Of a DNA stretch of 47,667 nt, positions 1-47,667 are shown in pieces; position 1 is the stretch's first letter; each line of letters begins with the position of its first letter. Source of the stretch: a virus; the IMG/VR virus record IMGVR_UViG_3300025099_003492, positions 1-47,667 of that record. One strand, 5' to 3'. A model generated the notes under the pieces. The model saw only the letters and a list, made by a program, of their open reading frames with translations, was not told the DNA's origin and searched no databases. Made by a program: the position numbers and the translations under genes.

Positions 1-270
1 TCAGAGGTAACATTCAATGGTCTGTTAGCAATCGCATACATTTCAGTAGTTGCAAGTTTTATAGCATACTTCTGTTATTGGGTAGCTGTAAAGAATATTG
101 GAGCTACAAATACAGGTTTAGTTGAATTGGGAACACCAATTTTTGGAGTGACACTTGGTTACTTTTTTCTATCCATGTCACCATCTTTGTGGCAGATAGC
201 TGGACTCGTAATGATTTCAGGTGGATTATTCTTAGTCTATAAGGAAAAACAAATAGTATATGACCAATGA
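1..270 (+). CDS. EamA/DMT-family permease, C-terminal end (partial)
   Basis: The frame is open from base 1 and stops at 270, so only the last 89 residues are in the window. They hold three hydrophobic stretches (about residues 6-29, 37-57 and 62-80 of the fragment) with GLVELGTPIFGV and WQIAGLVMISGGLF, the look of the last helices of drug/metabolite transporter (EamA) permeases. These are inner-membrane exporters or importers of small metabolites; the substrate cannot be told. The next gene starts inside this one (11-base overlap), which suggests translational coupling. A host-type metabolite permease is unusual in a phage. The family call is fairly sure, the function open. Confidence 0.7.
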   Translation, partial: SEVTFNGLLAIAYISVVASFIAYFCYWVAVKNIGATNTGLVELGTPIFGVTLGYFFLSMSPSLWQIAGLVMISGGLFLVYKEKQIVYDQ

Positions 271-889
271 GTTTATTGTTGAGGGGGGTGGATTTGCATT
301 TGAAGTCCCCCACTCTCATTACTTTAAATTTGAATTGTTGGAAGGACAACAAATATTAGATGTAGCAATTTGGACTAAAGATAATCCTAAACACGAATTC
401 CTAAGTATGCATCATACTATGTTTATGCATGGAAGAAAAGTTACTAAAGGTTCTTATTTGTGGTCTGATTATATAGAACGCAAAATGATAGCAAAGTGTG
501 TTGATGAGACAGAGTATGAATCATCAAGTCAAGGATATTTTCATCATGGAGTTATGGGTTATTGTGATGATACGGAAAGTAAGGATACAATTGTTGAAGG
601 TATAAGCTGTAAAACAAATTTTCTTAATAGTATTGAGAAGTTTGGGTTAGGAGTTGAGCATCTGAATGACAATACAATAAATTTGTTCGATAAATTTAGT
701 TGTAGTCCCGATGGTAAGTTATTAAATTTCGCATCTGACGCGGTAAAGGGAGATTATATAACATTCATGAGTGCTGAAAATCTTTTAGTTTCTGTTTCAC
801 TATGTCCCATTGCAACAAATTGGAAAGATTTAGACAGAGGACAAATAGCAACATATGCTAAAAAAATAAAGGTATCTATTTATGAATAG
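260..889 (+). CDS. DUF1989 (urea carboxylase-associated) family protein
   Basis: This 209-residue protein ends with the pattern typical of DUF1989 proteins: a Cys-Ser-Pro-Asp-Gly segment (FSCSPDGKLLNF), then GDYITFMSAENLLVSVSLCP, matching the family's GDyv.f.ae.dLlvalS.CP signature. An earlier MHHTMFMHG segment matches the conserved middle region. Bacterial relatives lie beside urea carboxylase and guanidine-degrading genes, where their exact role is unsettled. Here the neighbours are a permease fragment, a SET protein and a lipoate-ligase-like protein, so no urea pathway is visible. The ATG at 260 overlaps the upstream stop, and the 3' end overlaps the next start by 8 bases. Family assignment is by motif; the reaction is unknown. 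Confidence 0.65.
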   Translation: MTNEFIVEGGGFAFEVPHSHYFKFELLEGQQILDVAIWTKDNPKHEFLSMHHTMFMHGRKVTKGSYLWSDYIERKMIAKCVDETEYESSSQGYFHHGVMGYCDDTESKDTIVEGISCKTNFLNSIEKFGLGVEHLNDNTINLFDKFSCSPDGKLLNFASDAVKGDYITFMSAENLLVSVSLCPIATNWKDLDRGQIATYAKKIKVSIYE

Positions 890-1358
890 TAAAGAATTTG
901 TAATTAATTGGTTTGAAAATCATATATGGGCTCGTCCATTCCCATCCAAAATATGTGATGGGGTTGGTGCCGTCGCGATAAGAGATATACCAAAGGGAAC
1001 GAGTGTATGGGATTTAGCCCCAAAAAGTGTTAAGTCTTGGGTAGAGTGGGAAGATATTTCCCATTTTTCAGAAGGTCTATTACGATGTGTATACGATATT
1101 CAGGCACATTGTGGAGTAGAGGTTATGGGCGAGGATTTTACTTGGAGTAAAGAACTTGGGCCACTTTGGATGTACACTACAAAAGATATAAATTATCAAT
1201 CCACATGGTTTTTCCAAAACTATTCTGATACACCAAATCTCGATGCGTTCTCAAGAGGAAACCGAGATTTTTATTTTATTGCAAATCGTGATATAAAAAA
1301 AGGTGAAGAATTAACAGAAAGTTTATACTATGAAGGATGGTATGGAAACTCAGATTAG
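882..1358 (+). CDS. SET-domain protein (putative lysine methyltransferase-like)
   Basis: A 158-residue protein with the layout of a minimal SET domain. It has an N-terminal DGVGAVAIRDIPKGTSVW strand pair, a NYSDTPNLD segment in place of the usual NHSC.PN, and a C-terminal FIANRDIKKGEELTESLYY segment in place of the family's A.rdI..GEEL...Y. SET enzymes transfer methyl from S-adenosylmethionine to lysine side chains. Whether this copy is active is uncertain because the NHSC motif is altered (Tyr and Asp at two positions). It overlaps both neighbours and sits in a run of metabolic-type genes at the left edge. The substrate is unknown. Confidence 0.6.
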   Translation: MNSKEFVINWFENHIWARPFPSKICDGVGAVAIRDIPKGTSVWDLAPKSVKSWVEWEDISHFSEGLLRCVYDIQAHCGVEVMGEDFTWSKELGPLWMYTTKDINYQSTWFFQNYSDTPNLDAFSRGNRDFYFIANRDIKKGEELTESLYYEGWYGNSD

Positions 1359-2187
1359 GTATGTCGATTTTGGTTTAATATCAAAAGAACTTTACACAGG
1401 TATTTGGGAATATCAAACTTTAGTAGATATCCAACAACCTACTATTATACAATGGTCAATGAAAAAGAACATTCCAGTTTTTTTCGGTGTTTATCCTGAT
1501 GATATCACACATATTTTAGATGAGTTAGATGAGAAGGTTAGAATCTTTGATGCTATTAACTCGCCCCCACCAAGAGACGAAAATGGTAAATTAATTATAG
1601 ACCAAGAACTTGGTGTACCCACCACAGCCTTTTATCTTGAAGGCCCAAGAATAACAAACTTTAACTTATTTTCTAAGAAGGAACAAGACCATGTTTGGTC
1701 AAGATTTCAAGATTCTATCTCTGAAGAGACCAGCAAACTTGGTATTGAGATTAAGTGGAATTCAAGAAATGATGCTTCGTTTTTTAGTGATGGTAAATGG
1801 AAAAAATTTGTAGGTGGTGGAAAGGTAGATATCTTTGATTGGACAGAGACAAACATGACTATTAGTTATGATATAGATGTTGATATGGCAAATCATATTA
1901 GAAAATTAGATTACAAGAAGCAACTTAAGGCAGTTTTACTTGATAAAGAAGAATTTGTTGGTGATATGGGAGACATCATGGCTGGATTGTCAACAGTGTA
2001 TCCGTCCATTAATCAAGAAAAGTTTAATCTTGATGTGGTAAAAAATATATCATCAAAATTAAATTGTACACTCGAATATGGTAGTTCAACTACCGAGGAG
2101 CTTGAAACTATATCGAATAGAGGTAAAATGAGGTTATGGAATAAACAATGGATGAATCAAGGTATTGATGTGCATTATAAAGAATGA
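1330..2187 (+). CDS. Lipoate-protein ligase-like (LplA/BPL fold) protein
   Basis: The 285-residue product has a segment RNDASFFSDGKWKKFVGGG (about residues 146-164) resembling the RNDi...GrKisG core of lipoate-protein ligase A, where the lysine contacts lipoyl-AMP. The end, with MRLWNKQWMNQG, resembles the family's closing (ky.s.eWn.G) segment. LplA attaches lipoate to carrier lysines of 2-oxoacid dehydrogenases or the glycine-cleavage H protein. The usual R.sGGGavyHd N-terminal motif is not clear, so this is a divergent member. Its start lies 29 bases inside the SET gene. A biotin ligase-like function is the main alternative. No acceptor-protein gene is seen nearby. Confidence 0.5.
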   Translation: MKDGMETQIRYVDFGLISKELYTGIWEYQTLVDIQQPTIIQWSMKKNIPVFFGVYPDDITHILDELDEKVRIFDAINSPPPRDENGKLIIDQELGVPTTAFYLEGPRITNFNLFSKKEQDHVWSRFQDSISEETSKLGIEIKWNSRNDASFFSDGKWKKFVGGGKVDIFDWTETNMTISYDIDVDMANHIRKLDYKKQLKAVLLDKEEFVGDMGDIMAGLSTVYPSINQEKFNLDVVKNISSKLNCTLEYGSSTTEELETISNRGKMRLWNKQWMNQGIDVHYKE

Positions 2188-2216
2188 TTTGAAAATTTAA
2201 CAAACTAATTATAATC

Positions 2217-2660
2217 ATGAAAACAAAATCTTTGTTTGACCACATCACCCACATAACATCTAAACAGACTAAGAACTATTGGGAAAACTTAAATGATGCC
2301 GATAGAAAAACTTGGTCTAATTACATGGTTCATCGTTTTTTATCGATGAATATGAATTGGGTTGATATAGTCAATGAACTACAAAAATACAAATTAAAAC
2401 CAAAAGACTTATACAGATTGTATACCGAGATATTACCAAAGGGTAAACAATGGTTAAGATATACTAAAGGAAAAAAGGTTATGAAACATCCTCAATGGGT
2501 TGTAGAAATCGTTACAAAATATCATCAAGTTAGTATGAAAGAGGCTAACGAATACTTAGAAATCTATTATAGTTCCGAACAAGGTAAGGCTGAATTGAAG
2601 TCCATACTCCAAAAATTTGGAACGGAGCCAAAGGAAGTTAAAAAACTAAATCTACCCTAA
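2217..2660 (+). CDS. Clamp-loader small subunit, T4 gp62-like
   Basis: At 147 residues this is close to, but shorter than, T4 gp62 (187). Its middle, LPKGKQWLRYTKGKKV, parallels the VPRGKRYGKWAKL region of gp62. The following QWVVEIVTKYHQVSMKEANEY and the IL.KFG segment parallel gp62's conserved second half. In T4 gp62 forms the 4:1 complex with gp44 that loads the sliding clamp (gp45) for DNA replication. The gp44 and gp45 genes are not in this window. A 29-base gap with no good Shine-Dalgarno precedes it, and its stop overlaps the ATG of the methyltransferase. This is the strongest T4-like core replication marker here. Confidence 0.6.
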   Translation: MKTKSLFDHITHITSKQTKNYWENLNDADRKTWSNYMVHRFLSMNMNWVDIVNELQKYKLKPKDLYRLYTEILPKGKQWLRYTKGKKVMKHPQWVVEIVTKYHQVSMKEANEYLEIYYSSEQGKAELKSILQKFGTEPKEVKKLNLP

Positions 2661-3751
2661 TGGCAAGAGTAAACTATGAAACTCTCGGTAAACTCATCGA
2701 TGTGGATGAGAAAGACTTGGAGTTCGAAAGGGTTACAAATTCAATAGATATAGTAGATAGAGAGTATGGTGTAGAAGTCATATTCGATTATTACAGGCGT
2801 CATGGATTCCCCCACTACACAATTCGTGAAGATGAAAAACACGACCACTTAAAGAAACTGAGAAAGTTTGATGTCGATACGATATTCAAAGATAATCAGA
2901 TAGTACAGACTATGCATGGTTTGAGGTTGTGTTGGACTTACCATCCACACTTTTGGGAAGTGGTGTGTGGTAGTGCTAAAAAATCACCGATGGAGATATT
3001 CTTGGATGACGATATGTTCAAATCTACAATTAGAAAGTGTTGGAATTGGGAACAGAAACACTATAAAGGTGAAGACCCAAATGGGGAGAGAAATGTATTT
3101 CATGAAAATAGACTTAGACAATCAATAAAAATTTATAGTGGTACTCAATCCGTAAGTAATTTCAGACCTACGGCAGCAAAACTAATCTATGAAAAGTATG
3201 GTGGAGATGGAGTTGTGTGGGATATGAGTTGTGGATGGGGTGGAAGACTACTTGGTGCACTATCATCGAAAAATATTCGGCATTATATTGGAACGGAACC
3301 AAGTTCTAAAACATATGATGGTCTGATAAAAATGAGCAAAGATTTTGGTTATATAAACAAAAAGGTAAATATATATAAACAAGGAAGTGAAGAGTACATA
3401 CCAAAGAAAGAGTCTTTGGATTTGTGTTTTACCTCACCACCTTATTTTGATACTGAAAAGTACTCAGAAGAATCAACACAAAGTTATAAAAAGTTCCCTA
3501 CCCAAGATGAGTGGGTGAATGGTTTTTTAAGACAGACAATTCAAAATTGTTATAACGGACTTAAAGATAATGGTTATATGTTATATAATATAGCAAATAC
3601 ACCAAAATATAAATTCATAGAAGAAGAAACAATTAATATTTCTAAATCACTTGGATTTATTCAAGAAGAAACAATACAGCTAACATTATCAAGTGTAATG
3701 GGAGCAGGATATAAATACGAACCCATTTTTATTTTTAGAAAAGGAGAATAA
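2660..3751 (+). CDS. DNA adenine/cytosine-N4 methyltransferase
   Basis: The 363-residue protein has an AdoMet-binding motif I, VWDMSCGWGGRLLGAL (from about residue 186), and a catalytic TSPPYFD motif IV (about residues 258-264), the (S/N/D)PPY signature of amino-methyltransferases acting on adenine-N6 or cytosine-N4. Motif I precedes motif IV. The first 150 residues carry no domain I recognise and may contact DNA. No restriction endonuclease partner adjoins it, so it is probably an orphan protective or regulatory methylase, as is common in phages. It starts on the stop of the gp62-like gene (TAATG) and ends one base before the ClpP start. The target sequence is unknown. Confidence 0.8.
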   Translation: MARVNYETLGKLIDVDEKDLEFERVTNSIDIVDREYGVEVIFDYYRRHGFPHYTIREDEKHDHLKKLRKFDVDTIFKDNQIVQTMHGLRLCWTYHPHFWEVVCGSAKKSPMEIFLDDDMFKSTIRKCWNWEQKHYKGEDPNGERNVFHENRLRQSIKIYSGTQSVSNFRPTAAKLIYEKYGGDGVVWDMSCGWGGRLLGALSSKNIRHYIGTEPSSKTYDGLIKMSKDFGYINKKVNIYKQGSEEYIPKKESLDLCFTSPPYFDTEKYSEESTQSYKKFPTQDEWVNGFLRQTIQNCYNGLKDNGYMLYNIANTPKYKFIEEETINISKSLGFIQEETIQLTLSSVMGAGYKYEPIFIFRKGE

Positions 3752-4354
3752 ATGGAAACAACTAATGTACCGATAAAGGTGAACTACTCAAACGGTTCTA
3801 AATTAACTTCAAGTCAGCAATTACTTTTTAAAAATTTGGAATGGGGTATAAATTTAGAAAAAAGTACAATGTATCTAAGCTATGAAATTGACCAAGACCA
3901 ATTGTACGCAGTAATGACACGATTTGATAATTTTATAAGAGTAAATCCCAAACAAGACATCAACTTACATATTACATCTTATGGTGGTGATGTTTATGCC
4001 ATGTTAGGAACCATAGACTTTTTCAGAACTTTACCTGTCAAAGTCAATACTCGTTGTATTGGGGCTTGTATGTCAGCAGCCGCAGTGATACTTGCATGTG
4101 GAACTGGTAAAAGAACAATGACAGAAAACTCAACAGTCATGGTTCACGAAGGTTCAGCATTTGAAGGTGGTAAAACCTCTGATGTGTTAAAAGGAGCAGA
4201 CCATCTGAAAAAATTACAAAAAAATATAAACAGAATACTTGGTAATGTCACAAACAAAAATGCTGAATTTTGGGAAGGTGTTTCTAAAAATGATACCTAT
4301 TTAACAGCAAATGAATGTTTGAAATATGGTTTAATTGATGAAATTATTACTTGA
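3752..4354 (+). CDS. ClpP-like serine protease
   Basis: A 200-residue ClpP-fold protein. ITSYGGDVYAMLGTIDFF is the oxyanion-hole region, GACMSAAAV holds the nucleophile serine (Ser108), and VMVHEGS holds the catalytic histidine (His132). The end, LTANECLKYGLIDEIIT, matches the family's A.e.GLID.i tail and may place the acidic residue nearby. ClpP forms a tetradecameric barrel that degrades proteins fed by an AAA+ partner. In phages a single-copy ClpP may instead process head proteins, as in prohead proteases. No ClpX or ClpA is seen. A clear AAGGAG ribosome-binding site precedes the ATG, and a 49-base gap with a possible promoter follows. Confidence 0.85.
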   Translation: METTNVPIKVNYSNGSKLTSSQQLLFKNLEWGINLEKSTMYLSYEIDQDQLYAVMTRFDNFIRVNPKQDINLHITSYGGDVYAMLGTIDFFRTLPVKVNTRCIGACMSAAAVILACGTGKRTMTENSTVMVHEGSAFEGGKTSDVLKGADHLKKLQKNINRILGNVTNKNAEFWEGVSKNDTYLTANECLKYGLIDEIIT

Positions 4355-4379
4355 CTTTATCAAAAATTTATAGTAAATT

Positions 4380-4389
4380 CTTATATGAT
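4380..4389 (+). promoter_or_regulatory. Possible phage promoter -10 (CTTATAT motif)
   Basis: The gap at 4355-4403 is AT-rich and contains CTTATATGAT followed by an AGGAG ribosome site. The same CTTATAT core occurs in two other gaps between genes (6735 and 45577), which is notable in a genome with very few gaps. This is inference from shared position and sequence, with no known consensus behind it. Confidence 0.35.
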
Positions 4390-4403
4390 ATTAGGAGAAA
4401 TAT

Positions 4404-4814
4404 ATGAAAGATAAATCCTTGCTAGAACTCAAACAAAACTCAATTAAGGACACTCCAAAATCAAATCCTACAACAGATAATATTGTAGAGTTGATGGAAA
4501 AGGAATGGCCCGAGATGACTAAAGAGTTCAAAAAATTACAACGAGAACAATATGAATTGTTCTGTCACAAACAACATGATTACGGTCCTGGTAATATATC
4601 AGTTGGTACACAATTGAAAACAAAGGAAGAAATAAAGCTATCACTCACAGGTTTATGGTTTCGTATGAATGACAAATTACAACGAGTAAAAACACTATTA
4701 ATGAACGACAGAGAATCAGCCGTAAAGGATGAACCATTAGAAGATGCTTACCTTGATGTTTCAAACTATGGAATAATGGCAACTCTTGTTGGTCGTGGAA
4801 AGTGGGGAAAATAA
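4404..4814 (+). CDS. DUF1599 / nucleotide modification-associated domain 1 protein
   Basis: The 136-residue protein carries KQHDYGPGNI (about residues 56-65), then LWFRMNDKLQRVKTLL and DEPLEDAYLDVSNYGIMA. This is the conserved order of the DUF1599/Nmad1 family (K..DYg, Ri.DK..R...L, EpleDt..Dl.nYaii). The domain is found in phage proteins and has been linked by comparative genomics to modified-nucleotide metabolism; its chemistry is not established. Here the gene lies between ClpP and thioredoxin and close to a DNA methyltransferase. A strong AGGAG site lies upstream, and its stop overlaps the next ATG (TAATG). Confidence 0.7.
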   Translation: MKDKSLLELKQNSIKDTPKSNPTTDNIVELMEKEWPEMTKEFKKLQREQYELFCHKQHDYGPGNISVGTQLKTKEEIKLSLTGLWFRMNDKLQRVKTLLMNDRESAVKDEPLEDAYLDVSNYGIMATLVGRGKWGK

Positions 4815-5062
4815 TGAAGACAGCAAAATACTTTACAGCTACATGGTGTGGCCCTTGTAAAGCTTTCAAACCTGTAATGACCGAAATAATGAATGAGGGT
4901 CATTCAGTACAAATACTCGATGTGGACGAGAATAAATCCCTTGCCCAACAATACAATGTTAGGTCAGTACCCACAACTGTTATAGAAGAAAATGGAGTTG
5001 AAGTAGATAGATTTATAGGTGGATTACCTAAACAATCTGTTATTCAAAAATTAAATGGCTAG
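4814..5062 (+). CDS. Thioredoxin-like protein (WCGPC)
   Basis: The chosen ATG overlaps the previous stop by one base and gives 82 residues; an in-frame GTG at 4802 is possible but less likely. TATWCGPCKAFKPV is the thioredoxin active site, followed by DVDENKSLAQQYNVRSVPTT with the cis-proline loop (VPT). Thioredoxins reduce disulfides in the cytoplasm and, in phages, may support ribonucleotide reductase or act as polymerase cofactors; neither partner is visible here. At 82 residues it is shorter than E. coli thioredoxin (109) and lacks the first strand and helix, as many phage thioredoxin/glutaredoxin-like proteins do. Confidence 0.85.
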   Translation: MKTAKYFTATWCGPCKAFKPVMTEIMNEGHSVQILDVDENKSLAQQYNVRSVPTTVIEENGVEVDRFIGGLPKQSVIQKLNG

Positions 5063-5909
5063 AAAAAAATCAGTATCGTATAGTCAGTTCGCGTTATGGG
5101 AACAATGCCCATACTCGTGGAAACTACAATATGTAGATAAGGCTATACCTTGGTCGGATAATATCTATACTTTATTTGGTACTGCAATGCACGAGGTACT
5201 ACAAGAGTACATCAAAGTAATGTATACCAAAAGTATAGTAGAGGCTGACAAACTACTTCTTAATGAAGAACTCGAAGACAGAATGAAGAAGCAATTTATG
5301 GAAATCATGACCAAAAATGGTGGTGAAGAATTTTGTACCAAAGATGAGATGACAGAGTTTTATAGTGATGGTTTGAAGATTATAGATTTCTTCAAGAAGA
5401 AAAGAGCTATGTACTTCAGTAAGAAAGGTTATGAATTATTAGGAATAGAAACTTCACTAAATTATGATTTACCAAATAATCTTAAATTTAAAGGGTTTAT
5501 CGACCTAATTATTAAAGACAATATCAGAAATCGAATTAAGATTATTGATATAAAAACATCATCTTGGGGTTGGAACAAATACGCAAAAGCCGATAAAAAT
5601 AAAACAGACCAACTCTTATTGTACAAATCATTTTATTCAAAACAACACGATGTCCCTTTGGACAGAATCGATGTTGAGTATTTCATTGTGAAGAGAAAAC
5701 TATACGAGGGTATGGATTTTCCACAAAGAAGAGTTCAGACATTTGTTCCAGCAAATGGTAAACCATCCATTAACAAAGTTATTGGTAGGTTAGAGAACTT
5801 TATGAAAAGTGTTTACGAAGAAGATGGTTCGTTCAAAGATGTTCATTATGAAAAATGTAGAACGAAAAAAGATTGTAAGGCGTTCACAAAATGTAAGGAC
5901 TTACCATGA
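5055..5909 (+). CDS. PD-(D/E)XK nuclease, Cas4/RecB-like
   Basis: The 284-residue protein begins with SYSQFALWEQCPYSWKL and LFGTAMHEVLQEY, the entry motifs of PDDEXK_1 (RecB/AddB/Cas4-type) nucleases. It continues with GFIDLIIKD and IKIIDIKTSSWGW, the D...(D/E)xK catalytic core that binds Mg2+. One cysteine near residue 18 and three near the C terminus (CRTKKDC...C) match the arrangement that holds a 4Fe-4S cluster in Cas4/AddB enzymes, though I cannot prove a cluster. A role in recombination or end processing is likely. It overlaps the thioredoxin gene by 8 bases and the next gene by an ATGA. Confidence 0.75.
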   Translation: MARKKSVSYSQFALWEQCPYSWKLQYVDKAIPWSDNIYTLFGTAMHEVLQEYIKVMYTKSIVEADKLLLNEELEDRMKKQFMEIMTKNGGEEFCTKDEMTEFYSDGLKIIDFFKKKRAMYFSKKGYELLGIETSLNYDLPNNLKFKGFIDLIIKDNIRNRIKIIDIKTSSWGWNKYAKADKNKTDQLLLYKSFYSKQHDVPLDRIDVEYFIVKRKLYEGMDFPQRRVQTFVPANGKPSINKVIGRLENFMKSVYEEDGSFKDVHYEKCRTKKDCKAFTKCKDLP

Positions 5910-6322
5910 ATTCATTAGGAACAGTTGTTAGATTAAGATTGAAGATGACAGATTTTTACGATACTGAAATAGAAGGATGGATTATAAACAGAATAAATGA
6001 GATTTATAAAATCAATCAATTTCAATTGCATCTTTGGTATGAAAATGATGAGGTATCCCCAGCTAATATTAAGGAGTTTATCAAAAAATATGAAAAGGGG
6101 TTACATTTCAAAACTACAATAAAACCATCGAAGGACATTGACAGAAGCGAATTCGTGTGGTACGATATAATCCACGAAAAAGATGTAGAAATAGCAAGTC
6201 GTACAAGATTTACTTACATAGGTGATATAGTTAATGGACTCAATCAATTCGAAAAAACTCTCAAGTTTTGTATGGAACCAAAAAGTAATACACCAATCAG
6301 AAAACAAAAAAGGAATGATTAG
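5906..6322 (+). CDS. Hypothetical protein
   Basis: I do not recognise this 138-residue product. It has no signal peptide, membrane segment or cysteine cluster. It looks like a small soluble alpha/beta protein with many charged and aromatic residues (for example HLWYENDEV and FVWYDIIHEKD) and ends in a basic tail (RKQKRND). It starts on the stop of the nuclease gene (ATGA) and abuts the SLOG-family gene, so it belongs to the replication/nucleotide cluster by position. Its reading frame is intact and uses the same codons as its neighbours. Confidence 0.6.
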   Translation: MNSLGTVVRLRLKMTDFYDTEIEGWIINRINEIYKINQFQLHLWYENDEVSPANIKEFIKKYEKGLHFKTTIKPSKDIDRSEFVWYDIIHEKDVEIASRTRFTYIGDIVNGLNQFEKTLKFCMEPKSNTPIRKQKRND

Positions 6323-6727
6323 TTGAAGAGGGTAGGAATTGTAGGTTCAAGAGAGTATACAAATCGTAGAAAAATTAAAGAATTTGTATTCAAACTCAAG
6401 GAACAATTTGGTGATAAAGTTGAAATTGTAAGTGGTGGACAGAAGAAAGGTGCTGATGGTTACGCTAAAAAGTTTGCATTAGAGTTTGACATGAAATATG
6501 TTGAGTTTCCACCAAGACATTACACATATAATCAACATTGTATTTTAGATGAAACACATTATGGTAAGAAATACTACCCTAAAAATTTCTTTGATAGAAA
6601 TAAACAGATTGCAGAGTATAGTGATTATGTGGTAGCCTTTGTACCAGAAGGTGTGATATCTAATGGTACTATGAATACAATTGAACATTCACAAAATTTA
6701 AATAAAAAAGTGATAATTTTAAATTAA
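6323..6727 (+). CDS. SLOG-superfamily (YspA/DUF2493-like) protein
   Basis: This gene appears to start at a TTG immediately after the upstream stop; no downstream start would keep the first Rossmann strand, KRVGIVGSREY. A second nucleotide-loop motif, IVSGGQKKGADGYAKKFA, follows. GSRxy plus SGG..GaD..a is the signature of SLOG proteins (YspA, DprA and LOG relatives), which bind nucleotides or nucleotide-derived ligands. Phage members are common and of unknown substrate. The 134-residue length fits a single-domain form. The AT-rich gap after it carries a candidate promoter. Confidence 0.7.
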   Translation: MKRVGIVGSREYTNRRKIKEFVFKLKEQFGDKVEIVSGGQKKGADGYAKKFALEFDMKYVEFPPRHYTYNQHCILDETHYGKKYYPKNFFDRNKQIAEYSDYVVAFVPEGVISNGTMNTIEHSQNLNKKVIILN

Positions 6728-6734
6728 GTATATA

Positions 6735-6744
6735 CTTATATATG
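6735..6744 (+). promoter_or_regulatory. Possible phage promoter -10 (CTTATAT motif)
   Basis: The 33-base gap at 6728-6760 is almost pure A/T and contains CTTATATATG, sharing the CTTATAT core with the gaps at 4380 and 45577. It is followed by a GGAG ribosome site. It would drive the small RHH-like gene and the start of the glycan island. The gap also contains a short palindromic run of TATATA that could explain the match by chance. Confidence 0.35.
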
Positions 6745-6760
6745 TATATATGGAGATGTT

Positions 6761-6958
6761 ATGAAAAGTAATACGAAATTAACATCGGTAAAGGTTTTAG
6801 ATGGGTTATATAAAAAGTTTAAGGTGAAATCTCTAAATGAAGATTTTACTTTACAAAAACTTGTTAATCGGTCTATTCATAAATTTCTTACTGATGATGA
6901 TTATAATTTAACTATTAAACAGCACCGCGACTTAAAAGTTAGTGGTAGTAGATTTTAG
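6761..6958 (+). CDS. Small ribbon-helix-helix-like protein
   Basis: A 65-residue protein with the pattern of a ribbon-helix-helix DNA-binding domain: a short strand (KLTSVKVLD), then two helices (GLYKKFKVKS and TLQKLVNRSIHKFL), ending in a polar tail. Such proteins act as dimers that insert a beta ribbon into the DNA major groove, and phages use them as small regulators. It has its own upstream promoter-like gap and stands just before the first glycosyltransferase, so it could regulate local genes; that is inference. The fold is inferred from spacing only, without diagnostic residues. Confidence 0.5.
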   Translation: MKSNTKLTSVKVLDGLYKKFKVKSLNEDFTLQKLVNRSIHKFLTDDDYNLTIKQHRDLKVSGSRF

Positions 6959-6966
6959 GAAAGGTT

Positions 6967-8358
6967 ATGGCTAAAAAGAAAATACTTCTACTCTCTGATG
7001 ACCTCAGAATGAGTAGTGGAGTTGGTACGGTTTCTAAAAATTTTGTCTTGGGAACACTTAAACACTTTGATTGGGTACAAGTTGCAGGTGCAATTAAACA
7101 TCCTGAAGAGGGTAAAGTGGTAGATATGAATGATTCAGTTCGTGAAGAGACAGGAATTAAAGATGCTAGTTTAAAAATTTACCCAATAAGTGGTTATGGT
7201 AACCAAGAACTAATCAGGCAGGTAATGAATATTGAACAACCTAATGCAATATTACATTATACCGACCCAAGATTTTGGGTTTGGTTGTATCAGATGGAAC
7301 ATGAAATCAGACAACAAATACCGATATTCTATTATAATATTTGGGATGATTTACCATATCCAAGATACAACGAATTCTTTTATGAGAGTTCTGATTTGAT
7401 TATGAACATATCAAAACAAACAGTAAATATCGTTGAACAAGTTGCTCAAAAGAAACCAAGAACTGATTGGGATTGTACTTACATACCACATGGTATACCT
7501 GAAGATAAGTTTTATCCTGTTGATGAAAAGAGTGAAGAATATAAACAACTTCTTGGATTCAAGAGACAATTGACAAAAGGTAAAGAATACGACTTTATTT
7601 TATTTTGGAATAATAGAAACATAAGAAGAAAATTACCTGGTGATATCATCATGGGTTACAAAGCTTTTTGTGATGGGTTATCTAAAGAAAAGGCAGAAAA
7701 ATGTGTATTAGTTATGCACACTCAACCAATAGATAACAATGGTACTGATTTACCTGAAGTAGTTAATAATTTATGTCCTGATTATGATGTAATATTTTCT
7801 CACAATAAGTTAGAAGATAAACAAATGAATTTTATTTACAACATAGCAGATGTTCAAGTTAATATAGCGTCCAATGAAGGATTCGGTTTAGGTACGGCAG
7901 AAGCTGTAATGGCAGGAACACCAATCATCGTAAATGTTACTGGTGGATTACAAGACCAATGTGGTTTTGAACTTAATGGTAAGCATGTTGGATATAAGGA
8001 CTATAGAGAAATTGTATCATTTCACGATAAAGATAAATGGGAACACAACGCCGATTTAACTTGGGGTGAATGGGTAAAACCAATATGGCCAGCATGTCGT
8101 TCTGTACAAGGTTCGGTTCCAACACCTTATATCTTTGATGATAGACCAAGATGGGAAGATATGGCTACTCGTGTTCGTGAGTGGTACGAAACACCAAAAG
8201 AAAAAAGAAATTCATTCGGATTGAAAGGTCGTGAGTGGATGTTGACAGAGGAAATAGGAATGTCGTGTAAAAATATGTCTCAAAGGTTTGTAGACCATAT
8301 GAATACCGCATTTGAAAAGTGGAAACCTCGAAAACGATTTACAATGTATCAAGCGTAG
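6967..8358 (+). CDS. GT-B glycosyltransferase (GT4-like)
   Basis: The 463-residue protein begins with a glycine-rich loop (SSGVGTVSKNF) typical of the acceptor domain of GT-B transferases. Its second domain carries SNEGFGLGTAEAVMAGTPII, the E-x7-E nucleotide-sugar-binding motif of GT4 enzymes. It would move a sugar from a nucleotide donor to an unknown acceptor in the cytoplasm, with retention of configuration if truly GT4. It opens the glycan island and is followed by a second GT4-like gene with a similar plan, suggesting a tandem pair. An AGG site lies close upstream. Donor and acceptor are unknown. Confidence 0.75.
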   Translation: MAKKKILLLSDDLRMSSGVGTVSKNFVLGTLKHFDWVQVAGAIKHPEEGKVVDMNDSVREETGIKDASLKIYPISGYGNQELIRQVMNIEQPNAILHYTDPRFWVWLYQMEHEIRQQIPIFYYNIWDDLPYPRYNEFFYESSDLIMNISKQTVNIVEQVAQKKPRTDWDCTYIPHGIPEDKFYPVDEKSEEYKQLLGFKRQLTKGKEYDFILFWNNRNIRRKLPGDIIMGYKAFCDGLSKEKAEKCVLVMHTQPIDNNGTDLPEVVNNLCPDYDVIFSHNKLEDKQMNFIYNIADVQVNIASNEGFGLGTAEAVMAGTPIIVNVTGGLQDQCGFELNGKHVGYKDYREIVSFHDKDKWEHNADLTWGEWVKPIWPACRSVQGSVPTPYIFDDRPRWEDMATRVREWYETPKEKRNSFGLKGREWMLTEEIGMSCKNMSQRFVDHMNTAFEKWKPRKRFTMYQA

Positions 8359-8366
8359 GAGAATTT

Positions 8367-9701
8367 ATGAAACCATTGGTTTTAGTTACAGCACCTGTAG
8401 GAACAAGAAGTGGATATGGGGCACATAGTAGAGATATATGTAGAAGTCTCATTGATTTAGATAAATATGATGTCAGAATCTGGCCAGTTAGGTGGGGAAG
8501 TACACCACAAAATGCTTTAAGTGAAGAAAACCCACAAGACCAGCCTATTATTAAAAGATTACTAAAGTCACCTGAAGTTGAGCGTCAACCTGAAGTACAT
8601 ATTCACATTGTGGTTCCAAACGAGTTTAATGCTTTGGGAAAATATAATATCGGTATTACTGCTGGTATAGAAACAACTGTATGTCCAGCATATTGGATTG
8701 AAGGTCTGAATCGTATGGACTTGAATATTGTTCCCGCTAAATTTGTTAAGGACACAATTGAAAATACGAGTTTTGATAAGTTTGATGAGAAGACTAAACA
8801 AAAAATTGGTAGAGTTGTTAGTGAAAAACCAGTTGAAGTATTGTTTGAAGGTGTCGATTCTGATATTTACAAAACAACAAAAGAGTTTTCAGTTGATTTA
8901 GTAGAAGAGATGGGTGGAGTAAAAGAAGACTTTTGTTTTCTTCATGTGGGTCATTGGTTACAAGGTAATTTGGGTGAAGATAGAAAAGATTTAGGAATGT
9001 TGGTAAAGGTATTTTATGAAACATTTAAAAATCAAAAAAACCAACCAGCACTTATATTAAAAACAAGTGGTGCTACACCTTGTATATTAGATAGAGAAGA
9101 TATACTGAAGAAAATAAACAATATCAAGAAAGAAGTTAAAGGTAAATTACCTAATGTTTATGTGTTACATGGAGATTTAAGAGATGAAGAAATCAACCAA
9201 CTTTATAATCATCCAAAAGTAAAATCACATATTACATTTACTCACGGAGAAGGATTTGGTCGTCCACTACTTGAGGCCAGTTTAAGTGAAAAACCAATCA
9301 TAGCATCAAATTGGAGTGGTCAGTTAGATTTTTTAAATACTGATGCATTATTATTACCTGGTGGTTTAGTAAATGTACCAAAAGGTTCATTTCCAAAAGA
9401 ATTTAATGTTGAAGGTTCACAATGGTTTCAAGTAAATTATCAATATGCCAGTAATGTAATGAAGGAAGTGTTTAATAACTATGACAAGTATAAAACTAAG
9501 GCTAAAAAGTTAGCCATAGTTAATAAGACTAAATTTACTTTATCTGCCATGACAATCAAACTTGATGAAATACTTGAAAAATATTTACCGAAGTTTGAAG
9601 TACAACCACAGAAGGTAGATTTAAAATTACCAACACTAAAAAAGGTATCAGAACCAAAACAAAATTTGGGTTTACCTAAATTAAAAAAGGTAGGTGGATA
9701 G
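8367..9701 (+). CDS. GT-B glycosyltransferase (GT4-like)
   Basis: I start this at the ATG at 8367, which has an AGGAG site in the end of the previous gene, giving 444 residues; an in-frame GTG at 8319 would overlap more. The N terminus has VGTRSGYGAHSRDI, a GT-B acceptor loop. The C-terminal domain has THGEGFGRPLLEASLSEKPI, the E-x7-E motif of GT4. The last 40 residues are lysine- and leucine-rich with a repeated LPxLKKV element (LPTLKKVSEP, LPKLKKVGG), a flexible tail that may bind a partner. It resembles the preceding gene in plan, so the two may act in sequence. Confidence 0.75.
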   Translation: MKPLVLVTAPVGTRSGYGAHSRDICRSLIDLDKYDVRIWPVRWGSTPQNALSEENPQDQPIIKRLLKSPEVERQPEVHIHIVVPNEFNALGKYNIGITAGIETTVCPAYWIEGLNRMDLNIVPAKFVKDTIENTSFDKFDEKTKQKIGRVVSEKPVEVLFEGVDSDIYKTTKEFSVDLVEEMGGVKEDFCFLHVGHWLQGNLGEDRKDLGMLVKVFYETFKNQKNQPALILKTSGATPCILDREDILKKINNIKKEVKGKLPNVYVLHGDLRDEEINQLYNHPKVKSHITFTHGEGFGRPLLEASLSEKPIIASNWSGQLDFLNTDALLLPGGLVNVPKGSFPKEFNVEGSQWFQVNYQYASNVMKEVFNNYDKYKTKAKKLAIVNKTKFTLSAMTIKLDEILEKYLPKFEVQPQKVDLKLPTLKKVSEPKQNLGLPKLKKVGG

Positions 9702-10168
9702 TGGAAAGAGTAATAGATTGTCCGTGTTGTTTCGATGTCGATAGTTGTTTTGAAGATGTACAAGAGACATTCAGTTCATTCATGTGTTTCAATTGTGGTT
9801 TTATGAGTAACTCTAACTATACAGAAGATAATATAGAAAAAATACAACATACTTCACAGTTAATAAAAGACCTATCATTCAAGGACGAAACGAGAAATAT
9901 TTATTGGTATCCAAGTGTTGTCAATATGGGAAAGTTGGGTATAATATATCCTGATGGTACTGAATTTGATTGGAAATGGAAGTTTGCTAGTGTGGTAAAA
10001 GTTGATGAAGAAGAAAGTAAAAATTATCCAATACCTGGTAAAGATGGTGAGTACTATACTGAAAGACTTGATGTAGAACATGCTATGGAGTTTGGACAAT
10101 ACGAATTTTTATCAGCCTGTAAGTCTATGGGTATCGTAAAGGATGGGTTAAAACATGGCCTATCTTAG
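9701..10168 (+). CDS. Hypothetical zinc-ribbon-like protein
   Basis: The gene starts with GTG on the previous stop (TAGTG) and encodes 155 residues. The N terminus has two cysteine pairs, CPCC and CFNCG, about 26 residues apart, which would make a small zinc ribbon. The rest has no motif I know. It lies between glycosyltransferases but does not look like a sugar enzyme. It overlaps the next gene by 14 bases. Function unknown. Confidence 0.6.
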   Translation: MERVIDCPCCFDVDSCFEDVQETFSSFMCFNCGFMSNSNYTEDNIEKIQHTSQLIKDLSFKDETRNIYWYPSVVNMGKLGIIYPDGTEFDWKWKFASVVKVDEEESKNYPIPGKDGEYYTERLDVEHAMEFGQYEFLSACKSMGIVKDGLKHGLS

Positions 10169-10652
10169 CCAACATATAAGAAATATAAAAAGAAAAACTA
10201 CCATTCAACCAGAAAGGTTGGAGTCAGGCCCTATTTACGAAATAAGATATAGGAGTAAGACGGCTACCAAGACTCGATATCTTGTTTTAGCGGTAAATAT
10301 CTACCCATATGATGCAGATAGAAAAGATAAGAAATTACATTGTTTAGATATGGATTTGTTACCAATGAGAGAATTTCGTTACATAATCAAAGAAAACTTT
10401 GGACTTCAGATTATCGAAATAAAGAATATGAAATTTATTGAGTTGGCAACACCTGGTAGGACTAAACAGCAACAATTTTACGATAAAAATATTGGTAACA
10501 TAGTAAGACAAATTCCTAAACTATACAAAACTCTCACACTTGGTAACATGAGAAAGATAGAAATTTGTGATTATGATTACACAAAGGTTTTAACAAAAAC
10601 AGACCAAAACAAATTAGGTTTACCAGAATTGATTGAAGAACAGACTTCATAA
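10155..10652 (+). CDS. Hypothetical protein
   Basis: This 165-residue, rather basic protein (many Lys and Arg, for example YRSKTATKTRYLVLAVNIYP) looks like a mostly beta soluble domain with a GNIVRQIPKLYKTLTLGNM segment near residue 115. There is no signal peptide or membrane helix and no motif I can name. It overlaps the zinc-ribbon-like gene by 14 bases and its TAATG stop/start joins it to the GT2 gene. Both neighbours are co-oriented, so it is probably co-transcribed. Possibly a T4-like phage structural or accessory protein, but that is a guess. Confidence 0.55.
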   Translation: MAYLSQHIRNIKRKTTIQPERLESGPIYEIRYRSKTATKTRYLVLAVNIYPYDADRKDKKLHCLDMDLLPMREFRYIIKENFGLQIIEIKNMKFIELATPGRTKQQQFYDKNIGNIVRQIPKLYKTLTLGNMRKIEICDYDYTKVLTKTDQNKLGLPELIEEQTS

Positions 10653-11296
10653 TGAAAATAAGTTATGGTATCACGGTTCATAATGAAGTTGATGAACTCA
10701 ACAAGTTATTAGAAGTATTACTCGATGGAATAGATGAAGAAGATGAGATAGTTATTTGTGTTGATGGTAATAATGAAAGTGTAAAAAATATTATAGATAA
10801 GTATTCTATTGATAGTAGGATTATCGATTACAATAGAAAACTTGATGGTAATTTTGCAGACCACAAGAACTCTGTAATAGAAAAATCAAGTGGTGATTAT
10901 ATCTTTCACATAGACGCAGATGAATACCCACACAAAGTATTATTATTACAAATAAAAAGAATAATAGAACTAAATGATAATGTTGATTTAATTTGGATAC
11001 CAAGAGTCAACACTATCGATGGGATGACAGATGAACACATACAAAGATGGGGATGGAGAGTTACAGAAAAGAATTGGGTGAACTATCCTGATTACCAAGC
11101 TCGTGTATTCCGCCGTGACAGTGAAATTCGTTGGACAAGACCACTTCATGAACATATTGTGGGGTGTAAAACATATTCTCATTTACCGCCACATGAAGAA
11201 TTGAGTTTATATCATCCTAAAACTATCCAAAAACAAGAACAACAAAATTTATTTTACAATCAAAACTTCAGTAAAGAATTAAATGTTAGACGCTAA
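10652..11296 (+). CDS. GT2-like glycosyltransferase
   Basis: A 214-residue GT-A protein. It opens with KISYGITVHNEVDELNKLL, the family's nucleotide-binding first strand, then IVICVDGNNES, and FHIDADEYPHK, which carries the metal-binding acidic DxD-type motif. WTRPLHEHIVG near residue 165 is where related beta-glycosyltransferases (WaaE/KdtX type) have the LHE segment before the catalytic base. These enzymes add a sugar to lipopolysaccharide core or a similar acceptor. It starts with a TAATG overlap and overlaps the next gene by 14 bases. Donor unknown. Confidence 0.75.
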   Translation: MKISYGITVHNEVDELNKLLEVLLDGIDEEDEIVICVDGNNESVKNIIDKYSIDSRIIDYNRKLDGNFADHKNSVIEKSSGDYIFHIDADEYPHKVLLLQIKRIIELNDNVDLIWIPRVNTIDGMTDEHIQRWGWRVTEKNWVNYPDYQARVFRRDSEIRWTRPLHEHIVGCKTYSHLPPHEELSLYHPKTIQKQEQQNLFYNQNFSKELNVRR

Positions 11297-12758
11297 AACA
11301 ATATTAAAAGACATACCTGACAAGAGACAAGATAAAGATACAACTTCATTAAAGTTTAAAGAACAGTTGATTGACTTTTTTGGTGATGAGTGGAAAGATA
11401 AAACCTGTTTAGAAATTGGAACCAATAAAGGTTACACGACACGAGTATTAAGTTTTCTGTTCAAGAAAGTAATAACTTGTGAAAATAATTTCGAGTTATT
11501 CCAATTCGCAATGAATGTCAATCAAGATAGGAATAACATAGAATTTCAACAAAAAGATGTCTACAATACTCAATGGGATTTTAAAGACATAGATGTTGTA
11601 TTTATTGATTGTGTACATGAATACGCTGCAGTTATGATGGATATAAATAATTCATGTCAATTGACAAAACCAAATGAGAGTATGATTCTTGTTTTCGATG
11701 ATTATGGATTACCAAAACCACCTGGTCGGTTAAAGGATGTAAAAGATGCTGTAGATGATGTGGTTAAACAAGAGGAAAGATTTGAAGTTGTAAAATTTAT
11801 TGGAGAACCTAAAGGTTCAGATTGTAGACCTGGTAAGTTACTCAAAGACCATGAGGGTGTTATATGTAAATTTACCAATACACAATTATCTATATTTCAA
11901 AGAATCGTTGATAATCAATTACACAACATACAGAACACATTACATTTGGGATTTGAGGAGTCTGAAGGATTAAGAATACCTGATGAGTACTTAGATGGTG
12001 GTAATTTTACAATACTTAGGACTGCCAAGGGTATAGGAGATTGGGGTATAATATCTGCAATACCAAGACTATTAAAAAAGAAGTATCCTAATTGTAAAGT
12101 GAATGTACCATCAAAAAAATTACTTAGAACTATTTTTGGAAAAGACCACGAAAATGCAGAAACAATTTTCAAACATAATCCTTATGTTGATGAGTTTGTT
12201 GATTCTGTTGATGGTGAAATTTTCCACGACCATTACAGAGTTTACGATAAGGATAATACCGATATACCATTAATAAAACAAATATTAAAGTTTTGGCAGT
12301 TTGAAGACGAAGAGATGAAAGATTGTCAGCCTGAAATGTATTGGTCACCTGAAGAAGAAACACTTGGTAATGCTATAATAAAAGATAGAACAGATGGTGG
12401 TGATTTCGGTTGTCTTTTAATGTCAGATAGGTTCGGTACACAATTCGGAAAACATCATGGAGATACTTTTACTAAGGATACAAAAGTAATGGTAGATGTT
12501 TTAAAGAAAAATCCACTACCTTATTTTTATTTCACACATAAACCAATCAATGACACACCATTTAAGTTTATTAATAAGGCATTAGATTTAAGAAATATCA
12601 ATTTGAGGATACAATTGTACATCAAGTCAAAAGCAAAACTTAATGTTTCAAATCAATGTGGTACGAGTCACTTAAGTGTAAGATACTCAGAGTGTTTTGA
12701 ATCACAAAGACAATATCCGATTTCTCATAACTTTGTCGAGGGTATCAAGTACTTATGA
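11283..12758 (+). CDS. Methyltransferase-glycosyltransferase (GT9-like) fusion
   Basis: The 491-residue protein joins two enzymes. Residues 1 to about 205 are a class I methyltransferase: CLEIGTNKGYTTRVL is the SAM-binding loop, and VVFIDCVHEYAAVMMDI resembles the D.H.Y..v..Di strand of cephalosporin-hydroxylase/CmcI-like methyltransferases. From about residue 235, RTAKGIGDWGIISAIPRLLK and, near the end, NVSNQCGTSHLSVRYS match the two signatures of GT9 heptosyltransferase-like GT-B enzymes (GiGD...P.L; d.G..Hla). The fusion suggests a sugar is both transferred and methylated. The N-terminal half of the GT-B fold seems compressed, so activity is uncertain. Confidence 0.6.
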   Translation: MLDAKTILKDIPDKRQDKDTTSLKFKEQLIDFFGDEWKDKTCLEIGTNKGYTTRVLSFLFKKVITCENNFELFQFAMNVNQDRNNIEFQQKDVYNTQWDFKDIDVVFIDCVHEYAAVMMDINNSCQLTKPNESMILVFDDYGLPKPPGRLKDVKDAVDDVVKQEERFEVVKFIGEPKGSDCRPGKLLKDHEGVICKFTNTQLSIFQRIVDNQLHNIQNTLHLGFEESEGLRIPDEYLDGGNFTILRTAKGIGDWGIISAIPRLLKKKYPNCKVNVPSKKLLRTIFGKDHENAETIFKHNPYVDEFVDSVDGEIFHDHYRVYDKDNTDIPLIKQILKFWQFEDEEMKDCQPEMYWSPEEETLGNAIIKDRTDGGDFGCLLMSDRFGTQFGKHHGDTFTKDTKVMVDVLKKNPLPYFYFTHKPINDTPFKFINKALDLRNINLRIQLYIKSKAKLNVSNQCGTSHLSVRYSECFESQRQYPISHNFVEGIKYL

Positions 12759-13444
12759 TTTCTATAGTTCAAAATTTTATCTGTACACAACCAGCAAGAT
12801 TAAAACTAATCGAAAGGGAAATTGGGAAGATGGCCGAAGTGTTCCATGATTATCCCTTTTTTATAAATTACAATACAACAGAGAATTATGATGAAGTCAA
12901 ATCTTTGTATGAAAATAATGTAAAAAATTTAACATTTACTAATGATTTGACGCGTGATTGGAGTAAGGTAACTCTTGACCTCGTAAATCTTGTAGAGACA
13001 GAATACTTAATTGTTCTGTGTGAAGATTTTGAGTACAGAATAGATTACGAGGGTTGGAAAAAAATTGAAACTGAGATAGTTGAAAATGATGTTAAGTATA
13101 TGCCTATAGGTAGATTGTGGAAATATACAACTGAAGAATATCATGGTGGTTATACCGAAGGAGATAAACTTTGGTTTTATAAAGCCAAAGATTCACCAGG
13201 TTCATCTTTATCAACGGACGCCTTTTATGAAACACACCTTTTCAAAATGAAATTACTTGAGGTGCCATCTCATAAAGATGAAAGATATAGATTCCCAAAA
13301 CATTTACCACATCATTATGAAGAAACTTTTTGGGAAGCAAAAAATAACGCAGTAAAAATTTTAGGTGATATGATGTGTGCCATACCAAAGGATATAATAC
13401 TTATGCATGAACAAGAAGAAACAGAAACAAGGTTGAACAAATGA
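12755..13444 (+). CDS. Putative GT-A glycosyltransferase, hypothetical
   Basis: At 229 residues, this starts with a strand-helix unit (ISIVQNFICTQPARLKLI) and has EYLIVLCEDFEYRIDY near residue 85, where an acidic pair would bind the metal of a GT-A sugar transferase. It resembles other phage-encoded short transferases in this island (14343, 30845). I cannot see a full set of catalytic residues. Its ATGA overlaps join it to the GDP-fucose synthase gene, which could supply its donor; that link is positional only. Confidence 0.45.
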   Translation: MISIVQNFICTQPARLKLIEREIGKMAEVFHDYPFFINYNTTENYDEVKSLYENNVKNLTFTNDLTRDWSKVTLDLVNLVETEYLIVLCEDFEYRIDYEGWKKIETEIVENDVKYMPIGRLWKYTTEEYHGGYTEGDKLWFYKAKDSPGSSLSTDAFYETHLFKMKLLEVPSHKDERYRFPKHLPHHYEETFWEAKNNAVKILGDMMCAIPKDIILMHEQEETETRLNK

Positions 13445-14346
13445 GTGAATTATTAATAACAGGTGGAACTGGTTTAGTTGGTTCGGCAATTAGCAGTGGG
13501 ACTAAGTTATCCACAAAAGATGGTGATTTAAGAAAATGGGAAACCACTTTAAACCTATTTGATTATCATAAACCAAAAAAAGTTATACATTGTGCTGGTA
13601 AGGTTGGTGGACTTGGTGGTAATATGAATTACAAAGGTGAGTATTTTTATGATAACATAATGATGAATACAAATGTAATTGAAGCGGCAAGATTAGTCAA
13701 GGTTGAAAAGTTAGTTTGTTTTTTATCCACTTGTGTATTTCCTGATGATGTAGAGTTTCCACTAACTGAACAGAAGGTACATCTCGGAGAACCTCATTTT
13801 TCTAATTACCCTTATGCTTATGCCAAAAGAATGGCTGATATACAGATTAGGGCATATCGTGAACAATATGGAATAGAGTATGTTTCAGTAATACCAACCA
13901 ACATATACGGCCCGAATGATAATTTTAATATTGAAACAGGTCATGTTTTACCATCACTAATCCACAAGTGTTATTTGGCACAAAAGAACAATACCGATTT
14001 CGTGGTGTGGGGAACTGGAAAACCATTGAGGGAATTTATTTTCTCTAAAGATATAGCAAGATTAACAGAATGGGTATTAGAAAATTACACGGATAGTGAA
14101 CCTATTATTTTTTCAACATCAGATGCAGTACCGATAAAAGATGTGGTTGATTTGATTGTAGAGTATATGAACTTCAAAGGTAATGTTGTATGGGATAGAG
14201 ATAAACCTGATGGTCAATACAGAAAACCTTCGAGTATTGAAAAGTTAAATTCGTTAATACCTGATTATGAATTCGTTTCTATTGAAGATGGTTTAAAAGA
14301 AACTGTTGAATGGTTCCATAACAACTATGATATAGCAAGAAAATGA
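13441..14346 (+). CDS. fcl: GDP-L-fucose synthase-like SDR
   Basis: The 301-residue protein shows the family in order: ITGGTGLVGSAI (NADP loop), LSTCVFPDDVEFPLTE (Ser of the catalytic triad), YPYAYAKRM (Tyr-x3-Lys), IPTNIYGPNDNFN, GHVLPSLIHKCY and WGTGKPLREFIFSKD. These are the landmarks of GDP-4-keto-6-deoxy-mannose 3,5-epimerase/4-reductase. It makes GDP-L-fucose from the product of GDP-mannose 4,6-dehydratase, present at 18478. Length agrees with the family (about 310-320). A GT11 fucosyltransferase at 15918 completes the branch. A second paralogue lies at 27541. Confidence 0.88.
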   Translation: MSELLITGGTGLVGSAISSGTKLSTKDGDLRKWETTLNLFDYHKPKKVIHCAGKVGGLGGNMNYKGEYFYDNIMMNTNVIEAARLVKVEKLVCFLSTCVFPDDVEFPLTEQKVHLGEPHFSNYPYAYAKRMADIQIRAYREQYGIEYVSVIPTNIYGPNDNFNIETGHVLPSLIHKCYLAQKNNTDFVVWGTGKPLREFIFSKDIARLTEWVLENYTDSEPIIFSTSDAVPIKDVVDLIVEYMNFKGNVVWDRDKPDGQYRKPSSIEKLNSLIPDYEFVSIEDGLKETVEWFHNNYDIARK

Positions 14347-15152
14347 AATTAAAATTATACATACCGACTTGTGATAGATACAATTGGTTAATAAAACCAT
14401 TTTCTTATACATTCAATAAGTTTTGGGATGAGAATATTGAGGTTGTATACTTGGGTTATACCAAACCTGACTTTGAATTACCGAAAAATTTTGAATTTGT
14501 GTCATTGGGTAATAATGACTCTTTAGATAATTGGTCTAAGGATTTAAGAAATTATTTCAATAGTATAGATGATGAGTGGTTAATGATGACGGTAGATGAT
14601 TCGATGTTAACCAGCACCACAAATGTAAAGTTGTATAATACAGCATTAGATTACCTACTAACCACAGACAAAAAAGTAGGAAGGTTTGGGTTAGAAAGAG
14701 ACTTAGTTACACGACAGCATCAGTATTGGGATACTCATAAAAGTTTAAATTTAGTGGAAGCAAAAATAGAAGCTTCACATAGAATTAGTATGAGATGGTC
14801 TATTTGGAAGAAGGAATATTTAATACAACACTTTACTGATGGGAGAACACCTTGGACATTTGAGGAAGAGGGGACAATGGATTCCAAAAGGGATGGTTGG
14901 GGTATAATATCTTACTCTAAGACTAATCCACCTAACCCACCTGATAATACGGTTGTATTTAACACCAATGCACTTTGGAGAAATTGGTATAAAGACTATG
15001 GTAGATTTAATATAATGGATTGTGCACACGAAGATCCATACAAAAAACTTGATGATGAAACTATAGATGAGATGAAAAAATTAAATTACTTTCCACAAGG
15101 GACAGAATTTGGTTCAATTTATAATAAAAAATGGTATAAGGTAAGAGTATGA
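14343..15152 (+). CDS. Putative glycosyltransferase, hypothetical
   Basis: A 269-residue protein with the GT-A style opening KLKLYIPTCDRYNWLIKPF and an acidic MMTVDDSML near residue 85 in the position of the metal-binding motif. The rest is not diagnostic. It sits between GDP-fucose synthase and a GT8 enzyme and is joined to both by ATGA overlaps, so its role in sugar transfer is mostly contextual. It may act on, or replace, a host glycan-assembly step. Other soluble alpha/beta enzymes cannot be excluded. Confidence 0.45.
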   Translation: MKLKLYIPTCDRYNWLIKPFSYTFNKFWDENIEVVYLGYTKPDFELPKNFEFVSLGNNDSLDNWSKDLRNYFNSIDDEWLMMTVDDSMLTSTTNVKLYNTALDYLLTTDKKVGRFGLERDLVTRQHQYWDTHKSLNLVEAKIEASHRISMRWSIWKKEYLIQHFTDGRTPWTFEEEGTMDSKRDGWGIISYSKTNPPNPPDNTVVFNTNALWRNWYKDYGRFNIMDCAHEDPYKKLDDETIDEMKKLNYFPQGTEFGSIYNKKWYKVRV

Positions 15153-15925
15153 AAAATATTTTATTCACAACACATTTAGATGACAAGTTCATAGATGGTG
15201 CACTTGTAATGATTTATTCTATGAAAAAAAATGTTAAAGATTTTATGGATTATCCTATTAGAGTTTTACATAGTGATGTCATATCTGAATTATCTTTGGA
15301 AAATAGAGAAAAAATTAAGAAAATAGTACCTCATGTTGAGTTTGTGGACATCAACAATGAAACATATAATAACGCACCAGTTCAATACCCTAAACATAGA
15401 GTTGCATTTTTATCATTAGAATGTTTTAGAACTATCCAATATGATAAAGTATTTTTCTTTGATTGTGATATGTTATGTATCGGTGATATATCAGAAATGT
15501 TAGAAACTGCACCAAGTGAGTGGGTTTCAGGATGTGGTGGTTCAAAAACAGATATCAATTGTGGTTTAATGGTAATTGGTAAGAAGTGGTTAAATGATTC
15601 TGTATATGATGCTATGGTAGATTCTATAAATTTTATGGGGACGACAAGATTATTTACACAACATATGATTAATGCTATTGTACCTGAGTTCAACTTAATA
15701 TCAGACGATTATAATTGGAAAGTTGCACCATTGACAGATTCTAATAGAAAAATAACAGAGTATGGTATAACAGATACTACCAAAATTATTCATTGGGCAG
15801 GAGCATTACCTGACCAAAACAGACAACCATATCCTAAACCGTGGGAAGAAAAACGAGATTCTAACTCACTTACTGAATTGTGGTATCAATATAAAGATGA
15901 AATGTTGGAAGTAATAAATGGGTAA
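15149..15925 (+). CDS. GT8-like glycosyltransferase
   Basis: The 258-residue protein matches the GT8 (glycogenin/LgtC) plan: an N-terminal ILFTTHLDDKFIDGALVMIY, the metal-binding YDKVFFFDCDMLCIGDI with an Asp-x-Asp, a CGLMVIG strand, and near the end IIHWAGALPDQN in place of the family's hf.G..KPW. GT8 enzymes are retaining transferases using UDP-glucose or UDP-galactose. No signal or membrane segment. It overlaps both neighbours by a few bases. Donor specificity is not readable from motifs. Confidence 0.75.
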   Translation: MKNILFTTHLDDKFIDGALVMIYSMKKNVKDFMDYPIRVLHSDVISELSLENREKIKKIVPHVEFVDINNETYNNAPVQYPKHRVAFLSLECFRTIQYDKVFFFDCDMLCIGDISEMLETAPSEWVSGCGGSKTDINCGLMVIGKKWLNDSVYDAMVDSINFMGTTRLFTQHMINAIVPEFNLISDDYNWKVAPLTDSNRKITEYGITDTTKIIHWAGALPDQNRQPYPKPWEEKRDSNSLTELWYQYKDEMLEVING

Positions 15926-16682
15926 ATGTGTAAACATTATATGGAAGAATGGTCTTGGGAATCAATTATTTGCATATAGTTATGGTCGCATCTTATCAAA
16001 ACAATTAGGATTTAAATTAACCTATAGTGGAACAATGGATTCTTGGAAGGGAACATCACTATTAGACTATGAATTTATTAGTGAACCTGAACATATTACA
16101 AAACATAATGGTGAAGAAATTGTCGTTAATATAGATTACAATAGACATCAGGCAGTTGATTTAGAAAATCCACATAGTTATACGGATTATTTAAAAGAAA
16201 TGAAATCTTGGTTTCCTAAAGTTGAAAAGACCAATACAAATGATTTGGTAGTTCATTTAAGATTAGGAGATAATGGCCCTAACATACACACACCATTTGA
16301 TTGGTATAAAAAGGCAATCGAAGACAATGAGATATCATTTGATAAGTTGTATTTGATTACTGATGGGAGTGATTCGGATGATGCCAAGTCATTCAAATCA
16401 TATTATAATGCTGAAATACCATCATCTGTAAATGTTAGTACAAATCAAGATTGGAAAAACTATATGTCAGAAACAATATTTGATTTTAATTTTATTCGTG
16501 GATTTGACAAAATATTGTTTTCCAATAGTACATTCTCTTGGTGGGCATCTGTACTTAGTGATGCATCGCAAGTATGGTTTAACAAGGAATGGCAACCAAA
16601 TCACTATAATGGAATGATTAGACTTGGTGAAACAAATTATCCAAATTGGAAAGGAATTATTCCATATTCATTAAAGGATTAG
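15918..16682 (+). CDS. GT11 alpha-1,2-fucosyltransferase-like
   Basis: The 254-residue product has the three GT11 markers: GLGNQLFAYSYGRIL at the start, VVHLRLGDNGP (the H-x-R-x-G-D motif that binds GDP-fucose) near residue 107, and FSNSTFSWWASVL near residue 200. GT11 enzymes move L-fucose from GDP-fucose to galactose in alpha-1,2 linkage. The GDP-fucose synthase (13441) and the GDP-mannose dehydratase (18478) flank it at short range, so donor supply and use are encoded together. Length is slightly shorter than bacterial GT11 (about 290). Confidence 0.85.
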   Translation: MGKCVNIIWKNGLGNQLFAYSYGRILSKQLGFKLTYSGTMDSWKGTSLLDYEFISEPEHITKHNGEEIVVNIDYNRHQAVDLENPHSYTDYLKEMKSWFPKVEKTNTNDLVVHLRLGDNGPNIHTPFDWYKKAIEDNEISFDKLYLITDGSDSDDAKSFKSYYNAEIPSSVNVSTNQDWKNYMSETIFDFNFIRGFDKILFSNSTFSWWASVLSDASQVWFNKEWQPNHYNGMIRLGETNYPNWKGIIPYSLKD

Positions 16683-16684
16683 TT

Positions 16685-17107
16685 ATGGAAAAGATTTATT
16701 CAAAATTAGAACCAAATAAACTATTACATATTGTACATAGGGTACATGAATTTCATACTATTGAATACGACCATAGAAAAGACATTGTGAGTGAGGATGA
16801 GTTTTTACAATTATCTGCTATGCAGTTAGGTAAAGGACATACATTTAAACCACACCAGCATGTTTGGAAAGATGGTGAAGATAAAGTTATAGCACAAGAA
16901 TCATGGGTGGTAGTTAATGGTAGTGTTGAGTGTAGTTTTTACGATACCGATGGTACATTATTGAGTAAACCAATTTTAAAACAAGGCGATTGTTCTGTGA
17001 CTTTAGGGGGTGGACACAACTATTTAATATTAGAAGATAATACATTAGTTTACGAATACAAAACAGGCCCATATAAAGGTCAAGAATTAGATAAGGTTTT
17101 AATATGA
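16685..17107 (+). CDS. Cupin-like protein
   Basis: I use the ATG at 16685, just after the fucosyltransferase stop, giving 140 residues. HTFKPHQHVWKDGED with two spaced histidines, then AQESWVVVNGSVECSFYD and LKQGDCSVTLGGGHNYLIL, outline a double-stranded beta-helix cupin with possible metal ligands (His, His, Glu, and a later His). In sugar clusters cupins are usually sugar-nucleotide isomerases or epimerases such as FdtA or WbuC types. The substrate is unknown. ATGA joins it to the next methyltransferase. Confidence 0.6.
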   Translation: MEKIYSKLEPNKLLHIVHRVHEFHTIEYDHRKDIVSEDEFLQLSAMQLGKGHTFKPHQHVWKDGEDKVIAQESWVVVNGSVECSFYDTDGTLLSKPILKQGDCSVTLGGGHNYLILEDNTLVYEYKTGPYKGQELDKVLI

Positions 17108-17721
17108 AATTTAACATAGGTTGTGGTTGGAGAAATTTTGGAGATGATTGGGTACATATTGATGGAGGGGATTACGACCACCTTGATTCAAAGGATGTCT
17201 TTTTAAAGTCTTATTCCAATAATTCTGCAGATTTAATTTACTCTTCTCATTTTATTGAATATTTAGATAGAGAAGAGGTTGTACCATTATTAACAAGATG
17301 GAAAGAGGTTTTAAAACCAAATGGAACTATGAGATTAGCAGTACCTGACTTCAAGTCTATGGCTCTGTTATATACCGATTATAATTTTGCTTATAAAATT
17401 GAAGATTTTTTAGGTCCTTTATATGGTAAAATGAAAATGGGTGATAAAACAATATATCACAAAACAGCATATGATTTCGATAGTCTGAAAAATACTTTGG
17501 AAAGTATTGGTATGGGAGATGTAGAGACTTATGATTGGAGAGAAACCGAGCATGGAAAATTTGATGACCATTCACAATCTTACTTACCACATATGGATAA
17601 GGAAAATGGTAAATTAATGAGTCTCAATGTACAATGTAAAAAGAAGGTTCCAATCCAAAGAGGATGGAGAGGACAGAAATTAGGAAGTCATTGGTTAGAA
17701 GAGGAGAATAATAATGGGTAA
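17104..17721 (+). CDS. SAM-dependent methyltransferase (class I)
   Basis: At 205 residues this has a compact class I fold. KFNIGCGWRNFGDDWVHIDG contains the SAM loop and acidic end of strand two, SADLIYSSHFIEYLDREEV is the motif of Methyltransf_11-type enzymes, and VLKPNGTMRLAVPD is the post-motif strand. It probably methylates a sugar or a glycan intermediate, given its place among sugar genes. The SAM loop begins at residue 3, so the N-terminal cap is absent. Overlaps both neighbours. Confidence 0.75.
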   Translation: MKFNIGCGWRNFGDDWVHIDGGDYDHLDSKDVFLKSYSNNSADLIYSSHFIEYLDREEVVPLLTRWKEVLKPNGTMRLAVPDFKSMALLYTDYNFAYKIEDFLGPLYGKMKMGDKTIYHKTAYDFDSLKNTLESIGMGDVETYDWRETEHGKFDDHSQSYLPHMDKENGKLMSLNVQCKKKVPIQRGWRGQKLGSHWLEEENNNG

Positions 17722-18475
17722 TTATCAAGGACTCAAAAAAGAAGAAACACGAAATGAGTATGGAAAGGATATTCACTATTCAAGTTGGCCAGTTGGAAAG
17801 ATTCCAAAGGAATTCCAACGACCTGAACTCGACCAATTAACAGAGTTGGGATATGATTGGGATGACCCAAGAGATGTAGTGGATATGTTTGAAGATAAAG
17901 TTGCAAAGTTCGCTGGTAGTAAATACGCTTGTAGTATAGATTCGTGTTCTAATGGATTATATTTAGCAATGAAATATCTTGAATCGAGTGGGACAATTAC
18001 AATACCAAGTAGAACTTATGTTTCACCACCGATGCAAATAATACATGCTGGGTGTAAAGTTAAGTTCGAAGACATAGAATGGAGTGGTGTTTATCAACTC
18101 AAACCATATAATATTTATGATGGAGCGACAAGATGGTCAAAGGGGATGTATGTTGGAAATGATGCAATACAAGTTGTATCGTTTCAGATAAAGAAAAGGG
18201 TTCCGATTGGTCGTGGTGGTATGATTCTTACTGATAGTAAAGAAGCATATGATTGGTTCAAGTACGCCACATATGATGGTCGTAATTTAAGAGAGTATTA
18301 TATGGACGATGAGTTTGCAATGATAGGGTGGCATATGTACATGACACCTGAAGATGCGGCGAGGGGAATTATTTTGATGGATTCGGTACCTGAAGAAAAT
18401 GAAGATACTGGAAGTTCAAAAACCTACTCAGATTTATCAAATAGAAAAGTATTTAAGAAACATTTAGGGAATTAA
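17714..18475 (+). CDS. Short DegT/DnrJ-type PLP aminotransferase homologue
   Basis: This 253-residue protein is a shortened member of the DegT/DnrJ/EryC1 sugar aminotransferase family, which usually has 370-400 residues. CSIDSCSNGLYLAMKYL is the PLP-phosphate region, TITIPSRTYVSPPM the next strand, and VVSFQIKKRVPIGRGGMIL aligns with SFH..K....GEGG, keeping the lysine that forms the internal aldimine. It stops soon after TPEDAARGII, so most of the small C-terminal domain is missing. It may be a partial enzyme, or a partner of another subunit. Its start has a GAGGAG site. Confidence 0.7.
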   Translation: MGNYQGLKKEETRNEYGKDIHYSSWPVGKIPKEFQRPELDQLTELGYDWDDPRDVVDMFEDKVAKFAGSKYACSIDSCSNGLYLAMKYLESSGTITIPSRTYVSPPMQIIHAGCKVKFEDIEWSGVYQLKPYNIYDGATRWSKGMYVGNDAIQVVSFQIKKRVPIGRGGMILTDSKEAYDWFKYATYDGRNLREYYMDDEFAMIGWHMYMTPEDAARGIILMDSVPEENEDTGSSKTYSDLSNRKVFKKHLGN

Positions 18476-18477
18476 TA

Positions 18478-19452
18478 ATGAAGAAAAAGGCATTTATTAC
18501 AGGTATAAATGGTCAAGATGGTAGTTATCTTGCAGAATTATTACTTGAAAAAGATTATGAAGTATACGGAATCGTTAGGAGAAATTCAGTAGCGGAGAAT
18601 CAAGAAAATAGAATTGATGGTTTGGTTGGAAATGGGGTGGAAACCTTCTACGGAGACCTTACTGATATAAGTTCGTTGGAAAGGTTGATAAGAACTATAC
18701 AACCTGATGAGATATATAATATAGCAGCTCAAAGTCATGTTAGAATAAGTTTCGACATTCCACAATATACAGTTCAGGCAAACGCACTTGGTATTGTCAA
18801 TATATTAGAAGCTTGGAGAAACAATTGTCCAACCGCTAGATTTTATCAGGCCTCTTCATCTGAAATGTTTGGTCGTTCAGTAGACGAGGATGGATACCAA
18901 AGAGAAACTACAAAGATGAATCCTACAAGTCCTTATGGATGTACAAAGGTGTTTGGATTTAACATGACACAACATTACAGACATGCTTACAAACTATTCG
19001 CCTGTAATGGTATTCTATTCAACCACGAATCACCAAGGCGTGGTGCTAATTTTGTTACTAACAAAGTTGTAAAATCTGCAGTTGAAATTAAAAAGGGATT
19101 ACGAGATAAATTACCACTTGGTAATCTTGAAGCCTACAGAGATTGGGGACATTCAAAGGATTATGTTAGGGCAATGCACATGATTATGAACCACGATACA
19201 CCTGATGATTTCGTATGTGCAACTGGAGTAACTAATTCGGTTGGTGATATGTGTAAATATGTTTTTGGTAAATTAGATTTGAATTCTGAGGATTATATTA
19301 CAATTGACCCAAGATTCTTTAGAGCAGAAGAATTAAAATATCTTCGTGGTGATTCATCAAAACTTAGAAATACTTTAGGGTGGGAACCAGAATATACATT
19401 TGAAACCTTAATGGACGATATGATTGAACATTGGTTAAAAATATATGAGTAA
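18478..19452 (+). CDS. gmd: GDP-mannose 4,6-dehydratase
   Basis: The 324-residue protein matches Gmd throughout: AFITGINGQDGSYLAELLL (NADP loop), AAQSHVRISFDIPQYT, QASSSEMFG, TSPYGCTKVF (Tyr153 and Lys157 of the catalytic pair) and LFNHESPRRGANFVTNK. It turns GDP-mannose into GDP-4-keto-6-deoxymannose, the common precursor of GDP-fucose, GDP-colitose, GDP-perosamine and GDP-rhamnose. It can feed both fucose-synthase-like enzymes in the island (13441, 27541) and the ColD-like enzyme (28406). Slightly shorter than E. coli Gmd (373). High confidence. Confidence 0.95.
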   Translation: MKKKAFITGINGQDGSYLAELLLEKDYEVYGIVRRNSVAENQENRIDGLVGNGVETFYGDLTDISSLERLIRTIQPDEIYNIAAQSHVRISFDIPQYTVQANALGIVNILEAWRNNCPTARFYQASSSEMFGRSVDEDGYQRETTKMNPTSPYGCTKVFGFNMTQHYRHAYKLFACNGILFNHESPRRGANFVTNKVVKSAVEIKKGLRDKLPLGNLEAYRDWGHSKDYVRAMHMIMNHDTPDDFVCATGVTNSVGDMCKYVFGKLDLNSEDYITIDPRFFRAEELKYLRGDSSKLRNTLGWEPEYTFETLMDDMIEHWLKIYE

Positions 19453-20122
19453 CTTTACCGATACTAAAACAAGTCAGGTTTCTGAATTACATAAAATTTA
19501 TGATGAGTATTTTGATTCAGATAAGGATGGTTTTTTTGTTGAGGTTGGTGCCTACGATGGACATAGGTGGAGTAATACCACATCATTGATTGAGTCGAAT
19601 TGGAGTGGTATTTTGATTGAACCAATTGACAGATATTTCAAATCTTGTCAAGAAAGATACAAAGGTAATCGGAAAATACAGATTTACAATTGCTGTATTG
19701 GTTGGGAAAATCAAACCTCTAAGAAAGTTTACTTTGGAGGTCCTTGTACCACTATAATGGAAGAGATGATACCGATTTACAATGAAACAGACCCCTCTGA
19801 TAATCATAGTTTGGATAATTATGAAATCAGAGATATGTTTACATTGGATAAATTTTTAGAAGATAAAAATGTTGAGAAAAACTTTGATGTGTTGTGTATT
19901 GATGTTGAAGGTGCCGAATGGAAAATACTTGAGGTATTTGAAATCGAAAAGTGGAGACCTAAAATGGCTATAATAGAAACCCACGAGAAACACGAAAATT
20001 TGATGAAAAGAATGTCAGGTAATTCAGAACAAATCAATCAATATTTTTTTGATAATGAATATAAACAAGTCTATGTGGATGAAGTAAATTCAATTTATGT
20101 AGATGAAAGAATTTGGGGGTAA
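19445..20122 (+). CDS. FkbM-family methyltransferase
   Basis: A 225-residue FkbM-type enzyme. GFFVEVGAYDGHRWSNT is the SAM loop, NWSGILIEPIDRYF the acidic strand-two end with the family's IEP, and FDVLCIDVEGAEWKILEVF the signature (l.iDvEG.E..vL). FkbM enzymes are O-methyltransferases commonly found in exopolysaccharide and natural-product clusters, here probably acting on a sugar hydroxyl. Two related genes are at 26729 and 46690. It overlaps gmd by 8 bases. Confidence 0.85.
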   Translation: MSNFTDTKTSQVSELHKIYDEYFDSDKDGFFVEVGAYDGHRWSNTTSLIESNWSGILIEPIDRYFKSCQERYKGNRKIQIYNCCIGWENQTSKKVYFGGPCTTIMEEMIPIYNETDPSDNHSLDNYEIRDMFTLDKFLEDKNVEKNFDVLCIDVEGAEWKILEVFEIEKWRPKMAIIETHEKHENLMKRMSGNSEQINQYFFDNEYKQVYVDEVNSIYVDERIWG

Positions 20123-20123
20123 T

Positions 20124-21863
20124 ATGAAAATAGTAGGTTATCAATCAGGTCATGATGTAGCATATTGTATTTTGGAAGATGGTGTACCGATTATCCACGA
20201 GGAGTTGGAAAGGTTTATAAGAGAAAAGGAACCACTTGGAGATGGATTAGAATTTGCCTTAAACAATATATCGGATGATGAACTCGATGATATAAAATGG
20301 TTCACGGAAGGAAATCCATACAACAAAAGAGGTAAGTACGGGCCAATCTGTTCCAAAGAAATACCTTACCAAAAAATGAAAAATCATGTAGCCAAAGTAA
20401 GTGGTGGTCATTATATTGTTAGTCATCACCAATCACATGCTGCAAATGCCTTCTTTTCAAGTAATCACGATGAGGCTTTAATAATTACGATTGATGGTGG
20501 TGGAAATGAAAAAAAAGATTGGAAGGATGTGACGAGTGATTTTACAGGTGGTATAGGAACATCATTTACCGTATGGTCAGGAAGTGGAAATAAAATATCA
20601 CCAATAAAAATTTATAATGATACATACATTAATTTAGGTGTATTTTATCAATCCGTTACTTCACAAATATTCAACCTATCCATAGGTCATCCATACGGAT
20701 TTCAAGGTGGAACCGTAATGGCTATGGCTTGTATGGGTAATCCTGATAAAGCGATTCCTGAACGGCTTCTCCCCAACTGGGGTGGTAGTTATTTCGACCT
20801 TTTTTATGGGATATTAAGAGCTAAGAATACGAGAGCAGGTTTTGACACACTAATCCGTCAAAATAGATTAGATGACCTAAGACAACCAAATGGTGATTAC
20901 AACAAAGATGAAAAAGATTTATTTGATGTCGCTGCTGGAGCACAAAAGGCACTTGAAACAAGAGCAAGAGAAGTTATAACTCCATATGTTGAGGAATATA
21001 AACCAAAAAACATTTGTCTGTCTGGTGGGGTAGTGTTGAATTCAGTTATGGTGGGTAAAATGTATGATTGGTTTCCTGATGTCGAACACATATATGTATG
21101 TCCTGTTCCTTATGATTCAGGTTTAGCGATAGGTTCAGCACAATACATATATCATCAAGTATTTGATAAACCAAGAGTTAAGTGGAATGATAATTCTTCA
21201 CCTTACTTGGGAAGAACTTACGATGAAAAGAGTGTGTGGTCAGACCTTGATAAAATTGAAGAAAAATCTTTAGACAAAAGGGGTCACACAATCATTAACC
21301 CAAAATTAAGAATCAAGATAGTAGATGATGAAGTCGTTGCTAGGTTATTATCAGTAGATAATAATGTGATTTCAGTATTTGGTGGTGGTTCAGAATCAGG
21401 TAGAAGAGCACTTGGTAATCGTAGTATATTGGCAGACCCACGAAGTCCTGATATGAAGGATATTATAAATGAGAAAGTCAAACATAGACAATGGTTTAGA
21501 CCATTTGCTCCAAGTATTACACGAGAGGATGTGAAAGATTGGTTCGAGAAAGATGTGGATAGTCCTTATATGACCGCCGTAATAAAGTTCAAAGAAGAGA
21601 TGAGAGACAAAGTACCCGCAGTGGTTCATTTCGATGGAACAGCAAGATTACAAACCGTAACAGAGAATGATAACGAATGGTATTACAACTTTATTAAAAA
21701 GTTTGAATCTATATCAGGTGTTCCCATTTTATTAAACACGAGTTTTAATGATAGAGAACCAATAGTTGAAACACCTGAACACGCAATAAATTGTTTTATG
21801 AGAACTAATATTGATTATTTATATTTTAGAGAATATGGAATTTTGGTGAGTAAAAATGGATAA
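20124..21863 (+). CDS. NodU/CmcH-type carbamoyltransferase
   Basis: The ATG at 20124 (579 residues) is preferred over an in-frame start 21 bases upstream. The N-terminal half has the ASKHA/TobZ-like segments GHDVAYCILEDG, VSHHQSHAANAFF and EALIITIDGGG; KNICLSGGVVLNSVMVGK lies at mid-length. The C-terminal half has SVFGGGSESGRRALGNRSIL and GVPILLNTSFNDREPIVETP, which are strongly conserved in O-carbamoyltransferases. The enzyme uses carbamoyl phosphate and ATP to put a carbamoyl group on a hydroxyl, probably of a sugar. Full length for the family. Confidence 0.9.
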   Translation: MKIVGYQSGHDVAYCILEDGVPIIHEELERFIREKEPLGDGLEFALNNISDDELDDIKWFTEGNPYNKRGKYGPICSKEIPYQKMKNHVAKVSGGHYIVSHHQSHAANAFFSSNHDEALIITIDGGGNEKKDWKDVTSDFTGGIGTSFTVWSGSGNKISPIKIYNDTYINLGVFYQSVTSQIFNLSIGHPYGFQGGTVMAMACMGNPDKAIPERLLPNWGGSYFDLFYGILRAKNTRAGFDTLIRQNRLDDLRQPNGDYNKDEKDLFDVAAGAQKALETRAREVITPYVEEYKPKNICLSGGVVLNSVMVGKMYDWFPDVEHIYVCPVPYDSGLAIGSAQYIYHQVFDKPRVKWNDNSSPYLGRTYDEKSVWSDLDKIEEKSLDKRGHTIINPKLRIKIVDDEVVARLLSVDNNVISVFGGGSESGRRALGNRSILADPRSPDMKDIINEKVKHRQWFRPFAPSITREDVKDWFEKDVDSPYMTAVIKFKEEMRDKVPAVVHFDGTARLQTVTENDNEWYYNFIKKFESISGVPILLNTSFNDREPIVETPEHAINCFMRTNIDYLYFREYGILVSKNG

Positions 21864-22572
21864 TTTCTTTTATACAAACGAGGAGATGGAATCATTATTT
21901 CGAAGTAGAAGTCTTCAATATCCATCAGAATATTCTCTTGACGATTTGATAATCAAAATGAAAGAGTTGAATAAATTTACGACCCAAGTGGAACCCAATA
22001 AATCTATTGCAGTTGTAGGTAATTCAGGTAAATTATTAGACCAAGACTATAGTGAACTTATAGATTCTCATGATTTAGTTTTTAGATGTAATTTAGCAAT
22101 GACAGAGGGTTTTGAACATAAAGTTGGAAGTAAAACTGATTTGAGATTTATTGCTGGTAAATCATTTTGGAGAGATTTGACTGGTCAGTTCTCAGGTTAT
22201 GAGGATAATTTTTTAACCAATCTTGAAAATCAAAGTTTTATAATTAAGGCTGAACCACTATATGCAGCAATACAAGGTATCATTAAAAACTACCATACCA
22301 AATCAAATATATTATTCTTGAGACAAGAGAAAATAAATAATTATGAAAAGAACGCTAATCTGCACGACATTACACTTGGATTGACTGCTATTTGTACTGC
22401 CTTAGAATGGTCTGATAATGTCTCTGTTTTTGGATTCTCATTCTTCCAAGAGGGTTGGGATAAACAACATTATTTTGAAAGTATAACGCCTTATCATCGA
22501 GGACACGACCCAATAAGTGAGAAAGACTTTGTTGAGTTGCTAGAAAAAAATGGTCGATTGAAAACTTATTAA
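21856..22572 (+). CDS. GT29-like sialyltransferase
   Basis: The 238-residue protein carries the sialyl motifs of GT29 enzymes in order: motif L (SIAVVGNSGKLLDQDYSE then IDSHDLVFRCN and VGSKTDLRF, residues 50-98), motif S (DITLGLTAICTALEWSDNV followed by VFGFSFF, residues 171-197), motif III (HYFE, 205-208) and motif VS (His217-x4-Glu222). GT29 transfers sialic acid from CMP-sialate. NeuB- and NeuA-like genes at 25878 and 30216 would make that donor. There is no N-terminal membrane anchor, unlike eukaryotic members. The family match is strong by eye; the exact sugar and linkage are unknown. Confidence 0.8.
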   Translation: MDNFFYTNEEMESLFRSRSLQYPSEYSLDDLIIKMKELNKFTTQVEPNKSIAVVGNSGKLLDQDYSELIDSHDLVFRCNLAMTEGFEHKVGSKTDLRFIAGKSFWRDLTGQFSGYEDNFLTNLENQSFIIKAEPLYAAIQGIIKNYHTKSNILFLRQEKINNYEKNANLHDITLGLTAICTALEWSDNVSVFGFSFFQEGWDKQHYFESITPYHRGHDPISEKDFVELLEKNGRLKTY

Positions 22573-22593
22573 TAGTTATAGTAGGAGAGAAAA

Positions 22594-23298
22594 GTGGCAG
22601 AGTATCAAGGTAATGTTATAATCGTTGGAATGGGTAGAAGTGGAACAACACTTTTAAGAGAAATATTACATCGGGCATTTGGTTCTCAAAGGGTTGAATA
22701 TTACCATTGGCCAAGAGATTATAGTAAAAAAAGAGGTAGTGGTAAGAAGTACAAAAAAGATTTTTGGATAATATGTCAAAGAGATTTTCGTGATGTGTTA
22801 GCTTCAGGAATACGAAATATGATTCAAAGGGTTCCTCACGCAGATGTTATGGAAGAATACCGTGTCACAGAAAATAAAATTCCACCTGAGGGATTTAAGA
22901 AATTCAGAGTTGATTATCACTATAAAAAAGAGTATTATGATTACGAATACTTCATACCCGAACATCAAATTTTAAAACAAGGTCATAAGATGATAGATGA
23001 TGGGTGGAACTACTGGATTAATAATGTTGATTATATTTTTTGTTATGAGGATTACATGAAGGATAGAAATAAAGTCGTTACAGATTTAATGAATAAAATT
23101 CCATTCAATAAAGTTTATGATTATCCAGTGGATGATTTGATTGGACAAACAGATGTTTGGTTGGGTACTAATCCTCAACATGCATCAAATAGTGGAAAAA
23201 TTAATGGTTGGTCGGATGTGTTTTCCGAAAAACAAGAACAAATAATAATCCGTGAGTTCGGTGGTTGGTTAAAAGAACAAGGATATATTAAGGAGTAA
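22594..23298 (+). CDS. Sulfotransferase-family protein
   Basis: The gene starts at a GTG with an AGGAGAG site and gives 234 residues. VIIVGMGRSGTTLLREIL is the P-loop-like 5'-phosphosulfate-binding motif, IICQRDFRDVLASGI supplies the Arg and Ser of the 3'-phosphate site, and SGKINGWSDVF resembles the closing GxxxxW segment. PAPS-dependent sulfotransferases add sulfate to sugars or proteins. No PAPS-making genes are in the window, so the host would have to supply the donor. The three motifs are in the right order; the substrate is inferred only from its glycan neighbours. Confidence 0.75.
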   Translation: MAEYQGNVIIVGMGRSGTTLLREILHRAFGSQRVEYYHWPRDYSKKRGSGKKYKKDFWIICQRDFRDVLASGIRNMIQRVPHADVMEEYRVTENKIPPEGFKKFRVDYHYKKEYYDYEYFIPEHQILKQGHKMIDDGWNYWINNVDYIFCYEDYMKDRNKVVTDLMNKIPFNKVYDYPVDDLIGQTDVWLGTNPQHASNSGKINGWSDVFSEKQEQIIIREFGGWLKEQGYIKE

Positions 23299-23301
23299 AA
23301 A

Positions 23302-25878
23302 ATGTCAAAAATTGTTATAACAGGTGGTTTAGGATATATTGGAACGCAACTATCCAAACTATACATAGAAGAAAATTTATCACACGATGTTCATATCGTT
23401 GATAGAAAGTTTTTACCCGAAAGAGTTAAAGAATTAAAGTCTTGGGGATTTAAATATCATCAAACAGATTTACTAAACAAAGAATTCTTTGTGGATTTAC
23501 TAAAAGATGCCGATGTAGTTTACCATCTTGGTGGAGTTACTGATGTTGCTTATGTAAAGTCTGAATCCAATGATGACCAAGACAAAGAGATTCGTGAGGT
23601 TGGAGTTGATGGGACAAATAATATAATCGACTCGGTTGGTGAGAATACAAAAGTTATCTTTCCATCTACTCATGTGGTGTATGAAGGATTTGGTGAAACT
23701 GCATTTGATATTGAGGAGTCAGTAGAAACTTGTCCTGTACTAACTTATTCAAAAGGTAAAGTTCAATCAGAAGAAGATTTAGAAAACTCATCGGTCAATT
23801 ATATAGTATTGAGGTTAGGTTCTGTATATGGTTATGGTGGTGATTCAATGAGAATCAATATAATGCCTAATCTATTTTCTAAGATGGCAGCAAATAATCA
23901 AACCATAAAACTATTCGGTGGTGGTGTCCAATGGAAATCACTTGTATCATTATTTGATGTTGCAAGATGTATGAAATTTATGGCAGAGAAGGATGAAATA
24001 AAACGACAAGTATTTCATTTAAGAAACGAAAATATGACCGTAAAAGATGTTGCAGAAATTTGTAAGATACATAAGAATGATTTAGAAATAATTGAAACCG
24101 ATGATGAGATACCAAATAAAGGATATACATTATCTAATCAAAAATTACTTGATACAGGATTTGAGTTTCAAAACAATATCAATGATGATATAAAAGAAAT
24201 GATTGATTCGTGGACAGATACTCCATTTTCAAGAGATGTATTGGAATATAAGTTTGATGGTGGTAAGGAGTTTATAGATGAACGAGGAAGAATAACTAAC
24301 TATGAATTACCACAACCTATCAATTGGATTGGTTGGATTGAGTCTAAAAAAGGTACGGTGAGAGCAAACCATTGGCATCCAATACAACAACAAAAGTGTA
24401 TCTTGATTAGTGGTAGATATATTAGTGTGTTCCAAGATTTAAAAACACCTAACGCTCCAATGACCACACAACTTATGGAGCCAGGTGATGTGGTGGTTAC
24501 TGAACCATTAGTCGCCCACACGATGGTATTTCTTGAAGATTCATTATTTTTGAATCTTGTGAATGGTGAGAGGGAACACGATAACTATGGCAAACATACA
24601 TTACCTTACGAGTTAGTGGACGAGAGAATGAGAGTAGAACTACTTGAAAACTATAAAGCAGAATGTAGATGTTGTGGTAATACAAGATTAGAATGTGTGG
24701 TTTCACTTGGTAATTCACCATTGGCAAATAACTTGTTAAATGATGAGAACCAAGAAGACGAGTTATACCCATTACAGATGAACTATTGTCCAAAGTGTCA
24801 TAATGTTCAGTTGTCTCATTCAGTTCCAAGAGAGAAAATGTTCAATGATTATCTGTATGTATCATCCACTACAGAGGTATTTAAAACTCACTTCAATGAC
24901 GCGGCAAGAAATCTCACAAGAAAATTTAATTTAGATGAAAATTCATTTGTGGTTGATATTGGTAGTAACGATGGAATATTTCTTAATCCATTAAAATGGA
25001 AAGGTGTACAAGTTTGTGGTGTAGAACCTGCTAAAAATCTAGCAAAATTGGCAAATGATAATGGGATACCGACAGTCAATGGATATTTTGAGGACGAAGA
25101 AACAATTGAACAAATTGGTATCGTGGTTAATGGTGGGCATTTGATTAAACAAGAAGCAGATTTAGTAACAGCATTTAATGTATTTGCTCATTCAGATAAG
25201 TTAGAACAAATTACACGAAATGTATTTAAAATACTAAAACCTGAAGGACAATTCGTTATAGAAGTTCAATATTTATTAGACACCTTGAAGGATTTAACAT
25301 TTGATAATATTTACCATGAACATTACAATTATTGGAGTGTATTATCACTTAGTAATTTTTTCAAAGGATTGGGATTACATATAACTGATGTTGAACATAT
25401 TAATACTCATGGTGGTTCTATTAGAGTTTTCATTGGTAGTCAACAACTTGATGTGAAACCATCTGTTACTGAATTTTTGAAATCAGAAAGAGAATTTGGA
25501 TTGGATAAGTTAAAGACTTATAAAGAATTTTCACGAAAAGTAGAGAAACTAAAAGAGAATTCAGTTTCTAAAATACAGAGTCTTAAGGATGAGGGTAAAT
25601 CAATAGTAGGTTATGGTTCACCAGCAAAGGCTACAACTGTTTTAAATTATTATGGAATAGATAGTGATTCTATAGACTATATTATAGAAGATAACGAGAT
25701 GAAACATGGTAAGTTACTACCTGGTGTTAGAATACCAATACAAGGTAAGAACGGTCAGTTAGACACAAACCCACCAGATAATATCTTAGTATTGGCTTGG
25801 AACTTCTTTGACTACATTAAACAGAATAATGAAGAATTAGTAAATAGAGGTTGTGAGTTTATAACTCTAAAAGATTAA
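23302..25878 (+). CDS. Three-domain SDR epimerase / cupin / C-methyltransferase fusion
   Basis: The 858-residue product reads as three sugar-modifying domains in one chain. Residues 1 to about 310 are an extended SDR (ITGGLGYIGTQLSKLY; YSKGKVQSEE carries Tyr-x3-Lys). Residues about 314-450 are a cupin with RANHWHPIQQQKCILISG and a matched histidine (VAHTMVF), like sugar 3,5-epimerase or capping isomerase domains. From about 453, CRCCGNTRLECVVSLGNSP, then CPKCHNVQL, FVVDIGSNDGIFLNPL and IVGYGSPAKATTVLNYYGID, form a zinc-binding C-methyltransferase (TylC3/NovU type). Such enzymes make branched deoxysugars. The fusion order is unusual to me. Confidence 0.75.
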   Translation: MSKIVITGGLGYIGTQLSKLYIEENLSHDVHIVDRKFLPERVKELKSWGFKYHQTDLLNKEFFVDLLKDADVVYHLGGVTDVAYVKSESNDDQDKEIREVGVDGTNNIIDSVGENTKVIFPSTHVVYEGFGETAFDIEESVETCPVLTYSKGKVQSEEDLENSSVNYIVLRLGSVYGYGGDSMRINIMPNLFSKMAANNQTIKLFGGGVQWKSLVSLFDVARCMKFMAEKDEIKRQVFHLRNENMTVKDVAEICKIHKNDLEIIETDDEIPNKGYTLSNQKLLDTGFEFQNNINDDIKEMIDSWTDTPFSRDVLEYKFDGGKEFIDERGRITNYELPQPINWIGWIESKKGTVRANHWHPIQQQKCILISGRYISVFQDLKTPNAPMTTQLMEPGDVVVTEPLVAHTMVFLEDSLFLNLVNGEREHDNYGKHTLPYELVDERMRVELLENYKAECRCCGNTRLECVVSLGNSPLANNLLNDENQEDELYPLQMNYCPKCHNVQLSHSVPREKMFNDYLYVSSTTEVFKTHFNDAARNLTRKFNLDENSFVVDIGSNDGIFLNPLKWKGVQVCGVEPAKNLAKLANDNGIPTVNGYFEDEETIEQIGIVVNGGHLIKQEADLVTAFNVFAHSDKLEQITRNVFKILKPEGQFVIEVQYLLDTLKDLTFDNIYHEHYNYWSVLSLSNFFKGLGLHITDVEHINTHGGSIRVFIGSQQLDVKPSVTEFLKSEREFGLDKLKTYKEFSRKVEKLKENSVSKIQSLKDEGKSIVGYGSPAKATTVLNYYGIDSDSIDYIIEDNEMKHGKLLPGVRIPIQGKNGQLDTNPPDNILVLAWNFFDYIKQNNEELVNRGCEFITLKD

Positions 25879-26732
25879 TGAAAACACAGGTTATAGCAGA
25901 AATAGGAATTAATCACAATGGTGATATGGACACCACCAAAAAATTAATCGACATATCGGTTATTGCTGGTTGTGATGTGGTAAAGTTTCAGAAAAGAAAT
26001 CCTGATGTATGTGTACCCGAACACCAAAAGAGTGTGATGAGAAAAACACCTTGGGGTGAGATGACATACTTAGAATACAAACATAAAATAGAGTTTGGTA
26101 AAGATGAGTATGATGAAATAGATGAGTATTGTAATGGGAGAATTCAATGGACAGCATCACCTTGGGATTTGGATAGTGTTGATTTCTTGGAACAATATGA
26201 TTTACCATTTGTAAAAATTCCATCTGCATTACTTACTGATTACAAATTAATTGAAGAGTGTTCACGGAAATACGACAAACTTATATTATCGACTGGGATG
26301 AGTACAATAGAAGAGATAGATGGTGCAGTAAATGCTATGGGTGGTGAAGTTTACAATTATGATGCACACATGAGACAATGTGAATATTCACTTCTACATT
26401 GTAACTCTTCATATCCAGCCAAAGTTGATGAGTTAAATTTAAGTTGTATCCAAACACTCAAGGATAGATATAAATGTGAGGTTGGATATAGTGGTCATGA
26501 ATACGGATTGACAACAACAATAGCTTCAATTTGTTTTGGGGCTTCAATCATAGAAAGACATATCACATTGGATAAATCAATGTGGGGAACAGACCAAATG
26601 GCATCAGTTGAACCTCATGGATTAATTAAATTAGTTCGTGGTATTAGAGAACTTGAAAGTGCGATAGGTAATGGTGAAAAGGTGGTTACTGAAAGTGAAA
26701 TACCAATTAAGGATAAATTGAGGAAGTCATGA
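25878..26732 (+). CDS. neuB: NeuB-like nonulosonic acid synthase, without SAF domain
   Basis: The 284-residue protein follows the NeuB barrel: VIAEIGINHNGDMDTTKKLI, DVVKFQKRNP, FVKIPSALLTDY, LILSTGMSTIEEID, LLHCNSSYPAKVDELNL, VGYSGHEYG and IERHITLDKSMWGTDQ. It condenses phosphoenolpyruvate with an amino-hexose to make a nine-carbon (sialic-like) acid. Cellular NeuB (about 340) adds a C-terminal SAF/antifreeze domain; this copy stops at LRKS, so the domain is absent or supplied by another chain. NeuC is not found nearby, so the six-carbon precursor must come from the host or outside the window. Starts on the upstream stop (TAATG). Confidence 0.85.
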   Translation: MKTQVIAEIGINHNGDMDTTKKLIDISVIAGCDVVKFQKRNPDVCVPEHQKSVMRKTPWGEMTYLEYKHKIEFGKDEYDEIDEYCNGRIQWTASPWDLDSVDFLEQYDLPFVKIPSALLTDYKLIEECSRKYDKLILSTGMSTIEEIDGAVNAMGGEVYNYDAHMRQCEYSLLHCNSSYPAKVDELNLSCIQTLKDRYKCEVGYSGHEYGLTTTIASICFGASIIERHITLDKSMWGTDQMASVEPHGLIKLVRGIRELESAIGNGEKVVTESEIPIKDKLRKS

Positions 26733-27544
26733 TAAATTTAGATGATTATCGTTGTGGTTATGTAGAAAATCATTCTATTTATAATGAAGTTGAAGACGAA
26801 AAGGTGACAGACTTTTACAACTATTATAGTCAAAATGGTGAGGATGGTGTATTAGAAAAAATATTTGAGATTCTCGATATTCAAAAAGGTACTTTTGTAA
26901 ATGGTGGATGTGATGATATACACGACCATAGTAATGTTAGAAGGTTGGTGTCAACTCATGGATGGGGTGGTTTGTTTATAGAACCTAATGAAGAAATGTT
27001 GTTTCAAGGGAAATTGAATTTACAACAAGATGAGAGAATAAAAGATTGGGACTTCAAATTTCACAATAGTTTTTTATCAGTAAATGAGGATGATGAAAGT
27101 ATAACAAATATTCTTAGTGACTACTATATTGGAGAAACACAATTTGATTTACTAACATTACATATAGACTCATATGAATATTGGGTATTAGAAGATTTCC
27201 TTAGTGGTCATTATGATGCCAAGGTAATATTGGTCGGTTATAATTTTAGTCAATCTGAATCTGTTACTGCACCGAAGGATTGTATCCCAAAGATTGGTCA
27301 TAAATCAATTACTGATAATTTTTTCTCATCATCAGCATCTGCTCTTAATAAATTAGCAAGAAAATATGGATTCGAATTAGTAAGTATTTGTAAACCTAAT
27401 AATTTAATTTTTATAAATCAATATTATAATGAAGGTCGTTTCAAAGTGTATGAACCATTAGATACCGATGATTTTTATTGGGAAGGGGATACATTCACAA
27501 ATAGAAAAAGAACTAATATAACAGAAGGTTGGGTAAAGATATGA
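26729..27544 (+). CDS. FkbM-like methyltransferase, divergent
   Basis: The 271-residue product has YYSQNGEDGVLEKIFEILDI and FVNGGCDDI in place of the SAM loop, then GWGGLFIEPNEEML, the family's IEPn strand, and FDLLTLHIDSYEYWVLEDF in place of the iDvEG.E..vL signature. The key acidic and glycine residues are partly replaced (IDSYEY instead of IDVEGAE), so it may have lost or altered catalysis. Location between neuB and a GDP-sugar reductase suggests a sugar role. Its ATGA joins it to the next gene. Confidence 0.6.
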   Translation: MINLDDYRCGYVENHSIYNEVEDEKVTDFYNYYSQNGEDGVLEKIFEILDIQKGTFVNGGCDDIHDHSNVRRLVSTHGWGGLFIEPNEEMLFQGKLNLQQDERIKDWDFKFHNSFLSVNEDDESITNILSDYYIGETQFDLLTLHIDSYEYWVLEDFLSGHYDAKVILVGYNFSQSESVTAPKDCIPKIGHKSITDNFFSSSASALNKLARKYGFELVSICKPNNLIFINQYYNEGRFKVYEPLDTDDFYWEGDTFTNRKRTNITEGWVKI

Positions 27545-28437
27545 TTTTAGTTACAGGTGGAAGTGGTTTAGTTGGAAAACATTTAAAGGATGTATTACCA
27601 GATGCTGTTTATATTTCATCAAGAGATTATGATTTGATGGACTTGAATAGGGTAGACGATATGATGTCATTTTTCAAACCTAAAATAGTCATTCATTTAG
27701 CAGCAAGGGTCGGAAATCTATTTGATAATATGAATCATCCAGTTGATTATTTGGAACAAAATATTACGATGTCGAGTAATGTTTTAAGAAAATGTCACGA
27801 ATATAATGTCGAAAGGGTGGTATCGATGTTGAGTACTTGTATTTATCCTGATGTAGTTGAGACCTACCCAATGGTTGAAAAGGATTTATTCAATGGGCCT
27901 CCACCACCAACAAATTTTTCATACGGTATAGCAAAAAGATGTATGGCAACTCATATTGATTCATATGTTAAACAATACAATAAGAAATGGTCTTATATGA
28001 TTCCTTGTAATTTGTATGGAGAGTATGATAAATATGGTGAACACCATAGTCATTTTGTTTCGGCACTAATCAAAAAGATTTATGAATCGGATAAAATATT
28101 AAATCTATGGGGAAGTGGAACACCACTTAGACAATATATGTATGGTGGTGATTTAGCAAGAGTTATTAAATATGTCATCGAGAATGATATTAACGAAAAT
28201 TTAAATGTCGCACCAAAAGAGGTTTATACAATTCGACAGATGGCAGAAATTGGTAAAAGGGCATGTGATAAAGACTTCCTAAAGTTACAATTTGATAAAA
28301 CAAAACCTGATGGTCAATTTAGAAAAGATGTCGATTCATCAAAACTATTGTCTTTTTTAAAAGACTTTAAATTTACACCTTTAGATGTAGGGATAAGGAG
28401 AGTTTATGATAACTTTAGTAAAAGATACCATAGATAA
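27541..28437 (+). CDS. Fucose synthase-like SDR (possibly ColC-like)
   Basis: I start at the ATG at 27541 on the previous stop (ATGA), giving 298 residues. ILVTGGSGLVGKHL is the NADP loop, MLSTCIYPDVVETYP carries the serine, FSYGIAKRCM the Tyr-x3-Lys, and WGSGTPLRQYMYGGD the substrate loop. It is a second GDP-fucose synthase-type enzyme, clearly divergent from the one at 13441. In the colitose pathway ColC, of this same family, follows ColD. The next gene here is ColD-like, so a ColC role is a reasonable inference. Otherwise it would be a second GDP-fucose synthase. Confidence 0.7.
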   Translation: MILVTGGSGLVGKHLKDVLPDAVYISSRDYDLMDLNRVDDMMSFFKPKIVIHLAARVGNLFDNMNHPVDYLEQNITMSSNVLRKCHEYNVERVVSMLSTCIYPDVVETYPMVEKDLFNGPPPPTNFSYGIAKRCMATHIDSYVKQYNKKWSYMIPCNLYGEYDKYGEHHSHFVSALIKKIYESDKILNLWGSGTPLRQYMYGGDLARVIKYVIENDINENLNVAPKEVYTIRQMAEIGKRACDKDFLKLQFDKTKPDGQFRKDVDSSKLLSFLKDFKFTPLDVGIRRVYDNFSKRYHR

Positions 28438-29554
28438 ATCAGATATAGATAGATTAATTGAATGGTTAAAAACTTATCCGAGATTAACAAAGGGTAAAAT
28501 TACATTACAATTAGAAGAGAAGTTTTCAGAGTGGTTGGGTAGAAAATATTCTGTATTTGTTAACTCAGGTTCATCGGCAAATTTATTAATGTTATCTGCC
28601 TTACAACAAGGAGAATATCTAAAAAATAATAAAGTAGTAGTTCCCTCTACATCTTGGGCAACAGACCTCGCACCAGTTATGCAGTTGGGGTTAGAACCTT
28701 TATTATGTGACTCTAATTTAAAAGACTTATCAGTTGATTTACAACACTTAGAAGAGATATTTAAAAAAGAATCACCATCAGTATTGATGTTTGTTTCTGT
28801 ATTAGGATTGGTACCTGATATGGAATCTTTAGTCGATTTATGTAATAAGTACGATGTAATTTTATTAGAGGATACTTGTGAATCAATGGGATGTGAGTAT
28901 GATAATAAAAAGTTGGGTACATTCGGTAGAATGTCAAGCTTCTCTACATTTTTTGGACATCACATATCAACAATCGAAGGTGGTATCGTTAGTACCGATG
29001 ATTTCAAACTCTATGAGTTATTGAAATCTATAAGAAGTCATGGTTGGGATAGAGATTTGAGTATAGAAACACAATTTCAATTACAGCAAGATTGGGATGT
29101 TTCCGAGTTTGATGCCATGTACACCTTTTACTATTCAGGTTTCAATGTTAGGTCTACCGATTTACAGGCGTATATTGGATTATCACAGATAGATAAAATT
29201 AATAGATGGGGTAAACATCGAGAATCTAATTACTATCGTTATCAAGAGTTAGTTAAAAACGATTATTGGAAACCAACATCTTGGTTTGATTCGTTGACAT
29301 CTAATTTTGCATATCCTGTTATTCATCCAAACAGAGAAAGGATAGTTAAAAAATTACAAGAGAATGATGTTGAGGTTAGACCTATGATTTGTGGTTCAAT
29401 GGGAACTCAACCATTCTATGTTAAAAAATATGGTAGAGTAGAGTTACCAAATGTATCTATAATTGATGAGTTTGGTTGTTATGTTCCAAATAATCCATCA
29501 TTAACAAAAGACGATATCACAAAGGTATCTAATATAATTAATTCGGAGATATAA
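28406..29554 (+). CDS. DegT-family PLP protein with His for Lys (ColD-like 3-dehydratase)
   Basis: At 382 residues it has full family length. SVFVNSGSSANLLML is the phosphate-binding region and LLEDTCESMG holds the PLP-ring aspartate (Asp156). The segment SFSTFFGHHISTIEGGIV aligns with the SFH..K....GEGG of sugar aminotransferases but has His185 where lysine belongs. Histidine at that site is the mark of GDP-4-keto-6-deoxymannose-3-dehydratase ColD and of the E1 dehydrases. No extra cysteines for an Fe-S cluster are seen, favouring ColD over E1. It should make GDP-4-keto-3,6-dideoxymannose from the gmd product. The ATG has an AAGGAG site. Confidence 0.75.
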   Translation: MITLVKDTIDKSDIDRLIEWLKTYPRLTKGKITLQLEEKFSEWLGRKYSVFVNSGSSANLLMLSALQQGEYLKNNKVVVPSTSWATDLAPVMQLGLEPLLCDSNLKDLSVDLQHLEEIFKKESPSVLMFVSVLGLVPDMESLVDLCNKYDVILLEDTCESMGCEYDNKKLGTFGRMSSFSTFFGHHISTIEGGIVSTDDFKLYELLKSIRSHGWDRDLSIETQFQLQQDWDVSEFDAMYTFYYSGFNVRSTDLQAYIGLSQIDKINRWGKHRESNYYRYQELVKNDYWKPTSWFDSLTSNFAYPVIHPNRERIVKKLQENDVEVRPMICGSMGTQPFYVKKYGRVELPNVSIIDEFGCYVPNNPSLTKDDITKVSNIINSEI

Positions 29555-30216
29555 TGAAAAAGTTTACATATGATACCGAAAAATATAAATTTCGTGAGTT
29601 AGTTTCGGAAATTTATGAGGTGGAAAATTTAGAAAAAATACACGAAATAAAACCTAATATGGTTAGGGATGAGTACAAAAAAATGTACATCGATACCGAG
29701 AACACTACAGACTTCCATGATTTATTTTACAAGAGATTAAATGATAATTGGACTGAAATGTATGAGTCTTATGAAAGGTTTATAAAGGAAGAGATACTAC
29801 CTATAATGGATGAGGAATTCCATTATCAATATCTTCCATCATTTCGTATTCAGTTACCAGAGGAGAACCAAGCCGTTCATACTTGGCATTGTGATTCTGA
29901 CCCGTTACATAAACATCCAAAGGGTGAAATAAATATTTGGTTACCATTGACGAAGTGTTATAATACTAACACGATGTGGATTGAATCTGAACCATTCAAA
30001 TTGGATTTTCAGCCATTAGAAGGTGGGTATGGAGACTGTTGGATTAACAATGGTAATGTTTGTATGCATGGAAACAAACCAAATGTAGAGGTCGATACAA
30101 GAATGAGTTTTGATTTTCGAATAATTCCTCTATCAAAGTATGACCCAAATTACTCAGTTACATCAGCCAACACTACAAGTAAATTTGTGGTTGGTGGTTA
30201 CTACAAAGAGTTATAG
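29554..30216 (+). CDS. 2-oxoglutarate/Fe(II) dioxygenase-like protein
   Basis: A 220-residue beta-rich protein with HTWHCDSDPLHKHP near residue 110, giving a His-x-Asp pair, a later VCMHGNKPNVEVDTRMSFD with a histidine and an arginine, the 2-His-1-carboxylate plus 2-oxoglutarate-anchoring pattern. It resembles StrG/phytanoyl-type oxygenases more than T4-type prolyl hydroxylases. It would hydroxylate, desaturate or epimerise a sugar or small molecule. Joined to both neighbours by one-base overlaps (TAATG, TAGTG), it lies between the ColD-like and NeuA-like genes. Confidence 0.6.
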   Translation: MKKFTYDTEKYKFRELVSEIYEVENLEKIHEIKPNMVRDEYKKMYIDTENTTDFHDLFYKRLNDNWTEMYESYERFIKEEILPIMDEEFHYQYLPSFRIQLPEENQAVHTWHCDSDPLHKHPKGEINIWLPLTKCYNTNTMWIESEPFKLDFQPLEGGYGDCWINNGNVCMHGNKPNVEVDTRMSFDFRIIPLSKYDPNYSVTSANTTSKFVVGGYYKEL

Positions 30217-30848
30217 TGAAAGTAGTATCGGTTATACCCGCACGAGGTGGTAGTAAAGGAATCCCACTAAAGAACATAGTAGAACTTGGTGGTAAACCAT
30301 TAATATCATATACTATAGAGGCCTCTACACAATCTAATGTAGATGAGACTTGGGTTTCAACAGACTCAATGAAGATAGGAACAATTGCTGGAGCATTTGG
30401 TGCTAAGATTGTATTGAGACCAGATGATATATCAACAGATACTTCACAATCAGAGGAGGCCCTACTCCACGCCGCCCGTGATAGTGATTTTGATGTGATG
30501 GTTTTTATCCAGCCAACTTCGCCGTTGATAAATTCGGAAGATATAAATAAAGGTTTAGAAATGATGGATGAGTATGATTCTGTTTTTAGTGTTACTAAGG
30601 AACATTGGATTCCGAGATGGACAATGGATGTAAAACCATTTGAATGGGAAATTAATAATAGACCTATGAGACAAGATAAACCAGAAACCTATATTGAAAA
30701 TGGTGCATTTTATATTACTAAAAGAAAGAATTTATTAGAATCTAAGTTAAGGTACAGTGGTAAGATAGGTGTGGTAGAGATGCCACTTTCAAGGAGTTTT
30801 CAAATAGATACCCAAGAGGATTTAGAATTGATGGAGAAGTTAATATGA
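30216..30848 (+). CDS. neuA: CMP-nonulosonate cytidylyltransferase (NeuA-like)
   Basis: It starts with GTG on the upstream stop and has 210 residues. VSVIPARGGSKGIPLKNI is the CTP-binding signature, VDETWVSTDS follows, VMVFIQPTSPLINSEDI is the second core motif, and YIENGAFYITKR and SFQIDTQEDLELME the late ones. NeuA activates sialic-type acids with CMP. Together with NeuB at 25878 and the GT29-like enzyme at 21856 it gives synthesis, activation and transfer in one phage segment. Length agrees with single-domain NeuA (about 220). It may accept legionaminic or pseudaminic acid rather than Neu5Ac. Confidence 0.88.
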   Translation: MKVVSVIPARGGSKGIPLKNIVELGGKPLISYTIEASTQSNVDETWVSTDSMKIGTIAGAFGAKIVLRPDDISTDTSQSEEALLHAARDSDFDVMVFIQPTSPLINSEDINKGLEMMDEYDSVFSVTKEHWIPRWTMDVKPFEWEINNRPMRQDKPETYIENGAFYITKRKNLLESKLRYSGKIGVVEMPLSRSFQIDTQEDLELMEKLI

Positions 30849-31789
30849 ATTTTGTAGTTTTATATTGTATTAAAAATCAGTACGAAATGATTGAAGAGTA
30901 TGCATTCAAACACTCACCGAGTGATTTTTCAAAGGTTGATGTATTAATTTATGATGATGGTTCAGAACTTGAACAAAAAGAAAAGTTAAAAAACTTATGT
31001 GATAAGTTTAAAAACATAAATTGGATTAATGAAAATCAAGAACTAACTACTAACCCAGTTTTATCATCTTTTCAGAAGGCAGATGACTATTTAAATATAG
31101 AAGGTAAAGATGTAGATTGGATATTATTTTTTGAAAACGATGTGTTCCCATTTGAAAATAATTTTTGGGATAACTTAAATCTAAGTTTACAAACAGATAA
31201 ATTCCTTGAAAAAGTTGGTTTTATTGGTTTCAGTAGTTATCAGAAATATACCGATGGAATAACAAGAACACCTGGTAGTCCTACGATTGGTAGAGGTTGT
31301 ATTTTAGATGAAATACTTGAATCACCACATTCAGGTTGGTACAAAGATTTACCAAATGAATGGTATGATACTGATTATTTTGTGGTTGAAGTTCCAAACT
31401 GGCAAAGTGTATGTGTAAACAGAAAGTTATTTAGAGAAAATATTGAAATAGATTTCAACCACGAAGATAGGTTGTTGTCTGTCGATTCAGCCTCACATCA
31501 ATTTATGATTAAAGGAATTTACAATATAGTGATACCTAAATTATCAGTTTATCACGATAGTGGAGAATTAAAAAGAAATATTAATTTAAAGTCCGATTCT
31601 AATTACTCAAGAGGTGATGTTTCACATAGAGTTTTTAAAGACACTTGGGGTTGGTCTTGGGGTTTCAGAAATAAAAATTTAAGACAAGAATTTAACATGA
31701 ATTTTAATTTATATACAAATAGTATACAGAGTAAAATGTTTAATATGAAGGTATCAGATGGGCCTAAAAGGATAGAAGACTTTGAGTAA
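30845..31789 (+). CDS. Putative GT2-like glycosyltransferase
   Basis: A 314-residue protein that starts VVLYCIKNQYEMIEEYAF and has VLIYDDGSELEQ and ILFFENDVFPFENNF near residue 97, the two acidic sites of a GT-A enzyme. The second half (PNEWYDTDYFVVEVPNW and the later HQFMIKGIYNIVIPK) fits no family I can name. It overlaps neuA by an ATGA. A glycosyltransferase is the best guess from the first 150 residues and the setting; donor and acceptor are unknown. Confidence 0.55.
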   Translation: MNFVVLYCIKNQYEMIEEYAFKHSPSDFSKVDVLIYDDGSELEQKEKLKNLCDKFKNINWINENQELTTNPVLSSFQKADDYLNIEGKDVDWILFFENDVFPFENNFWDNLNLSLQTDKFLEKVGFIGFSSYQKYTDGITRTPGSPTIGRGCILDEILESPHSGWYKDLPNEWYDTDYFVVEVPNWQSVCVNRKLFRENIEIDFNHEDRLLSVDSASHQFMIKGIYNIVIPKLSVYHDSGELKRNINLKSDSNYSRGDVSHRVFKDTWGWSWGFRNKNLRQEFNMNFNLYTNSIQSKMFNMKVSDGPKRIEDFE

Positions 31790-32471
31790 AGTTATCTATA
31801 CTGCTATCATTGGTGGGTATGATGAATTGGTTGAACCAAGTTATAAACCTGATGGTTGGGAGTTTGTCTGTTTTACTGATAGAGATTTAAAATCGGATAC
31901 TTGGGAGATTAGAAAAACACTTCCACTTTATTCAGACAACACAAGAACTGCCCGTAAACATAAATTACTGGCTCATAGGTTATTTCCTAAACATGAATAT
32001 AGTTTGTGGATTGATGGTAATATTAATGTGGTGGGTGATGTTAATAAATTGTTACCACATTTAGATGATTGTAATTATGCAACTTATGACCATTCACAAA
32101 ATAAATTAGACCCAAGAAGTTGTATTTATGATGAAGGAAAAACAATATTAGATTTGGGTATGAAGAATGGTGGAAATTACAAAGATGACCCAAATATAAT
32201 ATCAAGGCAGATGAAAAGATATCGTGAGGAAGGTTACCCACCACGAAATGGGTTGGTGGTTCAGATGGAAGTTTTAAGAAGACACAATCAAGTGGATGTA
32301 GTTGATGCTATGGAACATCATTGGGTTGAGTTAAAGTATAATAGTAAGAGAGAACAATTGAGTTTTAATTACATAGCATGGAAAAATAAATTAAAGTTTA
32401 GTTACATTCAAGGTGATTCGAGACATAACGATTATTTCATCAATACTGGAGCACATAAAGGTAAAAAATGA
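31782..32471 (+). CDS. DUF616 (TOD1/MUCI70-like) glycosyltransferase
   Basis: The gene seems to begin at a TTG inside the end of the previous one and gives 229 residues. IYTAIIGGYDELVEPSY, EFVCFTDRDLKSDTWEIRK and the run DNTRTARKHKLLAHRLFP then YSLWIDGNINVVGD are the order and sequence of the DUF616 family. The DG.N pair binds donor and metal. Plant members act in pectin and glycoprotein synthesis; bacterial and phage members lie in polysaccharide clusters. Family assignment is firm; the sugar is unknown. Confidence 0.8.
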   Translation: MSKVIYTAIIGGYDELVEPSYKPDGWEFVCFTDRDLKSDTWEIRKTLPLYSDNTRTARKHKLLAHRLFPKHEYSLWIDGNINVVGDVNKLLPHLDDCNYATYDHSQNKLDPRSCIYDEGKTILDLGMKNGGNYKDDPNIISRQMKRYREEGYPPRNGLVVQMEVLRRHNQVDVVDAMEHHWVELKYNSKREQLSFNYIAWKNKLKFSYIQGDSRHNDYFINTGAHKGKK

Positions 32472-33238
32472 AAAATGTTATATTCATCCCAAACATAGAT
32501 TTGGGTGATGGTAGAAATAAATGTTATCAATATTCAGTAGATAGTTGGAGTCATTTTGCCAAGAAAAATAACTGTGAGTTATTAGTTTGGGAAGATTTGT
32601 TGTGTCCAGTTGAACAGATGAAAATTACTTGGCAAAGATATTATATGTTTGATATTTTAGAATCCAATAATATTGATTATGACCAAATCTTAATAGTTGA
32701 TGCTGATACAATAGTTCATCCTAATTGTCCTAATTTTTTCGAATTGACAAATCATGAATATAGTGTGGTGAAAAATAATGGAAGTTTCGAGTGGACAAGA
32801 AGGTCTATGGATGGATTTTCTAAATTATTGTTTGATAGTAAAGTCCCTTTCAATGTTTGGGATTACTTCAATTGTGGGTTTCAAATTGTAAACGAAAAAC
32901 ACAAAGATTTTTTCGAATATGTCAAGAAGTATTATGAATCGAATAGGTTAAATGTTCAATCTGCTATAGATAGAGTAAAGGCAGGAACAGACCAAACCTT
33001 ACTAAATTTCTTAACACGATTACAGAATATAAATTTGAATTATCTTCCAGTAGAATATAATTTACAAGATTTACATAGTAAACAATTACTTTACATTCAT
33101 GAAAATTGTTGGTGGCCAGATGAGTTGATATTTGAAAATTGTGGTTGGGTATTTCATTTCAATGCCATTCCACAAAATCAAATGGGTAGAGATGCTAATT
33201 ATTGGTTAGAAAGAACATACAAGGAGTTTTACAAATGA
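32468..33238 (+). CDS. GT-A glycosyltransferase, GT8/nucleotide-diphospho-sugar transferase-like
   Basis: The 256-residue protein has NVIFIPNIDLGDGRN at the start, then WQRYYMFDILESNNIDYDQ leading to ILIVDADTIVHPNCP, whose Asp-x-Asp binds the metal. FNCGFQIVNEKHKDF and AGTDQTLLNFL are the acceptor-side elements of this fold, and WVFHFNAIP the final histidine strand. It would use a nucleotide sugar to extend a glycan. It overlaps both neighbours by ATGA and is followed by a UDP-glucose dehydrogenase-like gene. Confidence 0.7.
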   Translation: MKNVIFIPNIDLGDGRNKCYQYSVDSWSHFAKKNNCELLVWEDLLCPVEQMKITWQRYYMFDILESNNIDYDQILIVDADTIVHPNCPNFFELTNHEYSVVKNNGSFEWTRRSMDGFSKLLFDSKVPFNVWDYFNCGFQIVNEKHKDFFEYVKKYYESNRLNVQSAIDRVKAGTDQTLLNFLTRLQNINLNYLPVEYNLQDLHSKQLLYIHENCWWPDELIFENCGWVFHFNAIPQNQMGRDANYWLERTYKEFYK

Positions 33239-34065
33239 AAATAGGAATCATTGGACAAGGTTATGTAGGAAGTGCTATCAAAACAGGATTTGATGGTTTT
33301 TATAATATTGAAACATATGATAAGTATGATGAAGAAAAAAGTACTTGTGGTTTACCTGATATGGTTTCAGAGTGTGAAGTAATATTTGTATGTGTCCCAA
33401 CACCAATGAATAAAAACGGAAGTTGTAATACTGAGGTAGTAGAAAGTGTTGTAAAGGAAATAGATGAGTTAAGTAATAAAAAGATAATCGTGGTAATTAA
33501 ATCTACGGTACCACCTGGTACAACCGAAAGACTACATAAAAAATATAAAAATCTAAATGTAATTTTTAATCCTGAATTTTTAACTGAGGCAAACTTTATA
33601 GATGATTTTAAAAACCAAACTCGTATAATTTTGGGTGGAACAAGGAATGGTACAAATAAATTGAGACAAATTTATAATAAAGTATTTCCAACCTCACATA
33701 TAATAAAGACTCACTCTACTATTGCTGAACTTGTAAAGTACATGACCAATTCATATTTAGCAACAAAAGTATCATTTGCAAATGAGATGTATTCTATATG
33801 TGAAAAATTTAATATGGATTATGACAAGGTAGTGGAATATGCTACACTTGATGAAAGATTGGGAGTGACTCATTGGTCTGTACCAGGACCTGATGGTGAT
33901 TATGGATTCGGTGGACATTGTTTTCCAAAAGATTTAAATGCATTAATAAGTGTAGCAGATGAATTTGATTTGGATATAGATGTATTGAGGTCTGTATTGG
34001 TTACAAATGATAAGGTTAGAAAGGATAGAGATTGGGAAAAGATGAAAGGAAGAGCAGTTGTATGA
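33235..34065 (+). CDS. UDP-glucose/GDP-mannose dehydrogenase-like, C-terminally short
   Basis: From the ATG at 33235 (overlapping the previous stop) the product has 276 residues. IGIIGQGYVGSAIKTGF is the NAD loop, VIFVCVPTPMNKNGS and IIVVIKSTVPPGTTERL the next elements, ELVKYMTNSYLATKVSFANE the helix linking domains, and YGFGGHCFPKDLNALI the catalytic cysteine loop. These enzymes oxidise the C6 of a nucleotide sugar to a uronate. Cellular forms have about 390-450 residues; this copy lacks the C-terminal UDP-binding domain, as some phage copies do, so its activity is uncertain. Confidence 0.8.
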   Translation: MKIGIIGQGYVGSAIKTGFDGFYNIETYDKYDEEKSTCGLPDMVSECEVIFVCVPTPMNKNGSCNTEVVESVVKEIDELSNKKIIVVIKSTVPPGTTERLHKKYKNLNVIFNPEFLTEANFIDDFKNQTRIILGGTRNGTNKLRQIYNKVFPTSHIIKTHSTIAELVKYMTNSYLATKVSFANEMYSICEKFNMDYDKVVEYATLDERLGVTHWSVPGPDGDYGFGGHCFPKDLNALISVADEFDLDIDVLRSVLVTNDKVRKDRDWEKMKGRAVV

Positions 34066-34973
34066 AAATAGCGTTTTTCTCCGAAACAGGTAATAATCAA
34101 AAATACCCAAGAGATTTTCCAAATGCAAGAACAGAAGTTGCTTGGTGTTTAGCATTAGATGCTCCAATGTGTAGTTTAACAAATCTACCGAGTGAACATT
34201 TTGATTTGGGAATAGTAATAATTCCTAAAAATAATCCAAACATAGACTTGAACCACATAAGAAAAGTATGTGATAATGTAACGATAATGCAGGAAGGCCC
34301 ACATTGGTATTTTCAAGATTACGAATTACCAAAACAATTTCACTACTATAATAATTTACTTGAAGCAGATTGGGTATATTGTCATAATGAGTCAGATGTG
34401 AGTTACTACAAAGGGTTAGGTTGTAAGGATGTAAGAGTGATGAGAAGTCTAATGTTACCTGATGGATTGATTCCAAGAAATGAATGGGGTGACGCAACAA
34501 TCATCGGTGGAAACATGGTGAGTTGGTATGGTGGTTTTGATTCATTTGTAGTGGCAAGACAGATAGGTGACCCAATAGTCGCACCATCGATGGGAAGGAA
34601 GCAAGATTTTGAAGATTCTATCGAAGAAATAAACTATTTACCTTATATGAGTTGGAGAGATTGGATAATGAATTTATCCCAGTATAATATAGGAATACAT
34701 TTAATGAGGACTCATGCCGCTGGAACATTTGCCATGAATTGTGGATTTCATGGAATACCTTGTATTGGATACAGAGGATTGGATACACAAGAGATAATAT
34801 TTCCAAACACAACAATAGAAGTTGGTGATTTGGATGAGGCACAAAAGATAGCTAAAAAACTGAAATCTGATGATGGATTTTATAGTGCAGTTAGTGAAGA
34901 AGCATTGTATAGATTTGATGAATACTATACGGAAGAAAAATGGTTAGAAAATTGGAGAGTTATAAATGGATGA
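34062..34973 (+). CDS. Putative GT-B glycosyltransferase
   Basis: Starting at the ATG at 34062 (ATGA overlap), this is a 303-residue protein. Its second half has YNIGIHLMRTHAAGTFAMNC followed by GIPCIGYRG, where a GT-B enzyme has its donor-binding helix and glycine-rich return. The first half (WCLALDAPMCSLTNL, VTIMQEGPHWYFQDYELP) matches no family I know. A role as a transferase is inferred from the C-terminal fold and from the GT2 gene that overlaps its end. Could instead be a modifying enzyme. Confidence 0.5.
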   Translation: MKIAFFSETGNNQKYPRDFPNARTEVAWCLALDAPMCSLTNLPSEHFDLGIVIIPKNNPNIDLNHIRKVCDNVTIMQEGPHWYFQDYELPKQFHYYNNLLEADWVYCHNESDVSYYKGLGCKDVRVMRSLMLPDGLIPRNEWGDATIIGGNMVSWYGGFDSFVVARQIGDPIVAPSMGRKQDFEDSIEEINYLPYMSWRDWIMNLSQYNIGIHLMRTHAAGTFAMNCGFHGIPCIGYRGLDTQEIIFPNTTIEVGDLDEAQKIAKKLKSDDGFYSAVSEEALYRFDEYYTEEKWLENWRVING

Positions 34974-36186
34974 TAGAAAAATAAGTTTCATTCAACCCTC
35001 ACGAAATAATAAAAAATATTTAGAGTGGTCTTACAAAAGTATCAGAAGAAACTTAGGACCTGAACATGAGATATGTTGGGCAGACGATTTCTCAGATGAT
35101 GGTACTTGGGAATGGATGAATAGTGTTTGTTTGTTAGACCCAAATGTAAAGATACATCGTAATGAAGGCCCTACAAGATTAGGACATACAATACTATATG
35201 ATACATTGGTGGATATGGCAACAAACGATATCGTGATGATTTATCACGCTGATATGTACGCCTGTCCTAATTTAGATACAGAGATACTTAAACATTTGGA
35301 ACGAGGTACGGTGGTAAGTGCTACAAGAATAGAACCACCACTACATCCCAAAGGTCCTGAAAAAATTATTGAAGATTTTGGAATTGAACCTGAAGAGTTT
35401 AATGAACATGGATTGCTACAATTCGTATCAAATTATGTGGCAACGAGAGAAGATGAAACTACAAATGGCATCTTTGCTCCGTGGGCGATATATAAAGATG
35501 ACTTCACGAGTATCGGTGGTCACGACCCACTTTACGCTCCACAATCAAAAGAGGACTCGGATATATTCAACAGATTTAAATTAGCTGGGTATGATTTAAA
35601 ACAGACTTGGAAGGGTTTTGTATATCACATGACCTGTCGTGGTAGTAGATTTGCCGATGGAGCAGTAAGAAATCCTAATGGTCAAGTCTTTATGAAGAAT
35701 AGGGAAACTGATGAATGGTTGGCACAGAATCAAAGGTCTACTCGTAATTTTGTTCGTAAGTGGGGACATATGGTAAAACACGATGAACTATTACATCCAA
35801 TCATTCCACCGAAATATGATGTGGGATTTGTAGTTGAGAATTGTAATAATAATTTACTAAAAGAAATTGAACCTTGGTGTTCAGATATCTATGGTGATTG
35901 GGTTGGTCACAAAGGGTTTGGTGTTAATGACTATGTCAAGAATGAACAACCAAATACTCGATTTGATTTACAACAGAAAATTCATTCAGACCACATTGAA
36001 CCTGAAAATGATGTAGTTGTTAGGTTTGATGCTAGTAAACTGAATCAAGATAACTTCCAAATATTAGTGAACTTATCAGATATACTTCAAGAGAGCGGTG
36101 AAGTGGGTGAGATGGAGTTAGAAATATTTAAGTTCGAAATAAAATCATTAAAAACATATGAAAAGGATTTAATAAATGTCGTATAA
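34966..36186 (+). CDS. GT2 glycosyltransferase with C-terminal extension
   Basis: The 406-residue protein begins as GT2: ISFIQPSRNNKKYLEWSYKS, EICWADDFSDDGTWEW (first acidic site), MIYHADMYACPNL (metal site) and later IGGHDPLYAPQSKEDSDIFN (the donor/acceptor loop with an ED pair like the family's catalytic ED). Beyond about residue 280 there is an extra 120-residue region (PKYDVGFVVENCNNNLLKEI onward) with no motif I recognise, perhaps an acceptor-binding or partner domain. It overlaps the previous gene by 8 bases and its end overlaps apt by 11. Confidence 0.75.
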   Translation: MDDRKISFIQPSRNNKKYLEWSYKSIRRNLGPEHEICWADDFSDDGTWEWMNSVCLLDPNVKIHRNEGPTRLGHTILYDTLVDMATNDIVMIYHADMYACPNLDTEILKHLERGTVVSATRIEPPLHPKGPEKIIEDFGIEPEEFNEHGLLQFVSNYVATREDETTNGIFAPWAIYKDDFTSIGGHDPLYAPQSKEDSDIFNRFKLAGYDLKQTWKGFVYHMTCRGSRFADGAVRNPNGQVFMKNRETDEWLAQNQRSTRNFVRKWGHMVKHDELLHPIIPPKYDVGFVVENCNNNLLKEIEPWCSDIYGDWVGHKGFGVNDYVKNEQPNTRFDLQQKIHSDHIEPENDVVVRFDASKLNQDNFQILVNLSDILQESGEVGEMELEIFKFEIKSLKTYEKDLINVV

Positions 36187-36691
36187 GGATTATATAACAG
36201 AGATACCTAATTTTCCGATAGAAGGAGTAAACTTCAAAGACCTTTCACCATTACTGGCAGACCAAGAAACATTTAGGTCAGCACTTGTGGACATGGGTGG
36301 ACACTTTGATGACGACTTACCTAACTATTGGATTGGTATAGATTCAAGAGGATTTTTATTCTCATCAGGTTTAGCCACATATTTTGGTGGTGGTGTAGTG
36401 TGTGCAAGAAAGGAAGGAAAGACGCCAGGTGATAAAGTGTCGATAGGTTATGATTTGGAATATGGTAAGGCCATATTAGAATTACAACCTTGGTACGGCC
36501 CAAATGGTACAAACAAGGTAGTGATTGTGGATGATGTATTGGCTACAGGTGGAACCCTCAAGGCAACTAACGAGTTAGCAATAAGAGCAGGATATGAGGT
36601 TGTAGGTAATTTGGTGTTAGTAGATTTGAAATATGTTCCAAGAGTAGAAGATTTTAATTTAAATGTAAGGAGTGTAATACAATATGATTAG
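36176..36691 (+). CDS. apt: Adenine phosphoribosyltransferase
   Basis: A 171-residue type I phosphoribosyltransferase. TEIPNFPIEGVNFKDLSPLL is the Apt-specific opening, IGIDSRGFLFSSGLA the second element, CARKEGKTPGD the flexible loop, and NKVVIVDDVLATGGTLKAT the PRPP loop (VVIVDDVLATGGT). It makes AMP from adenine and PRPP. The adjacent MetK and nucleosidase fit a SAM recycling module in which Apt salvages the adenine released from SAH or MTA. Full family length. Confidence 0.92.
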   Translation: MSYKDYITEIPNFPIEGVNFKDLSPLLADQETFRSALVDMGGHFDDDLPNYWIGIDSRGFLFSSGLATYFGGGVVCARKEGKTPGDKVSIGYDLEYGKAILELQPWYGPNGTNKVVIVDDVLATGGTLKATNELAIRAGYEVVGNLVLVDLKYVPRVEDFNLNVRSVIQYD

Positions 36692-37637
36692 GACAGCAGA
36701 GTTCGTATCACCTGGACATCCAGATAAGATATGTGACAGAATATCAGATAAGATTTTAGATACTTGTTTAGAACAAGATTCTGAGTCGAGGGTAGCAATA
36801 GAAACGGCAGGTGGTCATGGTTCAGTTCATTTGACTGGTGAGATAACCACAAATGCTGAATTAGACTACGAATCAATAGTAAAGGAAGTTTGTGGTATTG
36901 AAAAGGTTACTCACAATGTAGTGAAACAATCTAACTTTATCAAACAAGGTGTTGATGTTGGTGGAGCAGGTGACCAAGGCATTATGGTTGGTTATGCATG
37001 TGATGAGAACGACCAATATGTTCCACAAGAATATTATATAGCAAGGGATTTATGTAGACATCTATACGAGAAATTTCCTTATGATGGTAAAACACAAATC
37101 ACAACAGATGACCATTGGATAACACACATCGTCACGAGTTTTCAAAATACAACTACTGATGAACTAAAAACAGCAGTAAATGATTATATGGAATGGGAAA
37201 CCGATGATATTAAAATCCATTGTAATCCAGCTGGAGATTGGGAACAAGGTGGTTTTGATGCAGATGCAGGATTGACTGGTAGGAAGTTAGTAGTTGATAA
37301 CTACGGCCCAAGAGTTCCAATCGGTGGTGGAGCATATAGTGGTAAAGACCCAAGTAAGGTTGATAGAAGTGCAGCATATATGGCAAGGTATATCGCTGTT
37401 AGTGAGATGAAGTCTAAGAAATTAGATGAGTGTTGGGTTTACTTGAGTTATGCTATAGGTGAGAAAGAACCACTACAGGCTACAGCTACAGATGGTAAAA
37501 CAATTTGGAATATATCAGAGAAATATTCTGTATATCCAAATGATATAATTGAATATTTAGATTTAAAGAAACCAATATATTATGAAACCTCACAATGGGG
37601 AGCATATGGAAATGGTTTTAGATGGGACTTATTATGA
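36684..37637 (+). CDS. metK: S-adenosylmethionine synthetase
   Basis: The 317-residue protein has all MetK landmarks: FVSPGHPDKICDRISDKIL (catalytic His and Asp of HPDK), GGAGDQGIMVGYACDEND, GGFDADAGLTGRKLVVDNYG, and GGGAYSGKDPSKVDRSAAY (P-loop-like and K-type metal residues). It makes SAM from methionine and ATP. It is shorter than E. coli MetK (384), missing N-terminal-domain material, but the active-site segments are intact. About half a dozen SAM-using enzymes lie in the window. Overlaps apt by 8 bases. Confidence 0.95.
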   Translation: MIRTAEFVSPGHPDKICDRISDKILDTCLEQDSESRVAIETAGGHGSVHLTGEITTNAELDYESIVKEVCGIEKVTHNVVKQSNFIKQGVDVGGAGDQGIMVGYACDENDQYVPQEYYIARDLCRHLYEKFPYDGKTQITTDDHWITHIVTSFQNTTTDELKTAVNDYMEWETDDIKIHCNPAGDWEQGGFDADAGLTGRKLVVDNYGPRVPIGGGAYSGKDPSKVDRSAAYMARYIAVSEMKSKKLDECWVYLSYAIGEKEPLQATATDGKTIWNISEKYSVYPNDIIEYLDLKKPIYYETSQWGAYGNGFRWDLL

Positions 37638-38053
37638 GTAAGAAAAAAATGTGGAAAGATGCAGATAAATCACTTCTGAAATCTTTACCAAACTTAGATG
37701 GTGAAAATCCATACGAATTAAAAATGAAACAACCTGAATTGACATTCTTGGGAGTATATGAACAACCTGATTTTGCCACCTTGTATATTTTGATGCATCC
37801 TAATGGTAAAATAGTTGAATTGAAATCCTTGAAGATATACCTACAACAATATAGGGATATTATAATATCATATGAAAGGTTAACTAATGTAATTTACGAC
37901 CACATGATGGAAGTTTACACACCACAGAGATTACGACTTGTATTGGATTGTATGCCACGAGGTGGTATCATGTCAAGAGTTACTATTGATTCTGATTGGG
38001 GAGTAAAAGGTGGAGATGAAAAATACAATGGTTGGGGTGAAGATGTCTGGTAA
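37634..38053 (+). CDS. QueF-like T-fold protein without the catalytic cysteine
   Basis: The ATG at 37634 overlaps the metK stop (ATGA) and gives 139 residues. EQPDFATLYILMHP, IVELKSLKIYLQQYRD and LDCMPRGGI follow QueF (7-cyano-7-deazaguanine reductase) in order: QPDFA, vE.KSLK.Y...fR and PRGGi. QueF's catalytic cysteine would lie about five residues before QPDF; here that place is Leu39 and no cysteine is near. The later His-Glu pair is Tyr80-Glu81. It keeps Asp46 and Glu62. It may therefore bind, but not reduce, a deazaguanine, or have a new reaction. Queuosine partners are not seen. Confidence 0.75.
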   Translation: MSKKKMWKDADKSLLKSLPNLDGENPYELKMKQPELTFLGVYEQPDFATLYILMHPNGKIVELKSLKIYLQQYRDIIISYERLTNVIYDHMMEVYTPQRLRLVLDCMPRGGIMSRVTIDSDWGVKGGDEKYNGWGEDVW

Positions 38054-38775
38054 TGTTATCGAGAGAATTTTTAACAGAACGAGGTTATTGTTGTGGACAC
38101 GGATGTTTGATGTGTCCATACGAACCCAAACATAAAAAGGGAAATACTAATTTAATGAGTGAAACATATGGTGAATCAAAAGGATTAGATAAAAAGACAT
38201 TAATAGTCTGTGCACTTGAAGTGGAAACACAAGGTCAGTTGGATGATTACGATGTATTGTATACAGGAGTTGGTAAGGTAAATGCTACATTTTCACTTAC
38301 ACAAAAGTTTGGTAAGTTTGGTAGTTACATTCCATATGATAATATAATCAATTATGGAACTGCTGGTAGTCGTAAATATAAAAAGGGTGAGTTAGTAGAT
38401 TGTACTAAATTTATTCAACGAGATATGGATGTAACTGGTCTTGGATTTATGAGAGGTGAAACTCCATTTGAACAGGACCCACCTTTTATTATACAACAAC
38501 AGAATGTGGAGTTCAATCCAATTGGAATAGATGCAACTTGTGGTAGTGGTGATAACTTTGTAGAGGATAAAACTAATTACTATGGTGAGGTGGTGGATAT
38601 GGAAGCATACGCATTAGCCAAAGTGTGTTATCTATACGATGTTCCATTTATATCATTCAAGTACATTACTGATGGAGCCGATGGTGAGGCTAACAATGAT
38701 TGGGAAGAGAATGTATCCAAAGGTATAAAGGTCTTCAAGGAAAAGGTTTTGAGTAAATTGGATGAACCCTCGTAA
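38053..38775 (+). CDS. MTA/SAH nucleosidase-like with N-terminal DUF5522-type module
   Basis: The 240-residue protein has two parts. Residues 1 to about 35 (EFLTERGYCCGHGCLMCPY) match the small cysteine-rich DUF5522 module, with four cysteines likely to bind a metal. From about residue 48, TLIVCALEVETQGQLDDYDV, YTGVGKVNATFSL, INYGTAGSRK, CGSGDNFVED, EVVDMEAYALAKVC and FKYITDGADG follow the 5'-methylthioadenosine/SAH nucleosidase fold: Glu of the VDMEa motif and Asp of sDgaD are the catalytic pair. It should release adenine from SAH or MTA. Starts on the previous stop (TAATG); an internal ATG at 38155 could start the bare enzyme. Confidence 0.82.
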   Translation: MLSREFLTERGYCCGHGCLMCPYEPKHKKGNTNLMSETYGESKGLDKKTLIVCALEVETQGQLDDYDVLYTGVGKVNATFSLTQKFGKFGSYIPYDNIINYGTAGSRKYKKGELVDCTKFIQRDMDVTGLGFMRGETPFEQDPPFIIQQQNVEFNPIGIDATCGSGDNFVEDKTNYYGEVVDMEAYALAKVCYLYDVPFISFKYITDGADGEANNDWEENVSKGIKVFKEKVLSKLDEPS

Positions 38776-39301
38776 GTTTAATGCACTATCGACAAGTGAA
38801 TGTGAAACGATAACACAACATTTATTAGATTTAGAATCAAGAGGATTATACGAAATATGGAGAGTGGCTAATTCTCCTGCATTTTACAATCCACCTATTG
38901 GATTACAAACATTATATAAACTAAGAGATGGGGTATCTAAAGTGGTTGGTTTAGATTTACAGCCAACTTATAGTTATGGTAGAATTTATCGTAATGGAAA
39001 CAAATTACCAAGACATATTGATAGGAAAGCATCAGAGTTTGGTGTTAGTATCACGACATATTCAACCACAGATTGGCCATTGTATTTTGAAGTAGATGGT
39101 AATGAAACGAAAGAAGTTTGTGGTGTTGGAGAAGGTATAATTTACAAGGGTTCAGAAACTCCACATTGGAGAAATGATTTTAAAGGAGAATTACAAGTAC
39201 AATTGTTAGTATTCTATGTAGATTCTGATGGTCAATACTCAAACTTAGAAAATGACAAATTTCTTGGTACAGATTTAAATAAACAAATTCCAAATTTATA
39301 A
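38762..39301 (+). CDS. 2OG-Fe(II) oxygenase (phage type)
   Basis: A 179-residue protein with the prolyl 4-hydroxylase-like core common in T4-like marine phages. YSYGRIYRNGNKLPRHIDRK gives the His-x-Asp of the iron site, SITTYSTTDWPLYFE the barrel strands, and GSETPHWRNDFKG the distal histidine; LQVQLLVFYVD closes the fold. It uses 2-oxoglutarate and O2 to hydroxylate an unknown protein or small molecule. It overlaps the nucleosidase gene by 14 bases. Confident family, unknown substrate. Confidence 0.8.
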   Translation: MNPRKFNALSTSECETITQHLLDLESRGLYEIWRVANSPAFYNPPIGLQTLYKLRDGVSKVVGLDLQPTYSYGRIYRNGNKLPRHIDRKASEFGVSITTYSTTDWPLYFEVDGNETKEVCGVGEGIIYKGSETPHWRNDFKGELQVQLLVFYVDSDGQYSNLENDKFLGTDLNKQIPNL

Positions 39302-39314
39302 GAAGGGAAATAAA

Positions 39315-40226
39315 ATGAAAATATTAGTAAGTGGTGGTGCAGGTTTTGTTGGTACTAACTTAATTAAAAAATTATTAAAAGAAGGATATGAAGTAACATC
39401 GTTAGATAATTACTCAACTGGTTTTAAAGAAAACCACCAAAAGGGTTGTCATTACATTGAGTATGATATTTCAAGTCCTCATACACATGGAATATATGTA
39501 GACCATAATACATATCCATCTTGGAGAGATGAGGAGTATGATATAATATATCATATGGCAGCACTTGCTAGAATCCAACCCTCATTAGAGAATCCCCACC
39601 AAACTATCTTGAATAACTTTTATTCGACATTAAATTTGATAGATTTTGCACGAAAGAACAATACTCCATTTGTGTATGCTGGTTCAAGTTCTAAACATCA
39701 TGGTTTATGGGGGAGTCCATATGCTTGGTCTAAATTTGGTGGAGAACAATTATGTGAATTATACAATAAGGTTTATGATTTACCAACAGCAATTTGTAGG
39801 TTTTACAATGTCTACGGGCCACATCAATTGGAAGGTGGGGAATATGCTACGGTGTTGGGTATATTTATGAAACAATACAAAGAAAATAAACCATTGACGA
39901 TAACTGGTGACGGAGAACAGAGAAGAGATTTTACACATATTGATGATATAGTAAATGGTGTAGAAAAGTGTGGTAGGTCTTTACTAATTCCTAACGAATA
40001 TAATTCAGAAATTAGTGGTAAAATATTTGAATTAGGTCGTGGAGTTAATCACTCAATAAATGAATTAGCCAGTTACTTTGGTGATTATCCTACTGAACAC
40101 ATACCTGCCAGAGATGGTGAGTATGATGTTACATTATGTGATGATGATTTGGCACATAGATTACTTGGTTGGACAGCAAAGGAAAATATTGATGATTATA
40201 TCAAAGATTTTGTGAATAATCAATAA
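39315..40226 (+). CDS. UDP-glucose 4-epimerase-like SDR
   Basis: The 303-residue protein is an extended SDR: ILVSGGAGFVGTNLIKKLL (NAD loop), LDNYSTG (the usual GalE continuation), YHMAALARIQPSLENP, AGSSSKHHG, GSPYAWSKFGGE (Tyr-x3-Lys), FYNVYGPHQLEGGEYATV and DGEQRRDFTHIDDIVNG. This fits UDP-glucose or UDP-GlcNAc 4-epimerases and related UDP-sugar enzymes. It would interconvert UDP-hexoses for the GTs. An AAGGG site precedes the ATG after a 13-base gap. Substrate not specific from sequence. Confidence 0.85.
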   Translation: MKILVSGGAGFVGTNLIKKLLKEGYEVTSLDNYSTGFKENHQKGCHYIEYDISSPHTHGIYVDHNTYPSWRDEEYDIIYHMAALARIQPSLENPHQTILNNFYSTLNLIDFARKNNTPFVYAGSSSKHHGLWGSPYAWSKFGGEQLCELYNKVYDLPTAICRFYNVYGPHQLEGGEYATVLGIFMKQYKENKPLTITGDGEQRRDFTHIDDIVNGVEKCGRSLLIPNEYNSEISGKIFELGRGVNHSINELASYFGDYPTEHIPARDGEYDVTLCDDDLAHRLLGWTAKENIDDYIKDFVNNQ

Positions 40227-40465
40227 TGACTTACTATTTATTACTGAGTGGTGATACAGACAAAGATTATCACGACACTAATGTTTTAGGAGAAGAAAGT
40301 TTTGGTAAGTTTTACACAGGCCAAGGTATGAAAGCCTTTCACAACATAGTTAATAATAAACCAGAGTTATTAGAGGACATCACTATCTTGGATGACCATA
40401 AAAAACACTACACAATAACAGAATTCATGGACATATTGTCTAAACTAAAAATCTATACTAATTAA
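40226..40465 (+). CDS. Small hypothetical protein
   Basis: A 79-residue protein (TYYLLLSGDTDKDYHDTNVL at the start, GEESFGKFYTGQGMKAFHNI then VNNKPELLEDITI). I have a general impression of similar small proteins in T4-like marine phages but cannot name a function. It starts on the previous stop (TAATG) and ends shortly before a 24-base gap with an AGGAG site. Confidence 0.6.
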   Translation: MTYYLLLSGDTDKDYHDTNVLGEESFGKFYTGQGMKAFHNIVNNKPELLEDITILDDHKKHYTITEFMDILSKLKIYTN

Positions 40466-40489
40466 AACTTTGCCTAATAGGAGAGAAAG

Positions 40490-40639
40490 ATGAATGTTAG
40501 AGAATGGGAAAAGTATGAAGAAAGATATGAGGAAAAACCAAAAAAAGTAACCAAGAAAAAGAAATCTTGGAAACAAATAGACGAAGAAAAACGCAACAAA
40601 AAAACCAAGTGGAACAAAAAAAGAGGAGTCAAGAAATGA
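40490..40639 (+). CDS. Small highly basic protein
   Basis: A 49-codon ORF preceded by AGGAGAG and ending in an ATGA overlap with the next gene. About half of the residues are Lys, Arg or Glu, with a charged N-terminal part (NVREWEKYEERYEEKPKK) and a lysine-rich tail (KKTKWNKKRGVKK). It could be a nucleic-acid-binding or host-takeover peptide; that is a guess. The good ribosome site and tight overlap argue it is real although it is short. Confidence 0.55.
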   Translation: MNVREWEKYEERYEEKPKKVTKKKKSWKQIDEEKRNKKTKWNKKRGVKK

Positions 40640-40902
40640 AATTTTATTTAGTTGATAAATTAGATAACATTAATACAACAGTTCAGTTAGATAGTGGTGT
40701 AGGTCTGAGTGGGGCTAGAACTTACTTTCTCGGTGTGAAACATATAGAAGAGGTAGAGTTTGATAAGTTGTGGAAAGTCATGACAAAGGAAGAGTATGAT
40801 ACTCAATTTAAATTAGGATTAAAAGACAGGCAAATGGATAGGATGAAATACGAATGGTGGAAAGAAGATGCAGCTATTACAGATGAAGAGTTAAAAATTT
40901 AA
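40636..40902 (+). CDS. Small hypothetical protein
   Basis: Starting at the ATG at 40636 (overlap with the previous stop; an AGGAG lies just upstream) this has 88 residues. KFYLVDKLDNINTTVQLDSG, YFLGVKHIEEVEFDKLWKVM and YEWWKEDAAITDEELKI suggest a small alpha/beta domain. No motif is recognised. It precedes PhoH, as small proteins often do in phage clusters. Confidence 0.55.
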   Translation: MKFYLVDKLDNINTTVQLDSGVGLSGARTYFLGVKHIEEVEFDKLWKVMTKEEYDTQFKLGLKDRQMDRMKYEWWKEDAAITDEELKI

Positions 40903-40910
40903 GGTGAATC

Positions 40911-41648
40911 ATGAGTACAAAAAAACAAAGGGTTTACAAATCACCCATAGGAGCGATTCCTAAAATTGTAAATAATTTTGAGTCAAAGACACTCAATCAA
41001 AAAGTATTCTATGATATAATAAGTGAAGAAGAGACACAATTAGTTTTATGTCATGGAATAGCAGGAACTGGTAAAACATATGTATCAATCTATAAGGCAT
41101 TACAAGATGTTTTAAGGAGAGGTACAGGATATGATAAACTAATTATCATCAATCCAACTGTAGATGTTGGTAACGAGGATAAGTTAGGATACCTACCTGG
41201 TGAATTAGACAAGAAGATACAACAATATAACGAATCAACATTTACCATATTGGATAAGATAGTTGGTAAGGCAAAGGCTGGTAAGATGATTCACGATGGA
41301 AAGATTGAGATTGGAGTATTAAACTTTTTGAGGGGAACTAACTTAGAGAATTGTTATGTTATATTAGATGAAGCACAGAATGTATCACCTATGCAAATCA
41401 AAACAATTATGACGAGAATATCACATGATTGTAAGATGATTATTCAAGGTGATTTATCACAATGTGATAAATACAAGACCAATGGTGTTACCAACTATGA
41501 AAAAAGTGGATTCTATGATGTATGGAATAGATTAAAAGGTGTTGAGGGAGTCAATCATATGGAGTTTAGTCGAGATGATTGTATCAGACATCCATTAGTC
41601 AAGAGAATACTAAAAACATACGAGGATGAGCACGAAATAAGGTTATAA
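40911..41648 (+). CDS. phoH: PhoH-like ATPase
   Basis: The 245-residue protein matches PhoH: LCHGIAGTGKTYVSIYKAL (Walker A, Gly49-Thr56), IIINPTVDVGNEDKLGYLPG, EIGVLNFLRGTNLENCYVIL then DEAQNVSPMQIKTIMTRI (Walker B), and MIIQGDLSQCDKYK (the sensor). PhoH proteins are cytosolic ATPases common in marine phages, often linked to phosphate stress, with unproven function. Full length for phage PhoH. The start has a short GGTG-type site; a TAATG joins the next gene. Confidence 0.93.
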   Translation: MSTKKQRVYKSPIGAIPKIVNNFESKTLNQKVFYDIISEEETQLVLCHGIAGTGKTYVSIYKALQDVLRRGTGYDKLIIINPTVDVGNEDKLGYLPGELDKKIQQYNESTFTILDKIVGKAKAGKMIHDGKIEIGVLNFLRGTNLENCYVILDEAQNVSPMQIKTIMTRISHDCKMIIQGDLSQCDKYKTNGVTNYEKSGFYDVWNRLKGVEGVNHMEFSRDDCIRHPLVKRILKTYEDEHEIRL

Positions 41649-42511
41649 TGGTAAAGACAAAGTTAGGTATAGACAGAGTATTTTGTATTAGTCTACCTAC
41701 AAGAAACGATAGAAAAGAAAAGATTAATCAGAGATTTGGTAAACTTGATTTTAATTTTATCGAGGCAATACATGGTTCAGATATTGATACTTCAAAACTG
41801 ATAAGTGATAACAAATTAAATAGTGAATTTTATGACCCAATGGGGGCCATAAATAAAAATGTTATCGCCTGTTCTTTATCTCATTTAAAGTGTTGGGAAA
41901 TTTTTGAATCTAGCCAGACAGATATTTGTTTGATTTTAGAAGATGATGTGGTTATTACACAAGATATATTCACAAGTGAAACTGATTTGGAGACTAATGA
42001 GGTAATCATTCAACCCTCCAAGTTTTGGAAAGAGATGTGGACACAATTAGAATCATTGGATTGGGATATAGTGTTTCTTGGTAAAAAGGAAAAGTATGTT
42101 GATGGTATAGATAAAACACCACTATTTTGTAAACCATTTTGGGGTTCTGGTTTATGGGGAGCACATGGTTACCTAATCAATAAAGATTCAGTAAGTAAAT
42201 TAATAAAAGATTATCAACCGATAAAATATGCAATTGATGTATTCCTTGATAAATGTAGTGAGGATTACAGAGTTTATGCGTTAAAAGAATCACTTTTCAG
42301 ACAAGAGACTGATATTTACTTACACGACAAAGACCAACCTGAGTTGGTGGATTCGGACACATTCCATAATAAAAATAGGGATGGAAAGTTTACCAATGTA
42401 AAAGTTGATGAAATCGTAGATTCTGTAGAATTTACAAATTATCCTGCATCATCCGAGTATATTGGTGATAAAAAATGGCCACCTTTAATTAAGGCAAAAT
42501 TTAGGTTATGA
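41648..42511 (+). CDS. GT25 (LPS-type) glycosyltransferase
   Basis: The 287-residue protein follows GT25: IDRVFCISLPTRNDRKEKIN (the opening v..isL..r.dR), FIEAIHGSDID, IACSLSHLKCWEIF (the gC.lSH loop), CLILEDDVVI (the EDD metal motif) and WGAHGYLINKDSV (the gt.aYli element). GT25 enzymes add sugars to lipooligosaccharide. It stands apart from the main island, between PhoH and a small acidic protein. Donor unknown. The family match is strong. Confidence 0.85.
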   Translation: MVKTKLGIDRVFCISLPTRNDRKEKINQRFGKLDFNFIEAIHGSDIDTSKLISDNKLNSEFYDPMGAINKNVIACSLSHLKCWEIFESSQTDICLILEDDVVITQDIFTSETDLETNEVIIQPSKFWKEMWTQLESLDWDIVFLGKKEKYVDGIDKTPLFCKPFWGSGLWGAHGYLINKDSVSKLIKDYQPIKYAIDVFLDKCSEDYRVYALKESLFRQETDIYLHDKDQPELVDSDTFHNKNRDGKFTNVKVDEIVDSVEFTNYPASSEYIGDKKWPPLIKAKFRL

Positions 42512-42777
42512 CATTCAAAAAAATAAAAAACGAACTTACTGAAGAACAGAAAAAAGAATTAGAACAGATTGCATTAGAAATAGAGGCTGAAGCAATACAG
42601 ATGAGATTGGATTACGAGGCTACGGGTTCAGAACATAGTGGTAGTATGGTGTTTATTAACCAAGAGAGTCCGTTATTAGATAATGAAGAAGAGGAACTTG
42701 GAACCACTATGATTGTAAGTTCTACACAACACATCAAGAAAAGAATGGAAGAAGAAGAAGGTGAAGTAGATGGTTGA
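42508..42777 (+). CDS. Small acidic coiled-coil protein
   Basis: An 89-residue protein with a glutamate- and lysine-rich N-terminal helix (ELTEEQKKELEQIALEIEAE) and an acidic tail (KKRMEEEEGEVDG). No motif is recognised. It starts on the GT25 stop (ATGA) and overlaps the sugar methyltransferase by 8 bases. Possibly a scaffold or regulator. Confidence 0.5.
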   Translation: MTFKKIKNELTEEQKKELEQIALEIEAEAIQMRLDYEATGSEHSGSMVFINQESPLLDNEEEELGTTMIVSSTQHIKKRMEEEEGEVDG

Positions 42778-43750
42778 ACCAACTCGTCACGAAAGAGTAA
42801 AAATTAATAAAAAGACATTCGAATCATTCTTTGAGGAATGTGGGTCTTATTTTGCTAGAGATATAAATACTTCGGCATCTGAAGTTTGGACTCGTGTAAT
42901 AAATAATGAAACTGGAACAGAGGTATTTGAGTCCATTGAAAAAAAGGATATCAACAGACTTAAAGAATTATATGAGGAATATTATGTACATGGTATATCA
43001 GAGGGTGCAAGTTCTGGTAAGGCTCTGAGTAACGATGAATACAGACAGAATAAGGCAAAAAGAAATATTTTTAGGATAAAACCCTTATATGTTCACTTAA
43101 AAGACGGTACTGAACAAGACGATATCGTGGTGGCTGAATATATTGATAAGTTATATAACAGATACAAAATACCTAATGAGATAAATATTGGTAAGACTTG
43201 GGGTTGGAATTTTGGTGAAAATTTTGTTCACTTTGAATTAATGGATTACATATATTTTCTTGATATAATACAGACTATATTAAAAGAATATAATTTGGAT
43301 AAGACATTTTTTATTGGTGATGGTTCAGGTTTATTGAGTTGTTTACTTTACAATAATTTTAATATCAAAAAGTCAACTCATGTAGATTTATCACATTTAC
43401 TATTGAGACAATATATCAATAATTTTAATTCTGATGTTGATATCAAACATCATTATGCAGAAAGTTTTGACGAGGATTTGAAACACGATACACAAATCCT
43501 TATTAATCAAGATTCTTTTCCTGAGATGCCGTTGGAATCAATGGAAAAGTATATTAAGAATATGGATGATAACAATGTTCCATTTGTGTTATCCTATAAT
43601 ATAGAAAATGGAACGGAATTTAACCAACATCATATAGATTATAGAAAAGTAATTTTAGATAGTGGTTATGAATCAGTATGGAGACACAATTCAACGGTCA
43701 GGCCTCCATATGTATTTGAATTATTTTACAAAGGAGAGAATAATGATTGA
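42770..43750 (+). CDS. Putative sugar O-methyltransferase
   Basis: The 326-residue protein has an N-terminal segment YEEYYVHGISEGASSGKAL and a later FIGDGSGLLSCLLYN (SAM loop), STHVDLSHLLLRQY (acidic strand end) and INQDSFPEMPLESMEKYI, the pattern of the putative sugar O-methyltransferase family (family name recalled, not searched). It probably methylates a sugar hydroxyl in a glycan. It overlaps the acidic protein gene by 8 bases and the next gene by 8. SAM supply could come from the encoded MetK. Confidence 0.65.
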   Translation: MVEPTRHERVKINKKTFESFFEECGSYFARDINTSASEVWTRVINNETGTEVFESIEKKDINRLKELYEEYYVHGISEGASSGKALSNDEYRQNKAKRNIFRIKPLYVHLKDGTEQDDIVVAEYIDKLYNRYKIPNEINIGKTWGWNFGENFVHFELMDYIYFLDIIQTILKEYNLDKTFFIGDGSGLLSCLLYNNFNIKKSTHVDLSHLLLRQYINNFNSDVDIKHHYAESFDEDLKHDTQILINQDSFPEMPLESMEKYIKNMDDNNVPFVLSYNIENGTEFNQHHIDYRKVILDSGYESVWRHNSTVRPPYVFELFYKGENND

Positions 43751-43988
43751 GACAGCAGAATGGGTATTGATTGGAATACTGATTGGATTACCTATTGGTT
43801 TTATTATATCGAGTGTCTTAACATCCGATAAATTAGAAGACTTGGATACAGAGGTACAAGATTTGAGAACACAAAGACAACTTCTCAAGGAAGAGATATT
43901 TAGATTGAGTAAACCGCAGTCAAAACCTCAACCAAGAAAGAGAAGAAACTATAAACCAAAACCAAGAAACACAAGGAAAAAATCATGA
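43743..43988 (+). CDS. Small membrane-anchored basic protein
   Basis: I start at the ATG at 43743 (81 residues). One hydrophobic N-terminal segment (AEWVLIGILIGLPIGFIISS, about residues 5-24) is followed by a coiled-coil stretch (LEDLDTEVQDLRTQRQLLKE) and a very basic Lys/Arg/Pro tail. This plan, a single inner-membrane helix plus charged cytoplasmic or periplasmic tail, is like inner-membrane spanins and other phage membrane proteins. The lysozyme lies 1.1 kb further on. Spanin is only a possibility. Confidence 0.6.
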   Translation: MIETAEWVLIGILIGLPIGFIISSVLTSDKLEDLDTEVQDLRTQRQLLKEEIFRLSKPQSKPQPRKRRNYKPKPRNTRKKS

Positions 43989-44125
43989 GTGGATTAGATA
44001 AGTTCCTAAAAGTAATTGATGAGGTTACCGCATTTATTGTCGGTGATAAGAGAAGTGGTGATGATAGAAGAGTCAAAAAATCTAAAAGAAAAAGGACTCG
44101 TAGAAAAGTCGTTAGGAGAAAGTAA
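43985..44125 (+). CDS. Small highly basic protein
   Basis: A 46-codon ORF that begins on the previous stop (ATGA) and ends one base before the next start. A short ordered N terminus (SGLDKFLKVIDEVTAFIVG) is followed by an Arg/Lys-rich tail (RKRTRRKVVRRK) that could bind nucleic acid. Tight joints on both sides and the AGGAG site for the next gene inside its end argue that it is real. Function unknown. Confidence 0.55.
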   Translation: MSGLDKFLKVIDEVTAFIVGDKRSGDDRRVKKSKRKRTRRKVVRRK

Positions 44126-44473
44126 ATGCTTTATGAAAAATACCTAAGTATTCAAGATAGGGCATTCGAATACTTCCAAACTTTTTCAGAACAAGATTCA
44201 GAGGGTTTGAGAAGTATGTTTTCGGATGATGTAGTATTACACGATTGGGATATTATTGCAAATGGTATCGATGAGGTAGTACAGGCAAATCAAGACATCT
44301 TCGATTCGGTAGATACAATAGTTGCTGAACCATTAAAAACATATCTTGATAATAATGTTGTTATAACAGAACTCAAGATAATTATTAACGAAGAAGAAAC
44401 ACTATTAGTAACAGACATTATTGAATTCAATGAATTTGGTAAGATTAAATTCGTAAGAGCTTATAAGGGGTAA
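44126..44473 (+). CDS. SnoaL/NTF2-like protein
   Basis: A 115-residue protein with the cone-shaped NTF2-like plan: helix YLSIQDRAFEYFQTFSEQDS, then LRSMFSDDVVLHDWD (a loop with two Asp, His and Trp), GIDEVVQANQDIF, a series of beta strands and LLVTDIIEFNEFGKIKFVRAY. Members bind small hydrophobic ligands or act as isomerases or hydrolases. Substrate unknown. It abuts the basic peptide gene and is followed by a secreted protein. Confidence 0.65.
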   Translation: MLYEKYLSIQDRAFEYFQTFSEQDSEGLRSMFSDDVVLHDWDIIANGIDEVVQANQDIFDSVDTIVAEPLKTYLDNNVVITELKIIINEEETLLVTDIIEFNEFGKIKFVRAYKG

Positions 44474-44476
44474 GAA

Positions 44477-45070
44477 ATGGTATTAGATAGTTTATTAGCA
44501 GGAGTAATGTTATTTACATCATTTGCTGCAAGAACACCAAACACACAACCCAATCCCGATGACTATGAAGTTAGTATTGGGATAAGTAATGACGACTTTT
44601 ATATCAACAGACAATGGGAAAGAGAACTTGGTGAACATTATATAGATGATTTGTTTTGGGCTAAGTTTGACAATGGTATTTACTTTAAACCAGAATATAT
44701 GAACAAGGAAAGTCAAGGTGTACGATATCTAAAGATTGACTCAAGACGAAGTTGGAAAGGTTTTTCATTTGGATTTACGAGTCGTAATGATAATGATAAT
44801 GTATTGAGTTCCAACTTTGAAACATTCGTATCATTTGGTGGTAGTAAAAAGAAAAAGTATTACGATGATAAGATAGAAGTTGATTTTTCATTTGATGGAT
44901 ATTTCCCACCGAGTGAAGAGGATGGAAGAGATACATTCGAGTTTGAAAACAAATTCAAAACATCTTGGAAAATTACAGAAAGACTAAGAATATATAAAAC
45001 TGGTGAAATATCAAAGTTACAAGGAAAAGACTTTTACAAGGCAAAAATTGGATTTGAAATTTCTTTATAG
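44477..45070 (+). CDS. Putative secreted beta-rich protein
   Basis: The 197-residue protein opens with a hydrophobic segment ending in small residues (DSLLAGVMLFTSFAARTPNT), a likely signal peptide without the usual basic start. The mature part is a string of amphipathic strands with aromatic residues and ends in KIGFEISL, an aromatic/hydrophobic C terminus as seen in outer-membrane beta-barrels. It may sit in the host outer membrane or bind a surface receptor, perhaps as a superinfection-exclusion protein; that is inference. Located next to the lysozyme. No enzymatic motif. Confidence 0.5.
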   Translation: MVLDSLLAGVMLFTSFAARTPNTQPNPDDYEVSIGISNDDFYINRQWERELGEHYIDDLFWAKFDNGIYFKPEYMNKESQGVRYLKIDSRRSWKGFSFGFTSRNDNDNVLSSNFETFVSFGGSKKKKYYDDKIEVDFSFDGYFPPSEEDGRDTFEFENKFKTSWKITERLRIYKTGEISKLQGKDFYKAKIGFEISL

Positions 45071-45079
45071 GAGAATAAA

Positions 45080-45562
45080 ATGTTAAAGACATTTGATGAA
45101 ATAATAGAGGTAACATTACACCACGAAGGTGGATATGTACACGACCCGTCAGATTTAGGCGGAGAAACTAACTATGGTATAGCAAAACGATTCTATCCTG
45201 ATGTGGATATCAAAAACCTAACGAAAGAAGGGGCAAAAGAAATCTACAAGAAGGACTATTGGGATAAGAACAAGGTGGATGATTTAACCGATGATTTAAA
45301 ACATATATTCTTTGATATGTGTGTGAATCAAGGTAGGGGAACTGCCGTAAAGATACTACAAAGAGCCATCAATGGTAAAGGTGGAGATTTAAAAGTAGAT
45401 GGTGGATTCGGACCTGGTACAAAGAAGGCATTTGATAAGTACAAACCCTCATTGGATAGGGTAAGGTGTTACAGACTAAAACATTATTATGATTTAGTAA
45501 ACAGAAAACCTGAACAAGAAAGATTTTTATTTGGATGGTTCAAAAGGGCACTTTCTGTATAA
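45080..45562 (+). CDS. GH108 N-acetylmuramidase (endolysin)
   Basis: The 160-residue protein starts with VTLHHEGGYVHDPSDLGGET then NYGIAKRF, the GH108 signature with the catalytic Glu16 in the EGG motif. DGGFGPGTKKAFDKY is the peptidoglycan-binding (PG_binding_3-like) end. GH108 enzymes (ZliS family) hydrolyse peptidoglycan between N-acetylmuramic acid and N-acetylglucosamine. No signal peptide is visible, so release would need a holin. An AGGAG site precedes the ATG. The structured RNA candidate follows. Confidence 0.9.
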   Translation: MLKTFDEIIEVTLHHEGGYVHDPSDLGGETNYGIAKRFYPDVDIKNLTKEGAKEIYKKDYWDKNKVDDLTDDLKHIFFDMCVNQGRGTAVKILQRAINGKGGDLKVDGGFGPGTKKAFDKYKPSLDRVRCYRLKHYYDLVNRKPEQERFLFGWFKRALSV

Positions 45563-45576
45563 TAAAAACTTTTTAT

Positions 45577-45586
45577 CTTATATTTA
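45577..45586 (+). promoter_or_regulatory. Possible phage promoter -10 (CTTATAT motif)
   Basis: CTTATATTTA lies about 10 bases before the first paired base of the structured RNA (45591). The same CTTATAT core lies at 4380 and 6735 in other gaps. With this as a -10 element, the start would fall near 45590, at the foot of the terminal stem. That fit raises the likelihood of a separate transcript, though it is inference. Confidence 0.4.
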
Positions 45587-45590
45587 TATA

Positions 45591-45738
45591 TGAGTTACAC
45601 ATCGGGTAGAGCTCAAACAGAGGATGGGGAGCATAATTACTACATCTCAGTAGAACTCGGTAGAACGATTAAGTACAATTATGTTCTAAAGCAAAATAGA
45701 CAACCCGCTCTACTCTGTTTTCCGATGTGACCAACTCA
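45591..45738 (+). ncRNA. Candidate structured RNA with long-range stem and possible alternative/pseudoknot pairing
   Basis: In the 201-base gap at 45563-45763, distant parts pair perfectly. 45591-45596 (TGAGTT) pairs with 45733-45738 (AACTCA), and 45598-45605 (CACATCGG) with 45722-45729 (CCGATGTG), making an outer stem. Inside, 45615-45622 (AAACAGAG) pairs with 45713-45720 (CTCTGTTT), and 45606-45612 (GTAGAGC) pairs with 45707-45713 (GCTCTAC); these two cross, so they form either a pseudoknot or two exchangeable folds. 45632-45638 (CATAATT) pairs with 45677-45683 (AATTATG). G+C is higher than around it. There is no tRNA or tmRNA signature and no poly-U terminator. It may be a free RNA or the leader of the 45764 gene. 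Confidence 0.6.
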
Positions 45739-45763
45739 ATGGGAAGAAAATAGGAGTAAGAAA

Positions 45764-46099
45764 ATGGCATTAGTAGATTTAGTCAAAGGAAAAGACACAC
45801 CTACACCAAATAAAGGTGCAAGTGGTAACATTCCAACTGATTCACCAGCAGGTGCAGGAGAAAATTTTGTACCTTACTCTTCAAGAATAATAGATGGGGC
45901 AAAAGATGTTAACCCAATGGGAAGTCCAATTGGTAGACATTTAAATAATGGTCTTGATGTATTACCACAAGGTAACCCAAATGGTAGACACATCAATAGT
46001 GGAAATACCGTATTACCACAAGGTAGTCCACAAGGAAGACATATTAATTCCCCTCTCGGTAATGGTTCTTTAAGAAAATCACCATTAGCAGGAGAGTAA
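45764..46099 (+). CDS. Short repeat protein with P(Q/M)GxPxGRH units
   Basis: A 111-residue, Gly/Pro/Asn-rich protein with no predicted helix or membrane segment. Residues 48-98 are three 17-residue repeats around PMGSPIGRHLNNG, PQGNPNGRHINSG and PQGSPQGRHINSP. Such Pro-Gly repeats look like a flexible or fibre-like structural element rather than an enzyme. It follows the structured RNA with an AGGAG site before the ATG and is followed by the XhlA-like gene. Function unknown. Confidence 0.6.
   Translation: MALVDLVKGKDTPTPNKGASGNIPTDSPAGAGENFVPYSSRIIDGAKDVNPMGSPIGRHLNNGLDVLPQGNPNGRHINSGNTVLPQGSPQGRHINSPLGNGSLRKSPLAGE
45905..46057 (+). repeat. Three tandem 51-bp coding repeats
   Basis: Units 45905-45955, 45956-46006 and 46007-46057 each encode 17 residues of the form (D/T)V(N/L)P(M/Q)G(S/N)PxGRH(L/I)N and three more variable residues. 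The second and third units share most bases of GTATTACCACAAGGTA. The unit length is a multiple of three, so the frame is kept. Confidence 0.75.
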
Positions 46100-46100
46100 A

Positions 46101-46382
46101 GTGAATCAAGCCGATAGAAAAGAATTTGATTTAATACACAATAAAATAGATACTATCAAAGAAGATATTGAGAGAATGAATAATGATATCAATAATGCTC
46201 ATCAAAAGACCGATGAAAATTTGAAGTTTATAAAAGAAAGTCTATTCAATCCACACGAAGGATTATGGGCAGAAACGAAACAAAACACGAGTTTCAGAGA
46301 ATCAACAACCAAATGGAGAGGTGTTATTGGAGTTGGTTTTATTGGTCTTGTATTGGATAAAATTTGGGGTATGTTCCAATAG
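46101..46382 (+). CDS. XhlA-like holin/membrane-associated protein
   Basis: It starts at a GTG with an AGGAGAG site in the end of the previous gene and has 93 residues. A long charged helix (LIHNKIDTIKEDIERMNNDI through KTDENLKFIKESL) is followed by TTKWRGVIGVGFIGLVLDKI, one C-terminal membrane segment. This coiled-coil plus C-terminal helix plan matches the hemolysin XhlA/holin-like family. It lies just after the muramidase, so a lysis role is likely but not proven. Confidence 0.6.
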   Translation: MNQADRKEFDLIHNKIDTIKEDIERMNNDINNAHQKTDENLKFIKESLFNPHEGLWAETKQNTSFRESTTKWRGVIGVGFIGLVLDKIWGMFQ

Positions 46383-46429
46383 ACGCAGAATACAATTATT
46401 TAAAAAAGAAAGAAGTTATAAACAAGGTT

Positions 46430-46693
46430 ATGTGTGATTTATGTATATTAGAAGACAAAACAAATACTTACTTGGAAACGGATAAGTTCATAATATTAGA
46501 TTGTGATTCTTGTTTCATTCCTATGGCAGTATGGAAAGAACACACGATGACAATAGACTCAGAGGACGAAAGACTAATGGAAGAGTCACTCGTAAAAGTT
46601 GCAAAACAATTCTACAAACACGACAATTTTAAAATAGATAAGAACCAACGGGCAATACCTGACCACCTACATTGGCATTCGAGGTTGGTATGA
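46430..46693 (+). CDS. HIT-like protein
   Basis: I prefer the ATG at 46430 (AAGG upstream, 87 residues) to a TTG at 46364 that would overlap the previous gene. CDLCILEDKTNTYLETDKF starts with a Cys-x2-Cys, then CDSCFIPMAVWKEHTMTID, and the end IPDHLHWHSRLV is the HIT-type His-x-His-x-His (HLHWH) triad. HIT proteins hydrolyse or transfer nucleotides, such as AMP from adenylated substrates, and often bind zinc through the cysteines. Its ATGA overlaps the FkbM gene. Substrate unknown. Confidence 0.6.
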   Translation: MCDLCILEDKTNTYLETDKFIILDCDSCFIPMAVWKEHTMTIDSEDERLMEESLVKVAKQFYKHDNFKIDKNQRAIPDHLHWHSRLV

Positions 46694-47271
46694 GTAAGGT
46701 ATTCTTAGATTGTGGTGCAAATAGTGGTCAATCATACGATTGGTTCATGGAGAATAAAGGTTCAGATGAATGGGATGTTCATTGTTTCGAACCCTCACCT
46801 GAATTTGTCTCATCCCTATCAAGTAAACCTATGACCTATCATCAAAAGGCGGTTTGGATAGAAGATGGTAAAGATACTTTTTATGTTAGAGGTGGTTTAA
46901 GTTCTACACTATATAAAAACAAACAAGATAATATTAAAAAACAACCTCAAGAAGTAGAGGTCGATACAATAGATTTTTCACAATTCATAATGGATAACTT
47001 CAACAAGGATGATTACATAATTCTTAAGATGGATATTGAAGGTGGTGAATACAAGGTAATAGATAAGATGTTAGAGGATAAAACATTTGAATACATCGAT
47101 GAATTCTATGTGGAGTTTCATGGTGCAAAAATACAAGATTTGTACCCTTACTTTGACGAGGTATACGAAAGAGAAGGTGTTGATGCAAAGACTTATCAAT
47201 TACAAGAAATAGATAAGTATAATTTAAAAATATGTGAGGTCTATCCTTACAAAACTTGGGTGAGGTTTTAA
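46690..47271 (+). CDS. FkbM-family methyltransferase
   Basis: The ATG at 46690 (ATGA overlap) gives 193 residues. KVFLDCGANSGQSYDWFM is the SAM loop, WDVHCFEPSPEFV the acidic strand with the family's FEP, and YIILKMDIEGGEYKVIDKM the signature (lKmDIEG.E...). This is a clean FkbM-type O-methyltransferase, more typical in its signature than the one at 26729. It lies outside the main glycan island. Its substrate may be a sugar or a peptide side chain. It ends on the next start. Confidence 0.85.
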   Translation: MSKVFLDCGANSGQSYDWFMENKGSDEWDVHCFEPSPEFVSSLSSKPMTYHQKAVWIEDGKDTFYVRGGLSSTLYKNKQDNIKKQPQEVEVDTIDFSQFIMDNFNKDDYIILKMDIEGGEYKVIDKMLEDKTFEYIDEFYVEFHGAKIQDLYPYFDEVYEREGVDAKTYQLQEIDKYNLKICEVYPYKTWVRF

Positions 47272-47630
47272 TGATAAGTAAAGAAGATATAAAGAGAGTT
47301 AAGGAAACAGACTTTGATGAACTAAGAAAAGAATCACCAAAAAAATGGTGGACGGAAAAAGACGCAACACACAAAAATACGCCTCTCACCAACACATTAA
47401 AAAACACTATATTCGAAGAAAAAAACGCATCACACAGAAATACGCATCACACTCGTCAAGGTGGACGGACAGACCTTTCGACTTCGTCTCAAGGGCTATC
47501 ACCGTCCCGCACCGACAGAGTTATGAGGATACTGAGGTCATGGTGTATCATAATATGGGGGTGGTCAGGTTTAGTGGTGGATAAAATGATAAAAGAAGTA
47601 AAGATAATAAAGGGTATACTATGGAAGTGA
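47271..47630 (+). CDS. Hypothetical protein, frame uncertain
   Basis: The frame starts on the FkbM stop (TAATG) and runs 119 residues. The first part (ISKEDIKRVKETDFDELRKE) looks like normal AT-rich phage coding. From about 47345 the G+C rises and another + frame (47345-47584) is open too, reading segments such as DRPFDFVSRAITVPH and EDTEVMVYHNMGVVRF that look more protein-like than this frame's Ser/Thr/Arg-rich version. A frameshift, a sequencing error or an RNA-coding function could explain this. The last residues overlap a possible new start at 47621. Confidence 0.4.
   Translation: MISKEDIKRVKETDFDELRKESPKKWWTEKDATHKNTPLTNTLKNTIFEEKNASHRNTHHTRQGGRTDLSTSSQGLSPSRTDRVMRILRSWCIIIWGWSGLVVDKMIKEVKIIKGILWK
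47362..47452 (+). repeat. Imperfect direct repeat in GC-richer segment
   Basis: A 28-base unit at 47362-47389 (starts ACGCAACACACAAAAATACG) recurs at 47425-47452 with 24 of 28 bases identical. The offset is 63 bases, a multiple of three, so both open frames repeat too (for example NTQKYASH and ITQKYASH in the 47345 frame). Confidence 0.6.
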
Positions 47631-47667
47631 TTTCATCGATAGGATATCTATCCAACGAAATGATAAT
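47621..47667 (+). CDS. Start of a further gene (partial)
   Basis: An ATG at 47621 overlaps the end of the previous frame and stays open to the window edge (MEVISSIGYLSNEMI). Overlap with a stop is the usual joint in this genome, but there is no clear ribosome site and only 15 codons are visible, so this is a weak call. Confidence 0.3.
   Translation, partial: MEVISSIGYLSNEMI

Follow-up and report, generated by a model that had tools for sequence, protein, structure and literature searches.

It has been described that, in bacteriophage T4, an RNA structure at the lysozyme gene e sequesters the ribosome-binding site (RBS) in early readthrough transcripts, while the late transcript lacks the 5' part of this structure (PMC3014915). 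The leader of T4 gene 32 carries a pseudoknot that is recognised by a protein in the autoregulation of gp32 (PMC3014915). T4 also makes the stable small RNAs C and D, whose role is unknown (PMC3014915). Furthermore, bacteria and phages possess Y RNAs, the partners of Ro60/Rsr proteins, in which a bulged stem is conserved and the cap varies (PMC4726728).

Here, we analysed a 47.7-kb record of an uncultured virus, the whole of which is called the window, with a structured RNA candidate at positions 45591-45738. Since the contig of one of its homologues, L066, contains a T4-type gp23 capsid gene, we regard the phages carrying this RNA as T4-like. The locus resembles that of T4 gene e in being an RNA structure near a late-type promoter at a lysis gene of a T4-like phage. 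However, the present RNA lies downstream of the promoter motif and would be transcribed in full, the window fold leaves most of the RBS unpaired, and no helix holding the RBS or the start codon, as in gene e, was found. With the gene 32 leader it shares the position of a structured 5' leader some tens of nucleotides before the RBS, but the gene is another one, no pseudoknot is supported and a binding factor is hypothetical. RNAs C and D are alike by description, as small RNAs of a T4-like phage, but are located in the tRNA region. The likeness to Y RNAs consists in the bulged stem, the variable cap and the occurrence of a Ro60 gene in one lineage of carriers; in contrast to Y RNAs, the present RNA has neither an Rfam match nor a trustworthy adjacency to Ro60, and other RNA candidates are found at the Ro60 gene.

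The Locus and Its Neighbouring Genes

The candidate lies in an intergenic gap of 201 nt (45563-45763). Upstream of it, on the + strand, is a GH108-type lysozyme/endolysin gene (45080-45562; PF05838 with E=1.9e-25, PF09374, and PHROG 315, endolysin), and downstream a gene for a small repeat protein (45764-46099, + strand). The AGGAG RBS of the latter (45752-45756, + strand) is outside the RNA fold, with an unpaired probability of 0.6-0.96 in the folded leader of the window. The repeat protein had no match in Pfam, PHROG or NCBIfam, and its sole close relative was found in contig 3300030419_004017. It is followed by a gene for a 93-aa protein that is polar in its N-terminal part and has a single hydrophobic segment towards the C terminus (46101-46382, + strand), for which 98 relatives were found among viral contigs and whose PHROG matches were weak and of unknown function. 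Judged by its position and the look of its sequence, this protein is holin-like.

Elsewhere in the window, about 33 kb (6967-40226) are filled with mostly overlapping genes on the same strand, which by eye resemble glycosyltransferases, sugar epimerases/dehydratases and methyltransferases and are unusually many of this kind for a phage. A gene at 36684-37637 resembles, also by eye, S-adenosylmethionine synthetase, and a PhoH gene is present at 40911-41648.

Homologues of the RNA

Lysozyme relatives were collected from IMG/VR, and 80 of the 307 found were kept. In three of these 80, namely L002 (the same contig as L083), L024 and L066, a sequence related to the RNA directly follows the lysozyme gene; a pattern scan with both strands of the conserved core found no additional contig. 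A search with the clade-B small protein brought up a fifth member, L231, which occupies the same site and differs slightly in its core. The five members fall into clade A (the window and L002/L083) and clade B (L024, L066 and L231). In all five, which are uncultured marine viral contigs, the RNA lies after the GH108 lysozyme gene and the motif TATATTTAT and before small lysis-side genes. The original prediction had named control of the repeat-protein gene as a possibility; this was too narrow, because the repeat-protein gene is confined to clade A and in clade B a gene for a small protein of 93-96 aa, related to the product of 46101-46382, is directly 3' of the RNA instead.

Searches of 100 related viral records with model R1, and of 50 more with model R2, recovered no sixth member, the other matches reaching 10-18 bits, and in none of these 150 records was there a second copy of the RNA. 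This RNA family is thus rare in this collection. Relatives lacking the RNA do exist, so that it is not required for expressing the downstream gene.

As predicted, the segment is not a tRNA or tmRNA, since a search for these found none. An Rfam search, which had also been proposed, matched no family: at the gathering score, none of all 4227 families matched the window or L024, and at E<=10 the best matches were weak (E 0.4-6.6) and belonged to unrelated families. When 50,697 phage records were searched at the DNA level with the window and clade-B queries, nothing or chance pieces of 27-31 nt were obtained, and the core pattern gave 16 matches in bacterial genomes, none of them followed by the 3' core. 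The RNA family is therefore new to the libraries searched here, and cultured phages gave no match. A likeness of UGGGGAGCA to 16S rRNA helix 24 is expected by chance and was dropped.

Fold, Covariation and Strand

All four pairings named in the original prediction are exact in the sequence: the outermost stem 45591-45596/45733-45738 (TGAGTT/AACTCA), 45598-45605/45722-45729 (CACATCGG/CCGATGTG), 45615-45622/45713-45720 (AAACAGAG/CTCTGTTT) and 45606-45612/45707-45713 (GTAGAGC/GCTCTAC). The segment is also richer in GC (0.41) than its flanks (0.31 and 0.39) and the window (0.33), as had been noticed. Compared with dinucleotide shuffles, it folds with z values of -3.1 to -3.6, and none or one of 200-300 shuffles was as good. 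Since its minus strand folds about equally well (z -4.2), the strand is not decided by folding energy alone.

Two helices were predicted on the + strand of every homologue. P1 pairs 45598-45604 with 45723-45729 and is formed in 5/5 with a pair probability of 0.99-1.0; an eighth pair, 45605/45722, is added in clade A. P2 pairs ACAGAG (45617-45622) with CUCUGU (45713-45718), at a probability of 0.82-0.97 in all five. On the minus strand of clade A, P2 is nearly lost (0-0.17). The outermost 6-bp stem is present in the window and L083, and absent from L024, L066 and L231. The two inner pairings said to cross each other share nucleotide 45713, and only 45615-45622/45713-45720 is conserved in the relatives. 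A pseudoknot formed from both was rejected on account of the shared base and because it would need a short linker to bridge about 14 stacked pairs.

P2 encloses a conserved core, whose 5' part GAUGGGGAGCAUAAUUA (45623-45639, + strand) is near-invariant and whose 3' part ACCCGCUCUAC (45703-45713, + strand) is invariant in the five homologues. Within the 5' part, G45623 is A in L231 and A45636 is G in L024 and L066; the core strands GAUGGGGAGCAUA and ACCCGCUCUAC are the same in all five, except for the G to A in L231. This change breaks the first pair of a 2-bp GA/UC extension of P2 (45623/45710, 45624/45709). A candidate helix P3, UGGG/CCCG (45625-45628/45704-45707), was predicted moderately (0.2-0.7), and, as the core hardly varies, covariation gives no evidence for this pairing. 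A further possible hairpin before UAAAG, P4 (AGAAC/GUUCU in clade A, ACACU/AGUGU in clade B), was left uncounted, because the alignment places its strands in different columns.

The check for covariation in related phages revealed compensatory pairs in P1 and P2. Setting aside an 11-nt stretch found only in clade A, the seven pairs of P1 and six of P2 form in 5/5 sequences. Between the clades, five pairs are changed on both sides, four of them consecutive in P2 (ACAGAG/CUCUGU in clade A versus CUGAAG/CUUCAG in clade B) and one in P1, whose innermost pair is G-C in clade A and A-U in clade B; for five sequences in two clades this signal is strong, but the changes may represent few events. Across the 49 stem-and-core positions, the window differs from L024 or L066 at 10, and the five compensatory pairs account for every one of them; L231 has one further difference, the G to A. 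Within clades, 0-1 of the 49 positions are changed, versus 3-21 of 71-79 positions in the cap and linkers. With the clade-B register set by hand and padded with N (automatic alignment without padding shifts P1), 98.9% of the cells were paired, whereas sliding the partners by 1-3 columns reduced this to 29-51% with zero two-sided changes, and 0/500 shuffles reached the 10 cells of the five compensatory pairs. Fourfold-degenerate sites of the lysozyme gene differ by 30% between the window and L083 and by 45% between the window and L024, with the core unchanged. The constancy of the core goes beyond pairing and suggests that some factor may recognise its sequence.

Between the window and L083, an internal 46-codon frame is disrupted by three indels (2, 1 and 1 nt), and in clade B it has no start codon. 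Since covariation was present and this frame was not conserved, neither of the two outcomes that the original prediction had named against itself was obtained. The proposal of a structured RNA at 45591-45738 was thus borne out by folding, by homologues and by compensatory pairs, and the conserved + strand RNA is very probably real.

Promoter Motif and Leader Position

A promoter-like element had been noticed upstream of the segment; it is real, and is better described as TATATTTAT at 45579-45587 (+ strand), a phage-specific late-type motif recognised by its enrichment and orientation in relatives. Related contigs provided 63 distinct stretches of 140 nt that precede the homologous small-protein gene; TATTTAT was present on the + strand in 46 of them, while shuffles gave an expectation of 4.5 stretches and a maximum of 10, and the reverse orientation was observed in 5. 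With 46 observed versus 4.5 expected, mostly in one orientation, TATATTTAT is not a chance AT stretch. The motif is kept in 5/5 RNA-bearing contigs. Its distance to the gene is 178-193 nt in RNA carriers versus 42-44 nt in clade-B relatives without the RNA, and, since the same motif precedes the same gene in both, the RNA sits within the leader of a predicted late-type transcript. The label "late" is given by analogy with the T4 late promoter and by the genes served. An antisense late promoter TATAAATA on the minus strand was rejected, since its sole occurrence in the window is the complement of TATATTTAT, an orientation seldom seen in relatives. In many relatives (L108, L134, L145 and others), the motif is only 13 nt ahead of the start codon of the small-protein gene, a spacing that suggests leaderless or nearly leaderless mRNAs.

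A search for a terminator between the RNA and the downstream gene found none, and no expression platform was visible in the leader. The unpaired probability of the Shine-Dalgarno sequence (SD) was 0.60-0.96 in the window and in L231, 0.34-0.96 in L024 and 0.15-0.81 in L083, where it is partly paired, and the homologues share no helix that sequesters it. With the RBS mostly unpaired in the window fold and no terminator present, neither an RBS-hiding leader nor a terminator switch fits.

Ro60-Type Genes in Related Contigs

A Ro60-type protein (TROVE plus vWA_Ro60; 90-100% alike) is encoded in fifteen viral contigs, of which at least one belongs to a T4-like marine phage, the genes being located at L024:3912-5540, at L212:1423-3030 and in L216-L229. 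Before the Ro60 gene of L024 (3230-3425), and in the same stretch of L219, L222, L224, L225, L228 and L229, there is a probable multi-part non-coding RNA. It begins with two hairpins that show coordinated changes in their stems but little change in their loops, CUACGRUAAUUUG and CUACCUAUUUG; the hairpins are followed by a tRNA-like GGGGAAU...AUUCCCC module and a U run. This element, absent from Rfam, is a candidate for the Y RNA partner of the phage Ro60. Another hairpin, GGUGGUGAG...CUCACCAC, with U's after it (L024:3467-3530 and relatives), shows paired changes in L225 and L228 and is either a terminator or an RNA. Y-RNA-like elements just before the Ro60 gene (GGGUCGGAGUU) were discarded, because their indels of three mark them as small coding frames. 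Although 80 kb lie between the lysis and Ro60 regions in G039, the two adjoin in L024 at a repeated sigma-70-like promoter, TTGACTTTAACGAAAATATGTCGTAAGAT (about 3104-3109); given this repeat, their closeness may be due to a rearrangement or an assembly join.

Discussion

The RNA is best explained, with a probability of roughly 0.5, as a + strand leader RNA, structured and acting mainly in cis, at the 5' end of a late-type lysis-side transcript. That the folded RNA of about 130 bases is functional is very likely, and, judging by the motif, it is probably a leader transcribed from the TATATTTAT promoter; for action mainly in cis, we would put the odds at even or slightly below. Transcription would start around 45590, and the first 140 nt or so would fold into a long hairpin consisting of P1, P2, the bulged near-invariant core and the variable cap. 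The lysis-side genes would follow in the same transcript with no terminator between, and a factor recognising the constant core might alter the stability or timing of the downstream mRNA in cis, by an action other than hiding the RBS. The leader is possibly processed to a stable RNA. The cis-acting leader was ranked first because its position is fixed in both clades, although the gene directly downstream differs between them. It is unlikely that the RNA is a sensor whose bulged core binds a phage protein or a metabolite accumulating late in infection, and which thereby tunes the lysis-side genes and the timing of lysis.

A trans-acting small RNA, made from the same late-type promoter, cut out of the transcript (for instance when RNase E cleaves the A/U-rich linker that follows P1) and acting elsewhere through binding of its core to a protein or other RNAs, is a possible but tentative alternative. 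It was ranked second because relatives live without the RNA and the core is so constant, both of which fit a free RNA; the A/U-rich linker ACUAACAAAUAAAAAAUAAUAAAUGG after P1 in clade B and the precedent of T4 RNAs C and D (PMC3014915) also speak for it, but the RNA has the same leader position in 5/5 contigs, no terminator of its own and one copy per record. A Y RNA binding hypothetically to the phage-encoded Ro60 protein is suggested by the occurrence of a TROVE domain in only 2/100 related records, both of RNA carriers (G016 = L024 and G039 = L066), with the vWA domain of the L024 protein matching at 1.2e-63, as well as by the Y RNA build of bulged stem and variable cap (PMC4726728). We consider it improbable, since these two carriers are a single lineage, the Ro60 gene is about 80 kb from the RNA in G039, and in L024 the two regions join at the repeated promoter sequence. 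Moreover, Ro60 genes have their own conserved upstream hairpins and tRNA-like RNA candidate, 13 further Ro60 contigs, mostly short, carry no copy of the RNA, and Rfam, Y RNA families included, gave no match. Neither clade-A record (window, G001) has a Ro60 gene in its approximately 48 kb; the L231 contig measures 4.7 kb.

The original prediction of a regulatory RNA or leader stands as far as a conserved non-coding structured RNA in leader position behind a promoter motif is concerned, but the switch between two folds that it envisaged does not. In such a switch, the 3' strand would pair either in P2 or as GUAGAGC/GCUCUAC (45606-45612 with 45707-45713). Both pairings are perfect and mutually exclusive, and in clade A the SD GGAGUA could, from the look of the sequence, pair with a freed CUACUC strand. 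We nevertheless find this very improbable, as all three clade-B homologues lack the 11-nt stretch that contains GUAGAGC, and the GUAGAGC helix is weakly populated (0.03-0.08); since neither this 7-bp pairing nor the outermost 6-bp stem extends beyond the window's clade, a conserved switch is not supported. Translation of a leader peptide with ribosome stalling is equally hard to credit. The core does contain AUG GGG AGC AUA, which inspection found invariant in all five and which opens frames of 6-12 codons, but no spaced SD precedes this AUG, the frames diverge past codon 5 and end differently, and the invariant codons show no synonymous change, so that the bases rather than a peptide seem to be under constraint. 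Least probable of all is an artefact, be it chance complementarity in AT-rich DNA or an element acting at the DNA level or on the opposite strand: the minus strand folds equally well, and the change of G45623 to A in L231 retains a wobble pair on that strand only, but the compensatory pairs, the strand-specific promoter motif and the loss of P2 on the clade-A minus strand argue against it.

If the reading as a cis-acting leader is right, a group of uncultured marine T4-like phages would possess, beside the genes that open the host, a family of leader RNAs contained in no library searched. For experiments, this family would offer a core of defined sequence together with two helices. It would also show that an entire structured leader can be acquired or lost by these operons in the interval from promoter to gene, providing natural comparisons of phages with and without it.
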